A DNA stretch of 60,857 nt, from assembly GCF_003703975.1 (NCBI RefSeq), contig NZ_QTJY01000028.1:1-60857 (forward strand). Reading direction: 5' to 3'. Within the stretch, counting starts at the first letter, position 1. The number at the start of each line of letters is the position of its first letter. A program made the translations under genes and the position numbers. Positions 1 through 60,857 of this stretch are shown here, one piece after another. Source of the DNA: Larkinella soli. GTDB lineage: Bacteria > Bacteroidota > Bacteroidia > Cytophagales > Spirosomataceae. Under the pieces are notes generated by a model. It searched no databases. It was not told the origin of the DNA and was given only the letters and a program-made list of their open reading frames with translations.

Positions 1-335
1 AATTTGTGCGGATGGCCTTTGCGGAGATTGGCGTCGAACTGGAGTTCAAGGGAGAAGGCGCGAAGGAAGTCGGCCTGATCGCCAAATCCACGAATCCGCA
101 ATTCCCGCTGGAAGCGGGCAAAGAAGTGGTCTGTATCGACGAGCGGTATTTCCGGCCGACGGAGGTGGACCTGCTGCTGGGCGACCCCACCAAAGCCATG
201 ACCAAACTGGGCTGGCAGCCTAAGTACGATCTGGCTGCGCTGGTGAAGGAGATGGTAGCGGCTGATGTTGAACTCTTTGAAAGGGATCAACTGCTGGAAT
301 CCAGCGGGCATCGCGTTCTCAATTACTTCGAATAA
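1..335 (+). CDS. gmd: GDP-mannose 4,6-dehydratase, C-terminal fragment (cut by window edge)
   Basis: This is the 3' end of a gene that begins before the window. The reading frame is open from the first bases and ends with TAA at 333-335, giving about 111 visible residues. The segment FVRMAFAEIGVELEFKGEG, then RYFRPTEVDLLLGDPTKA and LGWQPKYDLAALVKEMV, is the typical C-terminal substrate-domain end of GDP-mannose 4,6-dehydratase. That short-chain-dehydrogenase-family enzyme makes GDP-4-keto-6-deoxymannose, the precursor of GDP-fucose and related deoxysugars for surface polysaccharide. The catalytic and NADP-binding parts lie outside the window, so activity cannot be judged. A strong terminator follows directly, so this is the last gene of its transcript. 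Confidence 0.93.
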   Translation, partial: FVRMAFAEIGVELEFKGEGAKEVGLIAKSTNPQFPLEAGKEVVCIDERYFRPTEVDLLLGDPTKAMTKLGWQPKYDLAALVKEMVAADVELFERDQLLESSGHRVLNYFE

Positions 336-354
336 AAAAGACGCTTCCTAAAAA

Positions 355-392
355 AACACCCGGACCTGGCGAAGAAAGTGTCCGGGTGTTTT
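355..392 (+). terminator. Rho-independent terminator after gmd
   Basis: An 11-bp stem AACACCCGGAC / GTCCGGGTGTT with a 14-nt loop is followed by a short T run. It starts 19 bases after the gmd stop codon. Confidence 0.85.
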
Positions 393-522
393 ATAAATTT
401 CCTTTTAAAAATCCTGATTTAATTCGTAAATAACCAAAAATACGGACCGTACTGGCATACACTTTGCACTGATTTCTTCATCAGAAGCGTTAAATAGTGT
501 GAAACCTAAATCAGGACGTGTT

Positions 523-708
523 ATGGTTACGAATCACATCCGGTCTGTTGAGAAGAAACAGCATGTAGCTCCAATGGCGAAAGAGAAGAAACGGCCTTAT
601 CGGTTGAACGTTCCTAAAGCTCTTATCTGGGCGGTCATTCTGCTTATCGGAATGGGATTTGCCGTTCTCTGGTACTACGTCATTGTCAGTGTAGCCAATC
701 TGTTTTGA
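523..708 (+). CDS. Small single-pass membrane protein, function unknown
   Basis: A short gene of about 61 codons starting at the ATG at 523, preceded at 513 by AGGA. An in-frame GTG at 499 would add eight residues. The N-terminal part is basic (KKQHVAPMAKEKKRPYRL). One hydrophobic segment follows (residues about 36-58, AVILLIGMGFAVLWYYVIV), so the product is probably a small inner-membrane protein with a positively charged cytoplasmic tail. It stands alone between the gmd terminator and the convergent glycosidase operon. No family is recognised. The basic tail plus a clean transmembrane helix, and the lack of a better frame, support it as real. Confidence 0.6.
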   Translation: MVTNHIRSVEKKQHVAPMAKEKKRPYRLNVPKALIWAVILLIGMGFAVLWYYVIVSVANLF

Positions 709-766
709 CTTCCTGAACTTCTGTAACCTCCTCCTTCTCAGCCCCTTCTCTAACCGACCCCCTCTC

Positions 767-2812
767 TTATTTAACCACCGGAAAGGCAACGATTCTGAGC
801 TTCGTGCAGCCGTACGGTATAAAGGTCAACGGCTCCTCCTTCTGCTCAACCTCTCCAAGATAAACGCCTTCCCGTGTCGTCACCGGCTGACGGGCAACGC
901 CTTCCACCACCTGCCAGGCCGGGATTTTTTTCCCCACCGTCCGAATGATCACCGGAGCATTCGCTTCGTTCCAGACGAACGTATCGTCCCTAATCGGCTT
1001 CATTTCTACCTGCGTACCGGCTACGGGGTTCTCGATGACTTTCTTCGGCAACCCATAGTTCCAGTTGCTTTTCGGGCGGTATTCAAAATAGGTTCCCTCT
1101 TTGGGATGCTCCTTCTTTGAGACCTCGGCCTCGATCTTCAGGGCATACACCAGCGGCCCCCGTTCCAGGGTCCGGGAGTTTCTCGCCCAGTTGCTGGTTT
1201 TCACCTCTGCCGGCAGTTGCAGGGTCAGTTCGTCGCCCGGCTTCCAGGTCCGGTTTAGCGTAATGACCTGCCCGCCCCTGTCGGAACGCAGCCGGGAACC
1301 GTTCAGCAGCACCGTTGCCTCCCGGCACCAGCCCGGAATTCGAAGCGAAAGCGAAAAGGCAGCCGCCTTCTGTCCATTGATCCGGAAGCTTACGGTTTCT
1401 TCAAAGGGGTAATTCGTCCGTTCCTCGATCGTCACCTCTCTCCCGCCGGATAAACTGACTTTCAATGTATTAGGGGCGTATTCCAGAGCGGCCAGACCGC
1501 CGTCGGCCGTGGCATACCAGAGGTGATTCGCAAACTTGGTCCAGCCCTGGTGCATGTTGGCCGTGCAGCAGGTATAGCCTGCGTATGGCCCGAACACGTT
1601 GGTCATTCCCTCCTGAAAAGGCAGTGAGAAATCAAAGACGCCCCGCGTTACCTGCACCTGATTGGCGATCTGAAAATACTGTCGGGATACGTAATCTTCC
1701 GTCGACTGCGTCGGCATGGCATTGTACGTCATCCGCTCCAGTGCATCCATGTATTCCACCTCCCCGGTAATCCCGATGGCCTCCTCCAGCGAGAACATGG
1801 TTTCCACGATCGCGCAGAGTTCTACCCCCTGTGTCGGCTCGTTTCCGTGCAGGTCTTCGTCACCCGAAAACATGCCGTGGGGCAACCCGTGGAGTGTCAT
1901 CAAATCAGAGAAACCAGTTCGGAAGGCGTTCAGGAGAGCCGGGTCCTTCTTCCCCTGATATTGCTCAACGGGTAATTTCAGCCCCATTCCGACATTGACG
2001 GCGTGGCGGTCCATCCACTTTGCACCGGTCTGGTTAACGGCCGCCATGATGGCCCAGTTGCGTCCACCGAAGTATTGAGTCCAGGGAGTCGTCTGCTCCG
2101 AAAGCAGGCCGGCCAGCTCCAGCAGGGCCTTGTCGCCGGTCTGATTATAGAGCCAGTACACCGACATCAGGTTGTCGCCACCCCGGGCGGTGGCCCATTC
2201 GGTCCACTTGCCCAGCGGGCAGGTTTTCAGGCTCGCCAGCTGGTAATGGAAGTAGTGGGTCATGAACGGAATGACCCGTTTGTCGCCCGTAGCGGTGTAA
2301 TATTGCTGGAGGACTTTCAGCATAACCATGCGGGGCCACCAGTCCTCTCCGTCGGCGCAGGATTCCATTTTCCCTTTGGTGCGCTCGGCTTTGGTCAGCG
2401 GGCCGAAAAAGCCGTTCGGGCGCTGGTGGTCCAGACTCCAGTCGACATACTTCTTCACCTTTTCCTTCAGCCCGGCATCATCGAGGAGCCAGGCCAGCGG
2501 CAGAGCGCCGTCGAGCCAGTAAGGGGTTTCCTCCCAGCCGTCGCCCGGGCCGCCCAGCCAGCCGTTGTCGTTTTTGATTTTCGGATAATACTCGTCGAGG
2601 TGGCCGGTCGGACCGTCGCGCATGACCTGCAACTGCTTACGAAGCCACCCCTGGGGCCGGATCGCGCCCAGCGGGAGGTCATGGTATTTCCGGGGCGCCA
2701 GCGGAGCGCGGGTTGTGGTGAACGTCGGTGTCTGGGCCGGCAGGGCGCTTCCCGCCAGCAGCAGACCGGCCAGCACCGGCAGCGCCGGTTTCAGGGTCCT
2801 CATTCGGATCAT
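767..2812 (-). CDS. GH127-type beta-L-arabinofuranosidase-like protein (DUF1680)
   Basis: A secreted 681-residue protein of the DUF1680/glycoside hydrolase 127 family, whose characterised members release L-arabinofuranose from glycans. Residues 1-26 form a signal peptide (LPVLAGLLLAGSALPAQ). The body is an alpha/alpha-barrel followed by beta-sandwich domains. The metal and catalytic residues of the family can be placed: E331-x-C333 in GVELCAIVE and the adjacent C415-C416 in YTCCTANMH. These correspond to the Zn-binding Glu and three Cys of the Bifidobacterium enzyme, one of which is the nucleophile. The start at 2812 is 12 bases after the stop of the upstream GH2 gene, so both are surely co-transcribed. 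GH146 and other DUF1680 relatives share the fold, so the exact sugar is uncertain. Confidence 0.85.
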   Translation of the reverse strand: MIRMRTLKPALPVLAGLLLAGSALPAQTPTFTTTRAPLAPRKYHDLPLGAIRPQGWLRKQLQVMRDGPTGHLDEYYPKIKNDNGWLGGPGDGWEETPYWLDGALPLAWLLDDAGLKEKVKKYVDWSLDHQRPNGFFGPLTKAERTKGKMESCADGEDWWPRMVMLKVLQQYYTATGDKRVIPFMTHYFHYQLASLKTCPLGKWTEWATARGGDNLMSVYWLYNQTGDKALLELAGLLSEQTTPWTQYFGGRNWAIMAAVNQTGAKWMDRHAVNVGMGLKLPVEQYQGKKDPALLNAFRTGFSDLMTLHGLPHGMFSGDEDLHGNEPTQGVELCAIVETMFSLEEAIGITGEVEYMDALERMTYNAMPTQSTEDYVSRQYFQIANQVQVTRGVFDFSLPFQEGMTNVFGPYAGYTCCTANMHQGWTKFANHLWYATADGGLAALEYAPNTLKVSLSGGREVTIEERTNYPFEETVSFRINGQKAAAFSLSLRIPGWCREATVLLNGSRLRSDRGGQVITLNRTWKPGDELTLQLPAEVKTSNWARNSRTLERGPLVYALKIEAEVSKKEHPKEGTYFEYRPKSNWNYGLPKKVIENPVAGTQVEMKPIRDDTFVWNEANAPVIIRTVGKKIPAWQVVEGVARQPVTTREGVYLGEVEQKEEPLTFIPYGCTKLRIVAFPVVK

Positions 2813-2824
2813 ACGGTCGGGGGG

Positions 2825-4765
2825 TCAGGGTTGTTTCAGCAGGGGCGCGTGAATTTCCCGCAGGGTCTCGATCGGTATTTTGATGATTTCGCGGTCGTAG
2901 GTCAGCAGGCCGTTCACCTCCCCTTCCACGTCGGTGGTCTGGGTATAAACGGCCGCCGAAACACCGAGTTTGCGGTACATCTCGGCCATCTTCGCGTATT
3001 TGGTCCGGTAGGCTTTGATCACCGTCTCCCGGTCCTGATAGGTCTGGTAGCCCCAGTTCCGGTTATTCGGGTTCCAGAGGTGGCCGGCGATGGGCCAGCC
3101 GATGCCGCCGAACTCCCCGACCACGATGGCCCGGTTGTTCTTCGGGGCCGGTTCCCGCGGGACTTCCTCGTAGGTATGAATATCGTAGAAATCGCCGGCG
3201 CCCAGATCCGACCAGCCGCTGGCCGCATTGACCAGCCGGCTGGGGTCCAGTGCCTTCACCCAGGCCGCCAGCCGAACGTTGTCGTACTGGCCCCAGCCTT
3301 CGTTATGCACGACCCAGGTTACGATGCTGGGGTGGTTATGCAGCCGGTTCATCATCCGACGCAGTTCCAGCTCAAACTGTTCCTTGCCCTTCGACCGGCG
3401 CAGGGGTTCGACCACCTCGCTGGGCGACATCGTCTGCCCTTCCAGAAAACCGGAGGGCATGTCCTGCCAGACCAGCAGCCCCAGCCGGTCGCAGTGATAG
3501 TAATACCGGGCCGGTTCCACCTTGATGTGTTTCCGGAGCATATTGAACCCCGCTTTTTTCAGGAAATCGATCTCGAACACCATGGCTTCATCCGAAGGCG
3601 GAGTCAGCAGGCCGCCGGGCCACCACCCCTGATCAAGCGGGCCGTTCTGAAAAACCGGCTTGTTGTTGAGGAGCAGCATCGGCTGGCTGCCGGCATGCCC
3701 CGGCCCGATCGAGATCCCACGCATGGCAAAATAACTCGTCACGACGTCGATCGGGCTGCCCGACACCTCGGCTCCCGCGTAGGCGGCACGTTCGGCCGGG
3801 TTGTGCCGCGGGCGGTTTCGGTTTTCGGTCCCGGCAAACGGGTCTTTCACGTTGACCAGTTCAACTTTCAGGTTATACAGGAAGGGACGGTCGGGCGTCC
3901 ATAGCTTCGGGTTCGGAATGGGAAGGTAGCCCCCGCGCCCCGCCCGAAGCTGGGTGGTCGCAACGGCGGTATTCCCGTCCAGCGCGGTCAGCCGCACGGC
4001 CGTCGTCGGGTTAGTGATCGGCCGGTTGGTCAGCACCTCCACCCGCAGCCGGCTGCTGTCGAGGTCGGGGGTCAGCCGGACTTCTTCGATGTAGTTGGGA
4101 TTGGCTACCGGTTCGAGCCAGACGCTCTGCCAGATGCCCGAAACCGGCGTATACCAGATGCCGTTGGGTTTCAGGTCCTGTTTGCCGCGGGGCTGTTCGC
4201 CCTCGGTGGTCGGGTCCAGAACGCCCAGCACCAGCTCGTTCGCGCCGGACTTCAGGAAGTCGGTAATGTCGAATTCGAACGGATCGGAGCCGCCGGTATG
4301 CGACCCCACCAGCCCGCCGTTGACCCATAGGCTGCACTCATAATCGACGGCGCCGAAATGGAGCAGGACCCGCCGGCCGTTCCACTGGGCCGGAATCGAC
4401 ACCTGTCTCCGGTACCAGAGCCGCTGGTCGGGTTTGAGCGGCTTCCCGACCCGCGAAAGGGCAGATTCGACGCAGAACGGCACCAGAATCTGCCCGTCGA
4501 AGCGGCTGGGTGCCGGGGCGGTTTTCGGCAGAATGGCATAGTCCCACATTCCGTTCAGATTCTGCCAGTCCGGCCGGGTCATTTCAGGGCGGGGATATTC
4601 CCGCCAGGCATTTTCGGGGGTAACCTGTCTTTCAAATCGGCTGAGGATGGCGGCCGTCGGGGCCTGCGCCACTGCGAAATGTACGGCGAAGGTGCCCGCG
4701 AGCACACAGCCTGCTGCCCAAAGGCCAATTTTCCGGGCCACACGGCGGAGGACGGATCGTTTCAT
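2825..4765 (-). CDS. Glycoside hydrolase family 2 protein (beta-galactosidase/glucuronidase type)
   Basis: A 646-residue exported GH2 enzyme with an N-terminal signal peptide (hydrophobic stretch about residues 14-34). The order is typical: a sugar-binding jelly-roll domain (about 50-225, LNGMWDYAILP, WYRRQVSIP, LWVNGGLVGSH), an Ig-like domain, then a TIM barrel. The acid/base is E489 in VVHNEGWGQ and the nucleophile E551 in VVGEFGG, so it should be an active retaining enzyme. It probably acts on an exo-linked sugar of a plant or algal polysaccharide. It is the first gene of a two-gene operon with the GH127-like gene downstream. Its upstream region holds the repeat mosaic at 4835-5099. Confidence 0.88.
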   Translation of the reverse strand: MKRSVLRRVARKIGLWAAGCVLAGTFAVHFAVAQAPTAAILSRFERQVTPENAWREYPRPEMTRPDWQNLNGMWDYAILPKTAPAPSRFDGQILVPFCVESALSRVGKPLKPDQRLWYRRQVSIPAQWNGRRVLLHFGAVDYECSLWVNGGLVGSHTGGSDPFEFDITDFLKSGANELVLGVLDPTTEGEQPRGKQDLKPNGIWYTPVSGIWQSVWLEPVANPNYIEEVRLTPDLDSSRLRVEVLTNRPITNPTTAVRLTALDGNTAVATTQLRAGRGGYLPIPNPKLWTPDRPFLYNLKVELVNVKDPFAGTENRNRPRHNPAERAAYAGAEVSGSPIDVVTSYFAMRGISIGPGHAGSQPMLLLNNKPVFQNGPLDQGWWPGGLLTPPSDEAMVFEIDFLKKAGFNMLRKHIKVEPARYYYHCDRLGLLVWQDMPSGFLEGQTMSPSEVVEPLRRSKGKEQFELELRRMMNRLHNHPSIVTWVVHNEGWGQYDNVRLAAWVKALDPSRLVNAASGWSDLGAGDFYDIHTYEEVPREPAPKNNRAIVVGEFGGIGWPIAGHLWNPNNRNWGYQTYQDRETVIKAYRTKYAKMAEMYRKLGVSAAVYTQTTDVEGEVNGLLTYDREIIKIPIETLREIHAPLLKQP

Positions 4766-4834
4766 AGTAGGTAAGGGTTCTGTTCGAATAAATGAAAAAC
4801 GGACCCGAATCTACTGAAAGGATTTTACAACTTT

Positions 4835-5099
4835 GACCACCCCCCAACCCCCTCCTTAGCAAGGAGGGGGTGGCTTCGCCTTTTTATCATCCCGAGGAAC
4901 GAGGGATCTGATGCCTGGGTACTCCAGGGAATGAGAAATTCAGCCCCAGGATCCCTCCTGCGTCGGGATGACAAAGAAAACCACCCCCCGGCCGGAGCGC
5001 CGGTCCGACCCCTCCTTGGTAAGGAGGGGGTGGCTTCGCCGGATTCAAAACGGGCAGCGCACTCCCCCTCCTTACCAAGGAGGGGGTTGGGGGGTGGTC
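4835..5099. repeat. Mosaic of three palindromic repeat types
   Basis: This fills most of the gene-free stretch 4766-5112. Type C is a hairpin built on CCCTCC and AAGGAGGGGG. It occurs at 4835-4880, at 5007-5040, and inverted at 5061-5099. The outer two copies are near-perfect inverted repeats of each other including their GACCACCCCCCAACC flank. The two direct copies both end in TGGCTTCGCC. Type B (4881-4977) is a long inverted repeat with the arm TCATCCCGA...GAGGGATCT, seen again at 37806-37907. Type A (4984-5009, GGCCGGAGCGCCGGTCCG) recurs at 55551-55579 and 56291-56319. No transposase is nearby. These look like non-autonomous interspersed elements nested into one another. Confidence 0.85.
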
Positions 5100-5112
5100 C
5101 TGCGTGCGGAAA

Positions 5113-6738
5113 TTACTGCTTCGTACTGGCCTGATCGATCAGCACATACCGCCCGCGGTGGTTGTCCGGCTGGGCTTTGGTGTTCACATCGATATGCTGA
5201 ACCTGATAATTATTGGCGGCATTGGACGCCGGCCAGTTGGGCAAACCGGAGCCGTTGGGATTTCCGGTTTTGATAAAGTTGGCGAAGTAGTTCTGCATCA
5301 CCTCCGACACCTTGTAGTCTTCCGGCGTCCAGGCATACACCTTGTTGGTCGAGAGGTTACCCATCGCGTATTCGATTTCGGCGGAGTGGACGGCCCCTTT
5401 GGCTTTGGGCGGTTTCGGGGCGTTCGGGTCGTTGCTGCGGATAACGCCCCCGGCCAGCCCAGGGGTGGCATTACCCATTTCCGGCGTCATGTCCGGGCGG
5501 GGGCGGGTATAGAAATACCGATACACGGGCTTGTTACCGCCGGTGCGGATGTGAAGGTCGCCCCACTTCCAGGTGCTGTAGCCGATGAACCGGTCGCTCG
5601 CCAGATCGGTGGCCGCCTGCATGATCTCCTCCTCGGAACTGCCCGCATATTGCTTCAGAACCTCCTCGGCGCGGGTGCCGTACAGTTTCTGAACCGCTTT
5701 GGCAAAATTCTCCGCAGTGGGGGCGTCCTGGCCGAGAACACCCCGGTACGAACCTTCTTCGGAGTTCCAGCCCAGCAGCAGCGGCACTTTTGCCTGCTCG
5801 CCGGCTTCGAAGATGGCTAACGGCGCTTTCGGAAAGAAATACCCGTCGACGGCGATGGGGAACCGGGCCGCCCCGGGTTTGGCCGTGGCTTCCAGAATCT
5901 GAGTGGCGGGCATGGCCCGCAGTTCGGCCAGCGATTTGGCCCCGATGCCGGCGGCAAACTGCTCACCCACCTTCTCGGCCTCCGCCAGCGGAACCGGCGT
6001 CAGCGTGCCCATCACGGAACCGCTCTCTCCGATGGCCCCGGCAATCAGGTTCCGGGCCAGCGGAGACGCCATCTGGGCGCTGACGGCCATCGAACCGGCC
6101 GACTCGCCCGCGATAGTTACCTTTTTCGGGTCACCGCCGAAGGCCGTGATGTTCTTCTGCACCCAGCGGAGGGCCTCACTCTGATCCATCAGACCGTAAT
6201 TCCCCGACGCCTTGTTGGGCGACTCCTTCGTCAGTTCGGGGTGGGCCATGAATCCGAAAACCGTCAGGCGGTAGTTGACCGTCACGGCCACGATGCCCTT
6301 GCGGGCCATGCTCTCCCCGTCGTAACGGGGTTCGGAGCCGTCACCGGCGACAAAGCCGCCCCCGTAAAAATAAACCAGCACCGGCAAACGTTCCTTTTCC
6401 GATTTGGCCGGCGTCCAGACGTTCAGATAAAGGCAGTCTTCGCTGACGCCGTCCGACCGGAAATTCATATCCCCGAAGATAGGACGCTGCATGGCGCGGG
6501 GACCAAACTTGTCGGCTTTGCGGACGCCCGTCCAGTTCTTCACGGGCTGAGGCTCCCGCCAGCGCAGGTCACCAACGGGCGGCTGGGCAAACGGAACGCC
6601 CTTGAACGATCGGATACCGCTCGGCTCCTGGATGCCCTCCAGCGTTCCGTTAGTGGTTTTTACCCGGGGTGCGTTCTGTGCGACCACGGTTTGGGCAGCC
6701 AGAGAAGCCGCCAGTAGTGTTATAAAAAGAGTTTTCAT
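5113..6738 (-). CDS. Secreted type B carboxylesterase
   Basis: A 541-residue alpha/beta-hydrolase of the carboxylesterase/para-nitrobenzyl-esterase family, with a cleavable signal peptide (residues 1-20, ending VVAQ). The nucleophile is S213 in GESAGS. The oxyanion-hole loop is YFYGGGF, the acid is in NSEEGSY, and the histidine is probably in KGAVHSAE. The N-terminal family signature EDCLYLNVWTP is also present. It hydrolyses carboxylic esters in the periplasm or outside the cell; the natural substrate cannot be read from sequence. It is a single gene, divergent from the RND exporter. The neighbouring glycosidases make deacylation of polysaccharide substituents possible, which is inference. 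Confidence 0.9.
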   Translation of the reverse strand: MKTLFITLLAASLAAQTVVAQNAPRVKTTNGTLEGIQEPSGIRSFKGVPFAQPPVGDLRWREPQPVKNWTGVRKADKFGPRAMQRPIFGDMNFRSDGVSEDCLYLNVWTPAKSEKERLPVLVYFYGGGFVAGDGSEPRYDGESMARKGIVAVTVNYRLTVFGFMAHPELTKESPNKASGNYGLMDQSEALRWVQKNITAFGGDPKKVTIAGESAGSMAVSAQMASPLARNLIAGAIGESGSVMGTLTPVPLAEAEKVGEQFAAGIGAKSLAELRAMPATQILEATAKPGAARFPIAVDGYFFPKAPLAIFEAGEQAKVPLLLGWNSEEGSYRGVLGQDAPTAENFAKAVQKLYGTRAEEVLKQYAGSSEEEIMQAATDLASDRFIGYSTWKWGDLHIRTGGNKPVYRYFYTRPRPDMTPEMGNATPGLAGGVIRSNDPNAPKPPKAKGAVHSAEIEYAMGNLSTNKVYAWTPEDYKVSEVMQNYFANFIKTGNPNGSGLPNWPASNAANNYQVQHIDVNTKAQPDNHRGRYVLIDQASTKQ

Positions 6739-6856
6739 TGGAAAAGGTTTTAGGGAAAAAAAACGCCCCTATTGTCTCAATTTATTACAATAATAACCCG
6801 ATAAATCCAGACCCGCAAGTTATTACTTACCTTGCACCAAACTATGGCCTGAGGGA

Positions 6857-9205
6857 ATGTTCTGGCATCGCGTCTCCGCTTTTATTCTGAGGAACCGGGT
6901 TTTCCTGCTGGTCACCGTCGTCCTGGGAACGATCTTCATGGCTATCCGCTCGGGGCAGGCCCGGCTTTCTTACGAACCGGCTGACCTTCTGCCCGTCTCG
7001 GACCCCGATTTTGAGTCGTACGAATCCTTCCGAAGGCAGTATGGAGAAGACGGGAACGGGATGGTCATCGGGGTCGAAACCGCCGAAATGTATTCGCTGG
7101 AAACGTTCCGGGGCTGGTATGCGCTCCACCAGGAGATCCGACGGATCGGGGGCGTCCGGGAGGTGGTGTCCAATGCGGGGTTGTTCGGGATCGTCCGCGA
7201 CGACAGCCTGCTGCGGCTCCGGTTCGAACCGCTGCTCACCCGTCCGCCCACCACCCAGGCCGAAGTCGACAGCCTGCGGGGGGCCATCGGGCGGCTTCCG
7301 TTTTATCAGGGGTTTATTTCCGGTGAAAACGGCCGGACTCACCTGATGGCCATCACTTTCGACCCCGACCGGCCGGACACCCCGGAACGGTTCGGGCTGG
7401 TGAGAATCATCCGGGAGCGGGCGAAGGCCTTCGAAAGCCGCTACGGTATTCCGGTGCATGAGTCCGGAATGACTTATATCCGCACCGAATTTACGGCCAG
7501 GGTCAGCCGGGAAATGGGGCTGATCCTGAGTCTGGCTGCGGGAGTGGCGAGCCTGACCCTGCTGCTTTTCTTCCGCTCGCCGGTGGTCCTGATCGGTGCG
7601 CTGCCGGTGGTCGGCGCCGGGGTGGTCTGGTCGCTGGGCTACATGGCCCTTCTCGGATATAAAATCACCCTCCTGACCGGCCTGATTCCTTCGCTGATCC
7701 TCCTCACCGGAGTGTCGAACTGCCTCATTCTGATCCACCAATACCAGGAGGAATTCGGGCGTTCGGGCCATAAGCTCCGGGCGCTCGGAGAGGCTGCCCG
7801 GAAGGCCGGAGAAACGACCTTTTTCACCAGTCTCACCATTTCTGTCGGATTTTTTGGCTTTCTATTCACCGGAAGCCCCCTGCTGACGGAATTCGGTCTG
7901 GTGACGGCTCTCGGCGTGATGACCACCTACCTGATCTGCCTGATCCTGCTTCCGATCGTTTTCAGTTACCTCCCCTCCCCGACCGACCACCGGCAAAACC
8001 ACCTGAATGGCCGGTGCATCCGGCGGTTTCCGGAATGGGCCGATGGGCGGGTTCATCGCCGTCGAAAATCCATGTATGCCCTCGCCGGGCTTGCGGTAGT
8101 GGTAGCCGTGGTCGGTATGACCCGGATTACGGCCGTGGGCTATTTTACGGACGATCTTCCGGACAATGATCCTATTGCTGCCGACCTGAAATGGTTCGAA
8201 AAGAACTTCCGGGGGTTTATTCCGTTCGAGGTGTCCATCGATACGCGCCAGCCCGGCCGGGTGCTGACGCCCCAGGTGCTGAACAAAATCCGCCTGATCC
8301 AGCGTGAATTTGAGAAGTATCCGGAATTTACGCGGCCGCTGTCTGTGGTGGAGGCTCTGAAATTCATCTATCAGGGCTACCGGGGCGGAGACCCGAACGA
8401 TTACGTGCTGCCGACGGCTCTGGATTGGGGCAAACTGGCAGTTTTCACCCCGCAGGGAATAGGGAAAGAAGACCGGTTTCGGGGCCTTCTCGACAGTACC
8501 CGGCGCTACACCCGCATCAGCTTCCGGATGCGCGACGTTGGATCGGTACGAACCGCCCGCCTGGTTCAGGAACTGGAGCCTAAAATCGACTCGATTTTCA
8601 ACTTCGACCGGGAAACCGGCCGTCGGCTGAGCAACGGCGACATCATCGACGCCCGGCTGACCGGCAGCAGTCTGGTGTACGCCAGGGGCCGCGAGATCCT
8701 GCCCGACTACCTGCGAAAAAGCACCGCCTGCGCCCTGGTGCTGATGTCGGTCCTGATGGCCGTTCTCCTGCGCGATCTGCGCACCATCCTGATCGCCGTG
8801 CCGGCCGCCATCGTACCGCTCCTCTTCACGGCGGGGCTGACGGGATTCGCCGGGATTCCGCTTAAACCGTCCACCATCCCGATTTTCAGCCTCGCCTTCG
8901 GTCTGTCGGCCAGCGGTACGGTCTGTTTCATCACCCGTTACCGGGACGAACTTCGGAACCGGGGAGGGAACGTCCCGCAGGCGGTTTCGGACACCATCCG
9001 CCAGACCGGGGCCGGCATGGTCTATACCGCCCTCCTCCTGTCTGCCGGTTTCGCCCTCTTTACGGCTTCGGCCTTCCGGGGGACGGTGGCGCTGGGCATG
9101 CTGGTACCCATCGCCCTGCTGATGGGCCTGCTTTCCAACCTGATTCTGCTGCCGGCATTGCTGCTGTCGCTGAACAAGCGACGAAAGAAGGAGCTAAGCG
9201 TTTGA
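6857..9205 (+). CDS. RND-superfamily exporter (MMPL/sterol-sensing type)
   Basis: A 782-residue inner-membrane protein with the two-fold RND plan. One helix (residues about 8-26) is followed by a large periplasmic domain and five or six clustered helices (about 220-375, FFRSPVVLIGALPVVGAG, LLTGLIPSLILLTGVSN). The pattern then repeats, with a single helix at about 405-425, a second periplasmic domain, and a second cluster (about 625-775). This single-chain architecture without HAE1-type length fits the MMPL/hopanoid-exporter-like group that moves lipids or hydrophobic compounds. No membrane-fusion or outer-membrane partner gene adjoins it. It ends three bases before the convergent DUF4286 gene. 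Confidence 0.87.
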   Translation: MFWHRVSAFILRNRVFLLVTVVLGTIFMAIRSGQARLSYEPADLLPVSDPDFESYESFRRQYGEDGNGMVIGVETAEMYSLETFRGWYALHQEIRRIGGVREVVSNAGLFGIVRDDSLLRLRFEPLLTRPPTTQAEVDSLRGAIGRLPFYQGFISGENGRTHLMAITFDPDRPDTPERFGLVRIIRERAKAFESRYGIPVHESGMTYIRTEFTARVSREMGLILSLAAGVASLTLLLFFRSPVVLIGALPVVGAGVVWSLGYMALLGYKITLLTGLIPSLILLTGVSNCLILIHQYQEEFGRSGHKLRALGEAARKAGETTFFTSLTISVGFFGFLFTGSPLLTEFGLVTALGVMTTYLICLILLPIVFSYLPSPTDHRQNHLNGRCIRRFPEWADGRVHRRRKSMYALAGLAVVVAVVGMTRITAVGYFTDDLPDNDPIAADLKWFEKNFRGFIPFEVSIDTRQPGRVLTPQVLNKIRLIQREFEKYPEFTRPLSVVEALKFIYQGYRGGDPNDYVLPTALDWGKLAVFTPQGIGKEDRFRGLLDSTRRYTRISFRMRDVGSVRTARLVQELEPKIDSIFNFDRETGRRLSNGDIIDARLTGSSLVYARGREILPDYLRKSTACALVLMSVLMAVLLRDLRTILIAVPAAIVPLLFTAGLTGFAGIPLKPSTIPIFSLAFGLSASGTVCFITRYRDELRNRGGNVPQAVSDTIRQTGAGMVYTALLLSAGFALFTASAFRGTVALGMLVPIALLMGLLSNLILLPALLLSLNKRRKKELSV

Positions 9206-9208
9206 GAA

Positions 9209-9511
9209 TCAAACTTCTTCCAGAAGGCTACGGAAGGATACGAAGCGGTCCGGATACCGTTCCAGCACTTTCTGCTGAAGCCCGGTGGAAAAGCGGTCCT
9301 GATACTGCACATAATCCTCCATCCTGCGGAAGGAATATTGAAAGGTGTAGGTGGTTCCGCCGTTGTCGACTTCCGTGAGCAGCCGCAGCACCTTGCTCGC
9401 CACGGGCAGGCCGGTCGCCATGACCTCGGGGACGTGTACTTCCTGCATCCACCCGAGCCACTCCTGTTCGACGGCCTTATCGATGTTGATCGTTACGTTG
9501 TAAAGGATCAT
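9209..9511 (-). CDS. DUF4286 family protein
   Basis: A 100-residue cytoplasmic protein starting MILYNVTINIDKAVEQEWLG. This N-terminus, together with the following HVPEVMATG and QYSFRRMEDY segments, matches the DUF4286 family, small ferredoxin-like-fold (dimeric alpha-beta barrel) proteins common in Bacteroidota. Its function is not known. An in-frame ATG at 9550 would add 13 residues, but the family starts at the chosen methionine. It is convergent with the RND gene, with only three bases between the stop codons. Confidence 0.8.
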   Translation of the reverse strand: MILYNVTINIDKAVEQEWLGWMQEVHVPEVMATGLPVASKVLRLLTEVDNGGTTYTFQYSFRRMEDYVQYQDRFSTGLQQKVLERYPDRFVSFRSLLEEV

Positions 9512-9619
9512 TATTTCAGTTTTGGAGATAGTTTCTGCCGTGGGGAACACGCCTTTTTCGGGAAAAGTTAGCCGGAATGTTGTTTCTTTGCCACGGTTTA
9601 ATTCCCAAAACTACTAACT

Positions 9620-10081
9620 ATGCTCTACAATATACTTGTCCACGCCCACTCCGGCCTTCGATGGATCGTTCTGCTGCTGCTGCTGGCGGCCGTCATCACT
9701 TCCTTCCGGAAATGGCAGGCAAAGGACGACTACACGTCCGGCGACAATAAACTGTATCTGTTCACCCTCATCGCCACCCACACGCAGGTTCTGCTCGGCC
9801 TCATTCTGTATTTCATCAGCCCGAAAGTCCCGATTTTCGGGTCCGACATCGATTTCGGCACCATCATGAAAGAGACCCTCTACCGCTTCTATACGGTCGA
9901 GCACATCACGGGTATGCTGATCGCAGCCGTGCTGATCACCATCGGCCGGTCCCGGTCCCGGCGGATGGGCGGAGCCACCCAGAAACACCGCACGGTGTTC
10001 ACCTTTTTCGCCCTCGGTCTGCTCATCATCCTTGTTTCGATTCCCTGGCCGTTCCGGATTCCGGGCGCGGGCTGGTTCTGA
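9620..10081 (+). CDS. Four-helix membrane protein, cytochrome-b-like
   Basis: A 153-residue integral membrane protein with four predicted helices (about 12-27, 45-66, 93-110 and 124-140). Conserved-looking histidines sit in or near helices 1 to 3 (LVHAHSGLRW, LIATHTQVLLG, YTVEHITGM). That arrangement is seen in small Bacteroidota proteins annotated as cytochrome B or haem-binding membrane proteins. Haem ligation is an inference from these histidines. The gene is monocistronic, ends at the strong bidirectional terminator at 10092, and has no partner oxidoreductase beside it. Confidence 0.72.
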   Translation: MLYNILVHAHSGLRWIVLLLLLAAVITSFRKWQAKDDYTSGDNKLYLFTLIATHTQVLLGLILYFISPKVPIFGSDIDFGTIMKETLYRFYTVEHITGMLIAAVLITIGRSRSRRMGGATQKHRTVFTFFALGLLIILVSIPWPFRIPGAGWF

Positions 10082-10091
10082 AAAATAGAAT

Positions 10092-10123
10092 AAAAAAGGG
10101 GACGCGGCCGCGTCCCCTTTTTT
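10092..10123. terminator. Bidirectional rho-independent terminator
   Basis: A perfect palindrome of GGGGACGCG and CGCGTCCCC flanked by an A run on the left and a T run on the right. It lies between two convergent genes (9620-10081 plus, 10134-12611 minus) and can end both transcripts. Confidence 0.92.
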
Positions 10124-10133
10124 ACTTCAGACC

Positions 10134-12611
10134 CTACTGCCCCACCCGGTTCTGCTCATCCTCCAGGCTGGTCCGCCGGTTGCGGGCGGCTTTGACGTTG
10201 CGGTTTCCGAAGTTATAGCTGAAGTTGAGCCGCACCACCCGTGATTCGTAGAACGACCGGAACCGGATGTCCATGTTCTGGTAGGCGATACGGCCCCGGT
10301 TCTGGTTCGTGTAAAAGAGGTCACTGACGTTCAGCCGCAGCGTCGCCTTCTTCTCCCACAGACTTTTCTGCACCCCCAGGCTCACCTGCCCGAACCCCCT
10401 CATTTTGTTCAGCCCGTACACAAAGGGGGAATTGTACTGCCCGACCACTTCGGCCGAAAAGCCTTTCGGCAGGGTGAAGCTGTGGTTCGACATCAGGTTG
10501 GCCGAATAGCCGCTGTTGGTCAGCCGCTTCCCGAGATAGTCGGCATCATAGGCGTTGCGGAACAGGTTGACCGACTGCCGGGTGGTCCACCAGCGGGCCA
10601 CCGTGACCGGAAAGCTCAGGTTCAGGTTTAGGTTCGTCAGCACGTCAAGGTTCAGCAGGGTGACTTTCGTGACCCGGGTCCGGTCGTTCTGCTCCGTCAC
10701 GTCGGTGATGACGTCCGTCGTCCGGTTGAACCCGAAACTCAGCGTCGTTTCCCCCTTGTAGGTATAGCCGACCTGGAAGGCGTTCGTGTACTGCGGTTTC
10801 AGGTAGGGATTGCCCTGAAAGTAGGCATATGGGTCCATAACGTACACGAACGGGTTCAGATGCTGGTAGTTGGGCCGGTCGATCCGGCGGCTGAACGAAT
10901 ACTGAAGCTGGTGTTTGTCACTGAGCTTCTGGGTCAGAAAGACGCTGGGAAACAGATTGGTATAGCTCCGCTCCACGATTTTACTCAGCGTGATCGAATT
11001 TCCCGTCGACCGCGTCTGCTCCATCCGCAGACCGGCCTGAAGGGTCCAGCGTTTCCACTCCTGCCGTCCGTTGAGGTAGGCGGCATGGATGGTTTCTTCG
11101 TAGACGAAATGATTGGTCCGGCTGGAATCCGACTGCCAGGCCCCTTCGGTCCGGGTTTCGAACCGGACGTCGTTGTCGGAGGTCACGTAGCTGGTTTTCC
11201 AGCCGGCCTCCAGCCTGGCTTTTTTGCCCAGCGGATGTACATAGTCCAGTTTCCCGGCCCGAATGGTCACTTCTGAGGGCGACAGGCTCCGCTGCACCAG
11301 CGGGGGTCTCGACTCCGCCCCGGAAGCATGGAAACTGCGGGTAATCAGGTTGTCGGTCGGGTCGATCGTCACCTTCGAACCGTCGAGGTCGACGAGCAGT
11401 TCCCGGCCCTGACCGCCCCGTCGGGTGCTGTCGAACGTATGGCGATAATTCAGATTGGCGGCCAGCCGCTCCGAGGAACGCCGGGTCGCGTTGATCATGG
11501 TCTGGCTCGACAGCAGCACCCGGTCGGCCGTCAGCACCCGGTTGTCGTTGTTGATCCGGGCCCGGCTGTCGACGAGCAGGCCGTTCAGCAGCAGACCGAA
11601 GGTGTTGCGTTTCCCGGGTGTGAAATCGATGCCCGCCCGAAAGGTGTGTCCGTCGCTCCGGTTAGGCCGGTAGCCGGTTTGTTCCACGATGCTGCGGACG
11701 CCGTTATCGTTGAAACGGCGTTCCAGGTCGATCCCGCCATAGCCTTCGCGGTGGTCGTAGTTATAGTTTCCGTAGAGGTTCCAGGCCCCCCGCCGGGAAT
11801 TCAGCGTCAGCCCGCCGTTGTATTTCGGAAAACGCCCGTACCCGGCCCCCAGCGTCAGAGAGCCGTTGGTGCCGTCCGAAGCCCGGCTGCTGCGTTTCAG
11901 CCGGATATTGATGATCCCGGAGGTTCCGGCCGCGTCGTACCGCGCGGAGGGGTTGCTGATGATTTCGATGGTTTCGACGCTGTTGCTGGGCGTACTGCGC
12001 AGCAGGTTCATCACTTCGGCGGCCGAGAGGTAGGTCGGTTTGCCGTCGATCATGACCAGCACCCCCTCCCGTCCTTTCAGACTCAGCCGGTCGTTCTGCT
12101 GATCAACCACCACCCCGGGCGCTTTTTCAAGCACTTCGAGGGCCGTTCCTCCGCTCGCCACGATGCTGTTTTCCACATTCAGCACCAGTTTGTCGGGCTG
12201 TTGCTCGATGAAGGGCTTCCGGCCGGTGACCTTCACTTCGCCGAGCTGCTTCGCATCTTCGGAAAGCACCAGCGAAGCCAGACGATGGTCTGGATGGGAG
12301 GCATTTAGGGAAAATACCGGGGAGAAAACCTTTTTGTAACCGACCAGTGAAGCGGCCACCCGGTATGTTCCCGAAGCCGCAGCCTCCAGCACATAGCGGC
12401 CGTCGACGTCACTGATCGCTCCTTTGACGAGGGAGGAGTCGGCGGCCTTCACCAGCATCAGCGTAGCGAACTGAACGGGCTTACCGGCCTCGCTGCGAAC
12501 GTCGCCGGACACGGTTCCGCCGGACTGCGCCCGAACACCGAAGGGAATCAGCCCGGCGACCATGACCGGAAAAAGCGGATGGCGAAACCATCGGGAGTGT
12601 AGAAGTGTCAT
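10134..12611 (-). CDS. TonB-dependent outer-membrane beta-barrel protein with CarboxypepD_reg domain
   Basis: An 825-residue outer-membrane protein, taken from the ATG at 12611 because a good signal peptide follows (hydrophobic core to VRAQ, residue about 29). A CarboxypepD_reg-like beta-sandwich comes first (about 32-115). A TonB plug follows (about 125-235, VLEKAPGVVVDQQ, GVLVMIDGKPTYLS, IIDRIE-like VETIEIISNPSARYDAAG). A long barrel of the OMP_b-brl_3 kind completes the protein. No SusD partner adjoins it, so the ligand is unknown. A dyad site at 12666-12682, about 55 bases before the start, is shared with the histidine-kinase operon. The sulfatase and glycosidase genes lie directly upstream on the same strand. 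Confidence 0.88.
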   Translation of the reverse strand: MTLLHSRWFRHPLFPVMVAGLIPFGVRAQSGGTVSGDVRSEAGKPVQFATLMLVKAADSSLVKGAISDVDGRYVLEAAASGTYRVAASLVGYKKVFSPVFSLNASHPDHRLASLVLSEDAKQLGEVKVTGRKPFIEQQPDKLVLNVENSIVASGGTALEVLEKAPGVVVDQQNDRLSLKGREGVLVMIDGKPTYLSAAEVMNLLRSTPSNSVETIEIISNPSARYDAAGTSGIINIRLKRSSRASDGTNGSLTLGAGYGRFPKYNGGLTLNSRRGAWNLYGNYNYDHREGYGGIDLERRFNDNGVRSIVEQTGYRPNRSDGHTFRAGIDFTPGKRNTFGLLLNGLLVDSRARINNDNRVLTADRVLLSSQTMINATRRSSERLAANLNYRHTFDSTRRGGQGRELLVDLDGSKVTIDPTDNLITRSFHASGAESRPPLVQRSLSPSEVTIRAGKLDYVHPLGKKARLEAGWKTSYVTSDNDVRFETRTEGAWQSDSSRTNHFVYEETIHAAYLNGRQEWKRWTLQAGLRMEQTRSTGNSITLSKIVERSYTNLFPSVFLTQKLSDKHQLQYSFSRRIDRPNYQHLNPFVYVMDPYAYFQGNPYLKPQYTNAFQVGYTYKGETTLSFGFNRTTDVITDVTEQNDRTRVTKVTLLNLDVLTNLNLNLSFPVTVARWWTTRQSVNLFRNAYDADYLGKRLTNSGYSANLMSNHSFTLPKGFSAEVVGQYNSPFVYGLNKMRGFGQVSLGVQKSLWEKKATLRLNVSDLFYTNQNRGRIAYQNMDIRFRSFYESRVVRLNFSYNFGNRNVKAARNRRTSLEDEQNRVGQ

Positions 12612-12665
12612 CGTATCTGTTGTTTTCTGATGACACAAAATTCCGCTCTTTCCGCTCACCCGGCA

Positions 12666-12682
12666 ATCGCATGAAGATGTGA
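12666..12682. promoter_or_regulatory. Candidate operator TCGCAT-GAAG-ATGTGA
   Basis: An imperfect dyad (one mismatch) in the 78-base gap between the sulfatase stop and the outer-membrane-protein start. It matches at 16 of 17 positions the perfect dyad at 21498-21514 before the histidine-kinase gene, in the same orientation to its gene and at similar distance. The regulator is not identified; the LuxR-type response regulator at 17709 is a candidate by inference. Confidence 0.5.
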
Positions 12683-12689
12683 AAAACCG

Positions 12690-14300
12690 CTACTTATTGG
12701 TAGCGATCATGGTGGATTCTTCGCTGGGTTTGAAGCCGATCCGGGCGGCTTTGGTGGTGAGGTGGCTGGTTTTAGGCAGTCGGAAAGGCTGGGTGTACAG
12801 TCGCCACGGCCCCTCGTCGATCCGGTAGCCGATGGAAGCGCCGGGCGTGTTGCAGGTCAGGGTGATCAGGTATTCGGTGTCGGAAACGGCTTTCGTCTGA
12901 ACGTCGGGAAGGGCGGTTTCGGGCTGGCGGTTGTTGGGCCAGAACAGCCGGATGAGGTCGCGCTCCTGCATAAAACCCTTATCCTGAACCTGCCGCACCC
13001 ATTGCTGTTCGAGCCGGCGCAGCTGCTCCATCTGGGGCCGGTAGGCGGAATTACCGGCGAGGTTAGTCAGTTCGAACGGGTCCTTTTCAGTATCGTACAG
13101 TTCCTCCGCCGGTTTGGGTCCGAACCAGCGGCCGGTGATCTCCGGCAGTTGTCCCTTCTCCTGCAACCGCAGGATTTCCAGCATCATCGGCATTTGTTTC
13201 CGGTAAGCGAGATCCTGATAATACGGCCGGTCCGGCTGATAGTTCCGGATGTATTTGAACCGTTTGTCGCGGACGGCCCGGACGCAGTCATATTGTTCGT
13301 CCATACGGTCGCGGGCGGCAAAAATGTGTGTGCGGGGCGTTCTGGCCCGCTGATTTCCCAGAAAAGCCTGCCCCTGCATGTGTTTGGGAACCGGCACGCC
13401 GGCCAGCGACAATACCGTCGGGCCCAGATCGACGAAACTGTGCAGGTCGTCCTCCCAGGTGCCGGCGCCTTTGCGGTCGGGATAGCGGACGATGAAGGGC
13501 ACATGCAGCCCCCGGTCGTACAATTCGCGTTTGTACCAGGCCTGACCGGAACCGTGGTCGCTGAAGAAGAAGATGATGGTTTTGTCGAGCAGACCGTCGG
13601 CTTCGAGCTGCTTCAGAATCACCCCCACCAGACTGTCCATCACCATGATGTTGTCGTAGTTGCGGGCGAGGTCTTTCCGGATGACGGTATTCTCCGGATA
13701 ATACGGCGGCAGCCTGACCCTGGCCGGATCGACCCGCAGCGGCCGGGCGGCCCGCATCCAGATCTGGGATTCGTGGGTTACTTCGAGGTTGAAGACCGAA
13801 AAGAAGGGCTGTCCGGCGGCCCGGTTGCGCCAGTGGGCGGCTTTGCCGTTTTCATCCCAGGCCGAGAACGGTGCCGCAAACTGGTAGTCGGTTTTGCTGT
13901 TGTTGGTGCAGAAATAGCCGGCCGCCCTGAGGTATTCGGGGAAGCATTTGACGTCGGCCGGCGGCACGGTTTCATAGTCGATGAGGCCGTTTCCGACCCG
14001 CGACCCCTGTACCGTCCGCATGTGGTTGCTGCCGATTCCGTTCGGATACATGCCCGTGATGATGGCCGAACGGCTCGGCGCACAGACCCCGTTGGTCGAA
14101 AACATCCGCCGGTACCGGACGCCCTCCCGGGCCAGCCGGTCAATGTTCGGTGTCCGGATGGTGGAATCGCCGTAGGCGGGCAGGTGGGCGCTCATGTCCT
14201 CACAGGTGATCCAGAGGACGTTGGGGCGGGTTTGGGCAGGCACCTGGTGCAGAACCGCAAGCAGGCCCCAGAGGATCGGCAGGATTCGGGTCATTCTCAT
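12690..14300 (-). CDS. Secreted sulfatase (type I, formylglycine)
   Basis: A 536-residue exported arylsulfatase-superfamily enzyme. The start at 14300 is preferred over one 69 bases upstream because MRMTRILPILWGLLAVLHQ is a proper signal peptide. Metal-binding PNVLWITCEDMS follows, then the C-x-P-x-R maturation site with C73 (VCAPSRS), the cysteine converted to formylglycine. A second metal site appears in FFFSDHGSGQAWYKRELYD. The C-terminal region (EELYDTEKDPFELTNLAG) is typical of heparan-N-sulfatase-like members. It probably removes sulfate from a sulfated polysaccharide. The formylglycine-generating enzyme is not in the window. The GH-A glycosidase gene lies 94 bases upstream on the same strand. 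Confidence 0.92.
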   Translation of the reverse strand: MRMTRILPILWGLLAVLHQVPAQTRPNVLWITCEDMSAHLPAYGDSTIRTPNIDRLAREGVRYRRMFSTNGVCAPSRSAIITGMYPNGIGSNHMRTVQGSRVGNGLIDYETVPPADVKCFPEYLRAAGYFCTNNSKTDYQFAAPFSAWDENGKAAHWRNRAAGQPFFSVFNLEVTHESQIWMRAARPLRVDPARVRLPPYYPENTVIRKDLARNYDNIMVMDSLVGVILKQLEADGLLDKTIIFFFSDHGSGQAWYKRELYDRGLHVPFIVRYPDRKGAGTWEDDLHSFVDLGPTVLSLAGVPVPKHMQGQAFLGNQRARTPRTHIFAARDRMDEQYDCVRAVRDKRFKYIRNYQPDRPYYQDLAYRKQMPMMLEILRLQEKGQLPEITGRWFGPKPAEELYDTEKDPFELTNLAGNSAYRPQMEQLRRLEQQWVRQVQDKGFMQERDLIRLFWPNNRQPETALPDVQTKAVSDTEYLITLTCNTPGASIGYRIDEGPWRLYTQPFRLPKTSHLTTKAARIGFKPSEESTMIATNK

Positions 14301-14394
14301 GTACTTCAGGGTCAGGGCGGGACGAAACCCGGCGACAAGGCCACGGAAGATACACGAAGGCCGGTTCAAATCAGGCGTGAACGATAAGAAAATA

Positions 14395-15648
14395 TCACAA
14401 ACGCACCCGGGCGTTGAGCGAAATCTGGGCCGGACCGGCTTTCTCTTTGGCCAGGGCGATCCGTTTCTGGGCCTCGCGCAGCTCGTGGGCGTAGGGCTGG
14501 TTCAGCACCCGTCGGTATGGCTGTTGGGTGGGAATGCCCGCGTCGTCGAGTTCGGCGTCCCACAGACCGGAGCGATGCCAGGGCGTCAGGTGGTCCCAGT
14601 CCGGCCGGTCGATGATCGGGTACAGGCAGATGCCCCAGAGCGGAATCCCGCGCTCGATGACGGCCGCGCTTTCCCTGGAAACGAATTTGATCCAGCCCGG
14701 CCGGTCTTCGCCGGGATGGCTCGTTTCCGACAGCACCATCGGCCGGCCGTAGCGGTGATACGTCTCCAGGAACAGTTCCCGGAGCGGGCGCCAGCGGGGG
14801 TCCAGATCCTCGTTGGCCCAGCGCAGAAACTGGCCCGTGCCCACCACCCACTGGTTGTTGTAATAATAGTTCAGCCCGATGATGTCTAGGTATTCCGGCT
14901 TTCCGCCCAGTTCGGGGCACATGCGGCCGCAGAGCATATCGGTGGCCTGATACTGGTCCTGGTGGGCACGGGCCGCCTGGGCGATCTGCTCCGGGTCGGC
15001 CTCCAGGGTCGGCACCATATTGACCAGCGGCTCGGTGGTCATGATCCGGACGCCGGGGTCGATCTCCCGGAGCGCGGCCACGCCTTCGATATACGCCCGC
15101 ATCAGACCGTATTTCACCTCCCAGCCATTGTTGATGCAATAGGGCGACGTGCCGCGGGCATCCCCGCCCAGCCATGACAGAAAACTGACTTCATTGATCG
15201 GCGTCACGATCAGGATTCCGTCGGGGACGAGGGATCGGTAAAACCGGATAAATTCGCGGCAGAGGGCGGCAAACCGGCGGGCAAACAGCGGGTGGAGCGG
15301 ACTCAGGTCGTCCGGAAACCCGAAATGACACAGGTCCCACACCTGCTGCACTCCGCCGGCCTGACCGCGCCGGATCATCCCGGCTACGGGCTGCCAATCG
15401 TATTCATACGGTTTTTTTTCGACCCGGCTCCACCGGATGCCTTCCCGGACCGTCCGGATGTTGAACTGCTGGATGTCCTGATAATCAGCGTCGATGTGTT
15501 CGAGGTGTCCGGTCACTTCCAGAAAATCGACCCGATTGCCCCAGGCGTTGAGTTTATCGGTGCATTCATACCCCGCCATCCAGAAGGTTTGGAACGGATT
15601 TTGAAGGGAAGAAGATGAAAGAGTACCTGAATCGTTCCTGGCTTGCAT
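14395..15648 (-). CDS. Family 1-like glycoside hydrolase (clan GH-A)
   Basis: A 417-residue TIM-barrel glycosidase-like protein. The start at 15648 (MQARNDSG) is chosen because the 32 upstream codons match no family sequence. The catalytic pair is visible: acid/base E153 in IVTPINE and nucleophile E308 in MVLSETSHPG. Barrel landmarks include REGIRWSRVE, QVWDLCHFGFPDD and IIGLNYYYNNQ. No signal peptide is seen, so it is probably cytoplasmic. Sequences like this are often annotated as family 1 glycosylhydrolase or beta-glucosidase, but it is divergent from classical GH1 and the substrate is uncertain. It is followed by the sulfatase gene and is divergent from the ABC exporter. Confidence 0.75.
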   Translation of the reverse strand: MQARNDSGTLSSSSLQNPFQTFWMAGYECTDKLNAWGNRVDFLEVTGHLEHIDADYQDIQQFNIRTVREGIRWSRVEKKPYEYDWQPVAGMIRRGQAGGVQQVWDLCHFGFPDDLSPLHPLFARRFAALCREFIRFYRSLVPDGILIVTPINEVSFLSWLGGDARGTSPYCINNGWEVKYGLMRAYIEGVAALREIDPGVRIMTTEPLVNMVPTLEADPEQIAQAARAHQDQYQATDMLCGRMCPELGGKPEYLDIIGLNYYYNNQWVVGTGQFLRWANEDLDPRWRPLRELFLETYHRYGRPMVLSETSHPGEDRPGWIKFVSRESAAVIERGIPLWGICLYPIIDRPDWDHLTPWHRSGLWDAELDDAGIPTQQPYRRVLNQPYAHELREAQKRIALAKEKAGPAQISLNARVRL

Positions 15649-15859
15649 GGAATGATGGGTTGATATCCGGTAAATGTAGGAAAGAAGCAAAAGGCCTAAT
15701 CTCTCTTCCGGAAAAAGGTAGCGAACGGCCCCAACCCGACTCAAAAGAATTTTCCCGTTTTTTTCTCAATATGATCGTTTCAACGTGGTGAAAGAATCTT
15801 TTTTTCTCTCAATTTGTATTACCGGATCAATACTTTATCAATAACCGTAACTTAAATAA

Positions 15860-17659
15860 ATGCAAAATCCCTACCTGGCTCTGCTCCGCACGGCCTGGCA
15901 ATATGCACGACAGGAAAAAGGTCGATATGTGCTGGTGTATGCCCTGTTCGTGCTGGCGAACGTCGTAGGGGCTCTCCATCCCCTCTGGTTCGGCTGGTTT
16001 ATCGATTCCATTCAACGAAAAGGGGCCGAAGTGCCGACCATCGCCATCTGGTATGCCGGTGGTTTCATGGGATTGAAAGTGCTCGAATGGTGCTTTCACG
16101 GCCCGGCCCGGGTCATGGAGCGGGAGCTGGCCTTCAACGTGAGCCGTAACTTCCTGACCGAGCTGTACCACCAGACGGTCCATCTGCCGGTCAGCTGGCA
16201 CAAGGACCACCACAGCGGGGCTACCATCAACCGGATCCGGAAGGCCTACGAAGCCCTGAAAAACTTTTTCCAGAGCGGTTTTACCTACCTCCACACCATC
16301 ATGAAATGCCTGTTCTCCTTCGGGGCCATGGTGTATTTCTCACCGGTGTTCGGGCTGGTCGGCGTAATGCTCGGCGCCCTGACGGTATATGTCATCCTGC
16401 GGTTCGACAAGCCGTTCATCAAGGCCGTCGACGAAACCAACGAGCGGGAGCATGAAGCTTCCTCCACCCTCTTCGACAGCCTTTCCAACATCATCACCGT
16501 GATTACACTGCGGCTGGAGAAGCAGATGGAAGTCAGCATGCTGGGCAAAATTATGGCCGTATTCCCGCCCTTCCGCCGGAATATCCGGATCAACGAGTGG
16601 AAGTGGTTCGTAGCCAGTATGCTGATCGCGCTCATCTATGTGGTCGTGACGCTGGGTTACATCTACCAGCACTACACCTCCGGGGCGGTATTTTTCGTCG
16701 GCGGGCTGGTGACGCTGCTCGGCTTCATCAACCAGTTTACCAGCGTCTTTACCGACGTGGCCTACCAGTACACGCAGATCGTGCAGTATAACACGGACGT
16801 GCAGACGGCCCGGGGCATCGGCGAGGCTTTTGCCCGCAAACATCAGCCCGACACCGTCGAATCGCTGACCGACACCTGGCATACCATCGAGATCAGCCAC
16901 CTGAATTTCACCCACCCGCAGTCGGCGGTGAAATCGCTCTTCGACGACCGGGGTAAACGGCCCAGCCTGCGCGACCTGAGCATCCGCATCGAGCGGGGCC
17001 AGCGGATTGCCTTCATCGGCGAAAGCGGAAGCGGAAAAAGCACTCTGCTGACGCTCCTGCGCGGTCTGTATGCTCCGGAAGCCGGTCTGAAACTGAATGT
17101 CGATGGGGAAGAATACGGTGACCTGAGCCTGCTGGCCGATTCGGTGACGCTGATGCCGCAGGAGCCGGAGATTTTTGAGAATACCATCGGGTACAACATC
17201 ACCCTGGGCCTGCCGTTCGACGAAGCGGACATCATGAACGCGTGTGAAACCGCCCGCTTCGCCGACATCGTCCGGCACCTGCCGCAGGGCCTCGACACGG
17301 CCATTCAGGAGAAGGGCGTCAACCTGTCCGGCGGGCAGAAACAGCGGCTGGCGCTGGCGCGCGGCATCCTGGCGGCCCAGACAAGCGAAATCATCCTGCT
17401 CGACGAACCGACCAGTTCGGTCGATCCCAAGACGGAGTTCGAGATCTACCACAACCTGCTGAACGCCTTCAAAGACAAGGCCGTCATTTCGACCCTGCAC
17501 CGGCTCCATCTGCTGACGATGTTCGACCACATTTACATCCTGCGCGACGGGCGGGTGGTGGATCAGGGCAGCTTCGTGGATCTGCGTCGCCGGAGCCCGA
17601 TCTTTCAGGAAATGTGGAAACACCAGAAAGAACAGACCGAAGAGACGCTGGAAGTTTGA
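15860..17659 (+). CDS. ABC exporter, fused permease and ATPase
   Basis: A 599-residue half-transporter with an N-terminal six-helix membrane domain (about residues 20-320) and a C-terminal nucleotide-binding domain (about 345-585). All ATPase motifs are intact: Walker A GESGSGKST, signature LSGGQKQRLALARG, Walker B EIILLDEPTSS, and the switch histidine in STLHRLHLL. It works as a dimer exporting lipids, peptides or drugs; no substrate clue is present. It is monocistronic, divergent from the glycosidase, and ends at the terminator at 17680. The 211-base upstream gap holds T-rich tracts and a weak TTTCA/TGAAA dyad at 15778. Confidence 0.92.
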   Translation: MQNPYLALLRTAWQYARQEKGRYVLVYALFVLANVVGALHPLWFGWFIDSIQRKGAEVPTIAIWYAGGFMGLKVLEWCFHGPARVMERELAFNVSRNFLTELYHQTVHLPVSWHKDHHSGATINRIRKAYEALKNFFQSGFTYLHTIMKCLFSFGAMVYFSPVFGLVGVMLGALTVYVILRFDKPFIKAVDETNEREHEASSTLFDSLSNIITVITLRLEKQMEVSMLGKIMAVFPPFRRNIRINEWKWFVASMLIALIYVVVTLGYIYQHYTSGAVFFVGGLVTLLGFINQFTSVFTDVAYQYTQIVQYNTDVQTARGIGEAFARKHQPDTVESLTDTWHTIEISHLNFTHPQSAVKSLFDDRGKRPSLRDLSIRIERGQRIAFIGESGSGKSTLLTLLRGLYAPEAGLKLNVDGEEYGDLSLLADSVTLMPQEPEIFENTIGYNITLGLPFDEADIMNACETARFADIVRHLPQGLDTAIQEKGVNLSGGQKQRLALARGILAAQTSEIILLDEPTSSVDPKTEFEIYHNLLNAFKDKAVISTLHRLHLLTMFDHIYILRDGRVVDQGSFVDLRRRSPIFQEMWKHQKEQTEETLEV

Positions 17660-17679
17660 CCTCCAGCGAAATAGAAATC

Positions 17680-17707
17680 AAAAGCCGGCCCGCCAGCCGG
17701 CTTTTTT
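17680..17707. terminator. Bidirectional terminator between ABC exporter and response regulator
   Basis: A stem AAAAGCCGGC / GCCGGCTTTT with a 6-nt loop, followed by a T run on the plus side and by its mirror A run on the minus side. It lies between the two convergent genes. Confidence 0.9.
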
Positions 17708-17708
17708 G

Positions 17709-18350
17709 TTAAACTAGCCCCTCGCGCATGGCTTTCAGGATGGCTTCGGTTTTGGAGTTGACCTGGAGCTTATCGTAGATGTGCCGGATGTGCGAACGAA
17801 CGGTGTCGATGCTGATGTGGAGGTCGTCGGCGATGAGTTTGTAACTATACCCTGAAACCAGCCCTTTGATGATGTCCAGTTCGCGGGGCGAAAGGTTATA
17901 GTCGCCGGTGCGGACGGCCTTCTGCTGCTGAAAGAACTGGAGCACCTTCCGGGCGATGTTGGCCGTCATCGGCGATCCGCCCCGGTGAATGTCGAAAATG
18001 GCCGCCACGATTTCGGAAGGGGGCGTATGCTTCAGCAAATACCCGCTCGCACCGTTTCGGATCGCCTGGAAAATTTTGTCCTCGTCGTCGAACACCGTCA
18101 GCATCAGCACCTGCGTCCGCGGGGATACCCCCTTGACGACGGGCACGGCATCGATACCGCTCAGGCCGGGCAGGTCGATGTCCATCAGCACCACGTCGGG
18201 CTGCAACTCTCCGATTTCCTGCCGGATCCGGCTGCAATCGGCGAAAGTTCCCACCAGTTCCAGGCCGGGGGTGGCCTGAAGCAGAAAGGCAATGCCTTCC
18301 CTCAGGTTCGTATTATCCTCGTAATGAACGATATTGATCATTTCCTCCAT
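17709..18350 (-). CDS. LuxR/NarL-family response regulator
   Basis: A 213-residue DNA-binding response regulator. The receiver domain (about 1-125) has the acidic pair E11-D12, phospho-acceptor D57 in VVLMDIDLPG, the conserved LMLTVFDDE segment and YLLKH with the receiver lysine. The LuxR helix-turn-helix lies at about 148-210 (LSPRELDIIKGLVSGYSYK, IADDLHISIDTVRSHI). A start at 18341 would remove three residues. It lies 55 bases after the stop of the propeller histidine kinase and is its probable partner. It may also bind the dyad found before the kinase gene and before the outer-membrane gene; that is inference. Confidence 0.93.
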   Translation of the reverse strand: MEEMINIVHYEDNTNLREGIAFLLQATPGLELVGTFADCSRIRQEIGELQPDVVLMDIDLPGLSGIDAVPVVKGVSPRTQVLMLTVFDDEDKIFQAIRNGASGYLLKHTPPSEIVAAIFDIHRGGSPMTANIARKVLQFFQQQKAVRTGDYNLSPRELDIIKGLVSGYSYKLIADDLHISIDTVRSHIRHIYDKLQVNSKTEAILKAMREGLV

Positions 18351-18405
18351 GACAGGTTTCCTGCGGCTCCGTCTTTGACCGAAGTAAGCCGGCGGGCCGC
18401 AGCGT

Positions 18406-21400
18406 TCAGGTAATTCGGGTGGTCAGTTCAATCCGCGTTCCCCGGCCGGGGGCTGATACCACGGCCAGTTCTCCCCGGATTTCCTTCGCGCGTTTTTTCA
18501 GATTGGGCAGGCCGTTCCCCGACCGGACGGTGGCCGGATCGAAACCGCTGCCGTTGTCCTGAATCCTCATCGACAGCCGGCGGCCGTCCAGGACCAGATG
18601 AACTTCGATGGCCGTACAGCCGGCGTATTTGACCGCATTGTTGATGCTTTCCTTAAAGATGAGGTACAGGTTCCGGCGCTGCTCCACGTCCAGGCGCGTC
18701 GACAGAAACTGGTCCGACACCTGCATCCGGAAGTCGATGCCTTTGGCTTCGGCCAGTTTCAGCCCGAACTCCCGCATCCGGGTGACGACATCCTCCAGGC
18801 TGTCGTAACGGGTCTGGATAGTCCAGATAATATCCTGCATCGATTCGGAAAGCGTGGTGGCGCTGGTGCTGATCCGCTCCAGAATCGGCACGGCTTCGGG
18901 CCGCACCGGGCCGATCTGCTGCTGCACCACGTCGCTGAAAATCCGGATGCTGCTGAGCGTGGAGCCCATATCGTCGTGGAGGTCGGTGGCGATCCGGTTG
19001 CGGATGGCTTCCAGCCGCCGGCGCTGCCGTTCCCGGTATTGATAAATTCCAAACCCGGCCGCAGCCACCAGCAGCCCCCCGGCCAGACGAAACCACCAGG
19101 TTTTCCAGTAGGGCGGCACTACTCGAAACGCCAGGGCCGTTCCCTCCTCGTTCCAGACTCCGTCGTTGTTGGCGGCTTTCACCCGGAACGTATACCTGCC
19201 CGGTTCCAGGTTGGTGTAGGTCGCCGTCGGGTTGTCGGTGAAAATCCAGCCGGTGTCGAAGCCTTCCAGGCGATAGGCGTACCGGTTTTTCTCCGGCTGG
19301 CTGTAGTTCAGGGCCAGAAACTGTATCTGAAAGGTGTTCTGATCCGGCTCGATCCGGACCTCCCCGCCCGGCAGCGGCTTTTGTTCCTCCCCGCCGATCC
19401 GGACTTCCGGAATCACTACGGGCGGGGGAACGGCGTTACGTCGGAGCCGCTCCGGACGGAAGGCGTTGAAGGCTCCCGAAAATCCAAGAAAAACTTCCCC
19501 GCTGCGGTCCATGCAGACCCGGTTGTTGGTCCGGTCGGCGAAGAGGCCCTCGGTTTTGCGGTAATACCGGAACCGGCCCGTCTGCGGGTTCAGTTCGTGC
19601 AGCCAGCGGTCGGTGGAAAGCCAGAGCGTCCCGGTCCGGTCTTCGCCGATGCCCGCGATGTGGTCGGCCTGCAACCCGTTTTCGAGGGTATACACCCGGC
19701 GAACGTTCCCGTCGAGGTCGGCCTGCGCCAGAAATCCGATGCCGGATACCCATAGGCGGTTTTTGGAATCGATTCGAAAGGTACTCTGAATCCGGTCGGT
19801 CGGCTGCACCCGCGGGTCGGACGATCGCAGGGATACGGCTTCGGTCCGGTCGGAATGCCGGTCGATCCGGAACAATCCGTCGGAAGTCAGCACCCAGGTC
19901 CGCCCCAGACCGTCCTGATCGAGCTTATTGACCCGGGCCGGGCTTTCCGGCCGCCCGGCCGCCTTCAAAGGCCAGGAACGGACCATCCGGTTTTCCGGGT
20001 CGATAAGAAATAACCCGCTGGACGGCGTGCCGGCCCAGATCAGTCCGTCGCGGTCCGGAAAAAGGACCGTACAGTTGGGAGCCTTATCGAGGGCCAGTCC
20101 GGGGAACCGGCGCCAGCGAACCCAGCGGTTCTGCTGGGGGTCGTACTCGTCCAGGCCGCCGGTCAGGCCGATCCAGAGATGGCCGCGCCGGTCCTGAGCA
20201 AGGTCATGGACATCCCAGTTGCTCAGCCCCCTGCGGTGGTCGATGAGCGTAAACGTGTCCGAAGGGCGGTGCCACCGGAACAGGCCCGCCCCCCAGACGC
20301 CGATCCAGTACAGGGATGAATCGCTCCGGTCCTGAAGCACTGTTCCTACCTGATTATAAGGATTGGCCTCCCTGGGAATCGGCAGCCATTTCCGGGTGAA
20401 TTTCACCGCATACGGATCGACTTTCTGAAGCCCGCGCTCGGTCCCGATCCAGACCAGGCCGGTCTGGGGATCTTTATAGAACGAATCGGCCACTCCTCCG
20501 TTATGACTGAAGGCATCCCGGAAGTCAGGCCGGAAATAGTGGTACCAGCGCCGTTCGGGAGAAAAGGCAAACAGGCCGTTGGGGCCGCCCCCCGCCCAGA
20601 AAAACCGGGTTCCGTCGGGCATCCGGTCTTCCAGCAGACTCATCACAACACTGGAGCCGTCGGGCAGGTCGATGAGGCTCCCGCTGCGTTCGTCAAACTG
20701 CATGAGCCCCTTTCCGAAGGTGGGGAACAGGATACGGCCCTGACGATCCTCATAGATCGAGGTAATGGGCGTGCCGGAGTGCCGGCCGTCGCGGCCGCCC
20801 AGATAGGAATAACGTCCGGAAGGCGGATCGAACTGGTAGGCCGCCCCGCCGTGCAGCACCCAGAACCGCCCCTTCCGGTCGATATAGGGCACGCTGAAAA
20901 ACGAAGGGGAGACGGCCGGGACCGGAAAGGCCGTCAGCTTCCGGGTACGGAGGTCGATCCGGTAGAGATTCCGGACGGCGGCAAACCAGCCGAACCCCTT
21001 CGGGTCGGTGACGAGGATGGAGACGAAGTCGTTGTCGGCTTCGCGGTCATGCTGGGTCGGCAGCGGAATCGGCTCGAACCGTTCCGTCAGCGGGTCCAGC
21101 CGGCATAGGCCGCGGTGCGTCGACACCCAGATCGAGCCGTCGGGGGCCAGGGTCAGGCCGGTGATGTAATTTCCCGGCAGTCCGTCCGGGCGCCCCGTTC
21201 TCCGAAACACCCTGAACCGCAGCCCGTCGAAGCGGTTGAGGCCGTTTTTGGTCCCGAACCACATAAAGCCCTGCCGGTCTTTCAGGATGGTGGTGATTTC
21301 GTCGTTGGAAAGCCCCTGATCGGTGGTATAGTGCTGAAAGGAGAAGTCGGCCGTCTGGGCGAAACCCCGGCCGGGCATCCCCAGCCCGACGACCAGAACC

Positions 21401-21453
21401 AGCCGTCGCAGCCAGGCGGCCCCTACTCCGGATTGAAAGCAGCATCTACCCAT
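18406..21453 (-). CDS. Two-component-regulator-propeller sensor histidine kinase
   Basis: About 1015 residues from the ATG at 21453, which gives a signal peptide ending GRGFAQ. An in-frame ATG at 21504 is also possible. A periplasmic sensor follows, made of many Reg_prop beta-propeller repeats (about 30-690, e.g. GLSNDEITTILKDRQGFMWF), then a Y_Y_Y domain (about 690-760, YRLEGFDTGWIFTDN). One transmembrane helix is at about 768-786. The dimerisation domain is HisKA_3 with H826 in IATDLHDDMGS. The ATPase domain has its N box in KESINNAVKYA and glycine boxes DNGSGF and GNGLPNL. There is no receiver domain, so it is not a hybrid; it passes phosphate to the adjacent LuxR-type regulator. In related bacteria such propellers often sense glycans, but the ligand here is unknown. 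Confidence 0.92.
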   Translation of the reverse strand: MGRCCFQSGVGAAWLRRLVLVVGLGMPGRGFAQTADFSFQHYTTDQGLSNDEITTILKDRQGFMWFGTKNGLNRFDGLRFRVFRRTGRPDGLPGNYITGLTLAPDGSIWVSTHRGLCRLDPLTERFEPIPLPTQHDREADNDFVSILVTDPKGFGWFAAVRNLYRIDLRTRKLTAFPVPAVSPSFFSVPYIDRKGRFWVLHGGAAYQFDPPSGRYSYLGGRDGRHSGTPITSIYEDRQGRILFPTFGKGLMQFDERSGSLIDLPDGSSVVMSLLEDRMPDGTRFFWAGGGPNGLFAFSPERRWYHYFRPDFRDAFSHNGGVADSFYKDPQTGLVWIGTERGLQKVDPYAVKFTRKWLPIPREANPYNQVGTVLQDRSDSSLYWIGVWGAGLFRWHRPSDTFTLIDHRRGLSNWDVHDLAQDRRGHLWIGLTGGLDEYDPQQNRWVRWRRFPGLALDKAPNCTVLFPDRDGLIWAGTPSSGLFLIDPENRMVRSWPLKAAGRPESPARVNKLDQDGLGRTWVLTSDGLFRIDRHSDRTEAVSLRSSDPRVQPTDRIQSTFRIDSKNRLWVSGIGFLAQADLDGNVRRVYTLENGLQADHIAGIGEDRTGTLWLSTDRWLHELNPQTGRFRYYRKTEGLFADRTNNRVCMDRSGEVFLGFSGAFNAFRPERLRRNAVPPPVVIPEVRIGGEEQKPLPGGEVRIEPDQNTFQIQFLALNYSQPEKNRYAYRLEGFDTGWIFTDNPTATYTNLEPGRYTFRVKAANNDGVWNEEGTALAFRVVPPYWKTWWFRLAGGLLVAAAGFGIYQYRERQRRRLEAIRNRIATDLHDDMGSTLSSIRIFSDVVQQQIGPVRPEAVPILERISTSATTLSESMQDIIWTIQTRYDSLEDVVTRMREFGLKLAEAKGIDFRMQVSDQFLSTRLDVEQRRNLYLIFKESINNAVKYAGCTAIEVHLVLDGRRLSMRIQDNGSGFDPATVRSGNGLPNLKKRAKEIRGELAVVSAPGRGTRIELTTRIT

Positions 21454-21497
21454 ACCCAAAGATACGATCCTTCCGGCCGCCGTCCCAATCCGGGAGG

Positions 21498-21514
21498 ATC
21501 GCATGAAGATGCGA
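21498..21514. promoter_or_regulatory. Candidate operator TCGCAT-GAAG-ATGCGA
   Basis: A perfect 6-4-6 dyad about 45 bases before the kinase start, nearly identical to the site at 12666-12682 before the outer-membrane-protein gene. No further copy was seen elsewhere in the window. Both copies lie in the same orientation relative to the downstream gene. Confidence 0.55.
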
Positions 21515-21704
21515 CTTCATGGGGTCAGGTCAGACCGCTTCATGACCCGATCCCCGGCGTGTATTGCCGGATAGTAAAAACTTTCAGGGAAGAACCCGTT
21601 TCCTTCCATTCAATCCCCTATTTTAACTTTAACAATTTGATTAACAGGCAAAAAACAAGTCTTATAATCTTCCTCCAGGTTCTTTTTTTAACCACATTGA
21701 CCCG

Positions 21705-22586
21705 ATGAATCTGATCCGAACCCTCCGCACCCTGACGGGCCGATGGAATTTACCCGAAAATTCGCCCCTGACGGAAACAGAAAAATTCAAGCAGGAGCAG
21801 CGAACGCGCCTGAATAATTATCAGATCGGCGGAAAAGATAGTTATGGAAACACCATTTCCACCGTATACGGCCGGGGAAATGAATATGTCATTTATGGCA
21901 TTGAAGCCAAAAACATCGTGGATTCAGTCAGAATCTGGGTCGATCCTGAAACGGAAGAGGATAAAAACGGAGTTCAGAAAAAATTCGACGCGGTCCGGAT
22001 CCAATATACGCATGTCAAGGGACTGCTTTTCAAAACCGGCGGTGATCCCTCCTATAAAACCCGGATCGCCCACATTCTGGCTCATGCGCTGACCGTCGAC
22101 CCCGACGAATCCAATGCCATGTTTGGGAAACTGGCGGATGAAATCAACGAGAACTACCAGGACCTTTTCAATAACCGGATTCGCTATCTGCTCTCTTCTC
22201 TCGCCTTTACGCTTTTAAACTGCGCCGTTGCCGTTCTGGTTTTCCGATACCCGCTGTTGCTTCCATCACAGGAACTGCATAATCTGGTCTACGTGGCGGC
22301 CGGCGGCAGCCTGGGCGGCTTCATTTCCATCTCGCGACGGCTGAATCAAACCACCTTCGAGAAGGGGGTCAATAAATATCTGTATATTGTTTATGGAATC
22401 GAACGGATTATCATTGCCGTTTTCGGTGCCACCATCATCTACTTTGCCATTCGGACAAACCTGCTGTTCGGAATTGCCAACAAGGCTGAAAATCCGCAGT
22501 TCGCCTACCTGATCTTCGCCATCGTCGCCGGATTCAGCGAAACGCTGGTTCCGAACCTCCTGATCAAACTGGAATCGGACAAATAA
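21705..22586 (+). CDS. Unknown membrane protein with N-terminal soluble domain
   Basis: A 293-residue protein without a recognised family. Residues 1-155 look soluble and mixed alpha/beta (NEYVIYGIEAKNIVDSVRIW). The C-terminal half has about four hydrophobic segments: 160-182, 193-208, 228-252 and 262-280. The third and last contain ERIIIAVFGATIIYFAI and IVAGFSETLVPNLL. The acidic LADEINENYQDL segment precedes the first helix. There is no signal peptide, so the N-terminal domain is likely cytoplasmic. Base composition is less GC-rich than in the flanking genes. It starts at a clear ATG, is convergent with the next small gene (seven bases between stops) and has no operon partner. Confidence 0.7.
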   Translation: MNLIRTLRTLTGRWNLPENSPLTETEKFKQEQRTRLNNYQIGGKDSYGNTISTVYGRGNEYVIYGIEAKNIVDSVRIWVDPETEEDKNGVQKKFDAVRIQYTHVKGLLFKTGGDPSYKTRIAHILAHALTVDPDESNAMFGKLADEINENYQDLFNNRIRYLLSSLAFTLLNCAVAVLVFRYPLLLPSQELHNLVYVAAGGSLGGFISISRRLNQTTFEKGVNKYLYIVYGIERIIIAVFGATIIYFAIRTNLLFGIANKAENPQFAYLIFAIVAGFSETLVPNLLIKLESDK

Positions 22587-22593
22587 GGTGCCG

Positions 22594-22980
22594 TCATTCA
22601 CCGCGGACATAAACCACATCTTCCGGCAGGCAGTAGGGCGGGCACGTTCTACCGTTCGCTAAAATCAGGCTTTGACCGAGCTGGTCTTTCAGGCCGGCAT
22701 TGGAGGTTCCGATAATCGCTCTTCCCTCCGGATCGATTCCCATGACCACCAGCTTCATTTTACCGTCCGTCCCTTTCCCAAAACAGAAACTTACGGCATC
22801 GGCATGCTGCAGAATCTGCAACAGCATTTCTTTCCCAAACAGCTCCGACCATACGGTATCCTCCTGAGGCTCTCCTTTCTTCTGTTGATCGTCCTGATAA
22901 CAATGGATGTAGGTTTGGGCTTCCTGAAGACTAATGAACTGACCGACCTGGGAAAAGCTAAACTTATTTTTATTTTCCAT
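22594..22980 (-). CDS. Small unknown cytoplasmic protein
   Basis: A 128-residue protein starting MENKNKFSFSQVGQFISLQE; ATGs at 22986 and 23007 would lengthen it slightly. Visible features are a helical N-terminal half, the strand-rich middle MKLVVMGIDPEGRAIIGTS, and a Cys-containing tail (TCPPYCLPEDVVYV) that could bind metal. No catalytic motif and no family are recognised, although similar small proteins seem frequent in Cytophagales. The opposite strand also has an open frame here, but this strand has the more protein-like composition. It lies between the unknown membrane protein and the App1-like gene. Confidence 0.62.
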   Translation of the reverse strand: MENKNKFSFSQVGQFISLQEAQTYIHCYQDDQQKKGEPQEDTVWSELFGKEMLLQILQHADAVSFCFGKGTDGKMKLVVMGIDPEGRAIIGTSNAGLKDQLGQSLILANGRTCPPYCLPEDVVYVRGE

Positions 22981-23030
22981 AGCCATCTGATTTTTAGCTT
23001 TTTCCATAAAAGTAAAAAATCAGAGCCAGA

Positions 23031-24065
23031 TTACACACTGGCCAGACCGATGGATTCGGAATGGCGGATGGCTTCGGAACTGTGTTTAAAATAACAGCAC
23101 GGCACACCGGCAGCCTCGATCTTCCGGACGCATTCCATCGTGCGGGCCTCGTTCTCCTGGTGGACCCGGCGCAGGTACACGCAGCGAATCTGTTTCGGGA
23201 AGTGAGAAACGAGCGAAGCGTAGATGTTGGGGTCTTCCTGCGTATCGTCGCCCAGAAGGATAAACTGCATGTCGGGAAAAGCCTCCAGCACCCGCACGAT
23301 CCGGGTGAACTTGGTTTTATGCTTGTTCTGCCCGGTTTTGAACACTTCGCTGAGGCTTTTCAGCTGGCTGAGCAGGAATATCCCGTCCGGGATGCCGTTC
23401 CTTTTGCAGAACGTCTTGATGTATTCGTAGAGATTCCACTCGCTGCTGGACACGTAAAAGAACGGGTTGGGCGTCCGTTCGTCGGTACCGGCGCGGGCCA
23501 GAAGCTGGTAGTGACGGGCGACATCCTCGAAGGGGTCCCGGCTGTGGGCGTTTTCGGTCAGCAGCACGTACAGGCGTTTCCGCAGGTTGGCCGAGTGGGA
23601 AATCAGGAACGTATCGTCGATGTCGGAGATGCAGCCGTACTGAGTCCGGTTGGGGAGATAAAATTCACCCTCCCCGGTGGCAATGGGTTGTTCTGCCCCC
23701 CGGTTGCCGGTAACCAGATCGATCCGGACGGGATGCCAGCCCGGCGAAAGCGTCGTTTCGGGCGTCCACTCCAGCCGAAAAAAACCATCTTTTTCGGTCA
23801 CGAACCGAACGTCCTCCGCCATTCCCCGGACGCGGACGGTAGCTCCCCCGACGGGCTGCATCATGAACAGCCGCAGCAGCGAAAACGTGTTGACCAGTAA
23901 ATTCTGGCGGTAGCGTTTCCGGGGTAACGGACTCAGGTCCAGCACATGGCCGAAGATCACGGCCTTTCCCTGATGCACATAGCCGCGATATACCTTCACT
24001 ACGGGCCGGCTGGTCAGGCGCATCCAGCCTAATATTTTCTGTTTAAAGCTCTCCTTTCGCTTCAT
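23031..24065 (-). CDS. App1-family phosphatidate-phosphatase-like protein (DUF2183)
   Basis: A 344-residue protein with the HAD-like phosphatase motif D148-IDDT in CISDIDDTFLIS, followed by SSSEWNLYEYIKTFC and ILLGDDTQEDPNIY. These are the hallmarks of the App1/DUF2183 catalytic domain, in which characterised members dephosphorylate phosphatidate to diacylglycerol. An N-terminal beta domain (about 22-135) precedes it. No signal peptide or membrane helix is seen, so it probably acts at the cytoplasmic membrane face. It is divergent from a diacylglycerol-kinase-like gene 91 bases away, which would catalyse the reverse step. The lipid substrate is inferred from the family only. Confidence 0.85.
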   Translation of the reverse strand: MKRKESFKQKILGWMRLTSRPVVKVYRGYVHQGKAVIFGHVLDLSPLPRKRYRQNLLVNTFSLLRLFMMQPVGGATVRVRGMAEDVRFVTEKDGFFRLEWTPETTLSPGWHPVRIDLVTGNRGAEQPIATGEGEFYLPNRTQYGCISDIDDTFLISHSANLRKRLYVLLTENAHSRDPFEDVARHYQLLARAGTDERTPNPFFYVSSSEWNLYEYIKTFCKRNGIPDGIFLLSQLKSLSEVFKTGQNKHKTKFTRIVRVLEAFPDMQFILLGDDTQEDPNIYASLVSHFPKQIRCVYLRRVHQENEARTMECVRKIEAAGVPCCYFKHSSEAIRHSESIGLASV

Positions 24066-24156
24066 TCTTCGTTAATTGGCGATTTAGTTCCGAGAACCGT
24101 TTTTTTGTAGGTTCCCCTTCCATGCTTTCCTTGCAAACCGGTACCGGTAAAAAAAC

Positions 24157-25047
24157 ATGACTCAGGAGAAAAAGTTACGATTTCTGTTTGCCATCAATCC
24201 GGTTTCGGGCGGAAAAGACAAATCGGACTGGGACGCGGGCATCCGGGAGTACTTCCGGGAAGCCCCTCACACGATGGAAATCCTGAATCTGAACGGAGAG
24301 ACCGACGAACAAACGCTGCCCGATCGCATTGCCGCCTACCGGCCCGACCGGCTCGTTGCCGTAGGGGGCGACGGCACCATCAAATTCGTAGGGGAGTTCG
24401 CTCTGGAAAGAAACCTCCCGCTCGGTATCCTTCCGGCGGGGTCGGCCAATGGCCTGGCCAGTGAACTGGGGTTGCCGATGACCGTCCGGGAAAGTATCGA
24501 GATTGCCGTCAACGGCATCGAAACCCCGATCGACCTCATCCGCATCAACGACCACGATCTGTGCCTGCACATGAGCGACATCGGCATGAACGCCCAGCTC
24601 GTCAAGTATTTTCAGGACAACAACCTCCGCGGTAAACTGGGCTACGCCCGGGGGGCGTTTCGGGTGCTGATGCGGAGCAAACTGATGCAGATCGAGATCG
24701 ACACGGGGGAGGAAACCGTCCAGCGGGCGGCTTTCATGGTGGTGCTGGCAAACGCCCGTCAGTACGGCACGGGGGCCGTCATCAACCCGGAGGGCGACGT
24801 TTCGGACGGCCGGTTCGAGGTGGTCGTGCTGCGGAAGCTTTCCTTCTTCGAAATCCTGAAAATGTTCTACCGCTTCCGCCCGTTCGACCCCTCCCACATC
24901 GAAATCTTCCAGGCCACCGAAGTCCGGCTGACGACCCGACGGAAAGCCTACTTCCAGGTCGACGGCGAATACCGGGGCAAAGTCCGGCAGATCCGCGCCG
25001 AGATCCTGCCGGGCCGGCTGCGGGTCATGCTGGCAAAACCGGCGTAA
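24157..25047 (+). CDS. Diacylglycerol/lipid kinase family protein (YegS/BmrU type)
   Basis: A 296-residue cytoplasmic lipid kinase. The nucleotide-binding GGDGT motif is at residues 70-74 (AVGGDGTIKFVGE), followed by GILPAGSANGLASELGLP, the second diagnostic segment. The C-terminal part contains YGTGAVINPEGDVSDGRFEVV, also typical of the family. It transfers phosphate to diacylglycerol or a related long-chain lipid. The divergent App1-like phosphatase suggests a phosphatidate/diacylglycerol balance pair sharing one control region (24066-24156). The AT-rich RusA-like/nuclease operon follows on the same strand but is compositionally foreign. Confidence 0.9.
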   Translation: MTQEKKLRFLFAINPVSGGKDKSDWDAGIREYFREAPHTMEILNLNGETDEQTLPDRIAAYRPDRLVAVGGDGTIKFVGEFALERNLPLGILPAGSANGLASELGLPMTVRESIEIAVNGIETPIDLIRINDHDLCLHMSDIGMNAQLVKYFQDNNLRGKLGYARGAFRVLMRSKLMQIEIDTGEETVQRAAFMVVLANARQYGTGAVINPEGDVSDGRFEVVVLRKLSFFEILKMFYRFRPFDPSHIEIFQATEVRLTTRRKAYFQVDGEYRGKVRQIRAEILPGRLRVMLAKPA

Positions 25048-25094
25048 TCTCCAAAAAGAGTATCTTGCCGATCAGTTTAATCACCCACCACATC

Positions 25095-25532
25095 GTGTAT
25101 AGTTTCATTTTGCCCAGAAAACCAAAATCTTATAATACGTTAAACACCACTAAAAGACGGGATTACACCCAAGCCCTGCAAAATGCATTAACTCGGTATC
25201 ACGGAACAATAAATCCATTGAAAGGAAACCTTTATGGCCTGGTATATCATTTCTTCCATAAAGACTCGGGCTTGGATGCAGACAACTTAAGTAAACCGGT
25301 CTGGGATTGTTTAAAGAGCATCTTATTTGATGATGATAAACAAATAAAATGGCGGACTGCGGGTAGCTTTTACTTACAGAGCCACGACATTACTCTTATC
25401 GACTTTTCAGGAATCCCATCACTGATCATTACGGACTTACTGGAAGCGATTGAAACGGAAGACCATATTTTATACGTCGAATGTGGGAGATTTGACATTT
25501 CTATGGTCAAAATAAACCTTGAGGTCTTATGA
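25095..25532 (+). CDS. RusA-like Holliday-junction-resolvase-fold protein
   Basis: A protein of about 145 residues with no ATG start; GTG at 25095 places the first strand YSFILPRKP where RusA proteins begin, while TTG at 25065 would add ten residues. The diagnostic RusA segment is present: D-A-DNL-SK...WD, then ILFDDDKQI. In known RusA enzymes these aspartates bind the metal that cleaves four-way DNA junctions. Its stop overlaps the start of the next gene by four bases (ATGA), so the two are translationally coupled. The pair is clearly more AT-rich than its surroundings, indicating recent acquisition. No phage genes adjoin it, although RusA is usually phage-linked. Confidence 0.72.
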   Translation: MYSFILPRKPKSYNTLNTTKRRDYTQALQNALTRYHGTINPLKGNLYGLVYHFFHKDSGLDADNLSKPVWDCLKSILFDDDKQIKWRTAGSFYLQSHDITLIDFSGIPSLIITDLLEAIETEDHILYVECGRFDISMVKINLEVL

Positions 25533-26158
25533 AAATCAAGCAACGACACTTGCAAAAGTATATGCATGACATTGCGGTCGAACAGTTAGCTGCGGATTAT
25601 TCCGAAAAAGGCTATAAGGTCTCTAAAGAGGAACCGATTGGACAGTTTCGTGTAGACCTGGTAGCCCGTAAGGGCAATGAAACCATCCTGATCGAAGTGA
25701 AAGCCGGAAGTTTAACGCCTGAAAAAAAGAGCGAAATTCAGGCGATCGGAGATTTTGTAAAAAATAATAATAACTACCGATTTTTGATTGCAATTGCTAC
25801 TCCCCCTAAGGAAAAGAAAATTGAAATAGAGAATCTGGACCGCCTATTATTCCTTTACATCAGTGAACACGTTCCCGAAGATTTATCCAGGCTTACCCAC
25901 TTTGTTTCCATTCAAAATGTAATGGAAGTCGATCCAGACGAAATTATTACGACAGGTTCGCAAAAATTCAGAGTCGTGGGAGATGGAATCGTTACCGTTA
26001 ATCTCAGGAATGAATCAGGTGAAGCACTAAAGCATAATAGTCTGATTGAGGAAAGCTTCCCTTTTACTTTTGAGGTCATTCTGACAAATGCCGGTAACGA
26101 AGGATTTATCCTTTCACAGGCCATCCAACTAACCGTGGATGTTTCATCAGTAGAGTAA
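25529..26158 (+). CDS. PD-(D/E)XK nuclease-like protein with C-terminal beta domain
   Basis: A 209-residue protein. Residues about 10-110 show a restriction-endonuclease-like core: E18 in a helix, then D43 in QFRVDLVARKG and E56-V-K58 in ILIEVKAGS, the D...ExK catalytic pattern. Residues about 140-209 (FRVVGDGIVTVNLRNESG, PFTFEVILTNAG) look like an all-beta domain of unknown role. It is translationally coupled to the RusA-like gene and shares its AT-rich composition. The pair may form a DNA repair, defence or selfish-element module; none is established. A weak terminator follows at 26183. Confidence 0.7.
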   Translation: MKIKQRHLQKYMHDIAVEQLAADYSEKGYKVSKEEPIGQFRVDLVARKGNETILIEVKAGSLTPEKKSEIQAIGDFVKNNNNYRFLIAIATPPKEKKIEIENLDRLLFLYISEHVPEDLSRLTHFVSIQNVMEVDPDEIITTGSQKFRVVGDGIVTVNLRNESGEALKHNSLIEESFPFTFEVILTNAGNEGFILSQAIQLTVDVSSVE

Positions 26159-26182
26159 ACGGTTTGGAAGTGCTAACGACAG

Positions 26183-26199
26183 CGGACTGTCCGTTTTTT
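26183..26199 (+). terminator. Weak terminator after the RusA/nuclease operon
   Basis: A short CGGA-CTG-TCCG hairpin followed by six T residues, 24 bases after the nuclease stop codon. The stem is only four base pairs. Confidence 0.45.
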
Positions 26200-26301
26200 C
26201 TTCTTATTCCTCAAAAAGCACCCATTGCCGATTCCCGTTCGCCTTTTGGGTGGATGCGGTTTACCTTTATGGCCGTATTCACATTCGAACCAATCCACAA
26301 C

Positions 26302-26664
26302 ATGGCGAACGAAAAAACCACCATCGACGAATGGGCCGTCAAGGACCTGGAAGACGGCTCTTCCCTCCGGATCACCGTTCTGGGCTGCACCGAACTGGGC
26401 AACGAGGGCCAGCCGGGCATCCAGGTGTATTATATGGGTAACATCATCAACTACGAACCGCTCATCGTCGAACGCTGGGCCTACCAGGCGTCCAAAACCG
26501 GCCAGTCGGAGTACCTGCTGGAGAATTACTCGTGGCTGGCGCATGAGGACCAGTATATCAAAAATTCGCTGATCCTCGGTTCACCGCTCAAAGCCCGGGT
26601 CGAGGTGAAAACCCGGAGCTCGAAGCCGGTGGTGAAGGAATACGAACTGCCGTTCGAGGTCTGA
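26302..26664 (+). CDS. Small conserved-looking protein of unknown function
   Basis: A 120-residue soluble protein starting MANEKTTIDEWAVKDLEDGS. The frame is open 46 codons further upstream, but that part is low in protein character and runs through the intergenic region. The sequence is rich in beta-type segments (SLRITVLGCTELG, IQVYYMGNIINYEPLIVERW, LKARVEVKTRSSKP) with no signal peptide or cysteine motif. No family is recognised. GC content returns to the level of the chromosome, so it does not belong to the AT-rich nuclease pair. It is convergent with the SGNH hydrolase gene, two bases apart. Confidence 0.6.
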   Translation: MANEKTTIDEWAVKDLEDGSSLRITVLGCTELGNEGQPGIQVYYMGNIINYEPLIVERWAYQASKTGQSEYLLENYSWLAHEDQYIKNSLILGSPLKARVEVKTRSSKPVVKEYELPFEV

Positions 26665-26666
26665 GG

Positions 26667-27335
26667 CTATTTGGCCGCCACCATCAGCTGGTACATCTGA
26701 TCGGCAACGAGCTGATTTCCGGCATCGTTCAGGTGAACCCGGTCGGTGGTCAGAATGCCCTTTTCGGCGTTGTTCGGGTTGTTTTTCAGGTTATAGTCCA
26801 GAAACGCCTTCCGCAGGTCGCACAGGGGCAGGTTGTTGCGGGCGGCCAGCTGCCGGATAAGCGTCGAATACTGATTCAGGTCGCCGTCCTGGTCGTTGGA
26901 GAAGTCGGTTTTCTCGCCGATCACGGCCGGAGTGCAGAGAATGACCCGGCTGCCGGCGGCCTGAAGCTTTTTGATGATCGCTTCGTAGAACTTCACGAAC
27001 TTGTCGGGGTCGGTGCCGGTACCGGAGGAGCGTTTGTGCCAGACGTCGTTCACACCGATGTAGATGAAGGTGAGGTTCGGCTGTTTGGCCAGCACGTCCT
27101 CCTCCATCCGCAGAAACAGGTCGTAAACCTTGTTACCGCTGATCCCGGCCCCGATCAGCTCATAATTGGCCGCCAGATTCTGTTTGGCGAGCATCTCGTT
27201 CAGCCGGGAGATGTAACCGCCGGGTTTGACCGCGGCCTGGGTGATGGAGTCTCCGAAAAAGACCACCCGGGTTGGTTTCGACGGCGTTAGGGCCATCCAC
27301 ATGATGGTCAGGAGAAGAATGGGAAACGTACGCAT
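26667..27335 (-). CDS. SGNH/GDSL-family hydrolase, exported
   Basis: A 222-residue esterase-like enzyme with a short N-terminal signal or anchor (residues 1-17). The four SGNH blocks are in order: FFGDSIT (nucleophile Ser), the block-II glycine in GAGISGN, the asparagine in YIGVNDVW, and the D-x-x-H dyad in TDRVHLND near the C-terminus. It should hydrolyse an ester such as an acetyl group on a carbohydrate or lipid. It lies 48 bases after the D-threonine-aldolase-like gene on the same strand. A small TTCAGG/CCTGAA palindrome at 27356 lies in the gap, so co-transcription is possible but unsure. Confidence 0.9.
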   Translation of the reverse strand: MRTFPILLLTIMWMALTPSKPTRVVFFGDSITQAAVKPGGYISRLNEMLAKQNLAANYELIGAGISGNKVYDLFLRMEEDVLAKQPNLTFIYIGVNDVWHKRSSGTGTDPDKFVKFYEAIIKKLQAAGSRVILCTPAVIGEKTDFSNDQDGDLNQYSTLIRQLAARNNLPLCDLRKAFLDYNLKNNPNNAEKGILTTDRVHLNDAGNQLVADQMYQLMVAAK

Positions 27336-27383
27336 TGGAATGTTAAGATTAAGAGTTCAGGCGCCCTGAAAAGGGTGAATGGA

Positions 27384-28493
27384 TCAATAGGTCAATCTTC
27401 GTTTGCGGGCATCGACCGTCCACCGGCCGACCACCTCCCCGCCCTGCACCACCTGAGCTTCGTCGTGAAGGGCCACCGTCGGGCAGATGTGGAACGGAAC
27501 GCCGTAGAACGCATCCCCCACCGCAATCATATCCCAGTCGGATACCTTCAGCACCAGGTGCTCCTCGCTCTGGCCGATGACCTCATAGCCTTCCAGATTC
27601 AGGAATTTTACCCGGCGGTCCAGCGGATTTTCGGCGGCAACGGCTTTGTGGCCGAGGTCGGTGGTGACGATGCCGGGGGCGGGTTTGGAAACGACCCGGG
27701 TCAGCAGCAGGGCCGCCCATTCGAACGGCTGCTCGGGCAGCAGGGCGTCGTAGCCCCAGTCCCACAGCAGGCAGGTTCCCGGACTGCACCAGACGCCGGG
27801 CCGGTGGGCGTGGACCGAAAAAGTCGGCGTTCCGCCCACGATGAGCACCGGACGAACGCCCGCTTCGGCCTCCAGCCGGTCGGCGAGGTCTTCCAGCGGC
27901 TTCAGAGCCGCATCGGCTTTGGCCTGGCGGAGTGCCAGGTCGGTATCGCGGAGATGGCCGTCGTAGGCGTGAAAACCGCGGAGGTCGAACCGGCCGTCCT
28001 CCTTCAATTCCCGGTACAGAGCTTCCAGTCCGGCATCGACCGGGTGTCCGGTGCGGTGCATACCGACGTCGACGTCGAGGTAGATCACCGGTTTGTGGGT
28101 GGTCGCGGCAAACACCTGGCCGAGTTCTTCGGCGGACGCCGGATTATCGACCAGCGTGGCCCATTCGACCCAGGTGTAGGCCTGCACCAGTTCGCAGAAC
28201 CGGCGGAGCTTGGGGCCGGTGAGCTGGTAGGCCAGCAGCACGTGACGGGCGCCGGTATCGGCCAGCATCTCGGCTTCGGCAATAGTGGCACACTTGAATT
28301 TGTCGATCCCGGCGTCCACCTGCCTCTTCACTACCTCGGCCATCTTATGGGTCTTGACGTGGGGAATCAGCTTTTCCGCATCGCCGTCGACCATCGCCAG
28401 CATCGTCTGAATGTTGCCGGCGATGCGCTCCGGATAGAGCAGCAGGGCCGGCGAATCGACCTGATTCAGGTTCTCGATCAAATATTCGTTCAT
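27384..28493 (-). CDS. D-threonine aldolase-like PLP enzyme (alanine-racemase fold)
   Basis: A 369-residue fold-type III PLP enzyme of the D-TA/DSD1 group. The cofactor lysine is K47 in IPHVKTHKMAEV. The barrel continues with YLDVDVGMHRTG and the phosphate-binding region GGTPTFSVHA. The C-terminal domain ends with a His/Cys metal-site-like segment (HICPTVALHDEAQVV). Such enzymes cleave beta-hydroxy-D-amino acids (D-threonine to glycine and acetaldehyde) or dehydrate D-serine; the two cannot be separated here. It overlaps the RidA gene by four bases, and a GntP permease starts the operon. This suggests import and breakdown of a D-hydroxy-amino acid. Confidence 0.86.
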   Translation of the reverse strand: MNEYLIENLNQVDSPALLLYPERIAGNIQTMLAMVDGDAEKLIPHVKTHKMAEVVKRQVDAGIDKFKCATIAEAEMLADTGARHVLLAYQLTGPKLRRFCELVQAYTWVEWATLVDNPASAEELGQVFAATTHKPVIYLDVDVGMHRTGHPVDAGLEALYRELKEDGRFDLRGFHAYDGHLRDTDLALRQAKADAALKPLEDLADRLEAEAGVRPVLIVGGTPTFSVHAHRPGVWCSPGTCLLWDWGYDALLPEQPFEWAALLLTRVVSKPAPGIVTTDLGHKAVAAENPLDRRVKFLNLEGYEVIGQSEEHLVLKVSDWDMIAVGDAFYGVPFHICPTVALHDEAQVVQGGEVVGRWTVDARKRRLTY

Positions 28494-28951
28494 GCCAGTT
28501 CAAAAACCGCTTCGATCTCCACCGGAATGTTCTCCGGCAACGAACCCATCCCCACCGCCGAGCGGACACCGACTCCCTTATCTTCCCCCCAGACTCCCAC
28601 GAACAGTTCGCTGCATCCGTTGATGACGTACGGGTGGCGTTCGAAATCCGGGGTGGCATTGACCATGCCGAGCACCTTGATGACGCGCCCGATCCGGTCG
28701 AGACTGCCCAGATTGGCTTTCAGAGTCGAAAGAATGGTTAAACCGACCTGCCGGGCGGCCAGTTTGGCCTCGTCGGCGTCCATGCCGTCACCGACTTTGC
28801 CGATGATCCGGCTGCCGTCGTTCTGCACCGGGCCGTGGCCGGAAACATACACCAGGCGGTCGACGATCAGGAAGGGTTTGTAGACGCCCATCGGTTTCGG
28901 CGCGGGTGGAAGCGTTAGGTTGAGTTGCTCGAATTGTTCGTCAGCGGTCAT
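28490..28951 (-). CDS. RidA/YjgF family enamine/imine deaminase-like protein
   Basis: A 153-residue member of the RidA (YjgF/YER057c/UK114) superfamily, visible from VYVSGHGPVQNDG, IGKVGDGMDADEAKLAARQ and the end segment PVEIEAVF. It belongs to the longer subgroup of about 150 residues. The classical catalytic arginine motif CVEA is not evident, so it may be a non-archetypal RidA. RidA proteins hydrolyse reactive enamine/imine intermediates made by PLP dehydratases, which fits the coupled PLP enzyme downstream (four-base overlap). It begins 20 bases after the GntP stop. Confidence 0.87.
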   Translation of the reverse strand: MTADEQFEQLNLTLPPAPKPMGVYKPFLIVDRLVYVSGHGPVQNDGSRIIGKVGDGMDADEAKLAARQVGLTILSTLKANLGSLDRIGRVIKVLGMVNATPDFERHPYVINGCSELFVGVWGEDKGVGVRSAVGMGSLPENIPVEIEAVFELA

Positions 28952-28971
28952 AAAAAATGAAAACAGGTTGA

Positions 28972-30288
28972 TTAAACCACCAAATTTAAAGCCAATACCC
29001 CAAACAGCCCGATAATCGACACAATAGTTTCCATTACGGTCCAGGTTTGCAGGGTTTGTTTGATGGAGAGGTTGAAGTATTCCTTGAACAGCCAGAAACC
29101 GCCGTCGTTCAGGTGCGACATCATCAGACTGCCCGAGCCGATGGCCAGCACCATCAGTTCAGGTTTGACGGTCTGCTGCTGAATCAGCGGGAGAATGATG
29201 CCCACCGTCGTCAGGCCGGCCACCGTGGCGGAGCCGACGCAGACCCGGATGACGGCCGCGATGCTCCAGCCCAGCAGCAGGGGCGAAATAGCGACCCCCT
29301 GGAGCATATCGCCGATGTACCGGCTCGTGCCGCTGTCGATGAACACCTGCTTGAGCGCCCCGGCCCCGGCGATCACCAGCAGCACCGGCGATGCGGCTTT
29401 GATGGCTTCCTCCAGATCTTTCATCACCGCCTTGACCGGCTGCCCGCGTTTGATGCCCAGCCAGTAAACGGCCACCAGCACCGACAGCAGCATCCCGAAA
29501 TACGGCTCCGCCAGCAGCGTCACCAGCTTGTGGCCAAACGAGCCGGCCGGAAAAACGCTTTTCAGCGGGCCGGTCATCGTCAGCAGCAGAACCGGCAGCA
29601 GCGCCACCAGAAAGCTGATGCCGACGCCCGGCAGGTCATGGTCCGGCACTTCCCGGATGTTGAAAATTTCCTTTTCCGGTTTGATCTTAAATTTCGTCAG
29701 GGTTTTTCCGAAGATCGGCCCGGCGATGATGATGGCGGGAATGGCGACGATGATGCCGTAAATCAGCGTGCGGCCCAGATCGGCGTGCAGCTGGCCGGCA
29801 ATGGCCGCCGGGGAAGGGTGCGGGGGCAGATACCCGTGCGCCACCGACAGCGCCGACAGCATCGGAATGGCGACGGTCATCAGCGGCAGGCCCGACGAAG
29901 CCGCAATAGTGAAAATAAGCGGGACGACGATGATGAAACCGGCATTGTAGAAGAGCGGTATCCCGATGATGAACCCGGCCAGGGCCAGCCCCCACCGGAT
30001 ATTTTTGATCCCGAAAATATTGATCAGGACATTGGTGATGCGCCGGGCGGCCCCGCTTTCGGCCACCAGCCGGCCGAGCATGGCTCCGAAACCGATGATC
30101 AGCACGAGGTCGCCGAGGGTGCCCCCGATGCCGGTCTGAATCGATTTGCCGACGGCCGTTACGTCCATGCCCGACGCCAGCCCGATGCCGAGCGAAACCA
30201 GAACGAACGAGATGAACGTGTCTAAGTGAAGGAAGGCGATCAGGAATATCAACGCCAGAATTCCCAGGAAAGTAAGTACAAGAGGCAT
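28972..30288 (-). CDS. GntP-family permease (gluconate/hydroxy-acid/D-serine type)
   Basis: A 438-residue inner-membrane transporter with about 12 hydrophobic segments. Landmarks are LVLIIGFGAMLGRLVAESG, GYLPPHPSPAAIAGQLHADL, VGSATVAGLTTVG and SHLNDGGFWLFKEYF, all characteristic of GntP/DsdX permeases. Known relatives import gluconate or D-serine by proton symport. Operon partners acting on D-amino acids point to a D-serine or D-threonine-like substrate rather than gluconate, which is inference. It is the first gene of its operon. The 79-base upstream gap contains a CGCAGATT direct repeat. Confidence 0.92.
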   Translation of the reverse strand: MPLVLTFLGILALIFLIAFLHLDTFISFVLVSLGIGLASGMDVTAVGKSIQTGIGGTLGDLVLIIGFGAMLGRLVAESGAARRITNVLINIFGIKNIRWGLALAGFIIGIPLFYNAGFIIVVPLIFTIAASSGLPLMTVAIPMLSALSVAHGYLPPHPSPAAIAGQLHADLGRTLIYGIIVAIPAIIIAGPIFGKTLTKFKIKPEKEIFNIREVPDHDLPGVGISFLVALLPVLLLTMTGPLKSVFPAGSFGHKLVTLLAEPYFGMLLSVLVAVYWLGIKRGQPVKAVMKDLEEAIKAASPVLLVIAGAGALKQVFIDSGTSRYIGDMLQGVAISPLLLGWSIAAVIRVCVGSATVAGLTTVGIILPLIQQQTVKPELMVLAIGSGSLMMSHLNDGGFWLFKEYFNLSIKQTLQTWTVMETIVSIIGLFGVLALNLVV

Positions 30289-30308
30289 CGGGAGGAAAGG
30301 TTTAGTGC

Positions 30309-30325
30309 CGCAGATTACGCAGATT
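30309..30325. repeat. Short direct repeat CGCAGATT-A-CGCAGATT
   Basis: Two exact 8-base copies at a 9-base spacing in the gap upstream of the GntP gene. Similar short CGCAGATTA arrays are known as common intergenic repeats; no function is implied. Confidence 0.4.
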
Positions 30326-30367
30326 TTCTCATATTTTCTACATCCGGGCCTAATCTGAACCCATCCC

Positions 30368-31648
30368 CTACCCTGTGGACATGATTTTCAGGACTTCTTC
30401 CTCCATCGGGCGGGTGAGGTCGAAGGGCACCACCCGCAACTGCATGGTCGGATCGTAACCGAAACCGTTTAGGGGGGACCGGAAGGATTCGCCGGCCGGG
30501 TAGATCAGCACCAGCTCGGAAGCCCCGTATTTCTTGCCGTACGCGTAAAGCTGGTAAAGATCGGCCTGGTCGAGGCCGTAGTTCCCGGTCGGGTTGGTGG
30601 GTTCAATGCGTTTCCATTTGGTATCAAGCACCGTCACCAGGCCGTTTCGCCGGATCACGATGTCGGGGCGGAGCCGGAATTTCTGAACCCCGCTGTGGTC
30701 ATCGACCAGATGCCGCGACGACTCCTGAATCGACACCTCACCCTCCCCCGCATACCGCCGGAAGCCGGCCGCGACGTAATCCTCGAAGAGCCGGTCCATC
30801 GGAAAAAGCAGCGTCAGGCACTGGTTTTCACCTCCCGAAATACCAAACGCCCTTCCGCCCAGCAGGGCTTCGGCCCAGCGCAGGGCCGGCTCATACCGAC
30901 TGAAAAGCCGGTTTTGCGTCCGGGCGGCCTGGAGGTCTTTCTGAACCTGTGACGAAGGAGGCAGATCGTCCAGAACGAAAAGGAGCTGCCGGATGCGGCT
31001 CTGGTTGGTGCGGTCGACGGAGCGCCCGGCCACGAACCGCAGGGCCGATTTCAGCAGCCGGTTCTGCGGCAGATCGGTCGTCTGTTCGTCGTAGGTGACG
31101 GAGAAACGGTCGGCTTCATACGCGGCCCGGCGAAGCTGATCGGCCAGGTTCAGTTTTCCCCGGAGAAACGGTTGCGTACCCGATTCGGATACGTAGGATG
31201 TCCGAAGGCCCTGTGCCAGCAGAGTGCTTACTTCATCCAGAAACAAAGCGACGAACACCTCCCAGAGCGGCAGCCGCTCGGAACGAAACCCGGCGAAACC
31301 GGCCCGGCAGAACGGACTTCCCCGCAGATGTTGCAGCATTTTCAGCAGGATTGCCCGGCTTTGCACCGCTCCGTTTTCTCCGGCTGCGGTAATTTTGGGA
31401 AGGATCTCGATCCGGCTTCCGTCCCTCGTCTCCAGCAGCCCTACATAATTCTTCAGGCGGATGCATTCCCGGCCTTTTTGCCAGAAAAACGTCATGACCG
31501 ACTCGGTCTCGCTTTCGGTTATGAAGGATTTCAGGGCGTCGAAGGTGTCTGCGGGTACAACAATCCCGTTCAGGCCGTCGGGCGGGTCTGAGCCATCGCC
31601 GGCCCTGCGGATCAGGCCGTTTTCAAGGACGGAATACGTTTCCGGCAA
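30368..31648 (-). CDS. mcrC: McrC-like subunit of a McrBC restriction system
   Basis: A 426-residue protein of the McrC family. The N-terminal part binds the McrB motor in known systems. The C-terminal PD-(D/E)XK nuclease has D329 in LRPDIVIRR, then D342-T-K344 in VTVLDTKWKRI, the catalytic triad. Further family landmarks are LRGKLNLADQL, FSVTYDEQTTDLPQNRLLK, MDRLFEDYVAAGF and DLYQLYAYGKKYGA. McrC is recruited by a GTP-driven McrB ring to cut modified DNA. The matching AAA+ gene lies on the same strand but 3.6 kb upstream (35206-36804), with four unrelated genes in between; the usual arrangement is directly adjacent. Both genes look intact. Confidence 0.9.
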   Translation of the reverse strand: MPETYSVLENGLIRRAGDGSDPPDGLNGIVVPADTFDALKSFITESETESVMTFFWQKGRECIRLKNYVGLLETRDGSRIEILPKITAAGENGAVQSRAILLKMLQHLRGSPFCRAGFAGFRSERLPLWEVFVALFLDEVSTLLAQGLRTSYVSESGTQPFLRGKLNLADQLRRAAYEADRFSVTYDEQTTDLPQNRLLKSALRFVAGRSVDRTNQSRIRQLLFVLDDLPPSSQVQKDLQAARTQNRLFSRYEPALRWAEALLGGRAFGISGGENQCLTLLFPMDRLFEDYVAAGFRRYAGEGEVSIQESSRHLVDDHSGVQKFRLRPDIVIRRNGLVTVLDTKWKRIEPTNPTGNYGLDQADLYQLYAYGKKYGASELVLIYPAGESFRSPLNGFGYDPTMQLRVVPFDLTRPMEEEVLKIMSTG

Positions 31649-31689
31649 GAGCTAAAAATTGATCAGGTGAACGGTAACGGCTCCGGCCG

Positions 31690-32508
31690 TCAGGGGGAAG
31701 CCCGCTGCGCCGTGCCGGTTTCTTTCGGCCCCTGTTTTCGGAACGACATGACGTACTGCCCGTCGGAGAGCAGCGTCAGCCGGTTGTTGCTGATCCGGTA
31801 CAGGCTGGCGCTCTGGAGCGCCGACAAAAAGCCGCTTTCAAAGTTATACGGACAACCCCGGCGGGTCAGCGTGGCGGGTTCCAGTTGAATCCGGTCCCCT
31901 TCGGCCCGCATTTTACCCTCCATCGTATTGCAGCCGGTGAATCCCTGCAGCACCTTTTCCCGGGTGTTCAGGATCAGAAACGGCATCTGACGGTTGACGA
32001 ACTGGGCGGAATGTAACCGCTGCCCCCGGTAGGATTCCAGCACCCAGGTGCTGTTCAGCCGGGATACTCCGTTCAGAAAAGAGCCGCAGCCGGAATACCG
32101 GCGGCCGTTGGCTTCCACGTTCACCGAATAGGCGAAGGCCTCTCCGGTTTTCGTTTCCCGGCAGGCCACCGGGTTGATGGTTACCCGCAGGCGGCTCCCC
32201 TGCGCCTTGGTGTCGAAGATGATACCGCCCGCCCGGGCATCCCGCTGCGGCTTCGGAACCGGAACCGACACGACCGCCCCGTTCTGGCCCTGGAAGCGAA
32301 TGGTTTTGGTGAAGTCGATGTCCAGCACCCAACCGGGGTCTGCGCCCTGCGCGGTGAAGTCGAAGCCCTGTTTTCGTTTTCGGTCCCACCCCGACGTTTC
32401 AATCGGCCCGTCGTCTTTTTTGGGAGTACGACTGGGCGATGAGCGCCGGCAGCTTTCCGTAGAAAACGTCAATACCAGCAGGAAAACGGCGATCCAGATG
32501 TTTTTCAT
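31690..32508 (-). CDS. Lipoprotein with COG3650-like and META/HslJ domains
   Basis: About 272 residues from the ATG at 32508, giving a lipoprotein signal with C20 in FSTESC; an ATG at 32526 would add six residues. The middle part (about 45-145, FDFTAQGADPGWVLDIDF) resembles the COG3650 domain. The C-terminal part (about 155-255) is a META/HslJ domain, seen in STWVLESYRG and LQGFTGCNTMEGKM. Both domain types occur in bacterial envelope lipoproteins linked to stress or drug tolerance, without a defined reaction. It lies between McrC (41 bases downstream) and the oxidoreductase gene on the same strand. Confidence 0.82.
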   Translation of the reverse strand: MKNIWIAVFLLVLTFSTESCRRSSPSRTPKKDDGPIETSGWDRKRKQGFDFTAQGADPGWVLDIDFTKTIRFQGQNGAVVSVPVPKPQRDARAGGIIFDTKAQGSRLRVTINPVACRETKTGEAFAYSVNVEANGRRYSGCGSFLNGVSRLNSTWVLESYRGQRLHSAQFVNRQMPFLILNTREKVLQGFTGCNTMEGKMRAEGDRIQLEPATLTRRGCPYNFESGFLSALQSASLYRISNNRLTLLSDGQYVMSFRKQGPKETGTAQRASP

Positions 32509-32572
32509 AGTCCATCGGGTAATCATTGCAATAACGACTTTCGATGGAATAAGTTATGGACCGCACGCTCGG

Positions 32573-33661
32573 TTATCCCGTAATTTTCACCACGGCCCGG
32601 GTGCGGGTTGATTCATAAATGGCCTGGAACAGCTCGACCACGCGCCGGCCGTCCTCTCCCGTGACCAGCGGCCGTCGTCCTTCCCGAATGGCCTCGCAGA
32701 AGTCGGTCAGCTGCTGAACGAAGAAGTAGGTGAACGAGTCGATGGAATGGAAAAAGTCGGAATCCTCCTTCTGCCAGTCGCCGAGCCGTTCGGCTTCACC
32801 CGGCACGGTCCAGATGTCGTTGACGGGCGGTTCGAGGATAGAGGTCATCCCGGCGATGAACATGGCCCCGCCGTCGGTCTGCACCCCTACGGACGCTCCG
32901 TTCTGCCCGTGGACATGAATTTTACCGTAAATACCGGGTTTCTGGGAGTTGCTGAAGGTGATGGAACCGACGCCCCCGTTTTTGAACCGGACCACGGCCA
33001 CGGCCGTATCGTCCACTTCGATATAGGGGTGATTCACGTTGGCCCAGATGCCGTACACCTCCTCGGCCTCGCCCATGTACCAGAGCAGCAGGTCGAGCTG
33101 GTGGGGTGCCTGATTGACCAGAAGCCCTCCGCCCTCCCCCTGCCAGGTACCCCGCCAGGGGTCACTGCTGTAGTAGGCTTCATCCCGCCAGCTATACAGC
33201 TGGGCCGTGCCGAGCACAGGCTGCCCGATCTTTCCTTCGTCGATGGTCTGCCGCATCCGGCGGCAGGGCGCGTAAAACCGGCGCTGGCTCACCACCCCCA
33301 GTTCCCGCCCGACCCGCCGGGCGGTTTCGATCATGGCGTCGCAGTCTTCCAGCGACACGGCCAGCGGCTTGTCCACCAGCACGTGGGCACCGGCTTCGAG
33401 GGCGGCAATGGTCACCTCCCGGTGAACCGGATGCGGAGTGCAGACGATGCAGATGTCGACGTTTTCCCGATCCACCATGTCGTAAATGTCGGAGTAGGCA
33501 GCGATGCCGTACTCGTTCGCGAAGGCTTCGGCTTTGGTGTGGTTGCGGCCGTAAACGGCAACCAGTCGGGCGTCGGGGGTTTGAAGGGCGGCTTTGGCGT
33601 GCAGGTGGGCCACCTTGCCGGGGCCGATCAGGGCAATGTTAAGCGGTTTGGATGTGTTCAC
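32573..33661 (-). CDS. Gfo/Idh/MocA family oxidoreductase
   Basis: A 362-residue NAD(P)-dependent sugar-type dehydrogenase. The Rossmann domain begins with IALIGPGKVAHLHAKAAL, and ICTPHPVHREV and the family signature DKP (LVDKPLAV) follow. The C-terminal substrate domain is of the GFO_IDH_MocA_C kind (QLYSWRDEAYYSSDPWRGT, VNQAPHQLDLLLW with the catalytic-type His). The substrate is probably a sugar, inositol or a derivative, and cannot be specified. The zinc-type dehydrogenase further upstream on the same strand could act in the same pathway, although a small plus-strand lipoprotein gene lies between them. Confidence 0.92.
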   Translation of the reverse strand: MNTSKPLNIALIGPGKVAHLHAKAALQTPDARLVAVYGRNHTKAEAFANEYGIAAYSDIYDMVDRENVDICIVCTPHPVHREVTIAALEAGAHVLVDKPLAVSLEDCDAMIETARRVGRELGVVSQRRFYAPCRRMRQTIDEGKIGQPVLGTAQLYSWRDEAYYSSDPWRGTWQGEGGGLLVNQAPHQLDLLLWYMGEAEEVYGIWANVNHPYIEVDDTAVAVVRFKNGGVGSITFSNSQKPGIYGKIHVHGQNGASVGVQTDGGAMFIAGMTSILEPPVNDIWTVPGEAERLGDWQKEDSDFFHSIDSFTYFFVQQLTDFCEAIREGRRPLVTGEDGRRVVELFQAIYESTRTRAVVKITG

Positions 33662-33725
33662 TATTGATGGAAAATTACAACCATTGGAATGCTAAAAGAG
33701 TCATACCGACAAAAACCATTCGGGT

Positions 33726-34154
33726 ATGAAATACAGCGTTTTTCTCCTGCTGGGTCTGCTGATCGCCGTCTCCTGTAAAAAAGCCGACCGGAACGTTGCC
33801 CCGGACGACCTCCTGTACCGGACCTGGAAACAGGTCGGGGTAAAATTCGATAAGGAGGCCTGGAAACCGGTGACCGGCTCCCCCGTCCTCGAATTCCGAA
33901 CGGACGGCGGCATTGTCCACTACAGCCCCAAAGCCGCCTGCTGCGCGCCGACGCAGGTCGAACGACGCGGTTCGGTGCTGAAGGTGACCGGTACTTATGC
34001 CGGAGCAGGCTGCGAATACGTCGACTGCATCGGTCCCTCCGACATCCGGATCGTTTCTCTGACGCAAAATCAGCTGGTGCTGGAATATATGTACGGAGCC
34101 ATCGGGGCAATGTCGGCAAGATTCGAGCCGGTACCCGGACTGTCAGGGCTTTAA
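33726..34154 (+). CDS. Small lipoprotein, lipocalin-like, function unknown
   Basis: A 142-residue exported protein with a lipobox ending at C17 (LLIAVSC). The mature part is mostly beta (YRTWKQVGVKFDKE, SPVLEFRTDGGIVHYSP, IRIVSLTQNQLVLEYMY). This resembles the small lipocalin-like or META-like lipoproteins frequent in Bacteroidota. A CC pair (AACCAPTQ) and two further cysteines (AGCEYVDC) could form disulfides. It is the only plus-strand gene in a 6-kb minus-strand block, and its last 12 bases overlap the convergent dehydrogenase gene. No catalytic motif is seen. Confidence 0.75.
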   Translation: MKYSVFLLLGLLIAVSCKKADRNVAPDDLLYRTWKQVGVKFDKEAWKPVTGSPVLEFRTDGGIVHYSPKAACCAPTQVERRGSVLKVTGTYAGAGCEYVDCIGPSDIRIVSLTQNQLVLEYMYGAIGAMSARFEPVPGLSGL

Positions 34155-35174
34155 CACGACCTTGATTAGCCCTTTCTCCTTGTCATACAGCCGTTTGAAC
34201 CAGTCGGCGCCTTCTTCGAGCGGCACTTCCGCGCTGAGAATGGCCTCCACGTCGATCCGGCCGGAGGAAATCATCGCCAGAGCGGCTTCGTACTCGCCGT
34301 TGATGGCACACGACCCCTGAAGCCGGAGCTGGCTCGTCACCACTTTCTGGATCGGAATTTCGACGGTCGGGGTCAGGTTTCCGACCAGCGTCACCGTCCC
34401 CCCTTTCCGGACACTGTCGATGGCCGTCCGGACGGTGGGTCCGATGCCCACGACCTCAAAGGCCACATCCGCCCCTCGGCCGCTGGTCAGGGCCTTTATT
34501 TCGGCCGGAATATCCTCCCGGTCGACGTTCAGGACCCGATCGGCGCCCAGTTTCCGGGCCAGGGCCAGCCGGTCGTCGTCGAGGTCGACGGCGATGATCT
34601 GCCCGCAACCGGCCACTTTCAGAGCCTGGATGATGAACAGACCGATCATGCCGGCCCCTACCACCACGGCCGAATCGTTCACCTGCATGGGCGTCAGGCT
34701 CAGCGCGTGCAGGGCCACGGCCACCGGTTCCACCAGGGCCGCCTGCGTAAAGCCGACATTATCGGGAATGGCGTACAGGATATGCTGCGGCACCACTACA
34801 AACTCGGCAAACGCACCCTGCCGGCGAAAATCCGGCGTCGAAACGCCCAGCACCTCGCGTCCGTCGCTCAGGTTGTACATTCCCCGGCGGCTGTACCAGT
34901 CGTCGAGTGCATATACCGTCGAATCGAAGGTTACCCGGTCACCCACCTGCCAGTGTTTCACTCCGGCGCCGGTTTCGACGATGATTCCGGAGGCTTCGTG
35001 GCCCATTACGACGGGCGGAATCCGGCGGCCGCTGCTGCCGTCCATGCCGTGGACGTCGCTGCCGCAGATGCCGACGGCCTGCACCTTCACCAGCACGTCG
35101 GTCGGGCCGGGCGCGGGGCGGGGAATATCCTGCAATTCAAAATGATTGTACTCAGTCAGCACGAGCGCTTTCAT
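34143..35174 (-). CDS. Zinc-type medium-chain dehydrogenase lacking the structural-zinc cysteines
   Basis: A 343-residue medium-chain dehydrogenase/reductase. The catalytic-zinc segment is intact (GICGSDVH and GHEASG, residues about 37-65), as is the Rossmann motif VVGAGMIGLFIIQ with acidic VDLD. The lobe that normally holds four cysteines (CGxCxxC...C) instead reads YALDDWYSRRGMYNLSDGRE with no cysteine, so the structural zinc is absent. Closest named types are sorbitol, galactitol-phosphate or threonine dehydrogenases. It begins 31 bases after the McrB stop on the same strand, so read-through from mcrB is possible. It may serve with the Gfo/Idh/MocA oxidoreductase in sugar oxidation. Confidence 0.87.
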   Translation of the reverse strand: MKALVLTEYNHFELQDIPRPAPGPTDVLVKVQAVGICGSDVHGMDGSSGRRIPPVVMGHEASGIIVETGAGVKHWQVGDRVTFDSTVYALDDWYSRRGMYNLSDGREVLGVSTPDFRRQGAFAEFVVVPQHILYAIPDNVGFTQAALVEPVAVALHALSLTPMQVNDSAVVVGAGMIGLFIIQALKVAGCGQIIAVDLDDDRLALARKLGADRVLNVDREDIPAEIKALTSGRGADVAFEVVGIGPTVRTAIDSVRKGGTVTLVGNLTPTVEIPIQKVVTSQLRLQGSCAINGEYEAALAMISSGRIDVEAILSAEVPLEEGADWFKRLYDKEKGLIKVVLKP

Positions 35175-35205
35175 ACAATAAGACAGAAGTTAAAACGGGG
35201 CCTTC

Positions 35206-36804
35206 TCAGGCCGACGGTTTTTGGTAGATACAAATAAACGCTTCTTTCGGCACTTGATCGTAAGCCCGGGCCAGAAGATTGGGATTAATTTCGTAGGTGG
35301 TAGCGTCGTCGGTCCCGGACGGCTCTTCGCCGAACAGTTCTCTGGTTAAAGAAAGGGAATACTGCTTTTTTACCCGGATCAGTTTCTGATCGGGCGCTTT
35401 TCCCCAGGCCGCGTTGTCGGCCAGCACCAGCTGGATCTTTCGCCAGTCGTTGTAGAAATACTCCTGAAGCAGGGGAATGATGCGGTCCAGGAAGGCGTCG
35501 CACAGGGCTTCGTGCGACGCGACGCCCATCAGGTAGGCATGACCGATCTGATGATCCCGGTCGTACAGGTATTCGATGCGTTCGTTCAGGATGTGCAACA
35601 GGGCGCCGAGATCGACTCCGTCGACGGTCGGTAGCAAAGCCGGGTTCGGCAGTACTTCCCGGAAATGAAACCGACGGCGCAGGGCCACGTCGAGCAGGGC
35701 AATCGACCGGTCGGCGGTATTCATCGTTCCGATTACATACAGATTCGGCGGCACTCCGAACCGCTCCTGAGAGTAGGGCAGCGTCAGCCATAGTTCATCC
35801 CGCGCGCCGAGCCGTTTTTCCGGTTCGAGGAGCGTGATGAGCTCCCCGAAGACTTTGGAGAGATTGGCCCGGTTGGTCTCGTCGATCACCAGCAGAAACG
35901 CTTCGGCCGCGGCCAGGCGTTCCCGGCGGGAATCCGGCCGGTCATCGAGGCAGTCGGCCAGGGTCGCATACCCGGCTTTCTGAACGGCCGCCACGCAGGC
36001 CCGGTAGAACAGGCCTTTAGCGATGCGGTAACTGACCTGCCCGCCGATGGTCTCGGGCCGGATGCCCTCGATGAACTCTTCGTAGCCCAGTGAGGGGTGA
36101 AACGTCAGCCATTCCGTATCGAACAGGCGGCTCAGCCGCAGGGCCTCGTAGGATTTTCCCGTACCGGGCGGGCCGTACAGGATCAGGTTGAGCGGAATGT
36201 CGGGACGGAGCGGTTCGGGTCGGCGGTAGTCGGCCGGCGGTTCTTCGAGCTGCGTCATCGGGTCGCCGGTTTCGCCGGCGTCGGGCCGGACGAGGGCGGT
36301 CATCAGTTCCTCCCGCAGAGCCTCGTCGTCCGCTGCCTGATAAATATAAGGGTTATGCCGGATTTTATGGGGGCCGCGCTTGGATGTGACCAGCATTTCC
36401 ATCAGGCAGTCCTCCCAGCACTGGCGCAGGATCGGGTGGTTCAGCAGATGGGCCGTCGACAGCCCGACAACGATGGAAACATAGTCGGATTTTTCCGACA
36501 GCGGCACCACATCCACTTCGGCCAGCGATTCGATGCGTTCCTGACATCCTTTTTTTACCGTCAGCCAGAACTCGGCTTCGCCGTGTCGGGGGCGGTACAG
36601 CCGCAGGCCGAGAAAAAAATTGATGTGGGCGGAGATGGACTTCCGGTCCGGGTCCACGACAAAGGCAAGGCGGACGTCACCGTTCGGAAGGTTCACGATA
36701 TCAATCAGTTCTTTCAGCAGGCCGAGGTATTTCCGGACGGCTTCCGGCTGGTTGATCGAGCGAAGCTTATCGAGGAGTTGCTTTCGTTGGGGTGGCTGGG
36801 TCAT
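35206..36804 (-). CDS. mcrB: McrB-like AAA+ GTPase subunit of a McrBC system
   Basis: A 532-residue protein. The AAA+ motor has Walker A GPPGTGKS at residues 211-218, Walker B in LLVIDETNRANLSKV, and the McrB GTP-specificity motif in GTMNTADRSIALLDVALRRR. Residues 1-195 form a separate N-terminal domain (ADVDPDRKSISAH-like region around residue 50, YVSIVVGLSTAHLLNHP about 108-124), probably the DNA-reading module. It does not resemble the E. coli DUF3578 domain by eye. The motor drives McrC-mediated cleavage of modified DNA. The mcrC gene is not adjacent but lies 3.6 kb downstream on the same strand. The zinc-type dehydrogenase follows after 31 bases. Confidence 0.88.
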   Translation of the reverse strand: MTQPPQRKQLLDKLRSINQPEAVRKYLGLLKELIDIVNLPNGDVRLAFVVDPDRKSISAHINFFLGLRLYRPRHGEAEFWLTVKKGCQERIESLAEVDVVPLSEKSDYVSIVVGLSTAHLLNHPILRQCWEDCLMEMLVTSKRGPHKIRHNPYIYQAADDEALREELMTALVRPDAGETGDPMTQLEEPPADYRRPEPLRPDIPLNLILYGPPGTGKSYEALRLSRLFDTEWLTFHPSLGYEEFIEGIRPETIGGQVSYRIAKGLFYRACVAAVQKAGYATLADCLDDRPDSRRERLAAAEAFLLVIDETNRANLSKVFGELITLLEPEKRLGARDELWLTLPYSQERFGVPPNLYVIGTMNTADRSIALLDVALRRRFHFREVLPNPALLPTVDGVDLGALLHILNERIEYLYDRDHQIGHAYLMGVASHEALCDAFLDRIIPLLQEYFYNDWRKIQLVLADNAAWGKAPDQKLIRVKKQYSLSLTRELFGEEPSGTDDATTYEINPNLLARAYDQVPKEAFICIYQKPSA

Positions 36805-36897
36805 GGTGTCGATGGAGAGCCCGCGAATCGAAGCTACGACATTTTGCCAAATAGTTTGTACTTTGGTAATCCGATTGCCCTCTATGCTGTCTTATTT

Positions 36898-37779
36898 ATG
36901 AAGAATTGGTTCGGCTGCGGATGGCTGTCCATCCTGATGTTGGCCTGCACGCTCGATGACCCGACGCCCCACGACCGGGTCTGTCTGGTAACGGACATCG
37001 TCCGCTACCGGCAGGACAGCGCCTTGCCGAAGGAAAGCAGCCGCCAGTCGATCCGCTATCAGGGCGGGCTTCTTTCCGGCTACCAGGAGTCGAATGCCAA
37101 ACGAAATGTTCTCTTTACCCTGAGTTACGAGGGCGGCATGGTGTCCCGCGCCCGGTCGGCCGACGGTTCGCAGGTGCTGGCGTTGAAATACGACAAAAAC
37201 GACCGCATCGAAAAGGCATCCTTTCTTATCAACGACCAGGAGCAATCGATATTCTCTCTGTATTACAACGACAACAACGACCGGCGTGCCCGGCTGATCC
37301 GGCTGGTCGAATCCCGGGTGACGCTGCCGGGGAACAGCTTCATTTCCAGCCGCACCTTCCAGTTCGAACACGGTACCATCGGCAATAATACCCAGGACGT
37401 GGTGGCCCAGACGCTGCAGATCGGTTTCCGGGACGGCACCCGTTCGCAGGAGCGGCTTACCTTTCAGCAGGACCCCAACCGCCATTCGGCCTTTTACGAC
37501 ACCAGCCAGCCTATCGTTCTGGTCCTGCTGGCCCTGACCAACCCTACCGAGATGCTGCCGGCCCGTTTCCTGCAACGCTTCGGCTCTCAGTCGATGCTCC
37601 GCCGGGTTCTGGACATCGACGGCTCGACGCTCCTCAATGAATCCAGCACCTTCACCACGGAGGTCGACGGTAATTTCAACCCCACGCAAACGACCGAACT
37701 ATCCCGCACTTATGCCCCGAACGAGTCCGGAGTCGCCAGAACCTACGGCCACACGTTTCAGTATGATTGCCGGGAGTGA
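36898..37779 (+). CDS. Lipoprotein of unknown function
   Basis: A 293-residue exported lipoprotein starting at the ATG at 36898, with a lipobox at C17 (LSILMLAC). The frame is open further upstream, but that part is antisense to mcrB. The mature protein is beta-rich with repeated hairpin-like units such as VLALKYDKNDRIEKASF and FSLYYNDNNDRRARLIRLV. These recall the YD/wall-associated type of repeat or an outer-membrane assembly lipoprotein, but no family is claimed. It is divergent from mcrB (93 bases) and is followed by the long inverted repeat at 37806, which can also fold as a terminator. Confidence 0.72.
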   Translation: MKNWFGCGWLSILMLACTLDDPTPHDRVCLVTDIVRYRQDSALPKESSRQSIRYQGGLLSGYQESNAKRNVLFTLSYEGGMVSRARSADGSQVLALKYDKNDRIEKASFLINDQEQSIFSLYYNDNNDRRARLIRLVESRVTLPGNSFISSRTFQFEHGTIGNNTQDVVAQTLQIGFRDGTRSQERLTFQQDPNRHSAFYDTSQPIVLVLLALTNPTEMLPARFLQRFGSQSMLRRVLDIDGSTLLNESSTFTTEVDGNFNPTQTTELSRTYAPNESGVARTYGHTFQYDCRE

Positions 37780-37805
37780 CGGGTTAGAGGGATTGTCGTC
37801 CCGGG

Positions 37806-37907
37806 GCTTTTTGTCATCCCGACGCAGGAGGGATCTTATAGCTTAATTACCCATTTCTTTGGGCGCTTAGCCACCAGATCTCTCCTGCGTCGGGATGACA
37901 AAAAGCC
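37806..37907. repeat. Long inverted repeat, type B element
   Basis: Two arms of about 31 bases, the left containing GTCATCCCGACGCAGGAG and the right its complement CTCCTGCGTCGGGATGAC, enclose a 40-base AT-rich centre. A diverged copy with the same end sequences lies at 4881-4977. It sits between two convergent genes and may act as a transcription stop. It carries no open frame of its own. The other sequence of the gap 37780-37968 shows nothing further. Confidence 0.85.
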
Positions 37908-37968
37908 GCTGGTTGGCAAAGCCAATACCCAACCTCCCTAACCCCTCAACCCCCAAACGCTTAAACTC

Positions 37969-40947
37969 CTATCTCAACGCGTCGAACAGAATTTCGGCGG
38001 GGTGTTGGGCGTGGCGGCCGGTGCCGTCCTTGATCTGGTGGCGGCAGCTGGTGCCGGGGGCGGCTATGATGACGTCTTCCGGCAGACGGCGAACCGTCGG
38101 GAACAGCACCAGTTCCCCGATGTTCATGGAGACCTCATAATGCTCAGCTTCATAACCGAACGAGCCGGCCATGCCGCAACACCCGGAAGGAATCAACTGA
38201 ACGGTATAATTCCGGGGCAGCGACAGCATCTTTTTGGTCGGCACGAGGGAGGAAATGGCCTTCTGGTGGCAGTGGCCGTGGAGTTTGATCAGCCGGGTTT
38301 CGGTGGTGAAGGCCTCCGGCGAGATGCGCCCGCCGTCGATCTCCCGGGCGATGAACTCATCGATCAGCAGGGCATTTTTCCCAAGATGCTGCGCATCGGC
38401 CTTCAAACCGGCGGGAACCAGATCGGGGTATTCGTCGCGGAAACCCAGAATGGCCGAGGGTTCGATACCGAGCAGCGGGGTTTCCTCACGGATCAGGGCT
38501 TTCAGGCTGCGGACATTTTCTGCCGCAATCTTCTGTGCGTCACGAACCAATCCTTTCGAAAGATACGTCCGACCGCTCTCCTGATGGTCCGGAATGACCA
38601 CTTCGTATCCGAGCCGCCAGAGCAGCTGAACGGTTTTCTGTCCGACTTCCACGTCGTTGTAGTTCGTAAATTCGTCGCAGAACAGGTACACCCGGCGCGG
38701 CTCAGAACCGGACGGTATCTTCCCGGATTGCCTCCGTTGGTCCGATGCCTTTCTGAACCACGACCGCAGCGTCGTTGCGCCGAGTCCGGGCATGGTGCGC
38801 TCCGGGTGGAAACCGACCATCCGGTTGGCGATCCGCCGGAGGGCGGGCGTATCGAAAACCGCGTTGTAAGCCCAGGGTGCGATACTGGCGAGGCTCATCA
38901 GCCGGGTGAAATTGCCGACCAGCCGGGAGCGCAGGGGCGTCCCGTTGGCGTCGTAATAGTGCTGCAGGAATTCGGCTTTCATCCGGCTGATGTCCACGCT
39001 CGACGGACATTCGGCCTTGCAGCCCTTGCAGGAGAGGCAGAGGTCCATCACCTCCTTGATTTCCTCGTGGTTGAAGGAAGCCGGTCGGTCGGCGGTGCCG
39101 GTCAGGAAGTGGCGCAGGATGTTGGCCCGGGCGCGGGTGGTGTCCCGTTCGCGCCGGGTCGCCATGTAGCTGGGGCACATCGTCCCGCCCGATAGCTGCG
39201 TTTTCCGGCAGTCGCCCGAGCCGCTGCATTTTTCGGCCAGGTGCAGAATGCCTTCATTGGCCGAAAAATCGAATAGGGTATTCAACTCCTGCGGATTCTG
39301 CTCCGGCGCATACCGCAGAAACTCGTTCATCGGGGGCGTATCGACGATCTTGCCGGGATTGAAAACGCGGTTCGGGTCCCAGGCCTGTTTGACATCCTGC
39401 ACCAGCCGGAAATTCGCTTCCCCGAGCATAAACGGGATAAACTCGCCCCGCAGGCGGCCGTCGCCGTGTTCGCCGGAGAGAGAGCCGCCGTATTTTTTCA
39501 CTAAAGCGGCCGTGTCGGCCAGCAGGGCACGGAATTTTTTCCGCCCCTCCCCGGACTTCAGGTTGATCAGCGGCAGCACGTGCAGTTCCCCGGCCCCGGC
39601 ATGCGCCGAATATTCGAGCGTCAGGCCGTGTTTTTCGGCGGCCATGCGGTCCAGTTCGTCGATATAATCGGGCAGGTCATGAACGTCCACGGCGCAGTCT
39701 TCGATGACGTTGGCCGGCTGGTCGTCGCCCGGTACGTTATACATGATGCTCAACCCGGCTTTCCGGAGGTCCCAGGCTTTTTTGGCTTCCGGCCCGAACA
39801 ATACCGGGAAGGCGTAACCGAGGTCTTTCGCCTTCAGATCGGCAATCAGGGCCCCGGCTTTGGCGGTGACCTCCTCCACGGTGTCGGCAAAGAATTCGAC
39901 CATCAGGACGGCTTTCGGGTCACCGTCGACAAAATCCCGGTTTTTGGCCTGTTCGATGTTTCCCTTCGTCAGTTGCAGAATGTAATCGTCGACCAGTTCG
40001 GAGGCCGAGCAGCGGTGCTCCAGGGCCAGGAGGTTGGCTTCCAGCGACTGACGGATGGTCAGGAAGTGGGCGCAGACCAGCGCGTTGTGTTTCGGGGGTA
40101 GGGGCAGCAGGTTCAGTTTGGCTTCGGTCACGAAGCAGAGGGTTCCTTCCGAACCGGCCAGAAGTCGGCAGAAGTTGAAACGGCCGTCCGGCGAGGTAAA
40201 AAACGGCAGCAGTTCATCCAGTGCATAGCCGGTATTGCGCCGGGTAATCGAAGGTTTGGGGAAACCTTCCACGATGCTTTTCTGATGGGCCGGATGGGTC
40301 AGCAGGTCCCGGATGTGCCGGTAAACCGTTTGTTCCAGCGGGCTGACGACGTTTTCACCCCGGCATTTGGCCTCGAATTCCGCCCGGTTCAGTTCCCGGA
40401 AGGTCACCTCGGCGCCGTCGCTCAGAATCGCTTTGACTTCCAGGAGGTGGTGGCGCGTGCTGCCCCAGACGATGGAATGCAGGCCGCAGGAGTTATTCCC
40501 GATCATGCCTCCGATCATGGCCCGGCTGGCCGTGGACGTTTCCGGCCCGAACATCAGTCCGTGTGGCTTCAGGGCTGCGTTCAGGTCGTCGCGGATGACC
40601 CCCGGCTGAACCCGAACCCACCGCTCGGCCGCATTGATTTCCAGAATGTCGGTAAAATAACCCGAACTGTCGGCGACGATGCCGCTGCCCACCACCTGCC
40701 CGGCCAGAGACGTTCCGGCCGCCCGCGGAATCAGGGAGGTATGGTGCTGGCGGGCAAAGCGCACGAGCCGTTTGATGTCCTCCACGGTTTTCGGAATCGC
40801 CACCGCCACCGGCAGTTCCTGATACACCGACGCATCGGTGGCGTATAACAGTCGCTGGGCCTGATGCTGCGGAGATTCATCAAAATACAGTTCTCCGTCG
40901 AACGATTGCGCCAGCGAGGAAAACGTGGGAGTAGGAATACGAAACAT
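37969..40947 (-). CDS. FAD-linked oxidase fused to Fe-S/CCG domain (D-lactate/glycolate dehydrogenase type)
   Basis: A 992-residue two-part enzyme. The N-terminal half is a vanillyl-alcohol-oxidase-type flavoprotein: FAD-binding PRAAGTSLAGQVVGSGIV at about residue 55 and SGEHGDGRLRGEF near 500. The C-terminal half carries ferredoxin-type clusters (CLSCKGCKAECPSS near 655) and a cysteine-rich CCG domain (KLHGHCHQKA, PSGCCGMAGSFGYE). This is the GlcD-GlcF type fusion that oxidises D-lactate, glycolate or D-2-hydroxy acids and passes electrons to quinone; the exact substrate is open. No signal peptide is seen, so it is probably peripheral on the inner membrane. It is a single gene with no lactate permease beside it. 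Confidence 0.92.
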   Translation of the reverse strand: MFRIPTPTFSSLAQSFDGELYFDESPQHQAQRLLYATDASVYQELPVAVAIPKTVEDIKRLVRFARQHHTSLIPRAAGTSLAGQVVGSGIVADSSGYFTDILEINAAERWVRVQPGVIRDDLNAALKPHGLMFGPETSTASRAMIGGMIGNNSCGLHSIVWGSTRHHLLEVKAILSDGAEVTFRELNRAEFEAKCRGENVVSPLEQTVYRHIRDLLTHPAHQKSIVEGFPKPSITRRNTGYALDELLPFFTSPDGRFNFCRLLAGSEGTLCFVTEAKLNLLPLPPKHNALVCAHFLTIRQSLEANLLALEHRCSASELVDDYILQLTKGNIEQAKNRDFVDGDPKAVLMVEFFADTVEEVTAKAGALIADLKAKDLGYAFPVLFGPEAKKAWDLRKAGLSIMYNVPGDDQPANVIEDCAVDVHDLPDYIDELDRMAAEKHGLTLEYSAHAGAGELHVLPLINLKSGEGRKKFRALLADTAALVKKYGGSLSGEHGDGRLRGEFIPFMLGEANFRLVQDVKQAWDPNRVFNPGKIVDTPPMNEFLRYAPEQNPQELNTLFDFSANEGILHLAEKCSGSGDCRKTQLSGGTMCPSYMATRRERDTTRARANILRHFLTGTADRPASFNHEEIKEVMDLCLSCKGCKAECPSSVDISRMKAEFLQHYYDANGTPLRSRLVGNFTRLMSLASIAPWAYNAVFDTPALRRIANRMVGFHPERTMPGLGATTLRSWFRKASDQRRQSGKIPSGSEPRRVYLFCDEFTNYNDVEVGQKTVQLLWRLGYEVVIPDHQESGRTYLSKGLVRDAQKIAAENVRSLKALIREETPLLGIEPSAILGFRDEYPDLVPAGLKADAQHLGKNALLIDEFIAREIDGGRISPEAFTTETRLIKLHGHCHQKAISSLVPTKKMLSLPRNYTVQLIPSGCCGMAGSFGYEAEHYEVSMNIGELVLFPTVRRLPEDVIIAAPGTSCRHQIKDGTGRHAQHPAEILFDALR

Positions 40948-41110
40948 ACCGGTCGGATGCCGGCGAAAACCGGCGGAAATACGGACGAAATTACCGAAAA
41001 TTCCGGAGAACCGGGAAATCGTCTTTTATCCCGGAAAATAGATTCGGCGCGGGGCCGCAGACAAAACCGGCCGGATGCAGTTTAATGGGTAAATTCATCA
41101 AACTATAACT

Positions 41111-41296
41111 ATGAACGTCAAGCGTGTATTCGGAATCCTGCTTACTCTTGCCGGACTGATCGGTCTGATCTACGGCGCGATGGACCTGACAAGCGGGGGC
41201 GTGGCCCGTGCCTCGATCGTCTATCTGGTTTTAGGGGGAATCTTCTTTTTCTCCGGTATCGGCCTGATCCGGGGAACAAAAGACGTTGCAGAATAG
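41111..41296 (+). CDS. Small two-helix membrane protein
   Basis: A 61-residue protein with two hydrophobic helices (residues about 6-24 and 34-52, VFGILLTLAGLIGLIYGA and SIVYLVLGGIFFFSGIGLI) joined by a short glycine-rich turn. It starts at a clear ATG preceded by an A-rich stretch and ends just before a strong terminator, so it is a likely monocistronic gene. It resembles the DUF3185-like small membrane proteins in size and helix layout, which is only a suggestion. Confidence 0.68.
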   Translation: MNVKRVFGILLTLAGLIGLIYGAMDLTSGGVARASIVYLVLGGIFFFSGIGLIRGTKDVAE

Positions 41297-41310
41297 ATAG
41301 GGCATTCATC

Positions 41311-41345
41311 AGGACGGCCCTGCCTGAGGCCGTCCTTCCTTTTTC
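41311..41345 (+). terminator. Terminator after the small membrane protein
   Basis: Stem AGGACGGCC / GGCCGTCCT with an 8-nt loop and a following T run, lying between two convergent genes. It reaches the last two bases of the MATE gene. Confidence 0.88.
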
Positions 41346-42729
41346 ATTGGGGAGATAGCACCGAGGAGGGGCCGGGTTCGAGCTTCAGCCGCCGGACCAG
41401 CCGGAAAAACCGCGCCGTCAGCAGAAAAGCGGCCATCGTCAGCCCAGCCAGCAGCCCCATCCACACCCCGGCCGCGTCCAGTTTCAGCCAGAAACCCAGC
41501 ACGTAACTCATGGGGAGGCCGACGATCCAGTAGGCAAACAGGGTAATCACCGTCGGCACGTTTACGTCCGACAGGCCCCGCAGCACCCCGACCCCGGCGA
41601 CCTGAACGCCGTCCGAAAGCTGAAAGAATCCCGCCATGATCACCAGCGATGCGGCAATCGCGGCCACCTGCGCGTTATCCCGGATATACAGCCCGACCAG
41701 CCATTCGTTGGCCGTCAGGAAGACGATGGTCCAGCCGGTCATGAAGAGGGTCGTCAGCAGAAGGGCCGCCACCCCGGCTTTCCGGACGGCCTCCCGGTTG
41801 GAACGGCCGAAGGCGTTGCCGACCCGAATGGCCCCGGCCGCCGAAATACCCGTCGCCATCATGTAGGTGGTGGAAGCCATATTGATGGCGATCTGGTGGG
41901 CCGCCAGCCGGTCGGCGCCCAGCCAGCCGATCATCATGGCCGACAGCGAGAAAGTGGCGGCTTCAAAAAAGAAGGTAAACCCGCCCGGAAGGCCAAGTTT
42001 CAGAATTTTCTTCACCTTATCCCCGACCGCCGTCCGGATGAACTCCGGCTGAAAATAAGCCCGAAACCGGTCGGAGCGGAGAATGTAGACGAGGATGGCC
42101 GTCGCCATGTACAGCCGGGAAAGCAGCGTGGCGACCGCCGAGCCATACACCCCCCATTCCGGGAACGGCCCGGCGCCGGTAATCAGCAGGTAGTTGAACA
42201 GGGCGTTGATCAGGAGCGCGGAAAGCGTGATCGCCATCGCCACGCGCGGCTGGGCCAGCCCGTCGCACAGCTGGCGGGCGGCAATAAACAAAAATAACGG
42301 CAGGTTGGAGAGACTGAGGATCACCATGAACAGCCGTCCGATCCGGGTCACTTCCGGCCCCTGGCCGAACAGCTCGAAGCTCAGCCCCAGACCGATCCCG
42401 ACGGCGCCCAGAACGAGGCCCAGCAGCAGGGCCACCCGCAGGCCCGCCCGGAACAGCCGGTTGATCTCGGCCGCATCGCCCCGACCCCGCGCCTGCGAAA
42501 CCAGTGCCGCGATGACCGAAAGCCCGCCGACCCCGATGCTCGACACCAGAAACGTCAGCGATACCGACAGGCCGGCACCGGCCAGCGGCACGGCCCCCAG
42601 CAGCCGGCCGACAAAAAGATTGTCCGTCACGCCCATCAGAATGACCCCCAGCTGGGCAATCACGATCGGGGTAGCCAGGCGAATGGTGCCGGCCAGTTCC
42701 GGTTTATAAATTCGGTACCACTGTTTCAT
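41344..42729 (-). CDS. MATE-family efflux transporter (NorM type)
   Basis: A 461-residue multidrug and toxic-compound extrusion protein with 12 predicted helices in two homologous halves. Family landmarks include PIVIAQLGVILMGVTDNLFVGRL-type N-terminal helix 1-2 (about 20-45), GLSVIAALVSQARGRGD, and in the second half GWLGADRLAAHQIAIN, ISAAGAIRVGNAFG and FQLSDGVQVAGVGVLRG. It exports cationic compounds by sodium or proton antiport in known members. It is monocistronic, divergent from DUF4290-murA. Confidence 0.94.
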   Translation of the reverse strand: MKQWYRIYKPELAGTIRLATPIVIAQLGVILMGVTDNLFVGRLLGAVPLAGAGLSVSLTFLVSSIGVGGLSVIAALVSQARGRGDAAEINRLFRAGLRVALLLGLVLGAVGIGLGLSFELFGQGPEVTRIGRLFMVILSLSNLPLFLFIAARQLCDGLAQPRVAMAITLSALLINALFNYLLITGAGPFPEWGVYGSAVATLLSRLYMATAILVYILRSDRFRAYFQPEFIRTAVGDKVKKILKLGLPGGFTFFFEAATFSLSAMMIGWLGADRLAAHQIAINMASTTYMMATGISAAGAIRVGNAFGRSNREAVRKAGVAALLLTTLFMTGWTIVFLTANEWLVGLYIRDNAQVAAIAASLVIMAGFFQLSDGVQVAGVGVLRGLSDVNVPTVITLFAYWIVGLPMSYVLGFWLKLDAAGVWMGLLAGLTMAAFLLTARFFRLVRRLKLEPGPSSVLSPQ

Positions 42730-42807
42730 GATTTCGCAACAGCCACCGGCCGTTTCTTGTTCCTTCTGGTGATCGTATCAAAAACGGGTTTCTATTAGTT
42801 TTCTTCT

Positions 42808-42815
42808 TACTTTTG
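42808..42815 (+). promoter_or_regulatory. Candidate Bacteroidota -7 element TACTTTTG
   Basis: It matches the TAnnTTTG consensus of Bacteroidota sigma-ABfr promoters exactly, 30 bases before the DUF4290 start. A clear -33 TTTG is missing; GTTTC lies about 16 bases upstream. Confidence 0.45.
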
Positions 42816-42844
42816 CCTGAACACTTAAAAGACGTCCGAATCGC

Positions 42845-43594
42845 TTGAAAGAGTACGGCAGCAATATCCAGAAACTTGTCGATCATCTCCAGACCATCGA
42901 GGACCGCGAAAAGCGCACGCGGTATGCCCACATCCTGGTCGAACTGATGCGGCAGATCCATCCCAATATGCGGGATAATCAGGACTATTATAACAAACTG
43001 TGGGACGACCTGTACATTATCTCGAACTTCTCGCTGGATGTGGACAGTCCCTACCCTCCCCCGCCGGTTGACGTACTCGGCAAGAAGCCCCAGCCCGTGC
43101 CCTACAACACCCACGGGCTTCGTTTCAAGCACTATGGGCAGAACATGAACCTTCTGATCGCCAAGGCCATATCTCTTGACGATGAAGAAGAACGCCGGGC
43201 CTTCGTCTCCTATCTGGCCCGCCTGATGAAAACCTTCTATTCCACCTGGAACAAGGAGGCCGTCGAGGACGAAACCATCCTGCAGAACCTGGATGAAATG
43301 TCGAACGGAAAGCTGCACGAAGACATTCAGACCATCCGGACCAGCGGCTTCGTCGAAGCCACCCCGCGTGAACGAACCGGCGACCAGCAGCCCCGCCGGA
43401 ACATCGGCGGCCCCTCCTACGGCCAGCCCTATAACCGGAACGAAACCTCCGGAAACCGCCAGAACAACGGCTACTACCAGAATCAGAACCGCGGCAACCG
43501 CAACGAAGGCGGGCAGGACCGCCGGGACAACCGGGGCGATTCCGGCCACCGCTTCCGGGGAAACAATCAGAACAACAACCGCAGAAGACGGTAG
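42845..43594 (+). CDS. DUF4290 family protein
   Basis: A 249-residue protein with an unusual TTG start, chosen because KEYGSNIQKLVDHLQTIEDR is the conserved family N-terminus and no ATG lies nearby. The folded part (residues 1-185) contains RTRYAHILVELMRQIHPNMR and HYGQNMNLLIAKAI. The last 60 residues form a low-complexity tail rich in Asn, Arg, Gly and Gln (NRGNRNEGGQDRRDNRGD), which could bind nucleic acid. The family is restricted largely to Bacteroidota and is typically encoded just before murA, as here (87 bases, hairpin between). The function is unknown; context suggests a link to envelope growth or to translation of the operon. Confidence 0.88.
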   Translation: MKEYGSNIQKLVDHLQTIEDREKRTRYAHILVELMRQIHPNMRDNQDYYNKLWDDLYIISNFSLDVDSPYPPPPVDVLGKKPQPVPYNTHGLRFKHYGQNMNLLIAKAISLDDEEERRAFVSYLARLMKTFYSTWNKEAVEDETILQNLDEMSNGKLHEDIQTIRTSGFVEATPRERTGDQQPRRNIGGPSYGQPYNRNETSGNRQNNGYYQNQNRGNRNEGGQDRRDNRGDSGHRFRGNNQNNNRRRR

Positions 43595-43625
43595 TTATAA
43601 AGCAGACATCCTTCCTTCTTCAGGA

Positions 43626-43650
43626 CCGGCCCCCGCCGGCCGGGGGCCGG
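43626..43650 (+). other. Strong GC hairpin between DUF4290 and murA
   Basis: A perfect 10-bp stem CCGGCCCCCG / CGGGGGCCGG with a 5-nt loop, not followed by a T run. It may stabilise the upstream messenger end or attenuate murA, but is not a classical terminator. Confidence 0.6.
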
Positions 43651-43681
43651 CTGTCGTTCCCTATTAACCGAATTCGAACCA

Positions 43682-44989
43682 ATGGCTTCTTTCCGCATTG
43701 CCGGTGACCGGCGATTGAAGGGTGAGATCGTACCGCAGGGTGCCAAGAATGAGGCTCTTCAGATTCTCTGCGCCGTTCTGCTGACCGATCAGCCCGTCAC
43801 CATCCACAACATTCCCAACATCCGGGACGTCAACAAACTGATCGAATTACTGGAAAACCTCGGTGTAAAAACCGAACGCCTGTCCGAATCGTCCGTGCGG
43901 TTTCAGGCCGACGACGTCGACATCGACGTGCTGGACTCGGAGGATTACCGCAATAAAGCCTCGACCCTGCGCGGGTCGGTGATGCTGCTCGGCCCGATGC
44001 TGGGGCGTTTCAAAACCGGCCGGATTCCGCGGCCGGGCGGAGATAAAATCGGCCGCCGTCGGCTGGATACCCACTTTCTCGGCTTCGAACAGCTGGGTGC
44101 CCAATTCAACTACGATTCCGAAGACGGCGGGATGTATCACGTTGATGCCAGCCGGCTAAAAGGAACCTATATGCTGCTCGACGAGGCCTCCGTTACCGGA
44201 ACTGCCAACGTCGTGATGGCTGCGGTGCTGGCCGAGGGCACGACCACCATCTACAATGCCGCCTGTGAACCGTATCTCCAGCAGCTCTGCGCGATGCTCA
44301 ACCGCATGGGGGCGAAAATCAGCGGGATTGCCTCCAACCTCCTCACCATCGAGGGCGTCGGGAAACTTGGCGGAACCGAACATACCATGCTGCCCGACAT
44401 GATCGAGATCGGCTCGTTTATCGGGCTGGCGGCCATGACCCAATCGGAAATTACGATCAAGGACTGCCGGATTCCCCAGCTCGGCATCATCCCGAACGTA
44501 TTCCGGCGGCTGGGGATTCAGCTGGAATTTCGGGGCGACGATATTTTTATTCCGGCTCAGGAGCGGTATCAGATCGAAAGTTTTCTGGACGGCGGCATGA
44601 TGACCGTCGCCGATGCCCCCTGGCCCGGTTTTACCCCCGACCTGCTGAGCATCGTGCTGGTCACGGCCATTCAGGCGCAGGGTACGCTGCTGATTCACCA
44701 GAAGATGTTTGAAAGCCGGCTGTTCTTCGTCGACAAGCTGATCGAGATGGGAGCCCAGATTATTCTCTGCGACCCGCACCGCGCCACGGTGATCGGTCTG
44801 GATCGTCGCCAGCAACTGAAGGGCATCCGGATGTCGTCGCCCGATATTCGCGCCGGGGTCGCCCTGCTGATCGCGGCCCTCTCCGCCAAAGGGGAGAGCA
44901 TCATCGACAACATCGAACAGATCGACCGGGGTTACCAGAACATCGACCTCCGGCTGAACGCCATCGGCGCCCGGATCGAACGGCTCTGA
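43682..44989 (+). CDS. murA: UDP-N-acetylglucosamine 1-carboxyvinyltransferase MurA with Asp at the fosfomycin-target position
   Basis: A 435-residue enzyme catalysing the first committed step of peptidoglycan synthesis, the transfer of enolpyruvate from PEP to UDP-GlcNAc in the cytoplasm. Family landmarks are PQGAKNEALQILCAVLLTD (catalytic Lys22-Asn23), SVTGTANVVMAAVLAEG, and EIGSFIGLAA. The catalytic loop reads RPGGDKIGRRRLDTH. Position 121, normally the cysteine (Cys115 in E. coli) alkylated by fosfomycin, is Asp. This predicts natural fosfomycin insensitivity, as in other Asp-type MurA. It follows DUF4290 and ends at a strong terminator. Confidence 0.97.
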   Translation: MASFRIAGDRRLKGEIVPQGAKNEALQILCAVLLTDQPVTIHNIPNIRDVNKLIELLENLGVKTERLSESSVRFQADDVDIDVLDSEDYRNKASTLRGSVMLLGPMLGRFKTGRIPRPGGDKIGRRRLDTHFLGFEQLGAQFNYDSEDGGMYHVDASRLKGTYMLLDEASVTGTANVVMAAVLAEGTTTIYNAACEPYLQQLCAMLNRMGAKISGIASNLLTIEGVGKLGGTEHTMLPDMIEIGSFIGLAAMTQSEITIKDCRIPQLGIIPNVFRRLGIQLEFRGDDIFIPAQERYQIESFLDGGMMTVADAPWPGFTPDLLSIVLVTAIQAQGTLLIHQKMFESRLFFVDKLIEMGAQIILCDPHRATVIGLDRRQQLKGIRMSSPDIRAGVALLIAALSAKGESIIDNIEQIDRGYQNIDLRLNAIGARIERL

Positions 44990-45008
44990 GCGTCAGGACG
45001 CCCGCTAC

Positions 45009-45043
45009 AAAAAAGCCGAACCCGGTGCGGGTTCGGCTTTTTT
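45009..45043. terminator. Terminator after murA
   Basis: Stem AAGCCGAACCC / GGGTTCGGCTT with a 5-nt loop, flanked by A and T runs. It begins 20 bases after the murA stop. Confidence 0.93.
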
Positions 45044-45206
45044 GTTGATTACCGGGCTTCCATGAAGTTCGCCGGGTACAATCATGTGATAAACGTTCGT
45101 ATTATTTGATGAACGGATAGTACTTTTTTTCGATTTCAGCGTTTTACTGATGTGCTGCCCGCCCGAGTGACCCGAGAATAAGTTTCCACTTACAACAACA
45201 AATACC

Positions 45207-45401
45207 ATGAATCCCGTCACCGAACTCTACCAGCGGCTGAGTGCCCGCCGGAATGCACTAATGGTACACTATGGGCACAATAACAGCCTGAGAACCAACG
45301 ATCCTGCCACCTACACCCGGTACCAGACCGAACTCCGGGAGCTGAACCGAAAGCTCCGGATGATCCGAAACCAAATTGAGGAAAATCCCATTCTGCACTG
45401 A
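45207..45401 (+). CDS. Small helical protein of unknown function
   Basis: A 64-residue protein, MNPVTELYQRLSARRNALMV, with a high share of charged and polar helix-forming residues and the repeat-like TELRELNRKLRMIRNQIEE at its C-terminus, suggesting a coiled-coil hairpin. There is no signal or metal site. The start ATG follows an A/C-rich stretch typical of leader regions here. It is convergent with the zinc-ribbon gene (12 bases). The family is unknown and its reality depends on conservation in related genomes. Confidence 0.55.
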   Translation: MNPVTELYQRLSARRNALMVHYGHNNSLRTNDPATYTRYQTELRELNRKLRMIRNQIEENPILH

Positions 45402-45413
45402 ATCCGGACCGGT

Positions 45414-45701
45414 TCAGGTATATGAATTTTTCGGAGCCGTCCGGTCCATCCGGACCGGTTCGGAATCCGGCGTGTCCCGGCCCAGATAAAAAGTGGCATG
45501 GCACCGCCGGCAATGAAAAAACTTCAGTGTCAGATAATCGTAAAACCGGCGAACATACCTCGGCCGGTTTTTTCGTTCCAGGTGGATGTCCGTCCGGCAG
45601 TGGGGGCACTCGCATTTCTTTTGTACGTTCATTAGAATGGTGAACAATCCGACGAAATAAACTGAGGCAACACTGATAAATACCAATAGACCTGAATTCA
45701 T
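45414..45701 (-). CDS. Small membrane-anchored zinc-ribbon protein
   Basis: A 95-residue protein with one N-terminal transmembrane segment (residues about 5-24, VFISVASVYFVGLFTILM). A probable four-cysteine zinc ribbon follows: CPHC at about 32-35 and CRRC at about 64-67, with an extra Cys before the first pair. Between them lies a very basic linker (ERKNRPRYVRRFYDY). The soluble part is probably cytoplasmic. There is no known family and no operon partner. It overlaps no other credible gene and the cysteine spacing supports it as real. Confidence 0.65.
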   Translation of the reverse strand: MNSGLLVFISVASVYFVGLFTILMNVQKKCECPHCRTDIHLERKNRPRYVRRFYDYLTLKFFHCRRCHATFYLGRDTPDSEPVRMDRTAPKNSYT

Positions 45702-45799
45702 TGAGTACTATCTGATTAATGAGGTGTCATTGTACAGCCTGAAAACTACAAATCTCGGGCCAAACCCAGGTTGACCGGGCGGCTCATTTACTCTATTTG

Positions 45800-45807
45800 T
45801 ATCTTTG
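45800..45807 (+). promoter_or_regulatory. Candidate -7 element TATCTTTG before the RNase H gene
   Basis: An exact match to TAnnTTTG, 21 bases before the ATG at 45829. No TTTG is found at the expected -33 distance; a TTG at 45771 is too far. Confidence 0.4.
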
Positions 45808-45828
45808 GGTTTTCCTTTAATCGGCATT

Positions 45829-46464
45829 ATGGCGAAACCGCCCAAATTTTACGTGGTCTGGAAAGGCCGGGAGAAAGGGGTCTACGATACCTGGGAGGCC
45901 TGTCAGGAGCAGATTCAGAACTATCCCGGAGCGCTTTACAAATCCTTTGAAAGCCGGACCGTGGCCGAAAAGGCGCTGGGCGAAAAGCCGCACCTGCACC
46001 TGAATCCCGCCACTGCCCCGGCTGCGGCCGGCAAGTCTCAGAAACTGTTCGTTGGGCAGCCCATCCGGGACAGCCTGGCCGTAGATGCGGCCTGGAACAC
46101 CGCTTCCGGCGACATGGAGTACCAGGGCGTCCATGCCGGAACGAAGCAGCTCCTTTTCCATCAGGGGCCGTTTCCCGACGGGACCAACAACATCGGCGAG
46201 TTTCTGGCCATCGTCCACGCCCTGGCCTGGCTGGACCAGCGCCGGAGCAACCTGCCGATCTACTCCGACTCCCGGACGGCCATCGGCTGGGTTCAGAAAG
46301 GCAAGGCCAATACCAAACTGGCCGAAACCCCGCGCAATGCCCAGCTGTTCGAACTGATCGCGCGGGCCGAAAACTGGCTGAAAACTCACCGGTACGCCAA
46401 CAAAATCCTGAAATGGGAAACCGAACACTGGGGAGAGAACCCGGCCGATTTCGGTAGAAAATAA
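45829..46464 (+). CDS. Viroplasmin-ribonuclease H fusion protein
   Basis: A 211-residue RNase HI-type enzyme that cuts the RNA strand of RNA-DNA hybrids. Residues 5-50 (KFYVVWKGREKGVYDTW) are a caulimovirus-viroplasmin-like hybrid-binding domain. Residues 80-210 form the catalytic domain with the four acidic residues D86 (VDAAWN), E124 (NNIGEFLAIV), D147 (IYSDSRTA) and D207 (ENPADFG). The start at 45829 (MAKPPKFYVVW) is favoured over an in-frame codon at 45805, which would lie inside the putative promoter. Its stop overlaps the next start by one base (TAATG), so it is coupled to trmN6. Confidence 0.93.
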   Translation: MAKPPKFYVVWKGREKGVYDTWEACQEQIQNYPGALYKSFESRTVAEKALGEKPHLHLNPATAPAAAGKSQKLFVGQPIRDSLAVDAAWNTASGDMEYQGVHAGTKQLLFHQGPFPDGTNNIGEFLAIVHALAWLDQRRSNLPIYSDSRTAIGWVQKGKANTKLAETPRNAQLFELIARAENWLKTHRYANKILKWETEHWGENPADFGRK

Positions 46465-47162
46465 TGTTCCGATTCAAGCAATTTACCATCCGGCAGGACC
46501 GCACCGCCATGAAGGTCTGCACCGACGCCTGCGTGCTGGGCGCCTGGGCGGACGTCGGCCGGGGCGGGCGTCTGCTCGACATCGGTACCGGCACCGGCCT
46601 GCTCGCCCTGATGGCCGCCCAGCGCAACCCGGAGGCCCGGATCGAAGCCGTCGAGGCCGACGAAGCGGCCGCCGGACAGGCCGCCGGAAACGTGCGGGAA
46701 AGCCCGTTTGCCGACCGCGTGCGGGTGGTGCCGGCCCGGATTCAGGACGTTACGACCGAACCGTTCGACCGCATTCTTTCCAATCCGCCATTTTATACCG
46801 GCCACCTCCGTTCGCCGGACGCGGCCGTCAACCGGGCGCTGCACAACGACGAGCTTCCCTTTGAGGAACTGATTTCCAGCATCGTACGGTTATTGAAGCG
46901 GGACGGCGAGTGCTGGGTGATGCTTCCTCCTTCCGAATTGCAGCGATTCAGCCGGCTGGCCGAAGCCGCCGGACTGCGGCCCTACCGGACCCTGGCGCTT
47001 CGGCACCATGCCCGAAAGCCGGTTTTCCGGATGATAGCGGGCCTTCGCTACGACGCCCCGGCCGTGCCCGACCGCCGGGAATTGTGCCTGTACGAACCGG
47101 ACGGAAAGACCTATACCGCCGGCTTTCGTTCATTATTACAACCGTTTTACCTGATTTTCTAA
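46464..47162 (+). CDS. trmN6: tRNA1(Val) A37 N6-methyltransferase-like protein (TrmN6/YfiC)
   Basis: A 232-residue SAM-dependent methyltransferase. The opening FRFKQFTIRQDRTAMKVCTD is characteristic of YfiC/TrmN6, followed by SAM motif I LLDIGTGTGLLALM and the adenine-methylating motif ILSNPPFYTG (NPPF). Known members methylate N6 of adenosine 37 in tRNA-Val. It is translationally coupled to the RNase H gene (TAATG). The rest of the operon is unclear because a TTTGCG repeat and 86 bases separate it from the next gene. Confidence 0.9.
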   Translation: MFRFKQFTIRQDRTAMKVCTDACVLGAWADVGRGGRLLDIGTGTGLLALMAAQRNPEARIEAVEADEAAAGQAAGNVRESPFADRVRVVPARIQDVTTEPFDRILSNPPFYTGHLRSPDAAVNRALHNDELPFEELISSIVRLLKRDGECWVMLPPSELQRFSRLAEAAGLRPYRTLALRHHARKPVFRMIAGLRYDAPAVPDRRELCLYEPDGKTYTAGFRSLLQPFYLIF

Positions 47163-47165
47163 AAA

Positions 47166-47206
47166 CCTTGCGAGCTTTGCGCTGCCCTTTGCGAACTTTG
47201 CGTTTA
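47166..47206. repeat. Degenerate TTTGCG repeat
   Basis: Four imperfect copies of CTTTGCGA are spaced 10 to 16 bases apart in the gap between trmN6 and the glycosyltransferase gene. This looks like an interspersed intergenic repeat; it carries no -7 element. Confidence 0.5.
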
Positions 47207-47248
47207 GTAGTAAGGAATTAGGCGTCGTCTCCCGAAGAGACTACAGAA

Positions 47249-48241
47249 ATGACTGAGCAACTTCAACTTTCCGTCGTTATCCCCCTCTACAACGAAGAAG
47301 AGTCGCTGCCGGAACTGCACGACTGGATCGTTCGGGTCGTGACGGAACAGGGCTATTCCTATGAAATCCTGTTGGTCGACGACGGCAGCACCGACCGGTC
47401 GTGGGCGGTAATTTCACAGCTTTCCGAGCGGAATCCGCGCGTCCGTGGCATCCGTTTCACCCGCAACTACGGCAAAACGGCGGCCCTGCAGACCGGGTTT
47501 CAGGCCTGCCGGGGAAAAGTGGTCGTCACGCTCGATGCCGACCTTCAGGACAACCCCGAAGAAATCCCGGAACTCTACCGGATGATTACCCAGGAAGGTT
47601 ACGACCTGGTCTCCGGCTGGAAGCAGAAGCGGTACGACCCGCTCAGTAAAACCCTCCCGACCAAGCTGTTCAATGCCGTTTCGCGGTGGGTGTCGGGCGT
47701 TCATCTGCACGATTTCAACTCCGGTATAAAAGCCTATCGCCTGCCCGTCGTCAAATCCATGAACCTGTACGGAGAGATGCACCGGAATCTGCCCATCGTC
47801 GCCAAATGGAACGGATACTCCCGCATCGGCGAAAAAGTGGTGCGCCACCAGGCCCGGAAGTACGGCACGACCAAATTCGGCCTTGACCGCTTCATCAACG
47901 GTTTTCTGGATCTGCTGGTCATCGCCTTCGTCCATAAATTCAGCCGGCGGCCGATGCACTTTTTCGGAACCTTCGGGACTCTCTCCTTTTTTGTCGGCAG
48001 CCTGATCACGGCCTATCTCATCGGCGAGAAGCTCTATAACATCGCCAATCATCTGAAATACCGGAATGTAACCGACAATCCGCTGTTTTTTCTCGCCTTA
48101 GTGGCGATAATTCTCGGGGTTCAGTTATTTTTGGCCGGGTTTTTAGGGGAATTACTCGTGCGGCAAACCGCCGGCAAAACCGGTGACTACCTGATTGCCG
48201 AACGAACCGGCCAGGATACCTTTACGTCGACATCCGTCTGA
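47249..48241 (+). CDS. Polyprenyl-phosphate glycosyltransferase, GT2 (DPM1/GtrB-like)
   Basis: A 330-residue family 2 glycosyltransferase. The GT-A domain has SVVIPLYNEEESLPEL, LLVDDGSTDRSW and the metal-binding TLDADLQDNPEE, and the acceptor region HDFNSGIKAYRLPVVK. Two C-terminal transmembrane helices (about 235-258 and 276-300) anchor it. It probably transfers glucose, mannose or aminoarabinose to an undecaprenyl-phosphate carrier at the inner membrane for envelope decoration. It lies 33 bases before ppa on the same strand, so co-transcription is likely; pyrophosphatase would not be its specific partner. Confidence 0.93.
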   Translation: MTEQLQLSVVIPLYNEEESLPELHDWIVRVVTEQGYSYEILLVDDGSTDRSWAVISQLSERNPRVRGIRFTRNYGKTAALQTGFQACRGKVVVTLDADLQDNPEEIPELYRMITQEGYDLVSGWKQKRYDPLSKTLPTKLFNAVSRWVSGVHLHDFNSGIKAYRLPVVKSMNLYGEMHRNLPIVAKWNGYSRIGEKVVRHQARKYGTTKFGLDRFINGFLDLLVIAFVHKFSRRPMHFFGTFGTLSFFVGSLITAYLIGEKLYNIANHLKYRNVTDNPLFFLALVAIILGVQLFLAGFLGELLVRQTAGKTGDYLIAERTGQDTFTSTSV

Positions 48242-48274
48242 CCTCCAAAAAGCGAAGAGAAACTATACAACCTT

Positions 48275-48904
48275 ATGAATCACCAGTTTAAAGCACATCC
48301 CTGGCACGGGATTCCCATCGGCGAGAATGCACCGGATACGGTGACGGCCTTTATCGAGATCGTACCGACCGATACCGTAAAATATGAGGTGGATAAAGAT
48401 ACGGGGTATCTGAAAATCGACCGGCCCCAGAAATATTCCAACATCGTTCCGGCCCTGTACGGGTTCATTCCCCAGACGTATTGCGACGAGGAAGTGGCTT
48501 CGCTGGCCCGCGAACGGTCCGGAAGGGAAATTGAAAAGGGCGACGGTGACCCCATCGACATCTGTGTCCTGAGCGAGCACGCCATCACCCACGGGAACAT
48601 TATCCTTCAGGCCATTCCCATCGGCGGTTTCCGGCTGCTCGACAAAGGCGAGGCCGACGACAAGATCATCGCCATCCTGAAGGGCGACGCCATGTATCAG
48701 AACTACAAGGACCTGCACCAGCTGCCCGACAGCGTCGTCCAGCGGATGAAGCACTACTTTCTGACTTACAAGAACTTACCCGGCGAGCCGATGACCTGCG
48801 AAATCGTCAACGTCTACGGGCGGGAGGAGGCCCACGAAGTCATCCGCCGGTCGGTGGAGGATTACTGGCAACTGGTTCGCTCTCAGGCCACCATGAGCCT
48901 GTAA
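48275..48904 (+). CDS. ppa: Inorganic pyrophosphatase, family I
   Basis: A 209-residue soluble enzyme hydrolysing pyrophosphate to phosphate and so pulling biosynthetic reactions. The family I signature GDGDPIDICVL supplies the metal-binding aspartates. Further features are IDRPQKYSNIVPALYGFIPQ and a downstream ALKGDAMYQNYKD-like segment. The length is somewhat above the E. coli enzyme (about 175) because of insertions typical of the eukaryote-like/Bacteroidota subgroup. It is followed by a strong terminator. Confidence 0.95.
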   Translation: MNHQFKAHPWHGIPIGENAPDTVTAFIEIVPTDTVKYEVDKDTGYLKIDRPQKYSNIVPALYGFIPQTYCDEEVASLARERSGREIEKGDGDPIDICVLSEHAITHGNIILQAIPIGGFRLLDKGEADDKIIAILKGDAMYQNYKDLHQLPDSVVQRMKHYFLTYKNLPGEPMTCEIVNVYGREEAHEVIRRSVEDYWQLVRSQATMSL

Positions 48905-48951
48905 GGGGTTCCATCCTTTTATCCTCCCATTGACACATTCAACACAAATTC

Positions 48952-48977
48952 AGGAGACCGCTCCCGGTCTCCTTTTT
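48952..48977 (+). terminator. Terminator after ppa
   Basis: Stem AGGAGACCG / CGGTCTCCT with a 4-nt loop followed by a T run, 48 bases after the stop. Confidence 0.92.
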
Positions 48978-49070
48978 ATTTTTGTTAATTAGCCGATGAA
49001 GAACGCCTTCCCGCGAAGACCCGATAGGCTTCTTCACCGGTTTCCAAAACACAAGTAGCTAACTTAAAAT

Positions 49071-50834
49071 ATGCGTCAATTCCTTAAATACGTCCTGGCA
49101 ACCGTTGTCGGACTTATGGTTTTCTCGTTCGTGGCATTCCTCATGCTGCTGGCGGTCGGATCGGCTCTTTCGGCGGCCTCCGGGGATGAGGTTTCGGTAA
49201 AGGAGAATTCCGTATTGAAACTGAACCTGAACAGCCCGATCCGTGAAATCGGCGTCGACAACCCGTTCGGCGGCTTCGGCCCGCTTAACTCCGAAGGCGA
49301 CGTCATCGGTCTTATCGACCTGAAACGCGCCCTGGCCAACGCCAAACTGGACCCGAACATCAAAGGCATCTACATCGAGTCCGAATACCCGCAGGCCGGC
49401 TGGGCGACGCTGGAGGAGGTCCGGAACTCCCTCATCGACTTTAAGAAATCGAACAAGTTCATTACCGCCTACGGGGAGGTGATGACCGAAAAGGGATATT
49501 ATCTGGCCTCCGTAGCGGACAACATCTGCCTCAACCCCACCGGGGCGCTGGAGTGGAACGGGCTGGAAGCGGAATACATCTTCTTCAAGGGAACCCTCGA
49601 CAAGCTGAACATCCAACCGATGATCTTCCGGGTGGGCGAATTCAAAAGCGCCGTCGAACCTTTCTTCCGGGAAAACATGAGCGAGGCCAACCGGCTGCAA
49701 ACCGCATCGTTCCTGAATTCGATCAACGATCATTTCCTGCAAAGCATCTCCAAAAGCCGCCGGATCGGGGTTCCGGAGCTGCGCAAAATGGCCGACGACC
49801 TCACCATCCAGACGGCGGGCGACGCCGTGCGGGCAAAACTGGTGACGAAAGCGGCCTATTATGACGAGGTGGAGACCGATATGAAAAAGGCCCTGAAGAT
49901 CGACGCCAAAAAGAAAATCGACTTCATTTCCCTCGGCAAATATGAGAACGCCAAAAACTACGTCGAGGAAGGCAACCTGAAAAACCGCATCGCCGTCATC
50001 GTAGCCTCCGGCGACATTACGTCCGGCAAGGGCGACGACGGTATTGCTTCCGACCGCGTAGCCGAGCAGATCCGGAAGGCCCGGCTGGACGAAAAAGTGA
50101 AGGCCATCGTCATCCGGGTGAACTCGCCGGGCGGCAGCGCCCTGGCCTCCGACGTGCTCTGGCGGGAAATTTCCCTCGCCAACAAAGCCAAGCCGGTAGT
50201 CGCTTCCATGTCCGACTATGCCGCTTCGGGCGGGTATTACATGGCGATGGGCGCCCGCCGGATCGTGGCCGACCCGAACACCATCACCGGCTCGATCGGG
50301 GTTTTCGGGCTGCTGTTCAACATCGAAGGCTTTTTTAAGGAAAAGCTCGGCATGACCTACGACCGCGTCACGACCAACACCTATTCCGACTTCCCCAGCC
50401 TGACCCGCGAAATGTCGGCGTTTGAGAAAAACCGCCTGCAGCAGAACGCCGACCGGTTCTACGAAATCTTCACCAAAAAAGCTGCCCAGGGCCGCCGGAT
50501 GCCGGTCGACAGCCTGAAGGCGCTGGCCTCGGGCCGCGTCTGGTCCGGAACGCAGGCCAAGGCCAACGGGCTGGTCGATGAACTCGGCGGGCTGGAGACG
50601 GCCGTGGCGCTGGCGGCTAAGGAGGCTAAGCTGAAGGAGGGCGACTATCGCGTTCGCTACACCCCGGAGAAGAAAAACGCCCTCGAAGAGCTGATCAAGA
50701 ACTTTACGGGCAGTGAGGAAGAACGGATGGAAGCCCGGCTCGGCGAGCTGGCGCCCTATGTCAAATACCTGAAGATGCTGGACAACCTCCAGGGCGTTCA
50801 GGCCCGTCTGCCTTTCGAAATGAATATCCGCTGA
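49071..50834 (+). CDS. sppA: Signal peptide peptidase SppA, 67-kDa type
   Basis: A 587-residue membrane-anchored serine protease of two tandem S49 domains. One N-terminal transmembrane helix (residues about 10-32) anchors it with the active part outside the cytoplasm. The general-base lysine lies in YIFFKGTLDKLN in the N-terminal domain and the nucleophilic serine in SDYAASGGYYMAMG in the C-terminal domain, the split Ser/Lys dyad of the long form. It degrades cleaved signal peptides. It is monocistronic, with terminators on both sides. Confidence 0.95.
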   Translation: MRQFLKYVLATVVGLMVFSFVAFLMLLAVGSALSAASGDEVSVKENSVLKLNLNSPIREIGVDNPFGGFGPLNSEGDVIGLIDLKRALANAKLDPNIKGIYIESEYPQAGWATLEEVRNSLIDFKKSNKFITAYGEVMTEKGYYLASVADNICLNPTGALEWNGLEAEYIFFKGTLDKLNIQPMIFRVGEFKSAVEPFFRENMSEANRLQTASFLNSINDHFLQSISKSRRIGVPELRKMADDLTIQTAGDAVRAKLVTKAAYYDEVETDMKKALKIDAKKKIDFISLGKYENAKNYVEEGNLKNRIAVIVASGDITSGKGDDGIASDRVAEQIRKARLDEKVKAIVIRVNSPGGSALASDVLWREISLANKAKPVVASMSDYAASGGYYMAMGARRIVADPNTITGSIGVFGLLFNIEGFFKEKLGMTYDRVTTNTYSDFPSLTREMSAFEKNRLQQNADRFYEIFTKKAAQGRRMPVDSLKALASGRVWSGTQAKANGLVDELGGLETAVALAAKEAKLKEGDYRVRYTPEKKNALEELIKNFTGSEEERMEARLGELAPYVKYLKMLDNLQGVQARLPFEMNIR

Positions 50835-50840
50835 CCAGGA

Positions 50841-50871
50841 GCCGGAAGGTCTTTCCGACCTTCCGGCTTTT
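50841..50871 (+). terminator. Terminator after sppA
   Basis: Stem GCCGGAAGGT / ACCTTCCGGC with a 7-nt loop followed by TTTT, beginning seven bases after the stop. Confidence 0.93.
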
Positions 50872-50899
50872 CAGTAACTTACGGCAGCAATCCGAACCT

Positions 50900-52108
50900 A
50901 TGAAGATACTGCCGGTCCATCTTGACTTATTTGCGCTGATCATTCTGCTGGGAATCGCCCAGGGAATCTTTCTCGGCGTTTTCTTTCTGACGGGCGAGCG
51001 GAGACGAAATATCGCCAACCGTTGCATGGGCTGGATGATGCTGGCGCTCTCGGCCATCACGGCGGAAATCTTTCTGAACTATACCAATTATATGTTCAGA
51101 ATGCTGGAGATCGTCGACTTTTCCGAGCCGTTCAATTTTCTGCCGGCTCCCTTTTTCTACCTGTTCACCTACAGCCGGATTCACCGGAAACTGCCCCGCC
51201 GGTGGGGACTTCACCTGATTCCGTTCGCAATCTGGCTGGTCAACATGGTGACCTGGCTGTATCAGCCCATCGAGTTCAAATACAACTCCTACATCTATTC
51301 CCACCATCCGGAACTGCCGTTCATCGACCCGGTGCATATGAACCTGGAGGAAGATTTTACGGGCCTGCGGGATCTGGTCAGTGAAATGACCCTATTGAGC
51401 TGCCTGGTCTACGCCGTGGCGGGCATCCTGCTCATTCTGAGGTCCTTCCGGCGGCTGGGGGAACCGTTCTGGAGCGGCCGGCCCCTGGTGCTGGCCAAAC
51501 TGCGGAATCTGTCGCTGATTTTTCTGGCCTTTCCGTTCCTGATCATGGTCGTCAAACCTCAGTATTATCACGACCTGGGCGATTACCTGCTGGCCTGTTA
51601 CGTAACGCTGATCATCTACGCGACCAGTCTCTCCGTCATGAGCGGTTCGGCCTTTTTTCGGGACGAGGTCCGGCTCGACCTGCCCTCCGAAACCGAATCC
51701 GATACCGCCCCCGTCCGAAAAAAATACGAGAAGTCGGCCCTGTCCGACGAACTGGAGGAGAATCTGCTCGGCAAGCTGACCAGCCTGCTCGATACCGAAA
51801 AGCCGTTTCTGGAAAGCGACCTCTCCCTGCCCCGGCTGGCGCAGCGGCTGAACACCTCACCCCACCACCTTTCCCAGCTGATCAACGACCGGCTGGGTCA
51901 GAGTTTTTTCGACCTGCTGGCCACCTACCGCGTTCGCGAAGCCCAGCGGCTGCTTCAGCATCCGGACTCCGTCAACCTGAAGATCGATGAGATTGCCGAG
52001 CGGGTCGGGTATAATTCCACCTCCGCCTTTCATACGGCATTCAAGCGCCTGACGGGCCAGACGCCGGCCCAGTTTCGGGCTGCTGCGACTTCGTCCCGTT
52101 CGGCATGA
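50900..52108 (+). CDS. Membrane-embedded AraC-family regulator
   Basis: A 402-residue protein. The N-terminal 245 residues hold about seven transmembrane helices (FALIILLGIAQGIFLGVFF at the start). A cytoplasmic linker and a C-terminal AraC/XylS DNA-binding domain follow (about 295-395) with two helix-turn-helices, LPRLAQRLNTSPHHLSQLIN and the signature IAERVGYNSTSAFHTAFKRL. It is a one-component membrane sensor that may regulate nearby genes. It precedes the acyltransferase and PQQ-dehydrogenase genes on the same strand (75 bases), so they may be its targets; no operator has been identified. Confidence 0.92.
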   Translation: MKILPVHLDLFALIILLGIAQGIFLGVFFLTGERRRNIANRCMGWMMLALSAITAEIFLNYTNYMFRMLEIVDFSEPFNFLPAPFFYLFTYSRIHRKLPRRWGLHLIPFAIWLVNMVTWLYQPIEFKYNSYIYSHHPELPFIDPVHMNLEEDFTGLRDLVSEMTLLSCLVYAVAGILLILRSFRRLGEPFWSGRPLVLAKLRNLSLIFLAFPFLIMVVKPQYYHDLGDYLLACYVTLIIYATSLSVMSGSAFFRDEVRLDLPSETESDTAPVRKKYEKSALSDELEENLLGKLTSLLDTEKPFLESDLSLPRLAQRLNTSPHHLSQLINDRLGQSFFDLLATYRVREAQRLLQHPDSVNLKIDEIAERVGYNSTSAFHTAFKRLTGQTPAQFRAAATSSRSA

Positions 52109-52183
52109 AGTTCTTGACGATCGGAAAATGGCGTTTCCGGGCCGCTTAAGGCCATCTTTGCTCCCGGAAAATCATTCGACGCC

Positions 52184-53409
52184 ATGCAACCAATCGTATC
52201 TGAATCTTCTCTGAACCCGCCCTCCACCGGGGCCCCCTCCACCCGTCGGTATGACCTGGACTGGCTGCGGGTGATCGCCATCGTCATCCTTCTGTTCTAC
52301 CATACCGGCATGATCTTCGTCAGCTGGGGCTGGCACATCGAAAGCCCGAACACCAGCCCGGCCCTTCAGGAAGTGATGCACTGGCTTCATTACTGGCGGA
52401 TGCCCCTGCTGTTTTTCATCTCCGGGGCCGGAACGTTCTTCGCCCTGAAGAAACGCGCCTTCGGCACCTACGCCGGAGAGCGGGTCCGGCGGCTGTTCAT
52501 TCCGCTGGTGTTCGGGATGCTGGTGATCGTGCCGCCCCAGATTTATTTCGAGTGGCTGTTCCGGGGCCGGTTCAGCGGCAGCTATGCCGAATTTTACCCG
52601 AACGTCTTTCAGTTCCAGCCGTACGAAGACGGGGGCCGGGGTGGGGCGTTCAGCTGGCACCACCTCTGGTTCGTAACTTACCTGTTCCTCTACTCTCTGA
52701 TCAGCATTCCGGTCTTCCGGTATCTGAAAAAACCGGCGGGCCGTCGGCTGATCGACCGGCTGGGGCGGCTCATCCGGCGCCCGGGCGGGGCAATGTGGCT
52801 GGCCGGTTTCATCGTCGGGAACGATCTCATCCTGGGCGGCTTTTTCCCGAACGAAACCCACGCCCTGCTCAACGACTGGGCCTATTTCATGGAAAACCTG
52901 ATCCTGTTCTGGCTGGGGTATGCGCTGGTCAGCCGGCCGGAATTCTGGCAGACGCTGACCGACCAGCGACGCGGCTTCGCCTTCGGGACCCTGGCCTGCA
53001 CGATTATTTTCTACACCACCCTTGCCATGGGCGACCGGTTTCCGGCGCTGCGCGAAAATAAGGTCTGGGTCACCTTCTACAGCACCAATACCAACTGTCT
53101 GATGTGGTTCTCGATTCTGACCTCCGTCGCCTACAGCTTTCGGTATTTAAACCGGAACCACCGGCTGCTGCCCCACCTGAACGAAGCCGTCTATCCGTTC
53201 TACATTCTGCACCAGACCGTCATCGTCTGCATCGGATATTTTGTCCTGAAAACGAACCCGGGCGTACTGGACGGCTTCCTGATCATCAGCTTTGCGTCCC
53301 TGTTTACGAGTATCGCGCTTTATCTGCTGTTCATTCGACCTTTTACACTGACCCGGTTGCTGTTCGGGCTGAAAACCGATTCCCGTTCAACGATCAAACA
53401 ACCATCCCT

Positions 53410-53413
<4 letters not shown>
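52184..53413 (+). CDS. Acyltransferase family 3 membrane protein
   Basis: A 409-residue integral membrane acyltransferase (Acyl_transf_3, OafA/OpgC type) with about ten helices. The first block YDLDWLRVIAIVILLFYHTG contains the catalytic-type histidine and RMPLLFFISGAGTFFALKK the family arginine. SWHHLWFVTYLFLYS and HQTVIVCIGYFV occur further on. It probably transfers acetyl or succinyl groups to an envelope glycan. The last four bases overlap the PQQ-dehydrogenase start (ATGA), so the two are translationally coupled, an unusual partnership. Confidence 0.9.
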
Positions 53414-55353
<1,940 letters not shown>

Positions 55354-55487
55354 AAGATTTTTTTCAAAGCCACGCAACCGAAAGGAAGCGATCCTCGTAT
55401 ATGTGCAGGAGAAGCCTTTGGCCCGACCTATTCAACGAAGCGCCAGGGGAACCGCTGAGTTCGGGTTCGTGTCGAAGGTTCTGATTG

Positions 55488-55536
55488 AACACGCCCGGTC
55501 ATCCCTGTTACTACAGGGAAGGCCGGGTGTTTTTTC
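55488..55536 (+). terminator. Terminator after the PQQ dehydrogenase
   Basis: Stem AACACgCCCGG / CCGGGtGTT, interrupted by an inner CCCTGT/ACAGGG stem, followed by a T6 run about 135 bases after the stop codon. It lies inside the gene-free stretch 55354-55799. Confidence 0.87.
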
Positions 55537-55550
55537 TTTGCCCGACACCC

Positions 55551-55579
55551 CTGGCCGGACCGGCGCACCGGCCGGGGGT
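55551..55579 (-). repeat. Type A palindromic repeat (copy 2)
   Basis: On the minus strand it reads CCCCCGGCCGGTGCGCCGG followed by TCCGG, nearly identical to 4984-5009 and 56291-56319. The core is itself dyad symmetric and can fold as a hairpin. Confidence 0.8.
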
Positions 55580-55644
55580 GTGCGGATTGGCACTCTCTTC
55601 GCCCCTCTCTTGCTACGTTCCACTCTGCCCCCTACCTTTGAACC

Positions 55645-55760
55645 GCGAAGTTTAATTATTTTAATTTACAGTGGGATTCTTGGCTTAAACCAAAGGACGG
55701 CCGGCAAAAGGTGCAAGTCCTTAGTCCAAGAACGCCCATGTGGGAATAATTGAACTTCGC
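55645..55760 (+). ncRNA. Structured leader element, riboswitch-like or small inverted-repeat element
   Basis: A 16-bp outer helix, 55645-55660 with 55745-55760, is complementary except for one position that would be a G-U pair in RNA. Inside lies a second helix (55668-55683 with 55726-55740: ACA.TGGG.TTCTTGG / CCAAGAA..CCCATGT). A 6-bp stem AAGGAC/GTCCTT competes with a small hairpin AAGG-TGCAAGT-CCTT (55708-55722). That hairpin matches the GGTGnAAnTCC core (P4-L4) of cobalamin riboswitches, though the rest of that fold is not convincing; a similar motif occurs in group II intron domain I. The 3' arm (55750-55760) is also exactly complementary to 55802-55812, just over the start codon of the next gene, giving two exclusive pairings. 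Alternative: a 116-bp MITE-like element. Confidence 0.45.
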
Positions 55761-55799
55761 AGTGACCGGCCTATCTTTTCATCATCACCTCCTTTGGTT

Positions 55800-56348
55800 A
55801 TGCGAAGTTCAAACAACTCTACCCACCAATCCCGCCCGGATTATCCCAAAGCCTACTTTCGGCCCTGCGGCATACCCCGACGCTTGTTTTTACAACTAAT
55901 TGAGGCCGAGCCCCTGCTCTCCGCCCAACCCGACGGCCAGGGCGTCGTGCAGGGCTTCCTCCGCACCGTCCTGCGTCGCTACCTGCTTGAACGCCGAACC
56001 TACTACGCCCGTCTGCACGAAAACCGCACCGGCCGGCCCCTCCAGCCGCCCCAGCACCATCCCCTGCTTCATGCCGCCCTGGGTGCCTACTGGCGGGTCT
56101 TCTGCCGTACGCTCGCCAAACAGGATTTATCGCTGGAAAACCAGCTTCAGCAGCAGGAGCTATCGTGGCTCAACCACCAGATCGTGCCCGAACTGGAGCG
56201 GCAATTGACGGAGGTAAGCACGGCCCGCGACCGGCTGTTGAGCGAGAACGAGCGTCTGAACCGGGCGCTGGCGATGCTGATGAGCCGGTGCCCCCCCCCA
56301 GCCGGTGCGCCGGTCCGACAGGACCAATCAGAAAAAGTAGGTAATTGA
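55800..56348 (+). CDS. Unknown 182-residue protein with C-terminal coiled coil
   Basis: The protein starts at ATG 55800 (MRSSNNSTHQSRPDYPKAYF); an upstream start at 55740 would lie inside the structured element. Residues about 20-110 are mixed (FLQLIEAEPLLSAQPDGQG, RRYLLERRTYYARLHENR). Residues 115-162 form a strong heptad-type coiled coil with Gln/Glu-Leu spacing (LENQLQQQELSWLNHQIV, RDRLLSENERLNRALAML). The last 19 residues (PPPAGAPVRQDQSEKVGN) are encoded by a type A repeat inserted into the gene end, so the natural C-terminus may be shorter. The stop overlaps the convergent TonB receptor gene by 21 bases. No family is recognised; codon use fits a real gene. Confidence 0.65.
   Translation: MRSSNNSTHQSRPDYPKAYFRPCGIPRRLFLQLIEAEPLLSAQPDGQGVVQGFLRTVLRRYLLERRTYYARLHENRTGRPLQPPQHHPLLHAALGAYWRVFCRTLAKQDLSLENQLQQQELSWLNHQIVPELERQLTEVSTARDRLLSENERLNRALAMLMSRCPPPAGAPVRQDQSEKVGN
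56291..56319 (+). repeat. Type A palindromic repeat (copy 3) inside a coding end
   Basis: CCCCCCCCCA then GCCGGTGCGCCGGTCCGACA matches the other two copies. It supplies codons near the 3' end of the unknown gene at 55800. Confidence 0.8.
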
Positions 56349-58586
56349 GGCCCGGGGGAAGAAGGGCGTTCCCGGGGTGAAATGGATTTCGTTGACCGGA
56401 GCGGGTTCTCCGCGCAGACGGCTTTCGGTGGCAAACTGCGTTTCTTTCCAGCGGGTGTTGAACAGGTTCTGCACCGACAGACCGAACTGGAGCCGGGTAA
56501 GCGTATAGTTGGCCTGCAGATCGGTGATGAAATAGCCCTTCGCCACGATGGAATTGTCTTCATTGGCCGGCCGGGCCGCCATATACCGATACCGGAGCGA
56601 GCCGCTCAGCCCTTTCCGGTTCTGAAGTGTCAGGCCGCCCGTGGAGGTAAACGTCGGTGCCAGCGGCAAATAGTTCTGCCCGGCCTCTGCCCCAAGGGCC
56701 CGGGGCCGGGCCGTGTTGAGGTCCAGATCGAAGAAAAGCCGGGGGGAGAGCTGCCAGCGCAGAGAAGCGTCGAGGCCATACCGCCGGGATTTGCCGCTCG
56801 GTTCGATCACCCCTTCGTCGCCCACATAAACAAACTCCTGCTCCATCCATAGATACCAACCGGCCGCCTGAATTAGCAGGTTCGGAAAAGGCTTGAAAAT
56901 CAGGCCCAGATCGGACCCGTAGGCCGCCGGCAAGACCTCCCTCCCCTGCTGTTCGACCACTACCCGCGTATCGTTCGAATGGAAGCCGCGACCGGTATTC
57001 AGATAAAGTTGCAGCCGCGGGTTGACGGTGTAGTACAGATTCAGTTTCGGCGAAAGGATCACATCCGAGGCCCGAAGCGTCGGCGCCGGGCTTTGAAGGA
57101 GGTCGGTATAGCGGTTCCGCAGGTAGTCGGCCCGTACTCCGGTATTGAGGGTAAACCGGGCCGAAAAGGCAATCGATTCGTCGAGATAGAGCGAGGCATT
57201 CCCTTCGTCGATGCGCCCGAGTTTCCGGCGGCCGAGGGTTTCGCTGCGGTTCAGGGTGTGGGAAAGTTCGGTCGGCCGGGTGAGGTCCCGGCGATACTGA
57301 AGCCCTGCCGTGGTGGTCAGGAGCGCCCGCCCGATGCGGCTATTGCGGGCTATACTTCCGTTATAGCCAAACAGATGACGGCTTTCCTTTTGCCGGATCT
57401 GGTCCCCGTTGACCGAATCTTCCCGGAAAAAGGTGAAGTTGGAATACAATTCGAAATCATACCGGCTGTAGTAGACTTGCTGACGAAGGGTGAGATTCGG
57501 GCCGACCGTCGTCACCAGCTGCCCGTTCAGGTTGGTCCGGCCGGTTTCCCCGCCTTCGGTCGGGTCGACGGAACCGTAAAAACCGACCTGACCCGACGCC
57601 ACCGCCCGGTCCGGAATCTGGCCCGAATGATTCCACCGGCTATGGAAGGTCGAGCCGGTGAGCGTCAGCCGGGTGTTCGGGCTCAGGTGTCTGTGGTATT
57701 TCCCCACCAGGTTGAACCGTTTGAAATGCTGCGGGTGGTCGAAGTAAGAATCCGAGTAGGAGTATTCGGGCGCCAGATAGAGCGATTGCCCCCGTTCGAG
57801 GCCCCGGCGGCCCAGCAGATCGAAGGCCCCCACGGCACGGGCAGTCCGGTACGGGCCGGCTTCCAGCTTCACGAAACTCTTGTCGAGAACCGTCCGCGTC
57901 CGGAAGTCCACCCAGCCGGCCGTGGCGAAATTACCCTGATCGGCCCGGTAAGGACCTTTCCTGAAGTCGACGCCCTCGATCAGTTCCGGGATGACGAAAT
58001 GAAGGTCGGCATATCCCTGTCCGTGGGCGTGGGATACCATATTGACCGGTATTCCGTCGACGCTGAGCCGGATGTCGGTCCCGTGGTCGAGGTCGAAACC
58101 GCGCAGGAAAATCTGCTCGGCCTTGCCGCCCCCGGCATGCTGCCCGATGAACAGGCCCGGCACCAGCCGCAGGATTTCCTGCGAATTGGTGATGGGGCGA
58201 ACCCGGATGTCCAGGCTGGAAATCAGCTGCTGGTCGTGCGCCCGCAGGGAAGACACCGCAATTTCCTTCAGTTCGATGGCGGCCGCGTCGAGAGGTGTGC
58301 TGACCCGAGTGATCTGGTCGTCGTACACCGTCACCTCGATGACCATCGTCCTGAAACCGAGGTGCGACAGTTCGATCTTATAGGGCGCGGGCACGAGCCC
58401 GTCGAACCGGTATTGCCCCAGTTCATTGGTGACGGTCCCCTTCCCCAGCCCGGTCAGATGGACGGTCACCCCGCCCAGCGGCCGCCGGGTAACCGGGTCG
58501 TGGACGGAACCCACAATACTGCCTAAATGAGCCAGCGCCGGGAAAGCCAGGATCAACAGCAAAACGAACAATAGTAGTTTTTTCAT
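56328..58586 (-). CDS. TonB-dependent receptor with CarboxypepD_reg domain
   Basis: A 752-residue outer-membrane receptor. A signal peptide ending PALA (residue about 19) is followed by a CarboxypepD_reg domain (about 20-105, GSIVGSVHDPVTRRPLGGV). A plug (about 115-225) contains SQEILRLVPGLFIGQHAGGG, FLRGFDLDHGTDIRLSVDGI and VNMVSHAHGQGYADLHFVIP. A 22-strand-type barrel then ends in Phe (ITYFF). The HAHGQGYADLHF stretch is histidine rich and could contact metal. Its ligand is unknown, and no SusD partner is present. It lies 34 bases after the TPR lipoprotein gene in an operon beginning with the DUF4331 gene. Confidence 0.92.
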   Translation of the reverse strand: MKKLLLFVLLLILAFPALAHLGSIVGSVHDPVTRRPLGGVTVHLTGLGKGTVTNELGQYRFDGLVPAPYKIELSHLGFRTMVIEVTVYDDQITRVSTPLDAAAIELKEIAVSSLRAHDQQLISSLDIRVRPITNSQEILRLVPGLFIGQHAGGGKAEQIFLRGFDLDHGTDIRLSVDGIPVNMVSHAHGQGYADLHFVIPELIEGVDFRKGPYRADQGNFATAGWVDFRTRTVLDKSFVKLEAGPYRTARAVGAFDLLGRRGLERGQSLYLAPEYSYSDSYFDHPQHFKRFNLVGKYHRHLSPNTRLTLTGSTFHSRWNHSGQIPDRAVASGQVGFYGSVDPTEGGETGRTNLNGQLVTTVGPNLTLRQQVYYSRYDFELYSNFTFFREDSVNGDQIRQKESRHLFGYNGSIARNSRIGRALLTTTAGLQYRRDLTRPTELSHTLNRSETLGRRKLGRIDEGNASLYLDESIAFSARFTLNTGVRADYLRNRYTDLLQSPAPTLRASDVILSPKLNLYYTVNPRLQLYLNTGRGFHSNDTRVVVEQQGREVLPAAYGSDLGLIFKPFPNLLIQAAGWYLWMEQEFVYVGDEGVIEPSGKSRRYGLDASLRWQLSPRLFFDLDLNTARPRALGAEAGQNYLPLAPTFTSTGGLTLQNRKGLSGSLRYRYMAARPANEDNSIVAKGYFITDLQANYTLTRLQFGLSVQNLFNTRWKETQFATESRLRGEPAPVNEIHFTPGTPFFPRASITYFF

Positions 58587-58620
58587 GATGCGGATACGGT
58601 CGGGGTACGGTTCAGATCCA

Positions 58621-59946
58621 TCACAAAACGGCGATCGGGTTCACCTTCCGGGCCTGGGCCAGCAGCCGGTTTCCTTCTTTCACATGGCCCAGCGCCACTT
58701 CGACGGCACCGGCCTGCCGCAGCAGTTCGGGGTCCTTGCTGCCCGTCCGCAGGGCCACCTGCATATGCTGCTGCGCTTTTTCGGGCAGGTGCCGGTGATA
58801 ATAAACCCAGGCCAGGGCCCGGTTCACGTCGATGTTGCGGGGCCGGACCCGGTATTCCCGCAAACCGTAGAACAGGGCCGAATCCAGTCGCCCGGCGGCC
58901 GTATAAACCTTGCATAACTCAAGGTCGACCCGGTGCCCCGACCGGGCGTCCTCCTGAAGCATCTGAACAACCTCCCCGTATTTCTTCACGGATTGCTCCG
59001 GGTTTCCCTTCAGGCCGTAAATTTCAGCCATTTCTTCATGAAAAGAAAACTCCGGCATGATCCGGGCCGCACTGTCGAGCAGAAAAAGAGCTTCGTCATA
59101 CCGCTTCCGGGCTTTTTGAACCCGACCCAGGCCCCTCAGCGCAAAAGCATAACTCGGACGCAGGGCCAGCACGTCGGCATACTGATTTTCGGCCTCCTGC
59201 AGCTTTCCGGTGGTTTCATACAGGTAGCCGAGGGTGGTTCTGCTCCAGCAAAACGGTTCCGATCCGGGCAAACCGGCCTGAACGGCCAGTTTCATAGCTT
59301 CGATGGCCCCGGGATAGTTGCCGTAAATTTCGCGGAGGTAGGAAGCCCGCGAGTAGGACTCCAGCGAAGGTTTCAACTGCTGCATTTTATCGGACATCGC
59401 CACCGCTTCCTCATAATGGCCCAGCTCGACGTTGGCATCGACCAGAACGCCGTACACGTAGGCGTTGTTCGGATTCATCTGCCGGGCTTTTTCGGCCAGC
59501 GCGCGGGCTTCGGCGAAACGGTGCTGCGACATCATCACCGAGGCTTTGTAGGTGGTGGCTTCAAAATTTTTCGGATCTATCGCCAGGACGCCGTCCAGAA
59601 TGCGCAGCACGGCTGGGTAATAATACGGGTGTTCGCCGGTGATGCGGGCTTCGGACAGGAAGATGGCGGCCAGTTGCAGCCGGTTTTTGGTGTTGGCCGG
59701 CTCCTTTCGGATTTTCTGCATCAGTTCGTCCACTTTCCCGCGGGTCCGGGGCCATTCTTCGGCCTGCGCCAGTTGGCCCCGTCGCTCAAACAGGGCCGGT
59801 ATTTCATCGGTGGAACCGGTAGCGGATCCGCCCGTAGCCGTTTGAGTCCGGCGGCTTTCGGAACAGCCGGTCAGTAGCAGAACCAGTGTCAGCAGGGCCG
59901 GCCCCCAGGCCGAAAACGTTCGGGTGAAAGGTAAAGTCGTTGTCAT
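58621..59946 (-). CDS. Tetratricopeptide-repeat lipoprotein
   Basis: About 441 residues from the ATG at 59946; the frame is open 20 codons upstream but the lipoprotein signal starts here, with lipobox Cys at residue 28 (LVLLLTGC). The mature protein consists of about eight TPR units, e.g. FAEARALAEKARQMNPNNAY, LQEAENQYADVLALRPSYAF and PEKAQQHMQVALRTGSKDPE. It is probably anchored in the outer membrane or periplasmic face as an assembly or docking scaffold. It lies between the DUF4331 gene and the TonB receptor gene on the same strand and most likely works with them. Confidence 0.9.
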   Translation of the reverse strand: MTTTLPFTRTFSAWGPALLTLVLLLTGCSESRRTQTATGGSATGSTDEIPALFERRGQLAQAEEWPRTRGKVDELMQKIRKEPANTKNRLQLAAIFLSEARITGEHPYYYPAVLRILDGVLAIDPKNFEATTYKASVMMSQHRFAEARALAEKARQMNPNNAYVYGVLVDANVELGHYEEAVAMSDKMQQLKPSLESYSRASYLREIYGNYPGAIEAMKLAVQAGLPGSEPFCWSRTTLGYLYETTGKLQEAENQYADVLALRPSYAFALRGLGRVQKARKRYDEALFLLDSAARIMPEFSFHEEMAEIYGLKGNPEQSVKKYGEVVQMLQEDARSGHRVDLELCKVYTAAGRLDSALFYGLREYRVRPRNIDVNRALAWVYYHRHLPEKAQQHMQVALRTGSKDPELLRQAGAVEVALGHVKEGNRLLAQARKVNPIAVL

Positions 59947-60024
59947 GGAAGGATGGTTTAAGAAGGAAAAACCGGGGGCCGGGCCGCCATTTGCGCCAGC
60001 CTGCACGGCCCCCGGGGATGCCGC

Positions 60025-60857
60025 TCAATGCCGGACTACCTTGATCGTCTGGCGTTCGTTCGGCGTAGACACCTGGAGGAAGTACACCCCCGGCCGTTGT
60101 CCCAGCCGGACCGTCCGGCGTTCCACGGCCCCGGCCAGCCCGACGGTTTGCTGCCCGAACCGCTGCCCCTGGCTGTCGCTCACCTGAATCTGGAGCGATT
60201 TGCCCGACGCTCCCCGGACCTCGACAGTCACCTCGTTGCCCGGCGTGGGGTTACCCAGCACCCGAACCGACAGGGGTTCTCCCCCTTCGGCCGAAATTCT
60301 TGCCTTCGCGCAGAATTCCCGGAAATTGAACGTGTAGCTGGCCCTCGAGGACGGATCGCCCACATACCGCACATTCACCACAATGAATTTGGTGTTGGGG
60401 TCGTTGCGAACGCCGAACTCGATCTGGCGGTTGACGCTCGGGCCATACACGCCGTTGACCACGCCGGCCGCGCTGAACTCGACCGCCCGGGCCGGATCAC
60501 CCCCGATCCGGCCAAAGGTGATGTCACCGGTCGAGCAGTTGTAATCCGTTACTGTGGCGGAAAGCGGCACGGTCGTCGTCGATTGGGGACCCACATACTG
60601 GTTGCCGAGGAAACCGCGCCAGGGGTCCTGTTCGAAGGGGAAAGCCGCCTTGAAGGTGGTATCGTTCTTCGTCACTCCGGCGTTGAAACCGAGAACCTTC
60701 ACCAGATTGGGGGTGACGGGACTGCCGCCGGGCTGGAAGTCGTCGTACCACAACCCGATGGCCGCCAGCACCACCCCGCCCACCGCCTGCAGCTCGATGG
60801 TCGTCACGTCATCCTCCAGCCGACGGCCGTTGGGAAACCCGTCCATGTTGGGAATGA
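60025..60857 (-). CDS. DUF4331 protein with T9SS C-terminal tail (5' end outside window)
   Basis: The C-terminal part of a secreted protein; the frame runs through the window edge, so the start is unknown. The opening residues IPNMDGFPNGRRLEDDVTTI, then LQAVGGVVLAAIGLWYDD, match the C-terminal portion of DUF4331 proteins. A beta domain with NRQIEFGVRNDPNT follows. The last about 80 residues (VRVLGNPTPGNEVTVEV, then LGQRPGVYFLQVST) form a type A C-terminal signal for the type IX secretion system, which exports and often anchors the protein on the surface. It is the first visible gene of the DUF4331-TPR-TonB operon. Confidence 0.87.
   Translation of the reverse strand, partial: IPNMDGFPNGRRLEDDVTTIELQAVGGVVLAAIGLWYDDFQPGGSPVTPNLVKVLGFNAGVTKNDTTFKAAFPFEQDPWRGFLGNQYVGPQSTTTVPLSATVTDYNCSTGDITFGRIGGDPARAVEFSAAGVVNGVYGPSVNRQIEFGVRNDPNTKFIVVNVRYVGDPSSRASYTFNFREFCAKARISAEGGEPLSVRVLGNPTPGNEVTVEVRGASGKSLQIQVSDSQGQRFGQQTVGLAGAVERRTVRLGQRPGVYFLQVSTPNERQTIKVVRH

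Follow-up and report, generated by a model that had tools for sequence, protein, structure and literature searches.

A conserved RNA family absent from Rfam and its putative role as a self-pairing translational leader in Larkinella soli and other Bacteroidota

Introduction

The closest described counterparts of the RNA reported here are phage self-antisense RNAs. In the CI RNA of P4, one segment has a complement on either side of it in the same transcript (seqA upstream, seqC downstream), and the RNA acts through transcription termination, as stated in the part of the source available to us (PMC4825925). C4 RNA (RF01695) is trimmed by RNase P from a larger transcript, covers ribosome-binding sites and is described as having three stem-loops, the available part of the source mentioning no pseudoknot; its relatives occur in multiple copies and are chromosomal in Acinetobacter baumannii (PMC5320573). 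The present study concerns a stretch of 60,857 nt from Larkinella soli (the window), in which a preliminary description had pointed to an RNA with mutually exclusive pairings before an ORF, possibly of a new cis-regulatory class. We found that this RNA belongs to a real and conserved family that is absent from Rfam, no copy scoring above threshold for any Rfam family; nor was a description of it recognised in the literature among the matches listed. Its logic resembles that of the phage self-antisense RNAs, and its fold, as far as Rfam models can tell, matches neither C4 nor any other model.

The leader has a 5' arm (A), a switching strand (A') and a third arm at the start codon (A''). As in P4 CI, one segment is complementary to sites upstream and downstream in its own leader, which was found in the copies with A''; unlike P4 CI, compared by description only, the leader contains a pseudoknot and a T-loop hairpin and has the start codon as its target. 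As in C4, an antisense segment is complementary to the gene start region of the same transcript (38 of 54 copies), a complementarity that seven copies in a recurrent prophage position (the phage slot) do not have. No C4 match was found at any copy, three sub-threshold ones lying elsewhere in the genome (best E 0.415).

SAM-II and preQ1-II are translational regulators built on a pseudoknot near the start codon, as the phage-slot copies also have; the RNA differs from them in that no Rfam match was obtained here and that the copies outside the phage slot carry the additional three-arm code. The B12 riboswitch core has the consensus GGUGnAAnUCC, and the T-loop hairpin has a similar core. That likeness had been noted before together with the lack of a recognisable B12 fold, which agrees with our search of 55400-56100 against Rfam: it gave seven unrelated sub-threshold matches up to E 10, with no cobalamin family and no group II intron model among them. 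A genome-wide search for HEARO, the IscB omega RNA (RF02033), gave no match at E<=10.

Results and Discussion

Structure of the leader in the window

The features of the leader are collected in Table 1. The upstream pairing of 55645-55660 with 55745-55760 comprises 15 Watson-Crick pairs and one G-U, exactly as first described, and the last 11 bases of the latter arm are indeed the exact reverse complement of 55802-55812 at the start codon (AUG, 55800-55802). A further pair, A55761-U55801, extends the start-codon helix beyond the length first given, to 12 Watson-Crick pairs (U55801-A55812 with U55750-A55761). A and A'' repeat each other in direct orientation at a spacing of about 155 bases, and the intervening A' covaries with both. 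The segments AACCAAAGGA and UCCUUUGGUU are complementary by eye in the window copy and in the copies C17a and C1a, which may be a further copy-specific pairing.

Table 1. Positions of the leader elements and the ORF behind them in the window
Feature	Position	Strand	Evidence or remark
TACCTTTG, Bacteroidota sigma-A -7 box	55633..55640	+	TAnnTTTG upstream of arm A
Arm A, predicted transcript start, pairs with A' (P1)	55645..55662	+	pairing, whole-arm shuffles
Inner helix P2, 5' strand; sequence varies among copies	55669..55683	+	predicted fold
AACCAAAGGA, complementary to UCCUUUGGUU (55790-55799, directly before AUG)	55688..55697	+	by eye
Pseudoknot strand PK5', GGCCGG	55699..55704	+	covariation with 55766-55771
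T-loop-type hairpin, AAGG-UGCAAGU-CCUU	55708..55722	+	covariation
P2, 3' strand	55726..55742	+	predicted fold
Arm A', switching strand, partner A or A''	55745..55761	+	pairing, run counts, whole-arm shuffles
GUGA linker	55762..55765	+	GUGA or GCGA in 27/28 aligned relatives
Pseudoknot strand PK3', CCGGCC	55766..55771	+	covariation
U-rich stretch 3' of pseudoknot	55772..55779	+	usual with A'', not constant in phage-slot copies
Downstream ORF, 182 aa, no known family	55800..56348	+	directly behind leader; two partial paralogues (C28, C17a), cut by contig ends
Arm A'', U and G of start codon and next codons, perfect complement of A'	55801..55812	+	

The segment 55640-55815 has a folding energy of -54.1 kcal/mol, whereas dinucleotide shuffles of it give -39.3 +/- 3.7 kcal/mol (z -4.05; none of 200 as low), and the A'/A'' run of the window was equalled by none of 100 shuffles and none of 53 partner swaps with other copies. 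The two states of the window copy lie 1.7 kcal/mol apart, and those of 12 of 19 copies within 3 kcal/mol, with the pseudoknot left out of the energies in both cases; the predicted second state is without A'/A'' in 5 of the 19, and the energy balance goes both ways. In 31 copies, the start-codon hairpin averaged -7.8 kcal/mol, and -6.1 kcal/mol once partners were swapped, a weak argument in its favour.

Conservation and covariation

In an alignment of 28 sequences, 99.4% of cells in the pseudoknot helix were paired and 5 of its 6 pairs showed double changes, so the crossing GGCCGG/CCGGCC pairing proposed at the outset is borne out. The T-loop hairpin likewise covaries as a helix (96.4% paired, double changes at 3 of 4 pairs), and conserved core nucleotides surround the T-loop, the GUGA linker (one base short in L107) and the pseudoknot. 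The covariation score was 0.639, against 0.178 +/- 0.023 when shuffled and at most 0.167 when slid, in an alignment that was fitted to the model structure and is therefore biased towards it; with a MAFFT alignment of ten, the score was 0.171 (0.069 after shuffling), but sliding by +1 still left 0.153, and this alignment is weak alone.

The arms were compared by whole-arm shuffling, from which L129, L130 and L098-L100 were left out together with L113, L114_2530 and L081 (decayed at one end). The A:A' helix (P1) was 97.4% paired with 24 distinct arm pairs, shuffles reaching at most 78.6% (0 of 1000 as good), and A'':A' was 95.8% paired with 18 distinct pairs, exceeding all 1000 shuffles (at most 81.2%); in both, the A and A'' sites were taken where nine bases best matched each A' and were shuffled without re-picking, and arm A of C28 was set by hand. 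The effect of picking alone is gauged by the seven phage-slot copies, which were 69.6% paired. A:A' and A'':A' change together between copies.

Three-arm code and promoter

Among 54 copies, which are not independent (eight from genus g8, perhaps Dyadobacter, have one common A'), the A'/A'' Watson-Crick run was 8-19 bases in 38, corresponding to 38 of 45 when the seven phage-slot and two decayed copies are set aside, and it begins at the U or G of an AUG in 35 of these 38. Runs below 8 were seen in the seven phage-slot copies, the decayed L081 and L114_2530, and seven ordinary copies (C17a, C1a, L073, L089, L105, L114_2950 and L120), several of which extend A'/A'' through G-U pairs; in L124, A' pairs elsewhere. 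Opposite a G of A', arm A has U and A'' has C in 20 of 29 distinct copies, the reverse in 3, which is what displacement of the 5' arm by the start-codon pairing would call for.

An exact TAnnTTTG box stands upstream of A in 45 of the 54 copies, at 4 nt in 43 and at 5 nt in 2 (shuffle rate 0.46%); the other nine have no exact box. In the window, TTG at 55610-55612 presumably represents the -33 element. The TAnnTTTG box of Flavobacterium psychrophilum lies at -12 to -5 in the part of the source available (PMC9723704), which places the predicted +1 on 55645, the start of arm A.

Copies in the Larkinella soli genome

By combining BLAST, pattern, protein and covariance-model searches, we identified nine copies across the genome (6.92 Mb), namely the window copy, C17a, C17b, C1a, C28, C7, C4a, C5 and C4b. 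All nine share the order of A, a GGCCGG-type strand, T-loop hairpin, A', GUGA or GCGA, a CCGGCC-type strand and, 17-31 bases behind it, an ATG with A''. C1a has one mismatch in the CCGGCC-type strand, and in the divergent C4b both pseudoknot strands are altered together (GGCAGG/CCUGCC). An ORF starts at the third arm behind every one of them, those of C17a and C28 running off their contigs. The copies are dispersed, as those of a MITE would be, but 9 of 9 lead into an ORF at A'', and we rejected a MITE with copies unlinked to genes. A BLAST match at C1:787787 was noise, and no such leader was seen by eye at L049, a protein-search match.

The ORFs belong to groups without relation to one another: the 182-aa type (window, C28, C17a), a 96-154-aa type (C4a, C5, C17b, C4b, and C1a by a weak match) and the 77-aa ORF of C7. 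Two of the three 182-aa ORF copies run off contig ends (L009 1-211, L011 1691-1978), suggesting that the assembly broke at a longer repeat. In the C7 region (L012 1987-2882), the ORF behind the leader is followed by two ORFs that by eye resemble an Xre-type antitoxin and a RES-domain toxin.

The A'/A'' run within these copies averaged 9.6 for own against 4.9 for foreign partners. A' fits its own A'' best in seven of nine copies, C17a and C1a fitting others better; a run of 11 also joins the window A' to the A'' of C17a, and cross-talk between copies in the genome is possible.

Distribution in Bacteroidota

A tight pattern matched two of 222 genomes of the family, L. soli (8 copies) and G115, and eight other genomes of the genus had no copy by pattern or by covariance model R1 (built from ten copies). 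R1 matched 34 of the 222 at E<=0.1 and 26 at E<=0.001, some of the matches being weak. Of these, L098-L100 were dropped for lack of GUGA, L129 and L130 for low score (E 0.003-0.004) and L115 for lying inside a coding gene. Model R2 (28 sequences) matched 37 of 390 genomes of the order at E<=0.01, with E below 1e-5 in 32; some matches are weak, and the 37 include G301, G321, G338, G346 and G456 (E >0.001), counted by score alone. At the phylum level R2 found 5 of 395 genomes at E<=0.001, L. soli included, one of them by a short and doubtful match of 40 bases (G599), counted by score alone. Many genomes have several copies in the R1 and R2 scans, with up to six per genome in g8 (R2). L162, from another family, has by eye A, A' and A'' at the start codon and the pseudoknot variant GUCUAGG/CCUAGAC. 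Pattern scans of IMG/VR gave 1, 8, 3 and 2 contigs, the last two already among the eight; the eight were confirmed by R2, and the set of three is known from the pattern only.

Phage-linked layout

Most copies have A'' at the start codon, and a recurrent prophage-slot layout is without it. We counted 18 slot loci, some near-identical. By eye, most have upstream a gene of about 331-337 aa and/or one of about 181-230 aa with NPGG or NLGG; on the 3' side, the RNA and a small ORF are followed by a coiled-coil-like gene and, in several loci, by ParB-like and glycosyltransferase-like genes further on. The assignments to phrog_620 and phrog_842 were tested at one slot locus, L102. The neighbours of L106 differ from those of the other loci. 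In the slot, the distance from the pseudoknot to the start codon behind it is about 5-25 bases, but L106 has none within 55 bases. The seven phage-slot copies have an A'/A'' run of just 4-6, and no convincing second A' site besides A was found within 5.5-6 kb in L101-L104 and L106-L108. The exact run of the pseudoknot was reached by no shuffle in 12 of the 18 loci and by some in six, among which the imperfect pseudoknots of L144, L145 and L147 are prominent. Because the phage-slot copies have no constant U-run between the RNA and the ORF, the two probably share a transcript in these loci. Genome G049 has a pair of closely similar prophage-like regions with the same RNA (L103, L104), and elements matching them occur in two IMG/VR contigs (L148, L152).

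The Fibrisoma limi copy lies in an IMG/VR contig beside phage-like genes, yet has A'' (11-base run); at L035 244-1272 (reverse strand), its leader-ORF unit has an endonuclease gene (phrog_4645, E 1.2e-49) behind it.

Proposed mode of action and alternatives

We consider it probable, at roughly 60%, that the RNA is a cis-regulatory 5' leader that uses self-pairing to control translation of the small ORF that follows. Transcription would begin at arm A. In the emerging RNA, A would pair with A' (P1 on P2), the T-loop hairpin would fold and the strand beside A' would close the pseudoknot. Once A'' had been made, A' would leave its helix with A, which is often weakened by a G-U pair, mismatch or bulge, for A''; this pairing would cover the start codon and stop initiation, so that translation could begin only as long as A keeps hold of A'. 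Since the A:A' helix has its chance before A'' is synthesised, we infer that the leader is likely open first and shut later; the outcome would be an initial burst followed by shut-off, or else a bound factor would set the state. In the prophage-slot relatives, the pseudoknot shortly before the start codon might itself block. Initiation in Bacteroidota is described, in the available part of the source, as tuned by structure around the start codon without a Shine-Dalgarno sequence (PMC6847099). The fixed distance between A and the promoter box, together with the directed U/C difference, suggests a strand-displacement timer; if so, co-transcriptional control of translation without Shine-Dalgarno becomes testable, and the three-arm code gives direct, copy-specific predictions that can be tested by base changes. 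The original suggestion of a new cis-regulatory class with exclusive pairings gains support from the covariation present in homologues, the promoter box, the ORF and the lack of an Rfam family. Several points run counter to the cis leader: the start-codon arm is not universal, being missing in the phage slot and poor in several other copies, and the ORFs behind the copies fall into unrelated groups, which is odd for a dedicated feedback loop. The dependence among the copies, the predicted second states without A'/A'' and the weakly backed start-codon hairpin also count against it.

The family adds to the Bacteroidota a structured RNA with strong covariation, whose chromosomal copies are linked to phages. 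A wider reading, which we hold tentatively and at less than even odds, is that of a phage-born self-antisense leader class in Bacteroidota with a private guide arm, a weakened 5' decoy acting as timer, and chromosomal takeover; each chromosomal copy, with its own code and small protein, would then possibly serve as immunity between related elements.

It is rather unlikely that the RNA acts in trans, in the style of P4 CI or of P1/P7 C4, with the leader cut or ended at the U-run and the freed A' pairing with A and A'' of new transcripts, thereby silencing the locus and incoming copies of the same code (immunity). The A - A' - A'' topology equals seqA - CI - seqC of P4 in the available part of the account (PMC4825925), and the distance from PK5' to PK3' in the window copy, 73 nt, is close to the size of C4 RNAs, given as about 77 nt and RNase P-cut in the portion of PMC5320573 available. 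The multiple copies in many genomes, the codes that are mostly private in L. soli, and the A'' of the phage-associated F. limi copy also fit. The copies match no C4 family, however, the prophage-slot layout without A'' is recurrent, and the U-run is not constant; a free small RNA and its processing would have to be assumed.

A ligand-sensing riboswitch, with the pseudoknot and T-loop hairpin as pocket and A/A'/A'' as expression platform, appears improbable. The conserved core nucleotides at the T-loop, GUGA and pseudoknot would suit a pocket, and in the phage-slot copies the platform could be a hairpin competing for PK5': a PK5' run of at least 7 with an upstream strand was found in 9 of the 18 slot loci, three of them close relatives of each other, and not in the other nine (at most 9 of 300 shuffles reach it). 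Against this, the ORFs that were tested have no family name and fall into unrelated groups, and several copies per genome before different unnamed ORFs do not make the usual riboswitch pattern as it is generally understood.

That promoter, RNA and ORF move as one unit of a mobile element, with A and A'' as flanking repeats and A' as a guide or end structure used in mobility, is highly improbable: the dispersed loci (two at contig ends, none in the eight other genomes of the genus), the direct repetition of A and A'' and the endonuclease gene of F. limi agree with it, but the difference between A and A'' is directed (U versus C), the distance from box to A is fixed, the ORF starts inside A'', and no transposase gene was noticed in passing beside the copies.

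Downstream proteins

Ten ORFs behind copies had no Pfam family above the cut-off and no PHROG at E 0.01, and neither NCBIfam (five ORFs) nor PADLOC (three ORFs) gave a match; searches of phage records with one 77-aa ORF and of plasmid records with one 95-aa ORF returned nothing. An S24/LexA C-terminal domain reading of the C4a, C5, C17b and C4b ORFs was unsupported by Pfam (three of four), NCBIfam (two of four) and PDB, and the structure model made for this question was of poor quality, at a mean pLDDT of 45.6. Purifying selection acts on the 95-aa ORF family, whose median dN/dS is 0.22 (27 ORFs, 340 pairs), or 0.17 over 281 pairs minus the N-terminal part. Its structure model has three helices at a mean pLDDT of 73, low for the first 27 residues, which are partly encoded by A'', and had no significant fold match. 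The window ORF and that of C28 differ by 15 synonymous and 14 non-synonymous codons over 96, too few for a firm statement.

An adjacent intergenic element

Upstream of the leader, we observed a conserved intergenic element at 55354-55545 of the window, behind a PQQ-type dehydrogenase gene and ending in a terminator-like hairpin and a T-run. No Rfam family scored above threshold for it. Among the other eight genomes of the genus, three align with it at a mean column identity of 73%, parts of it recur elsewhere in three genomes, and it is possibly another non-coding RNA.
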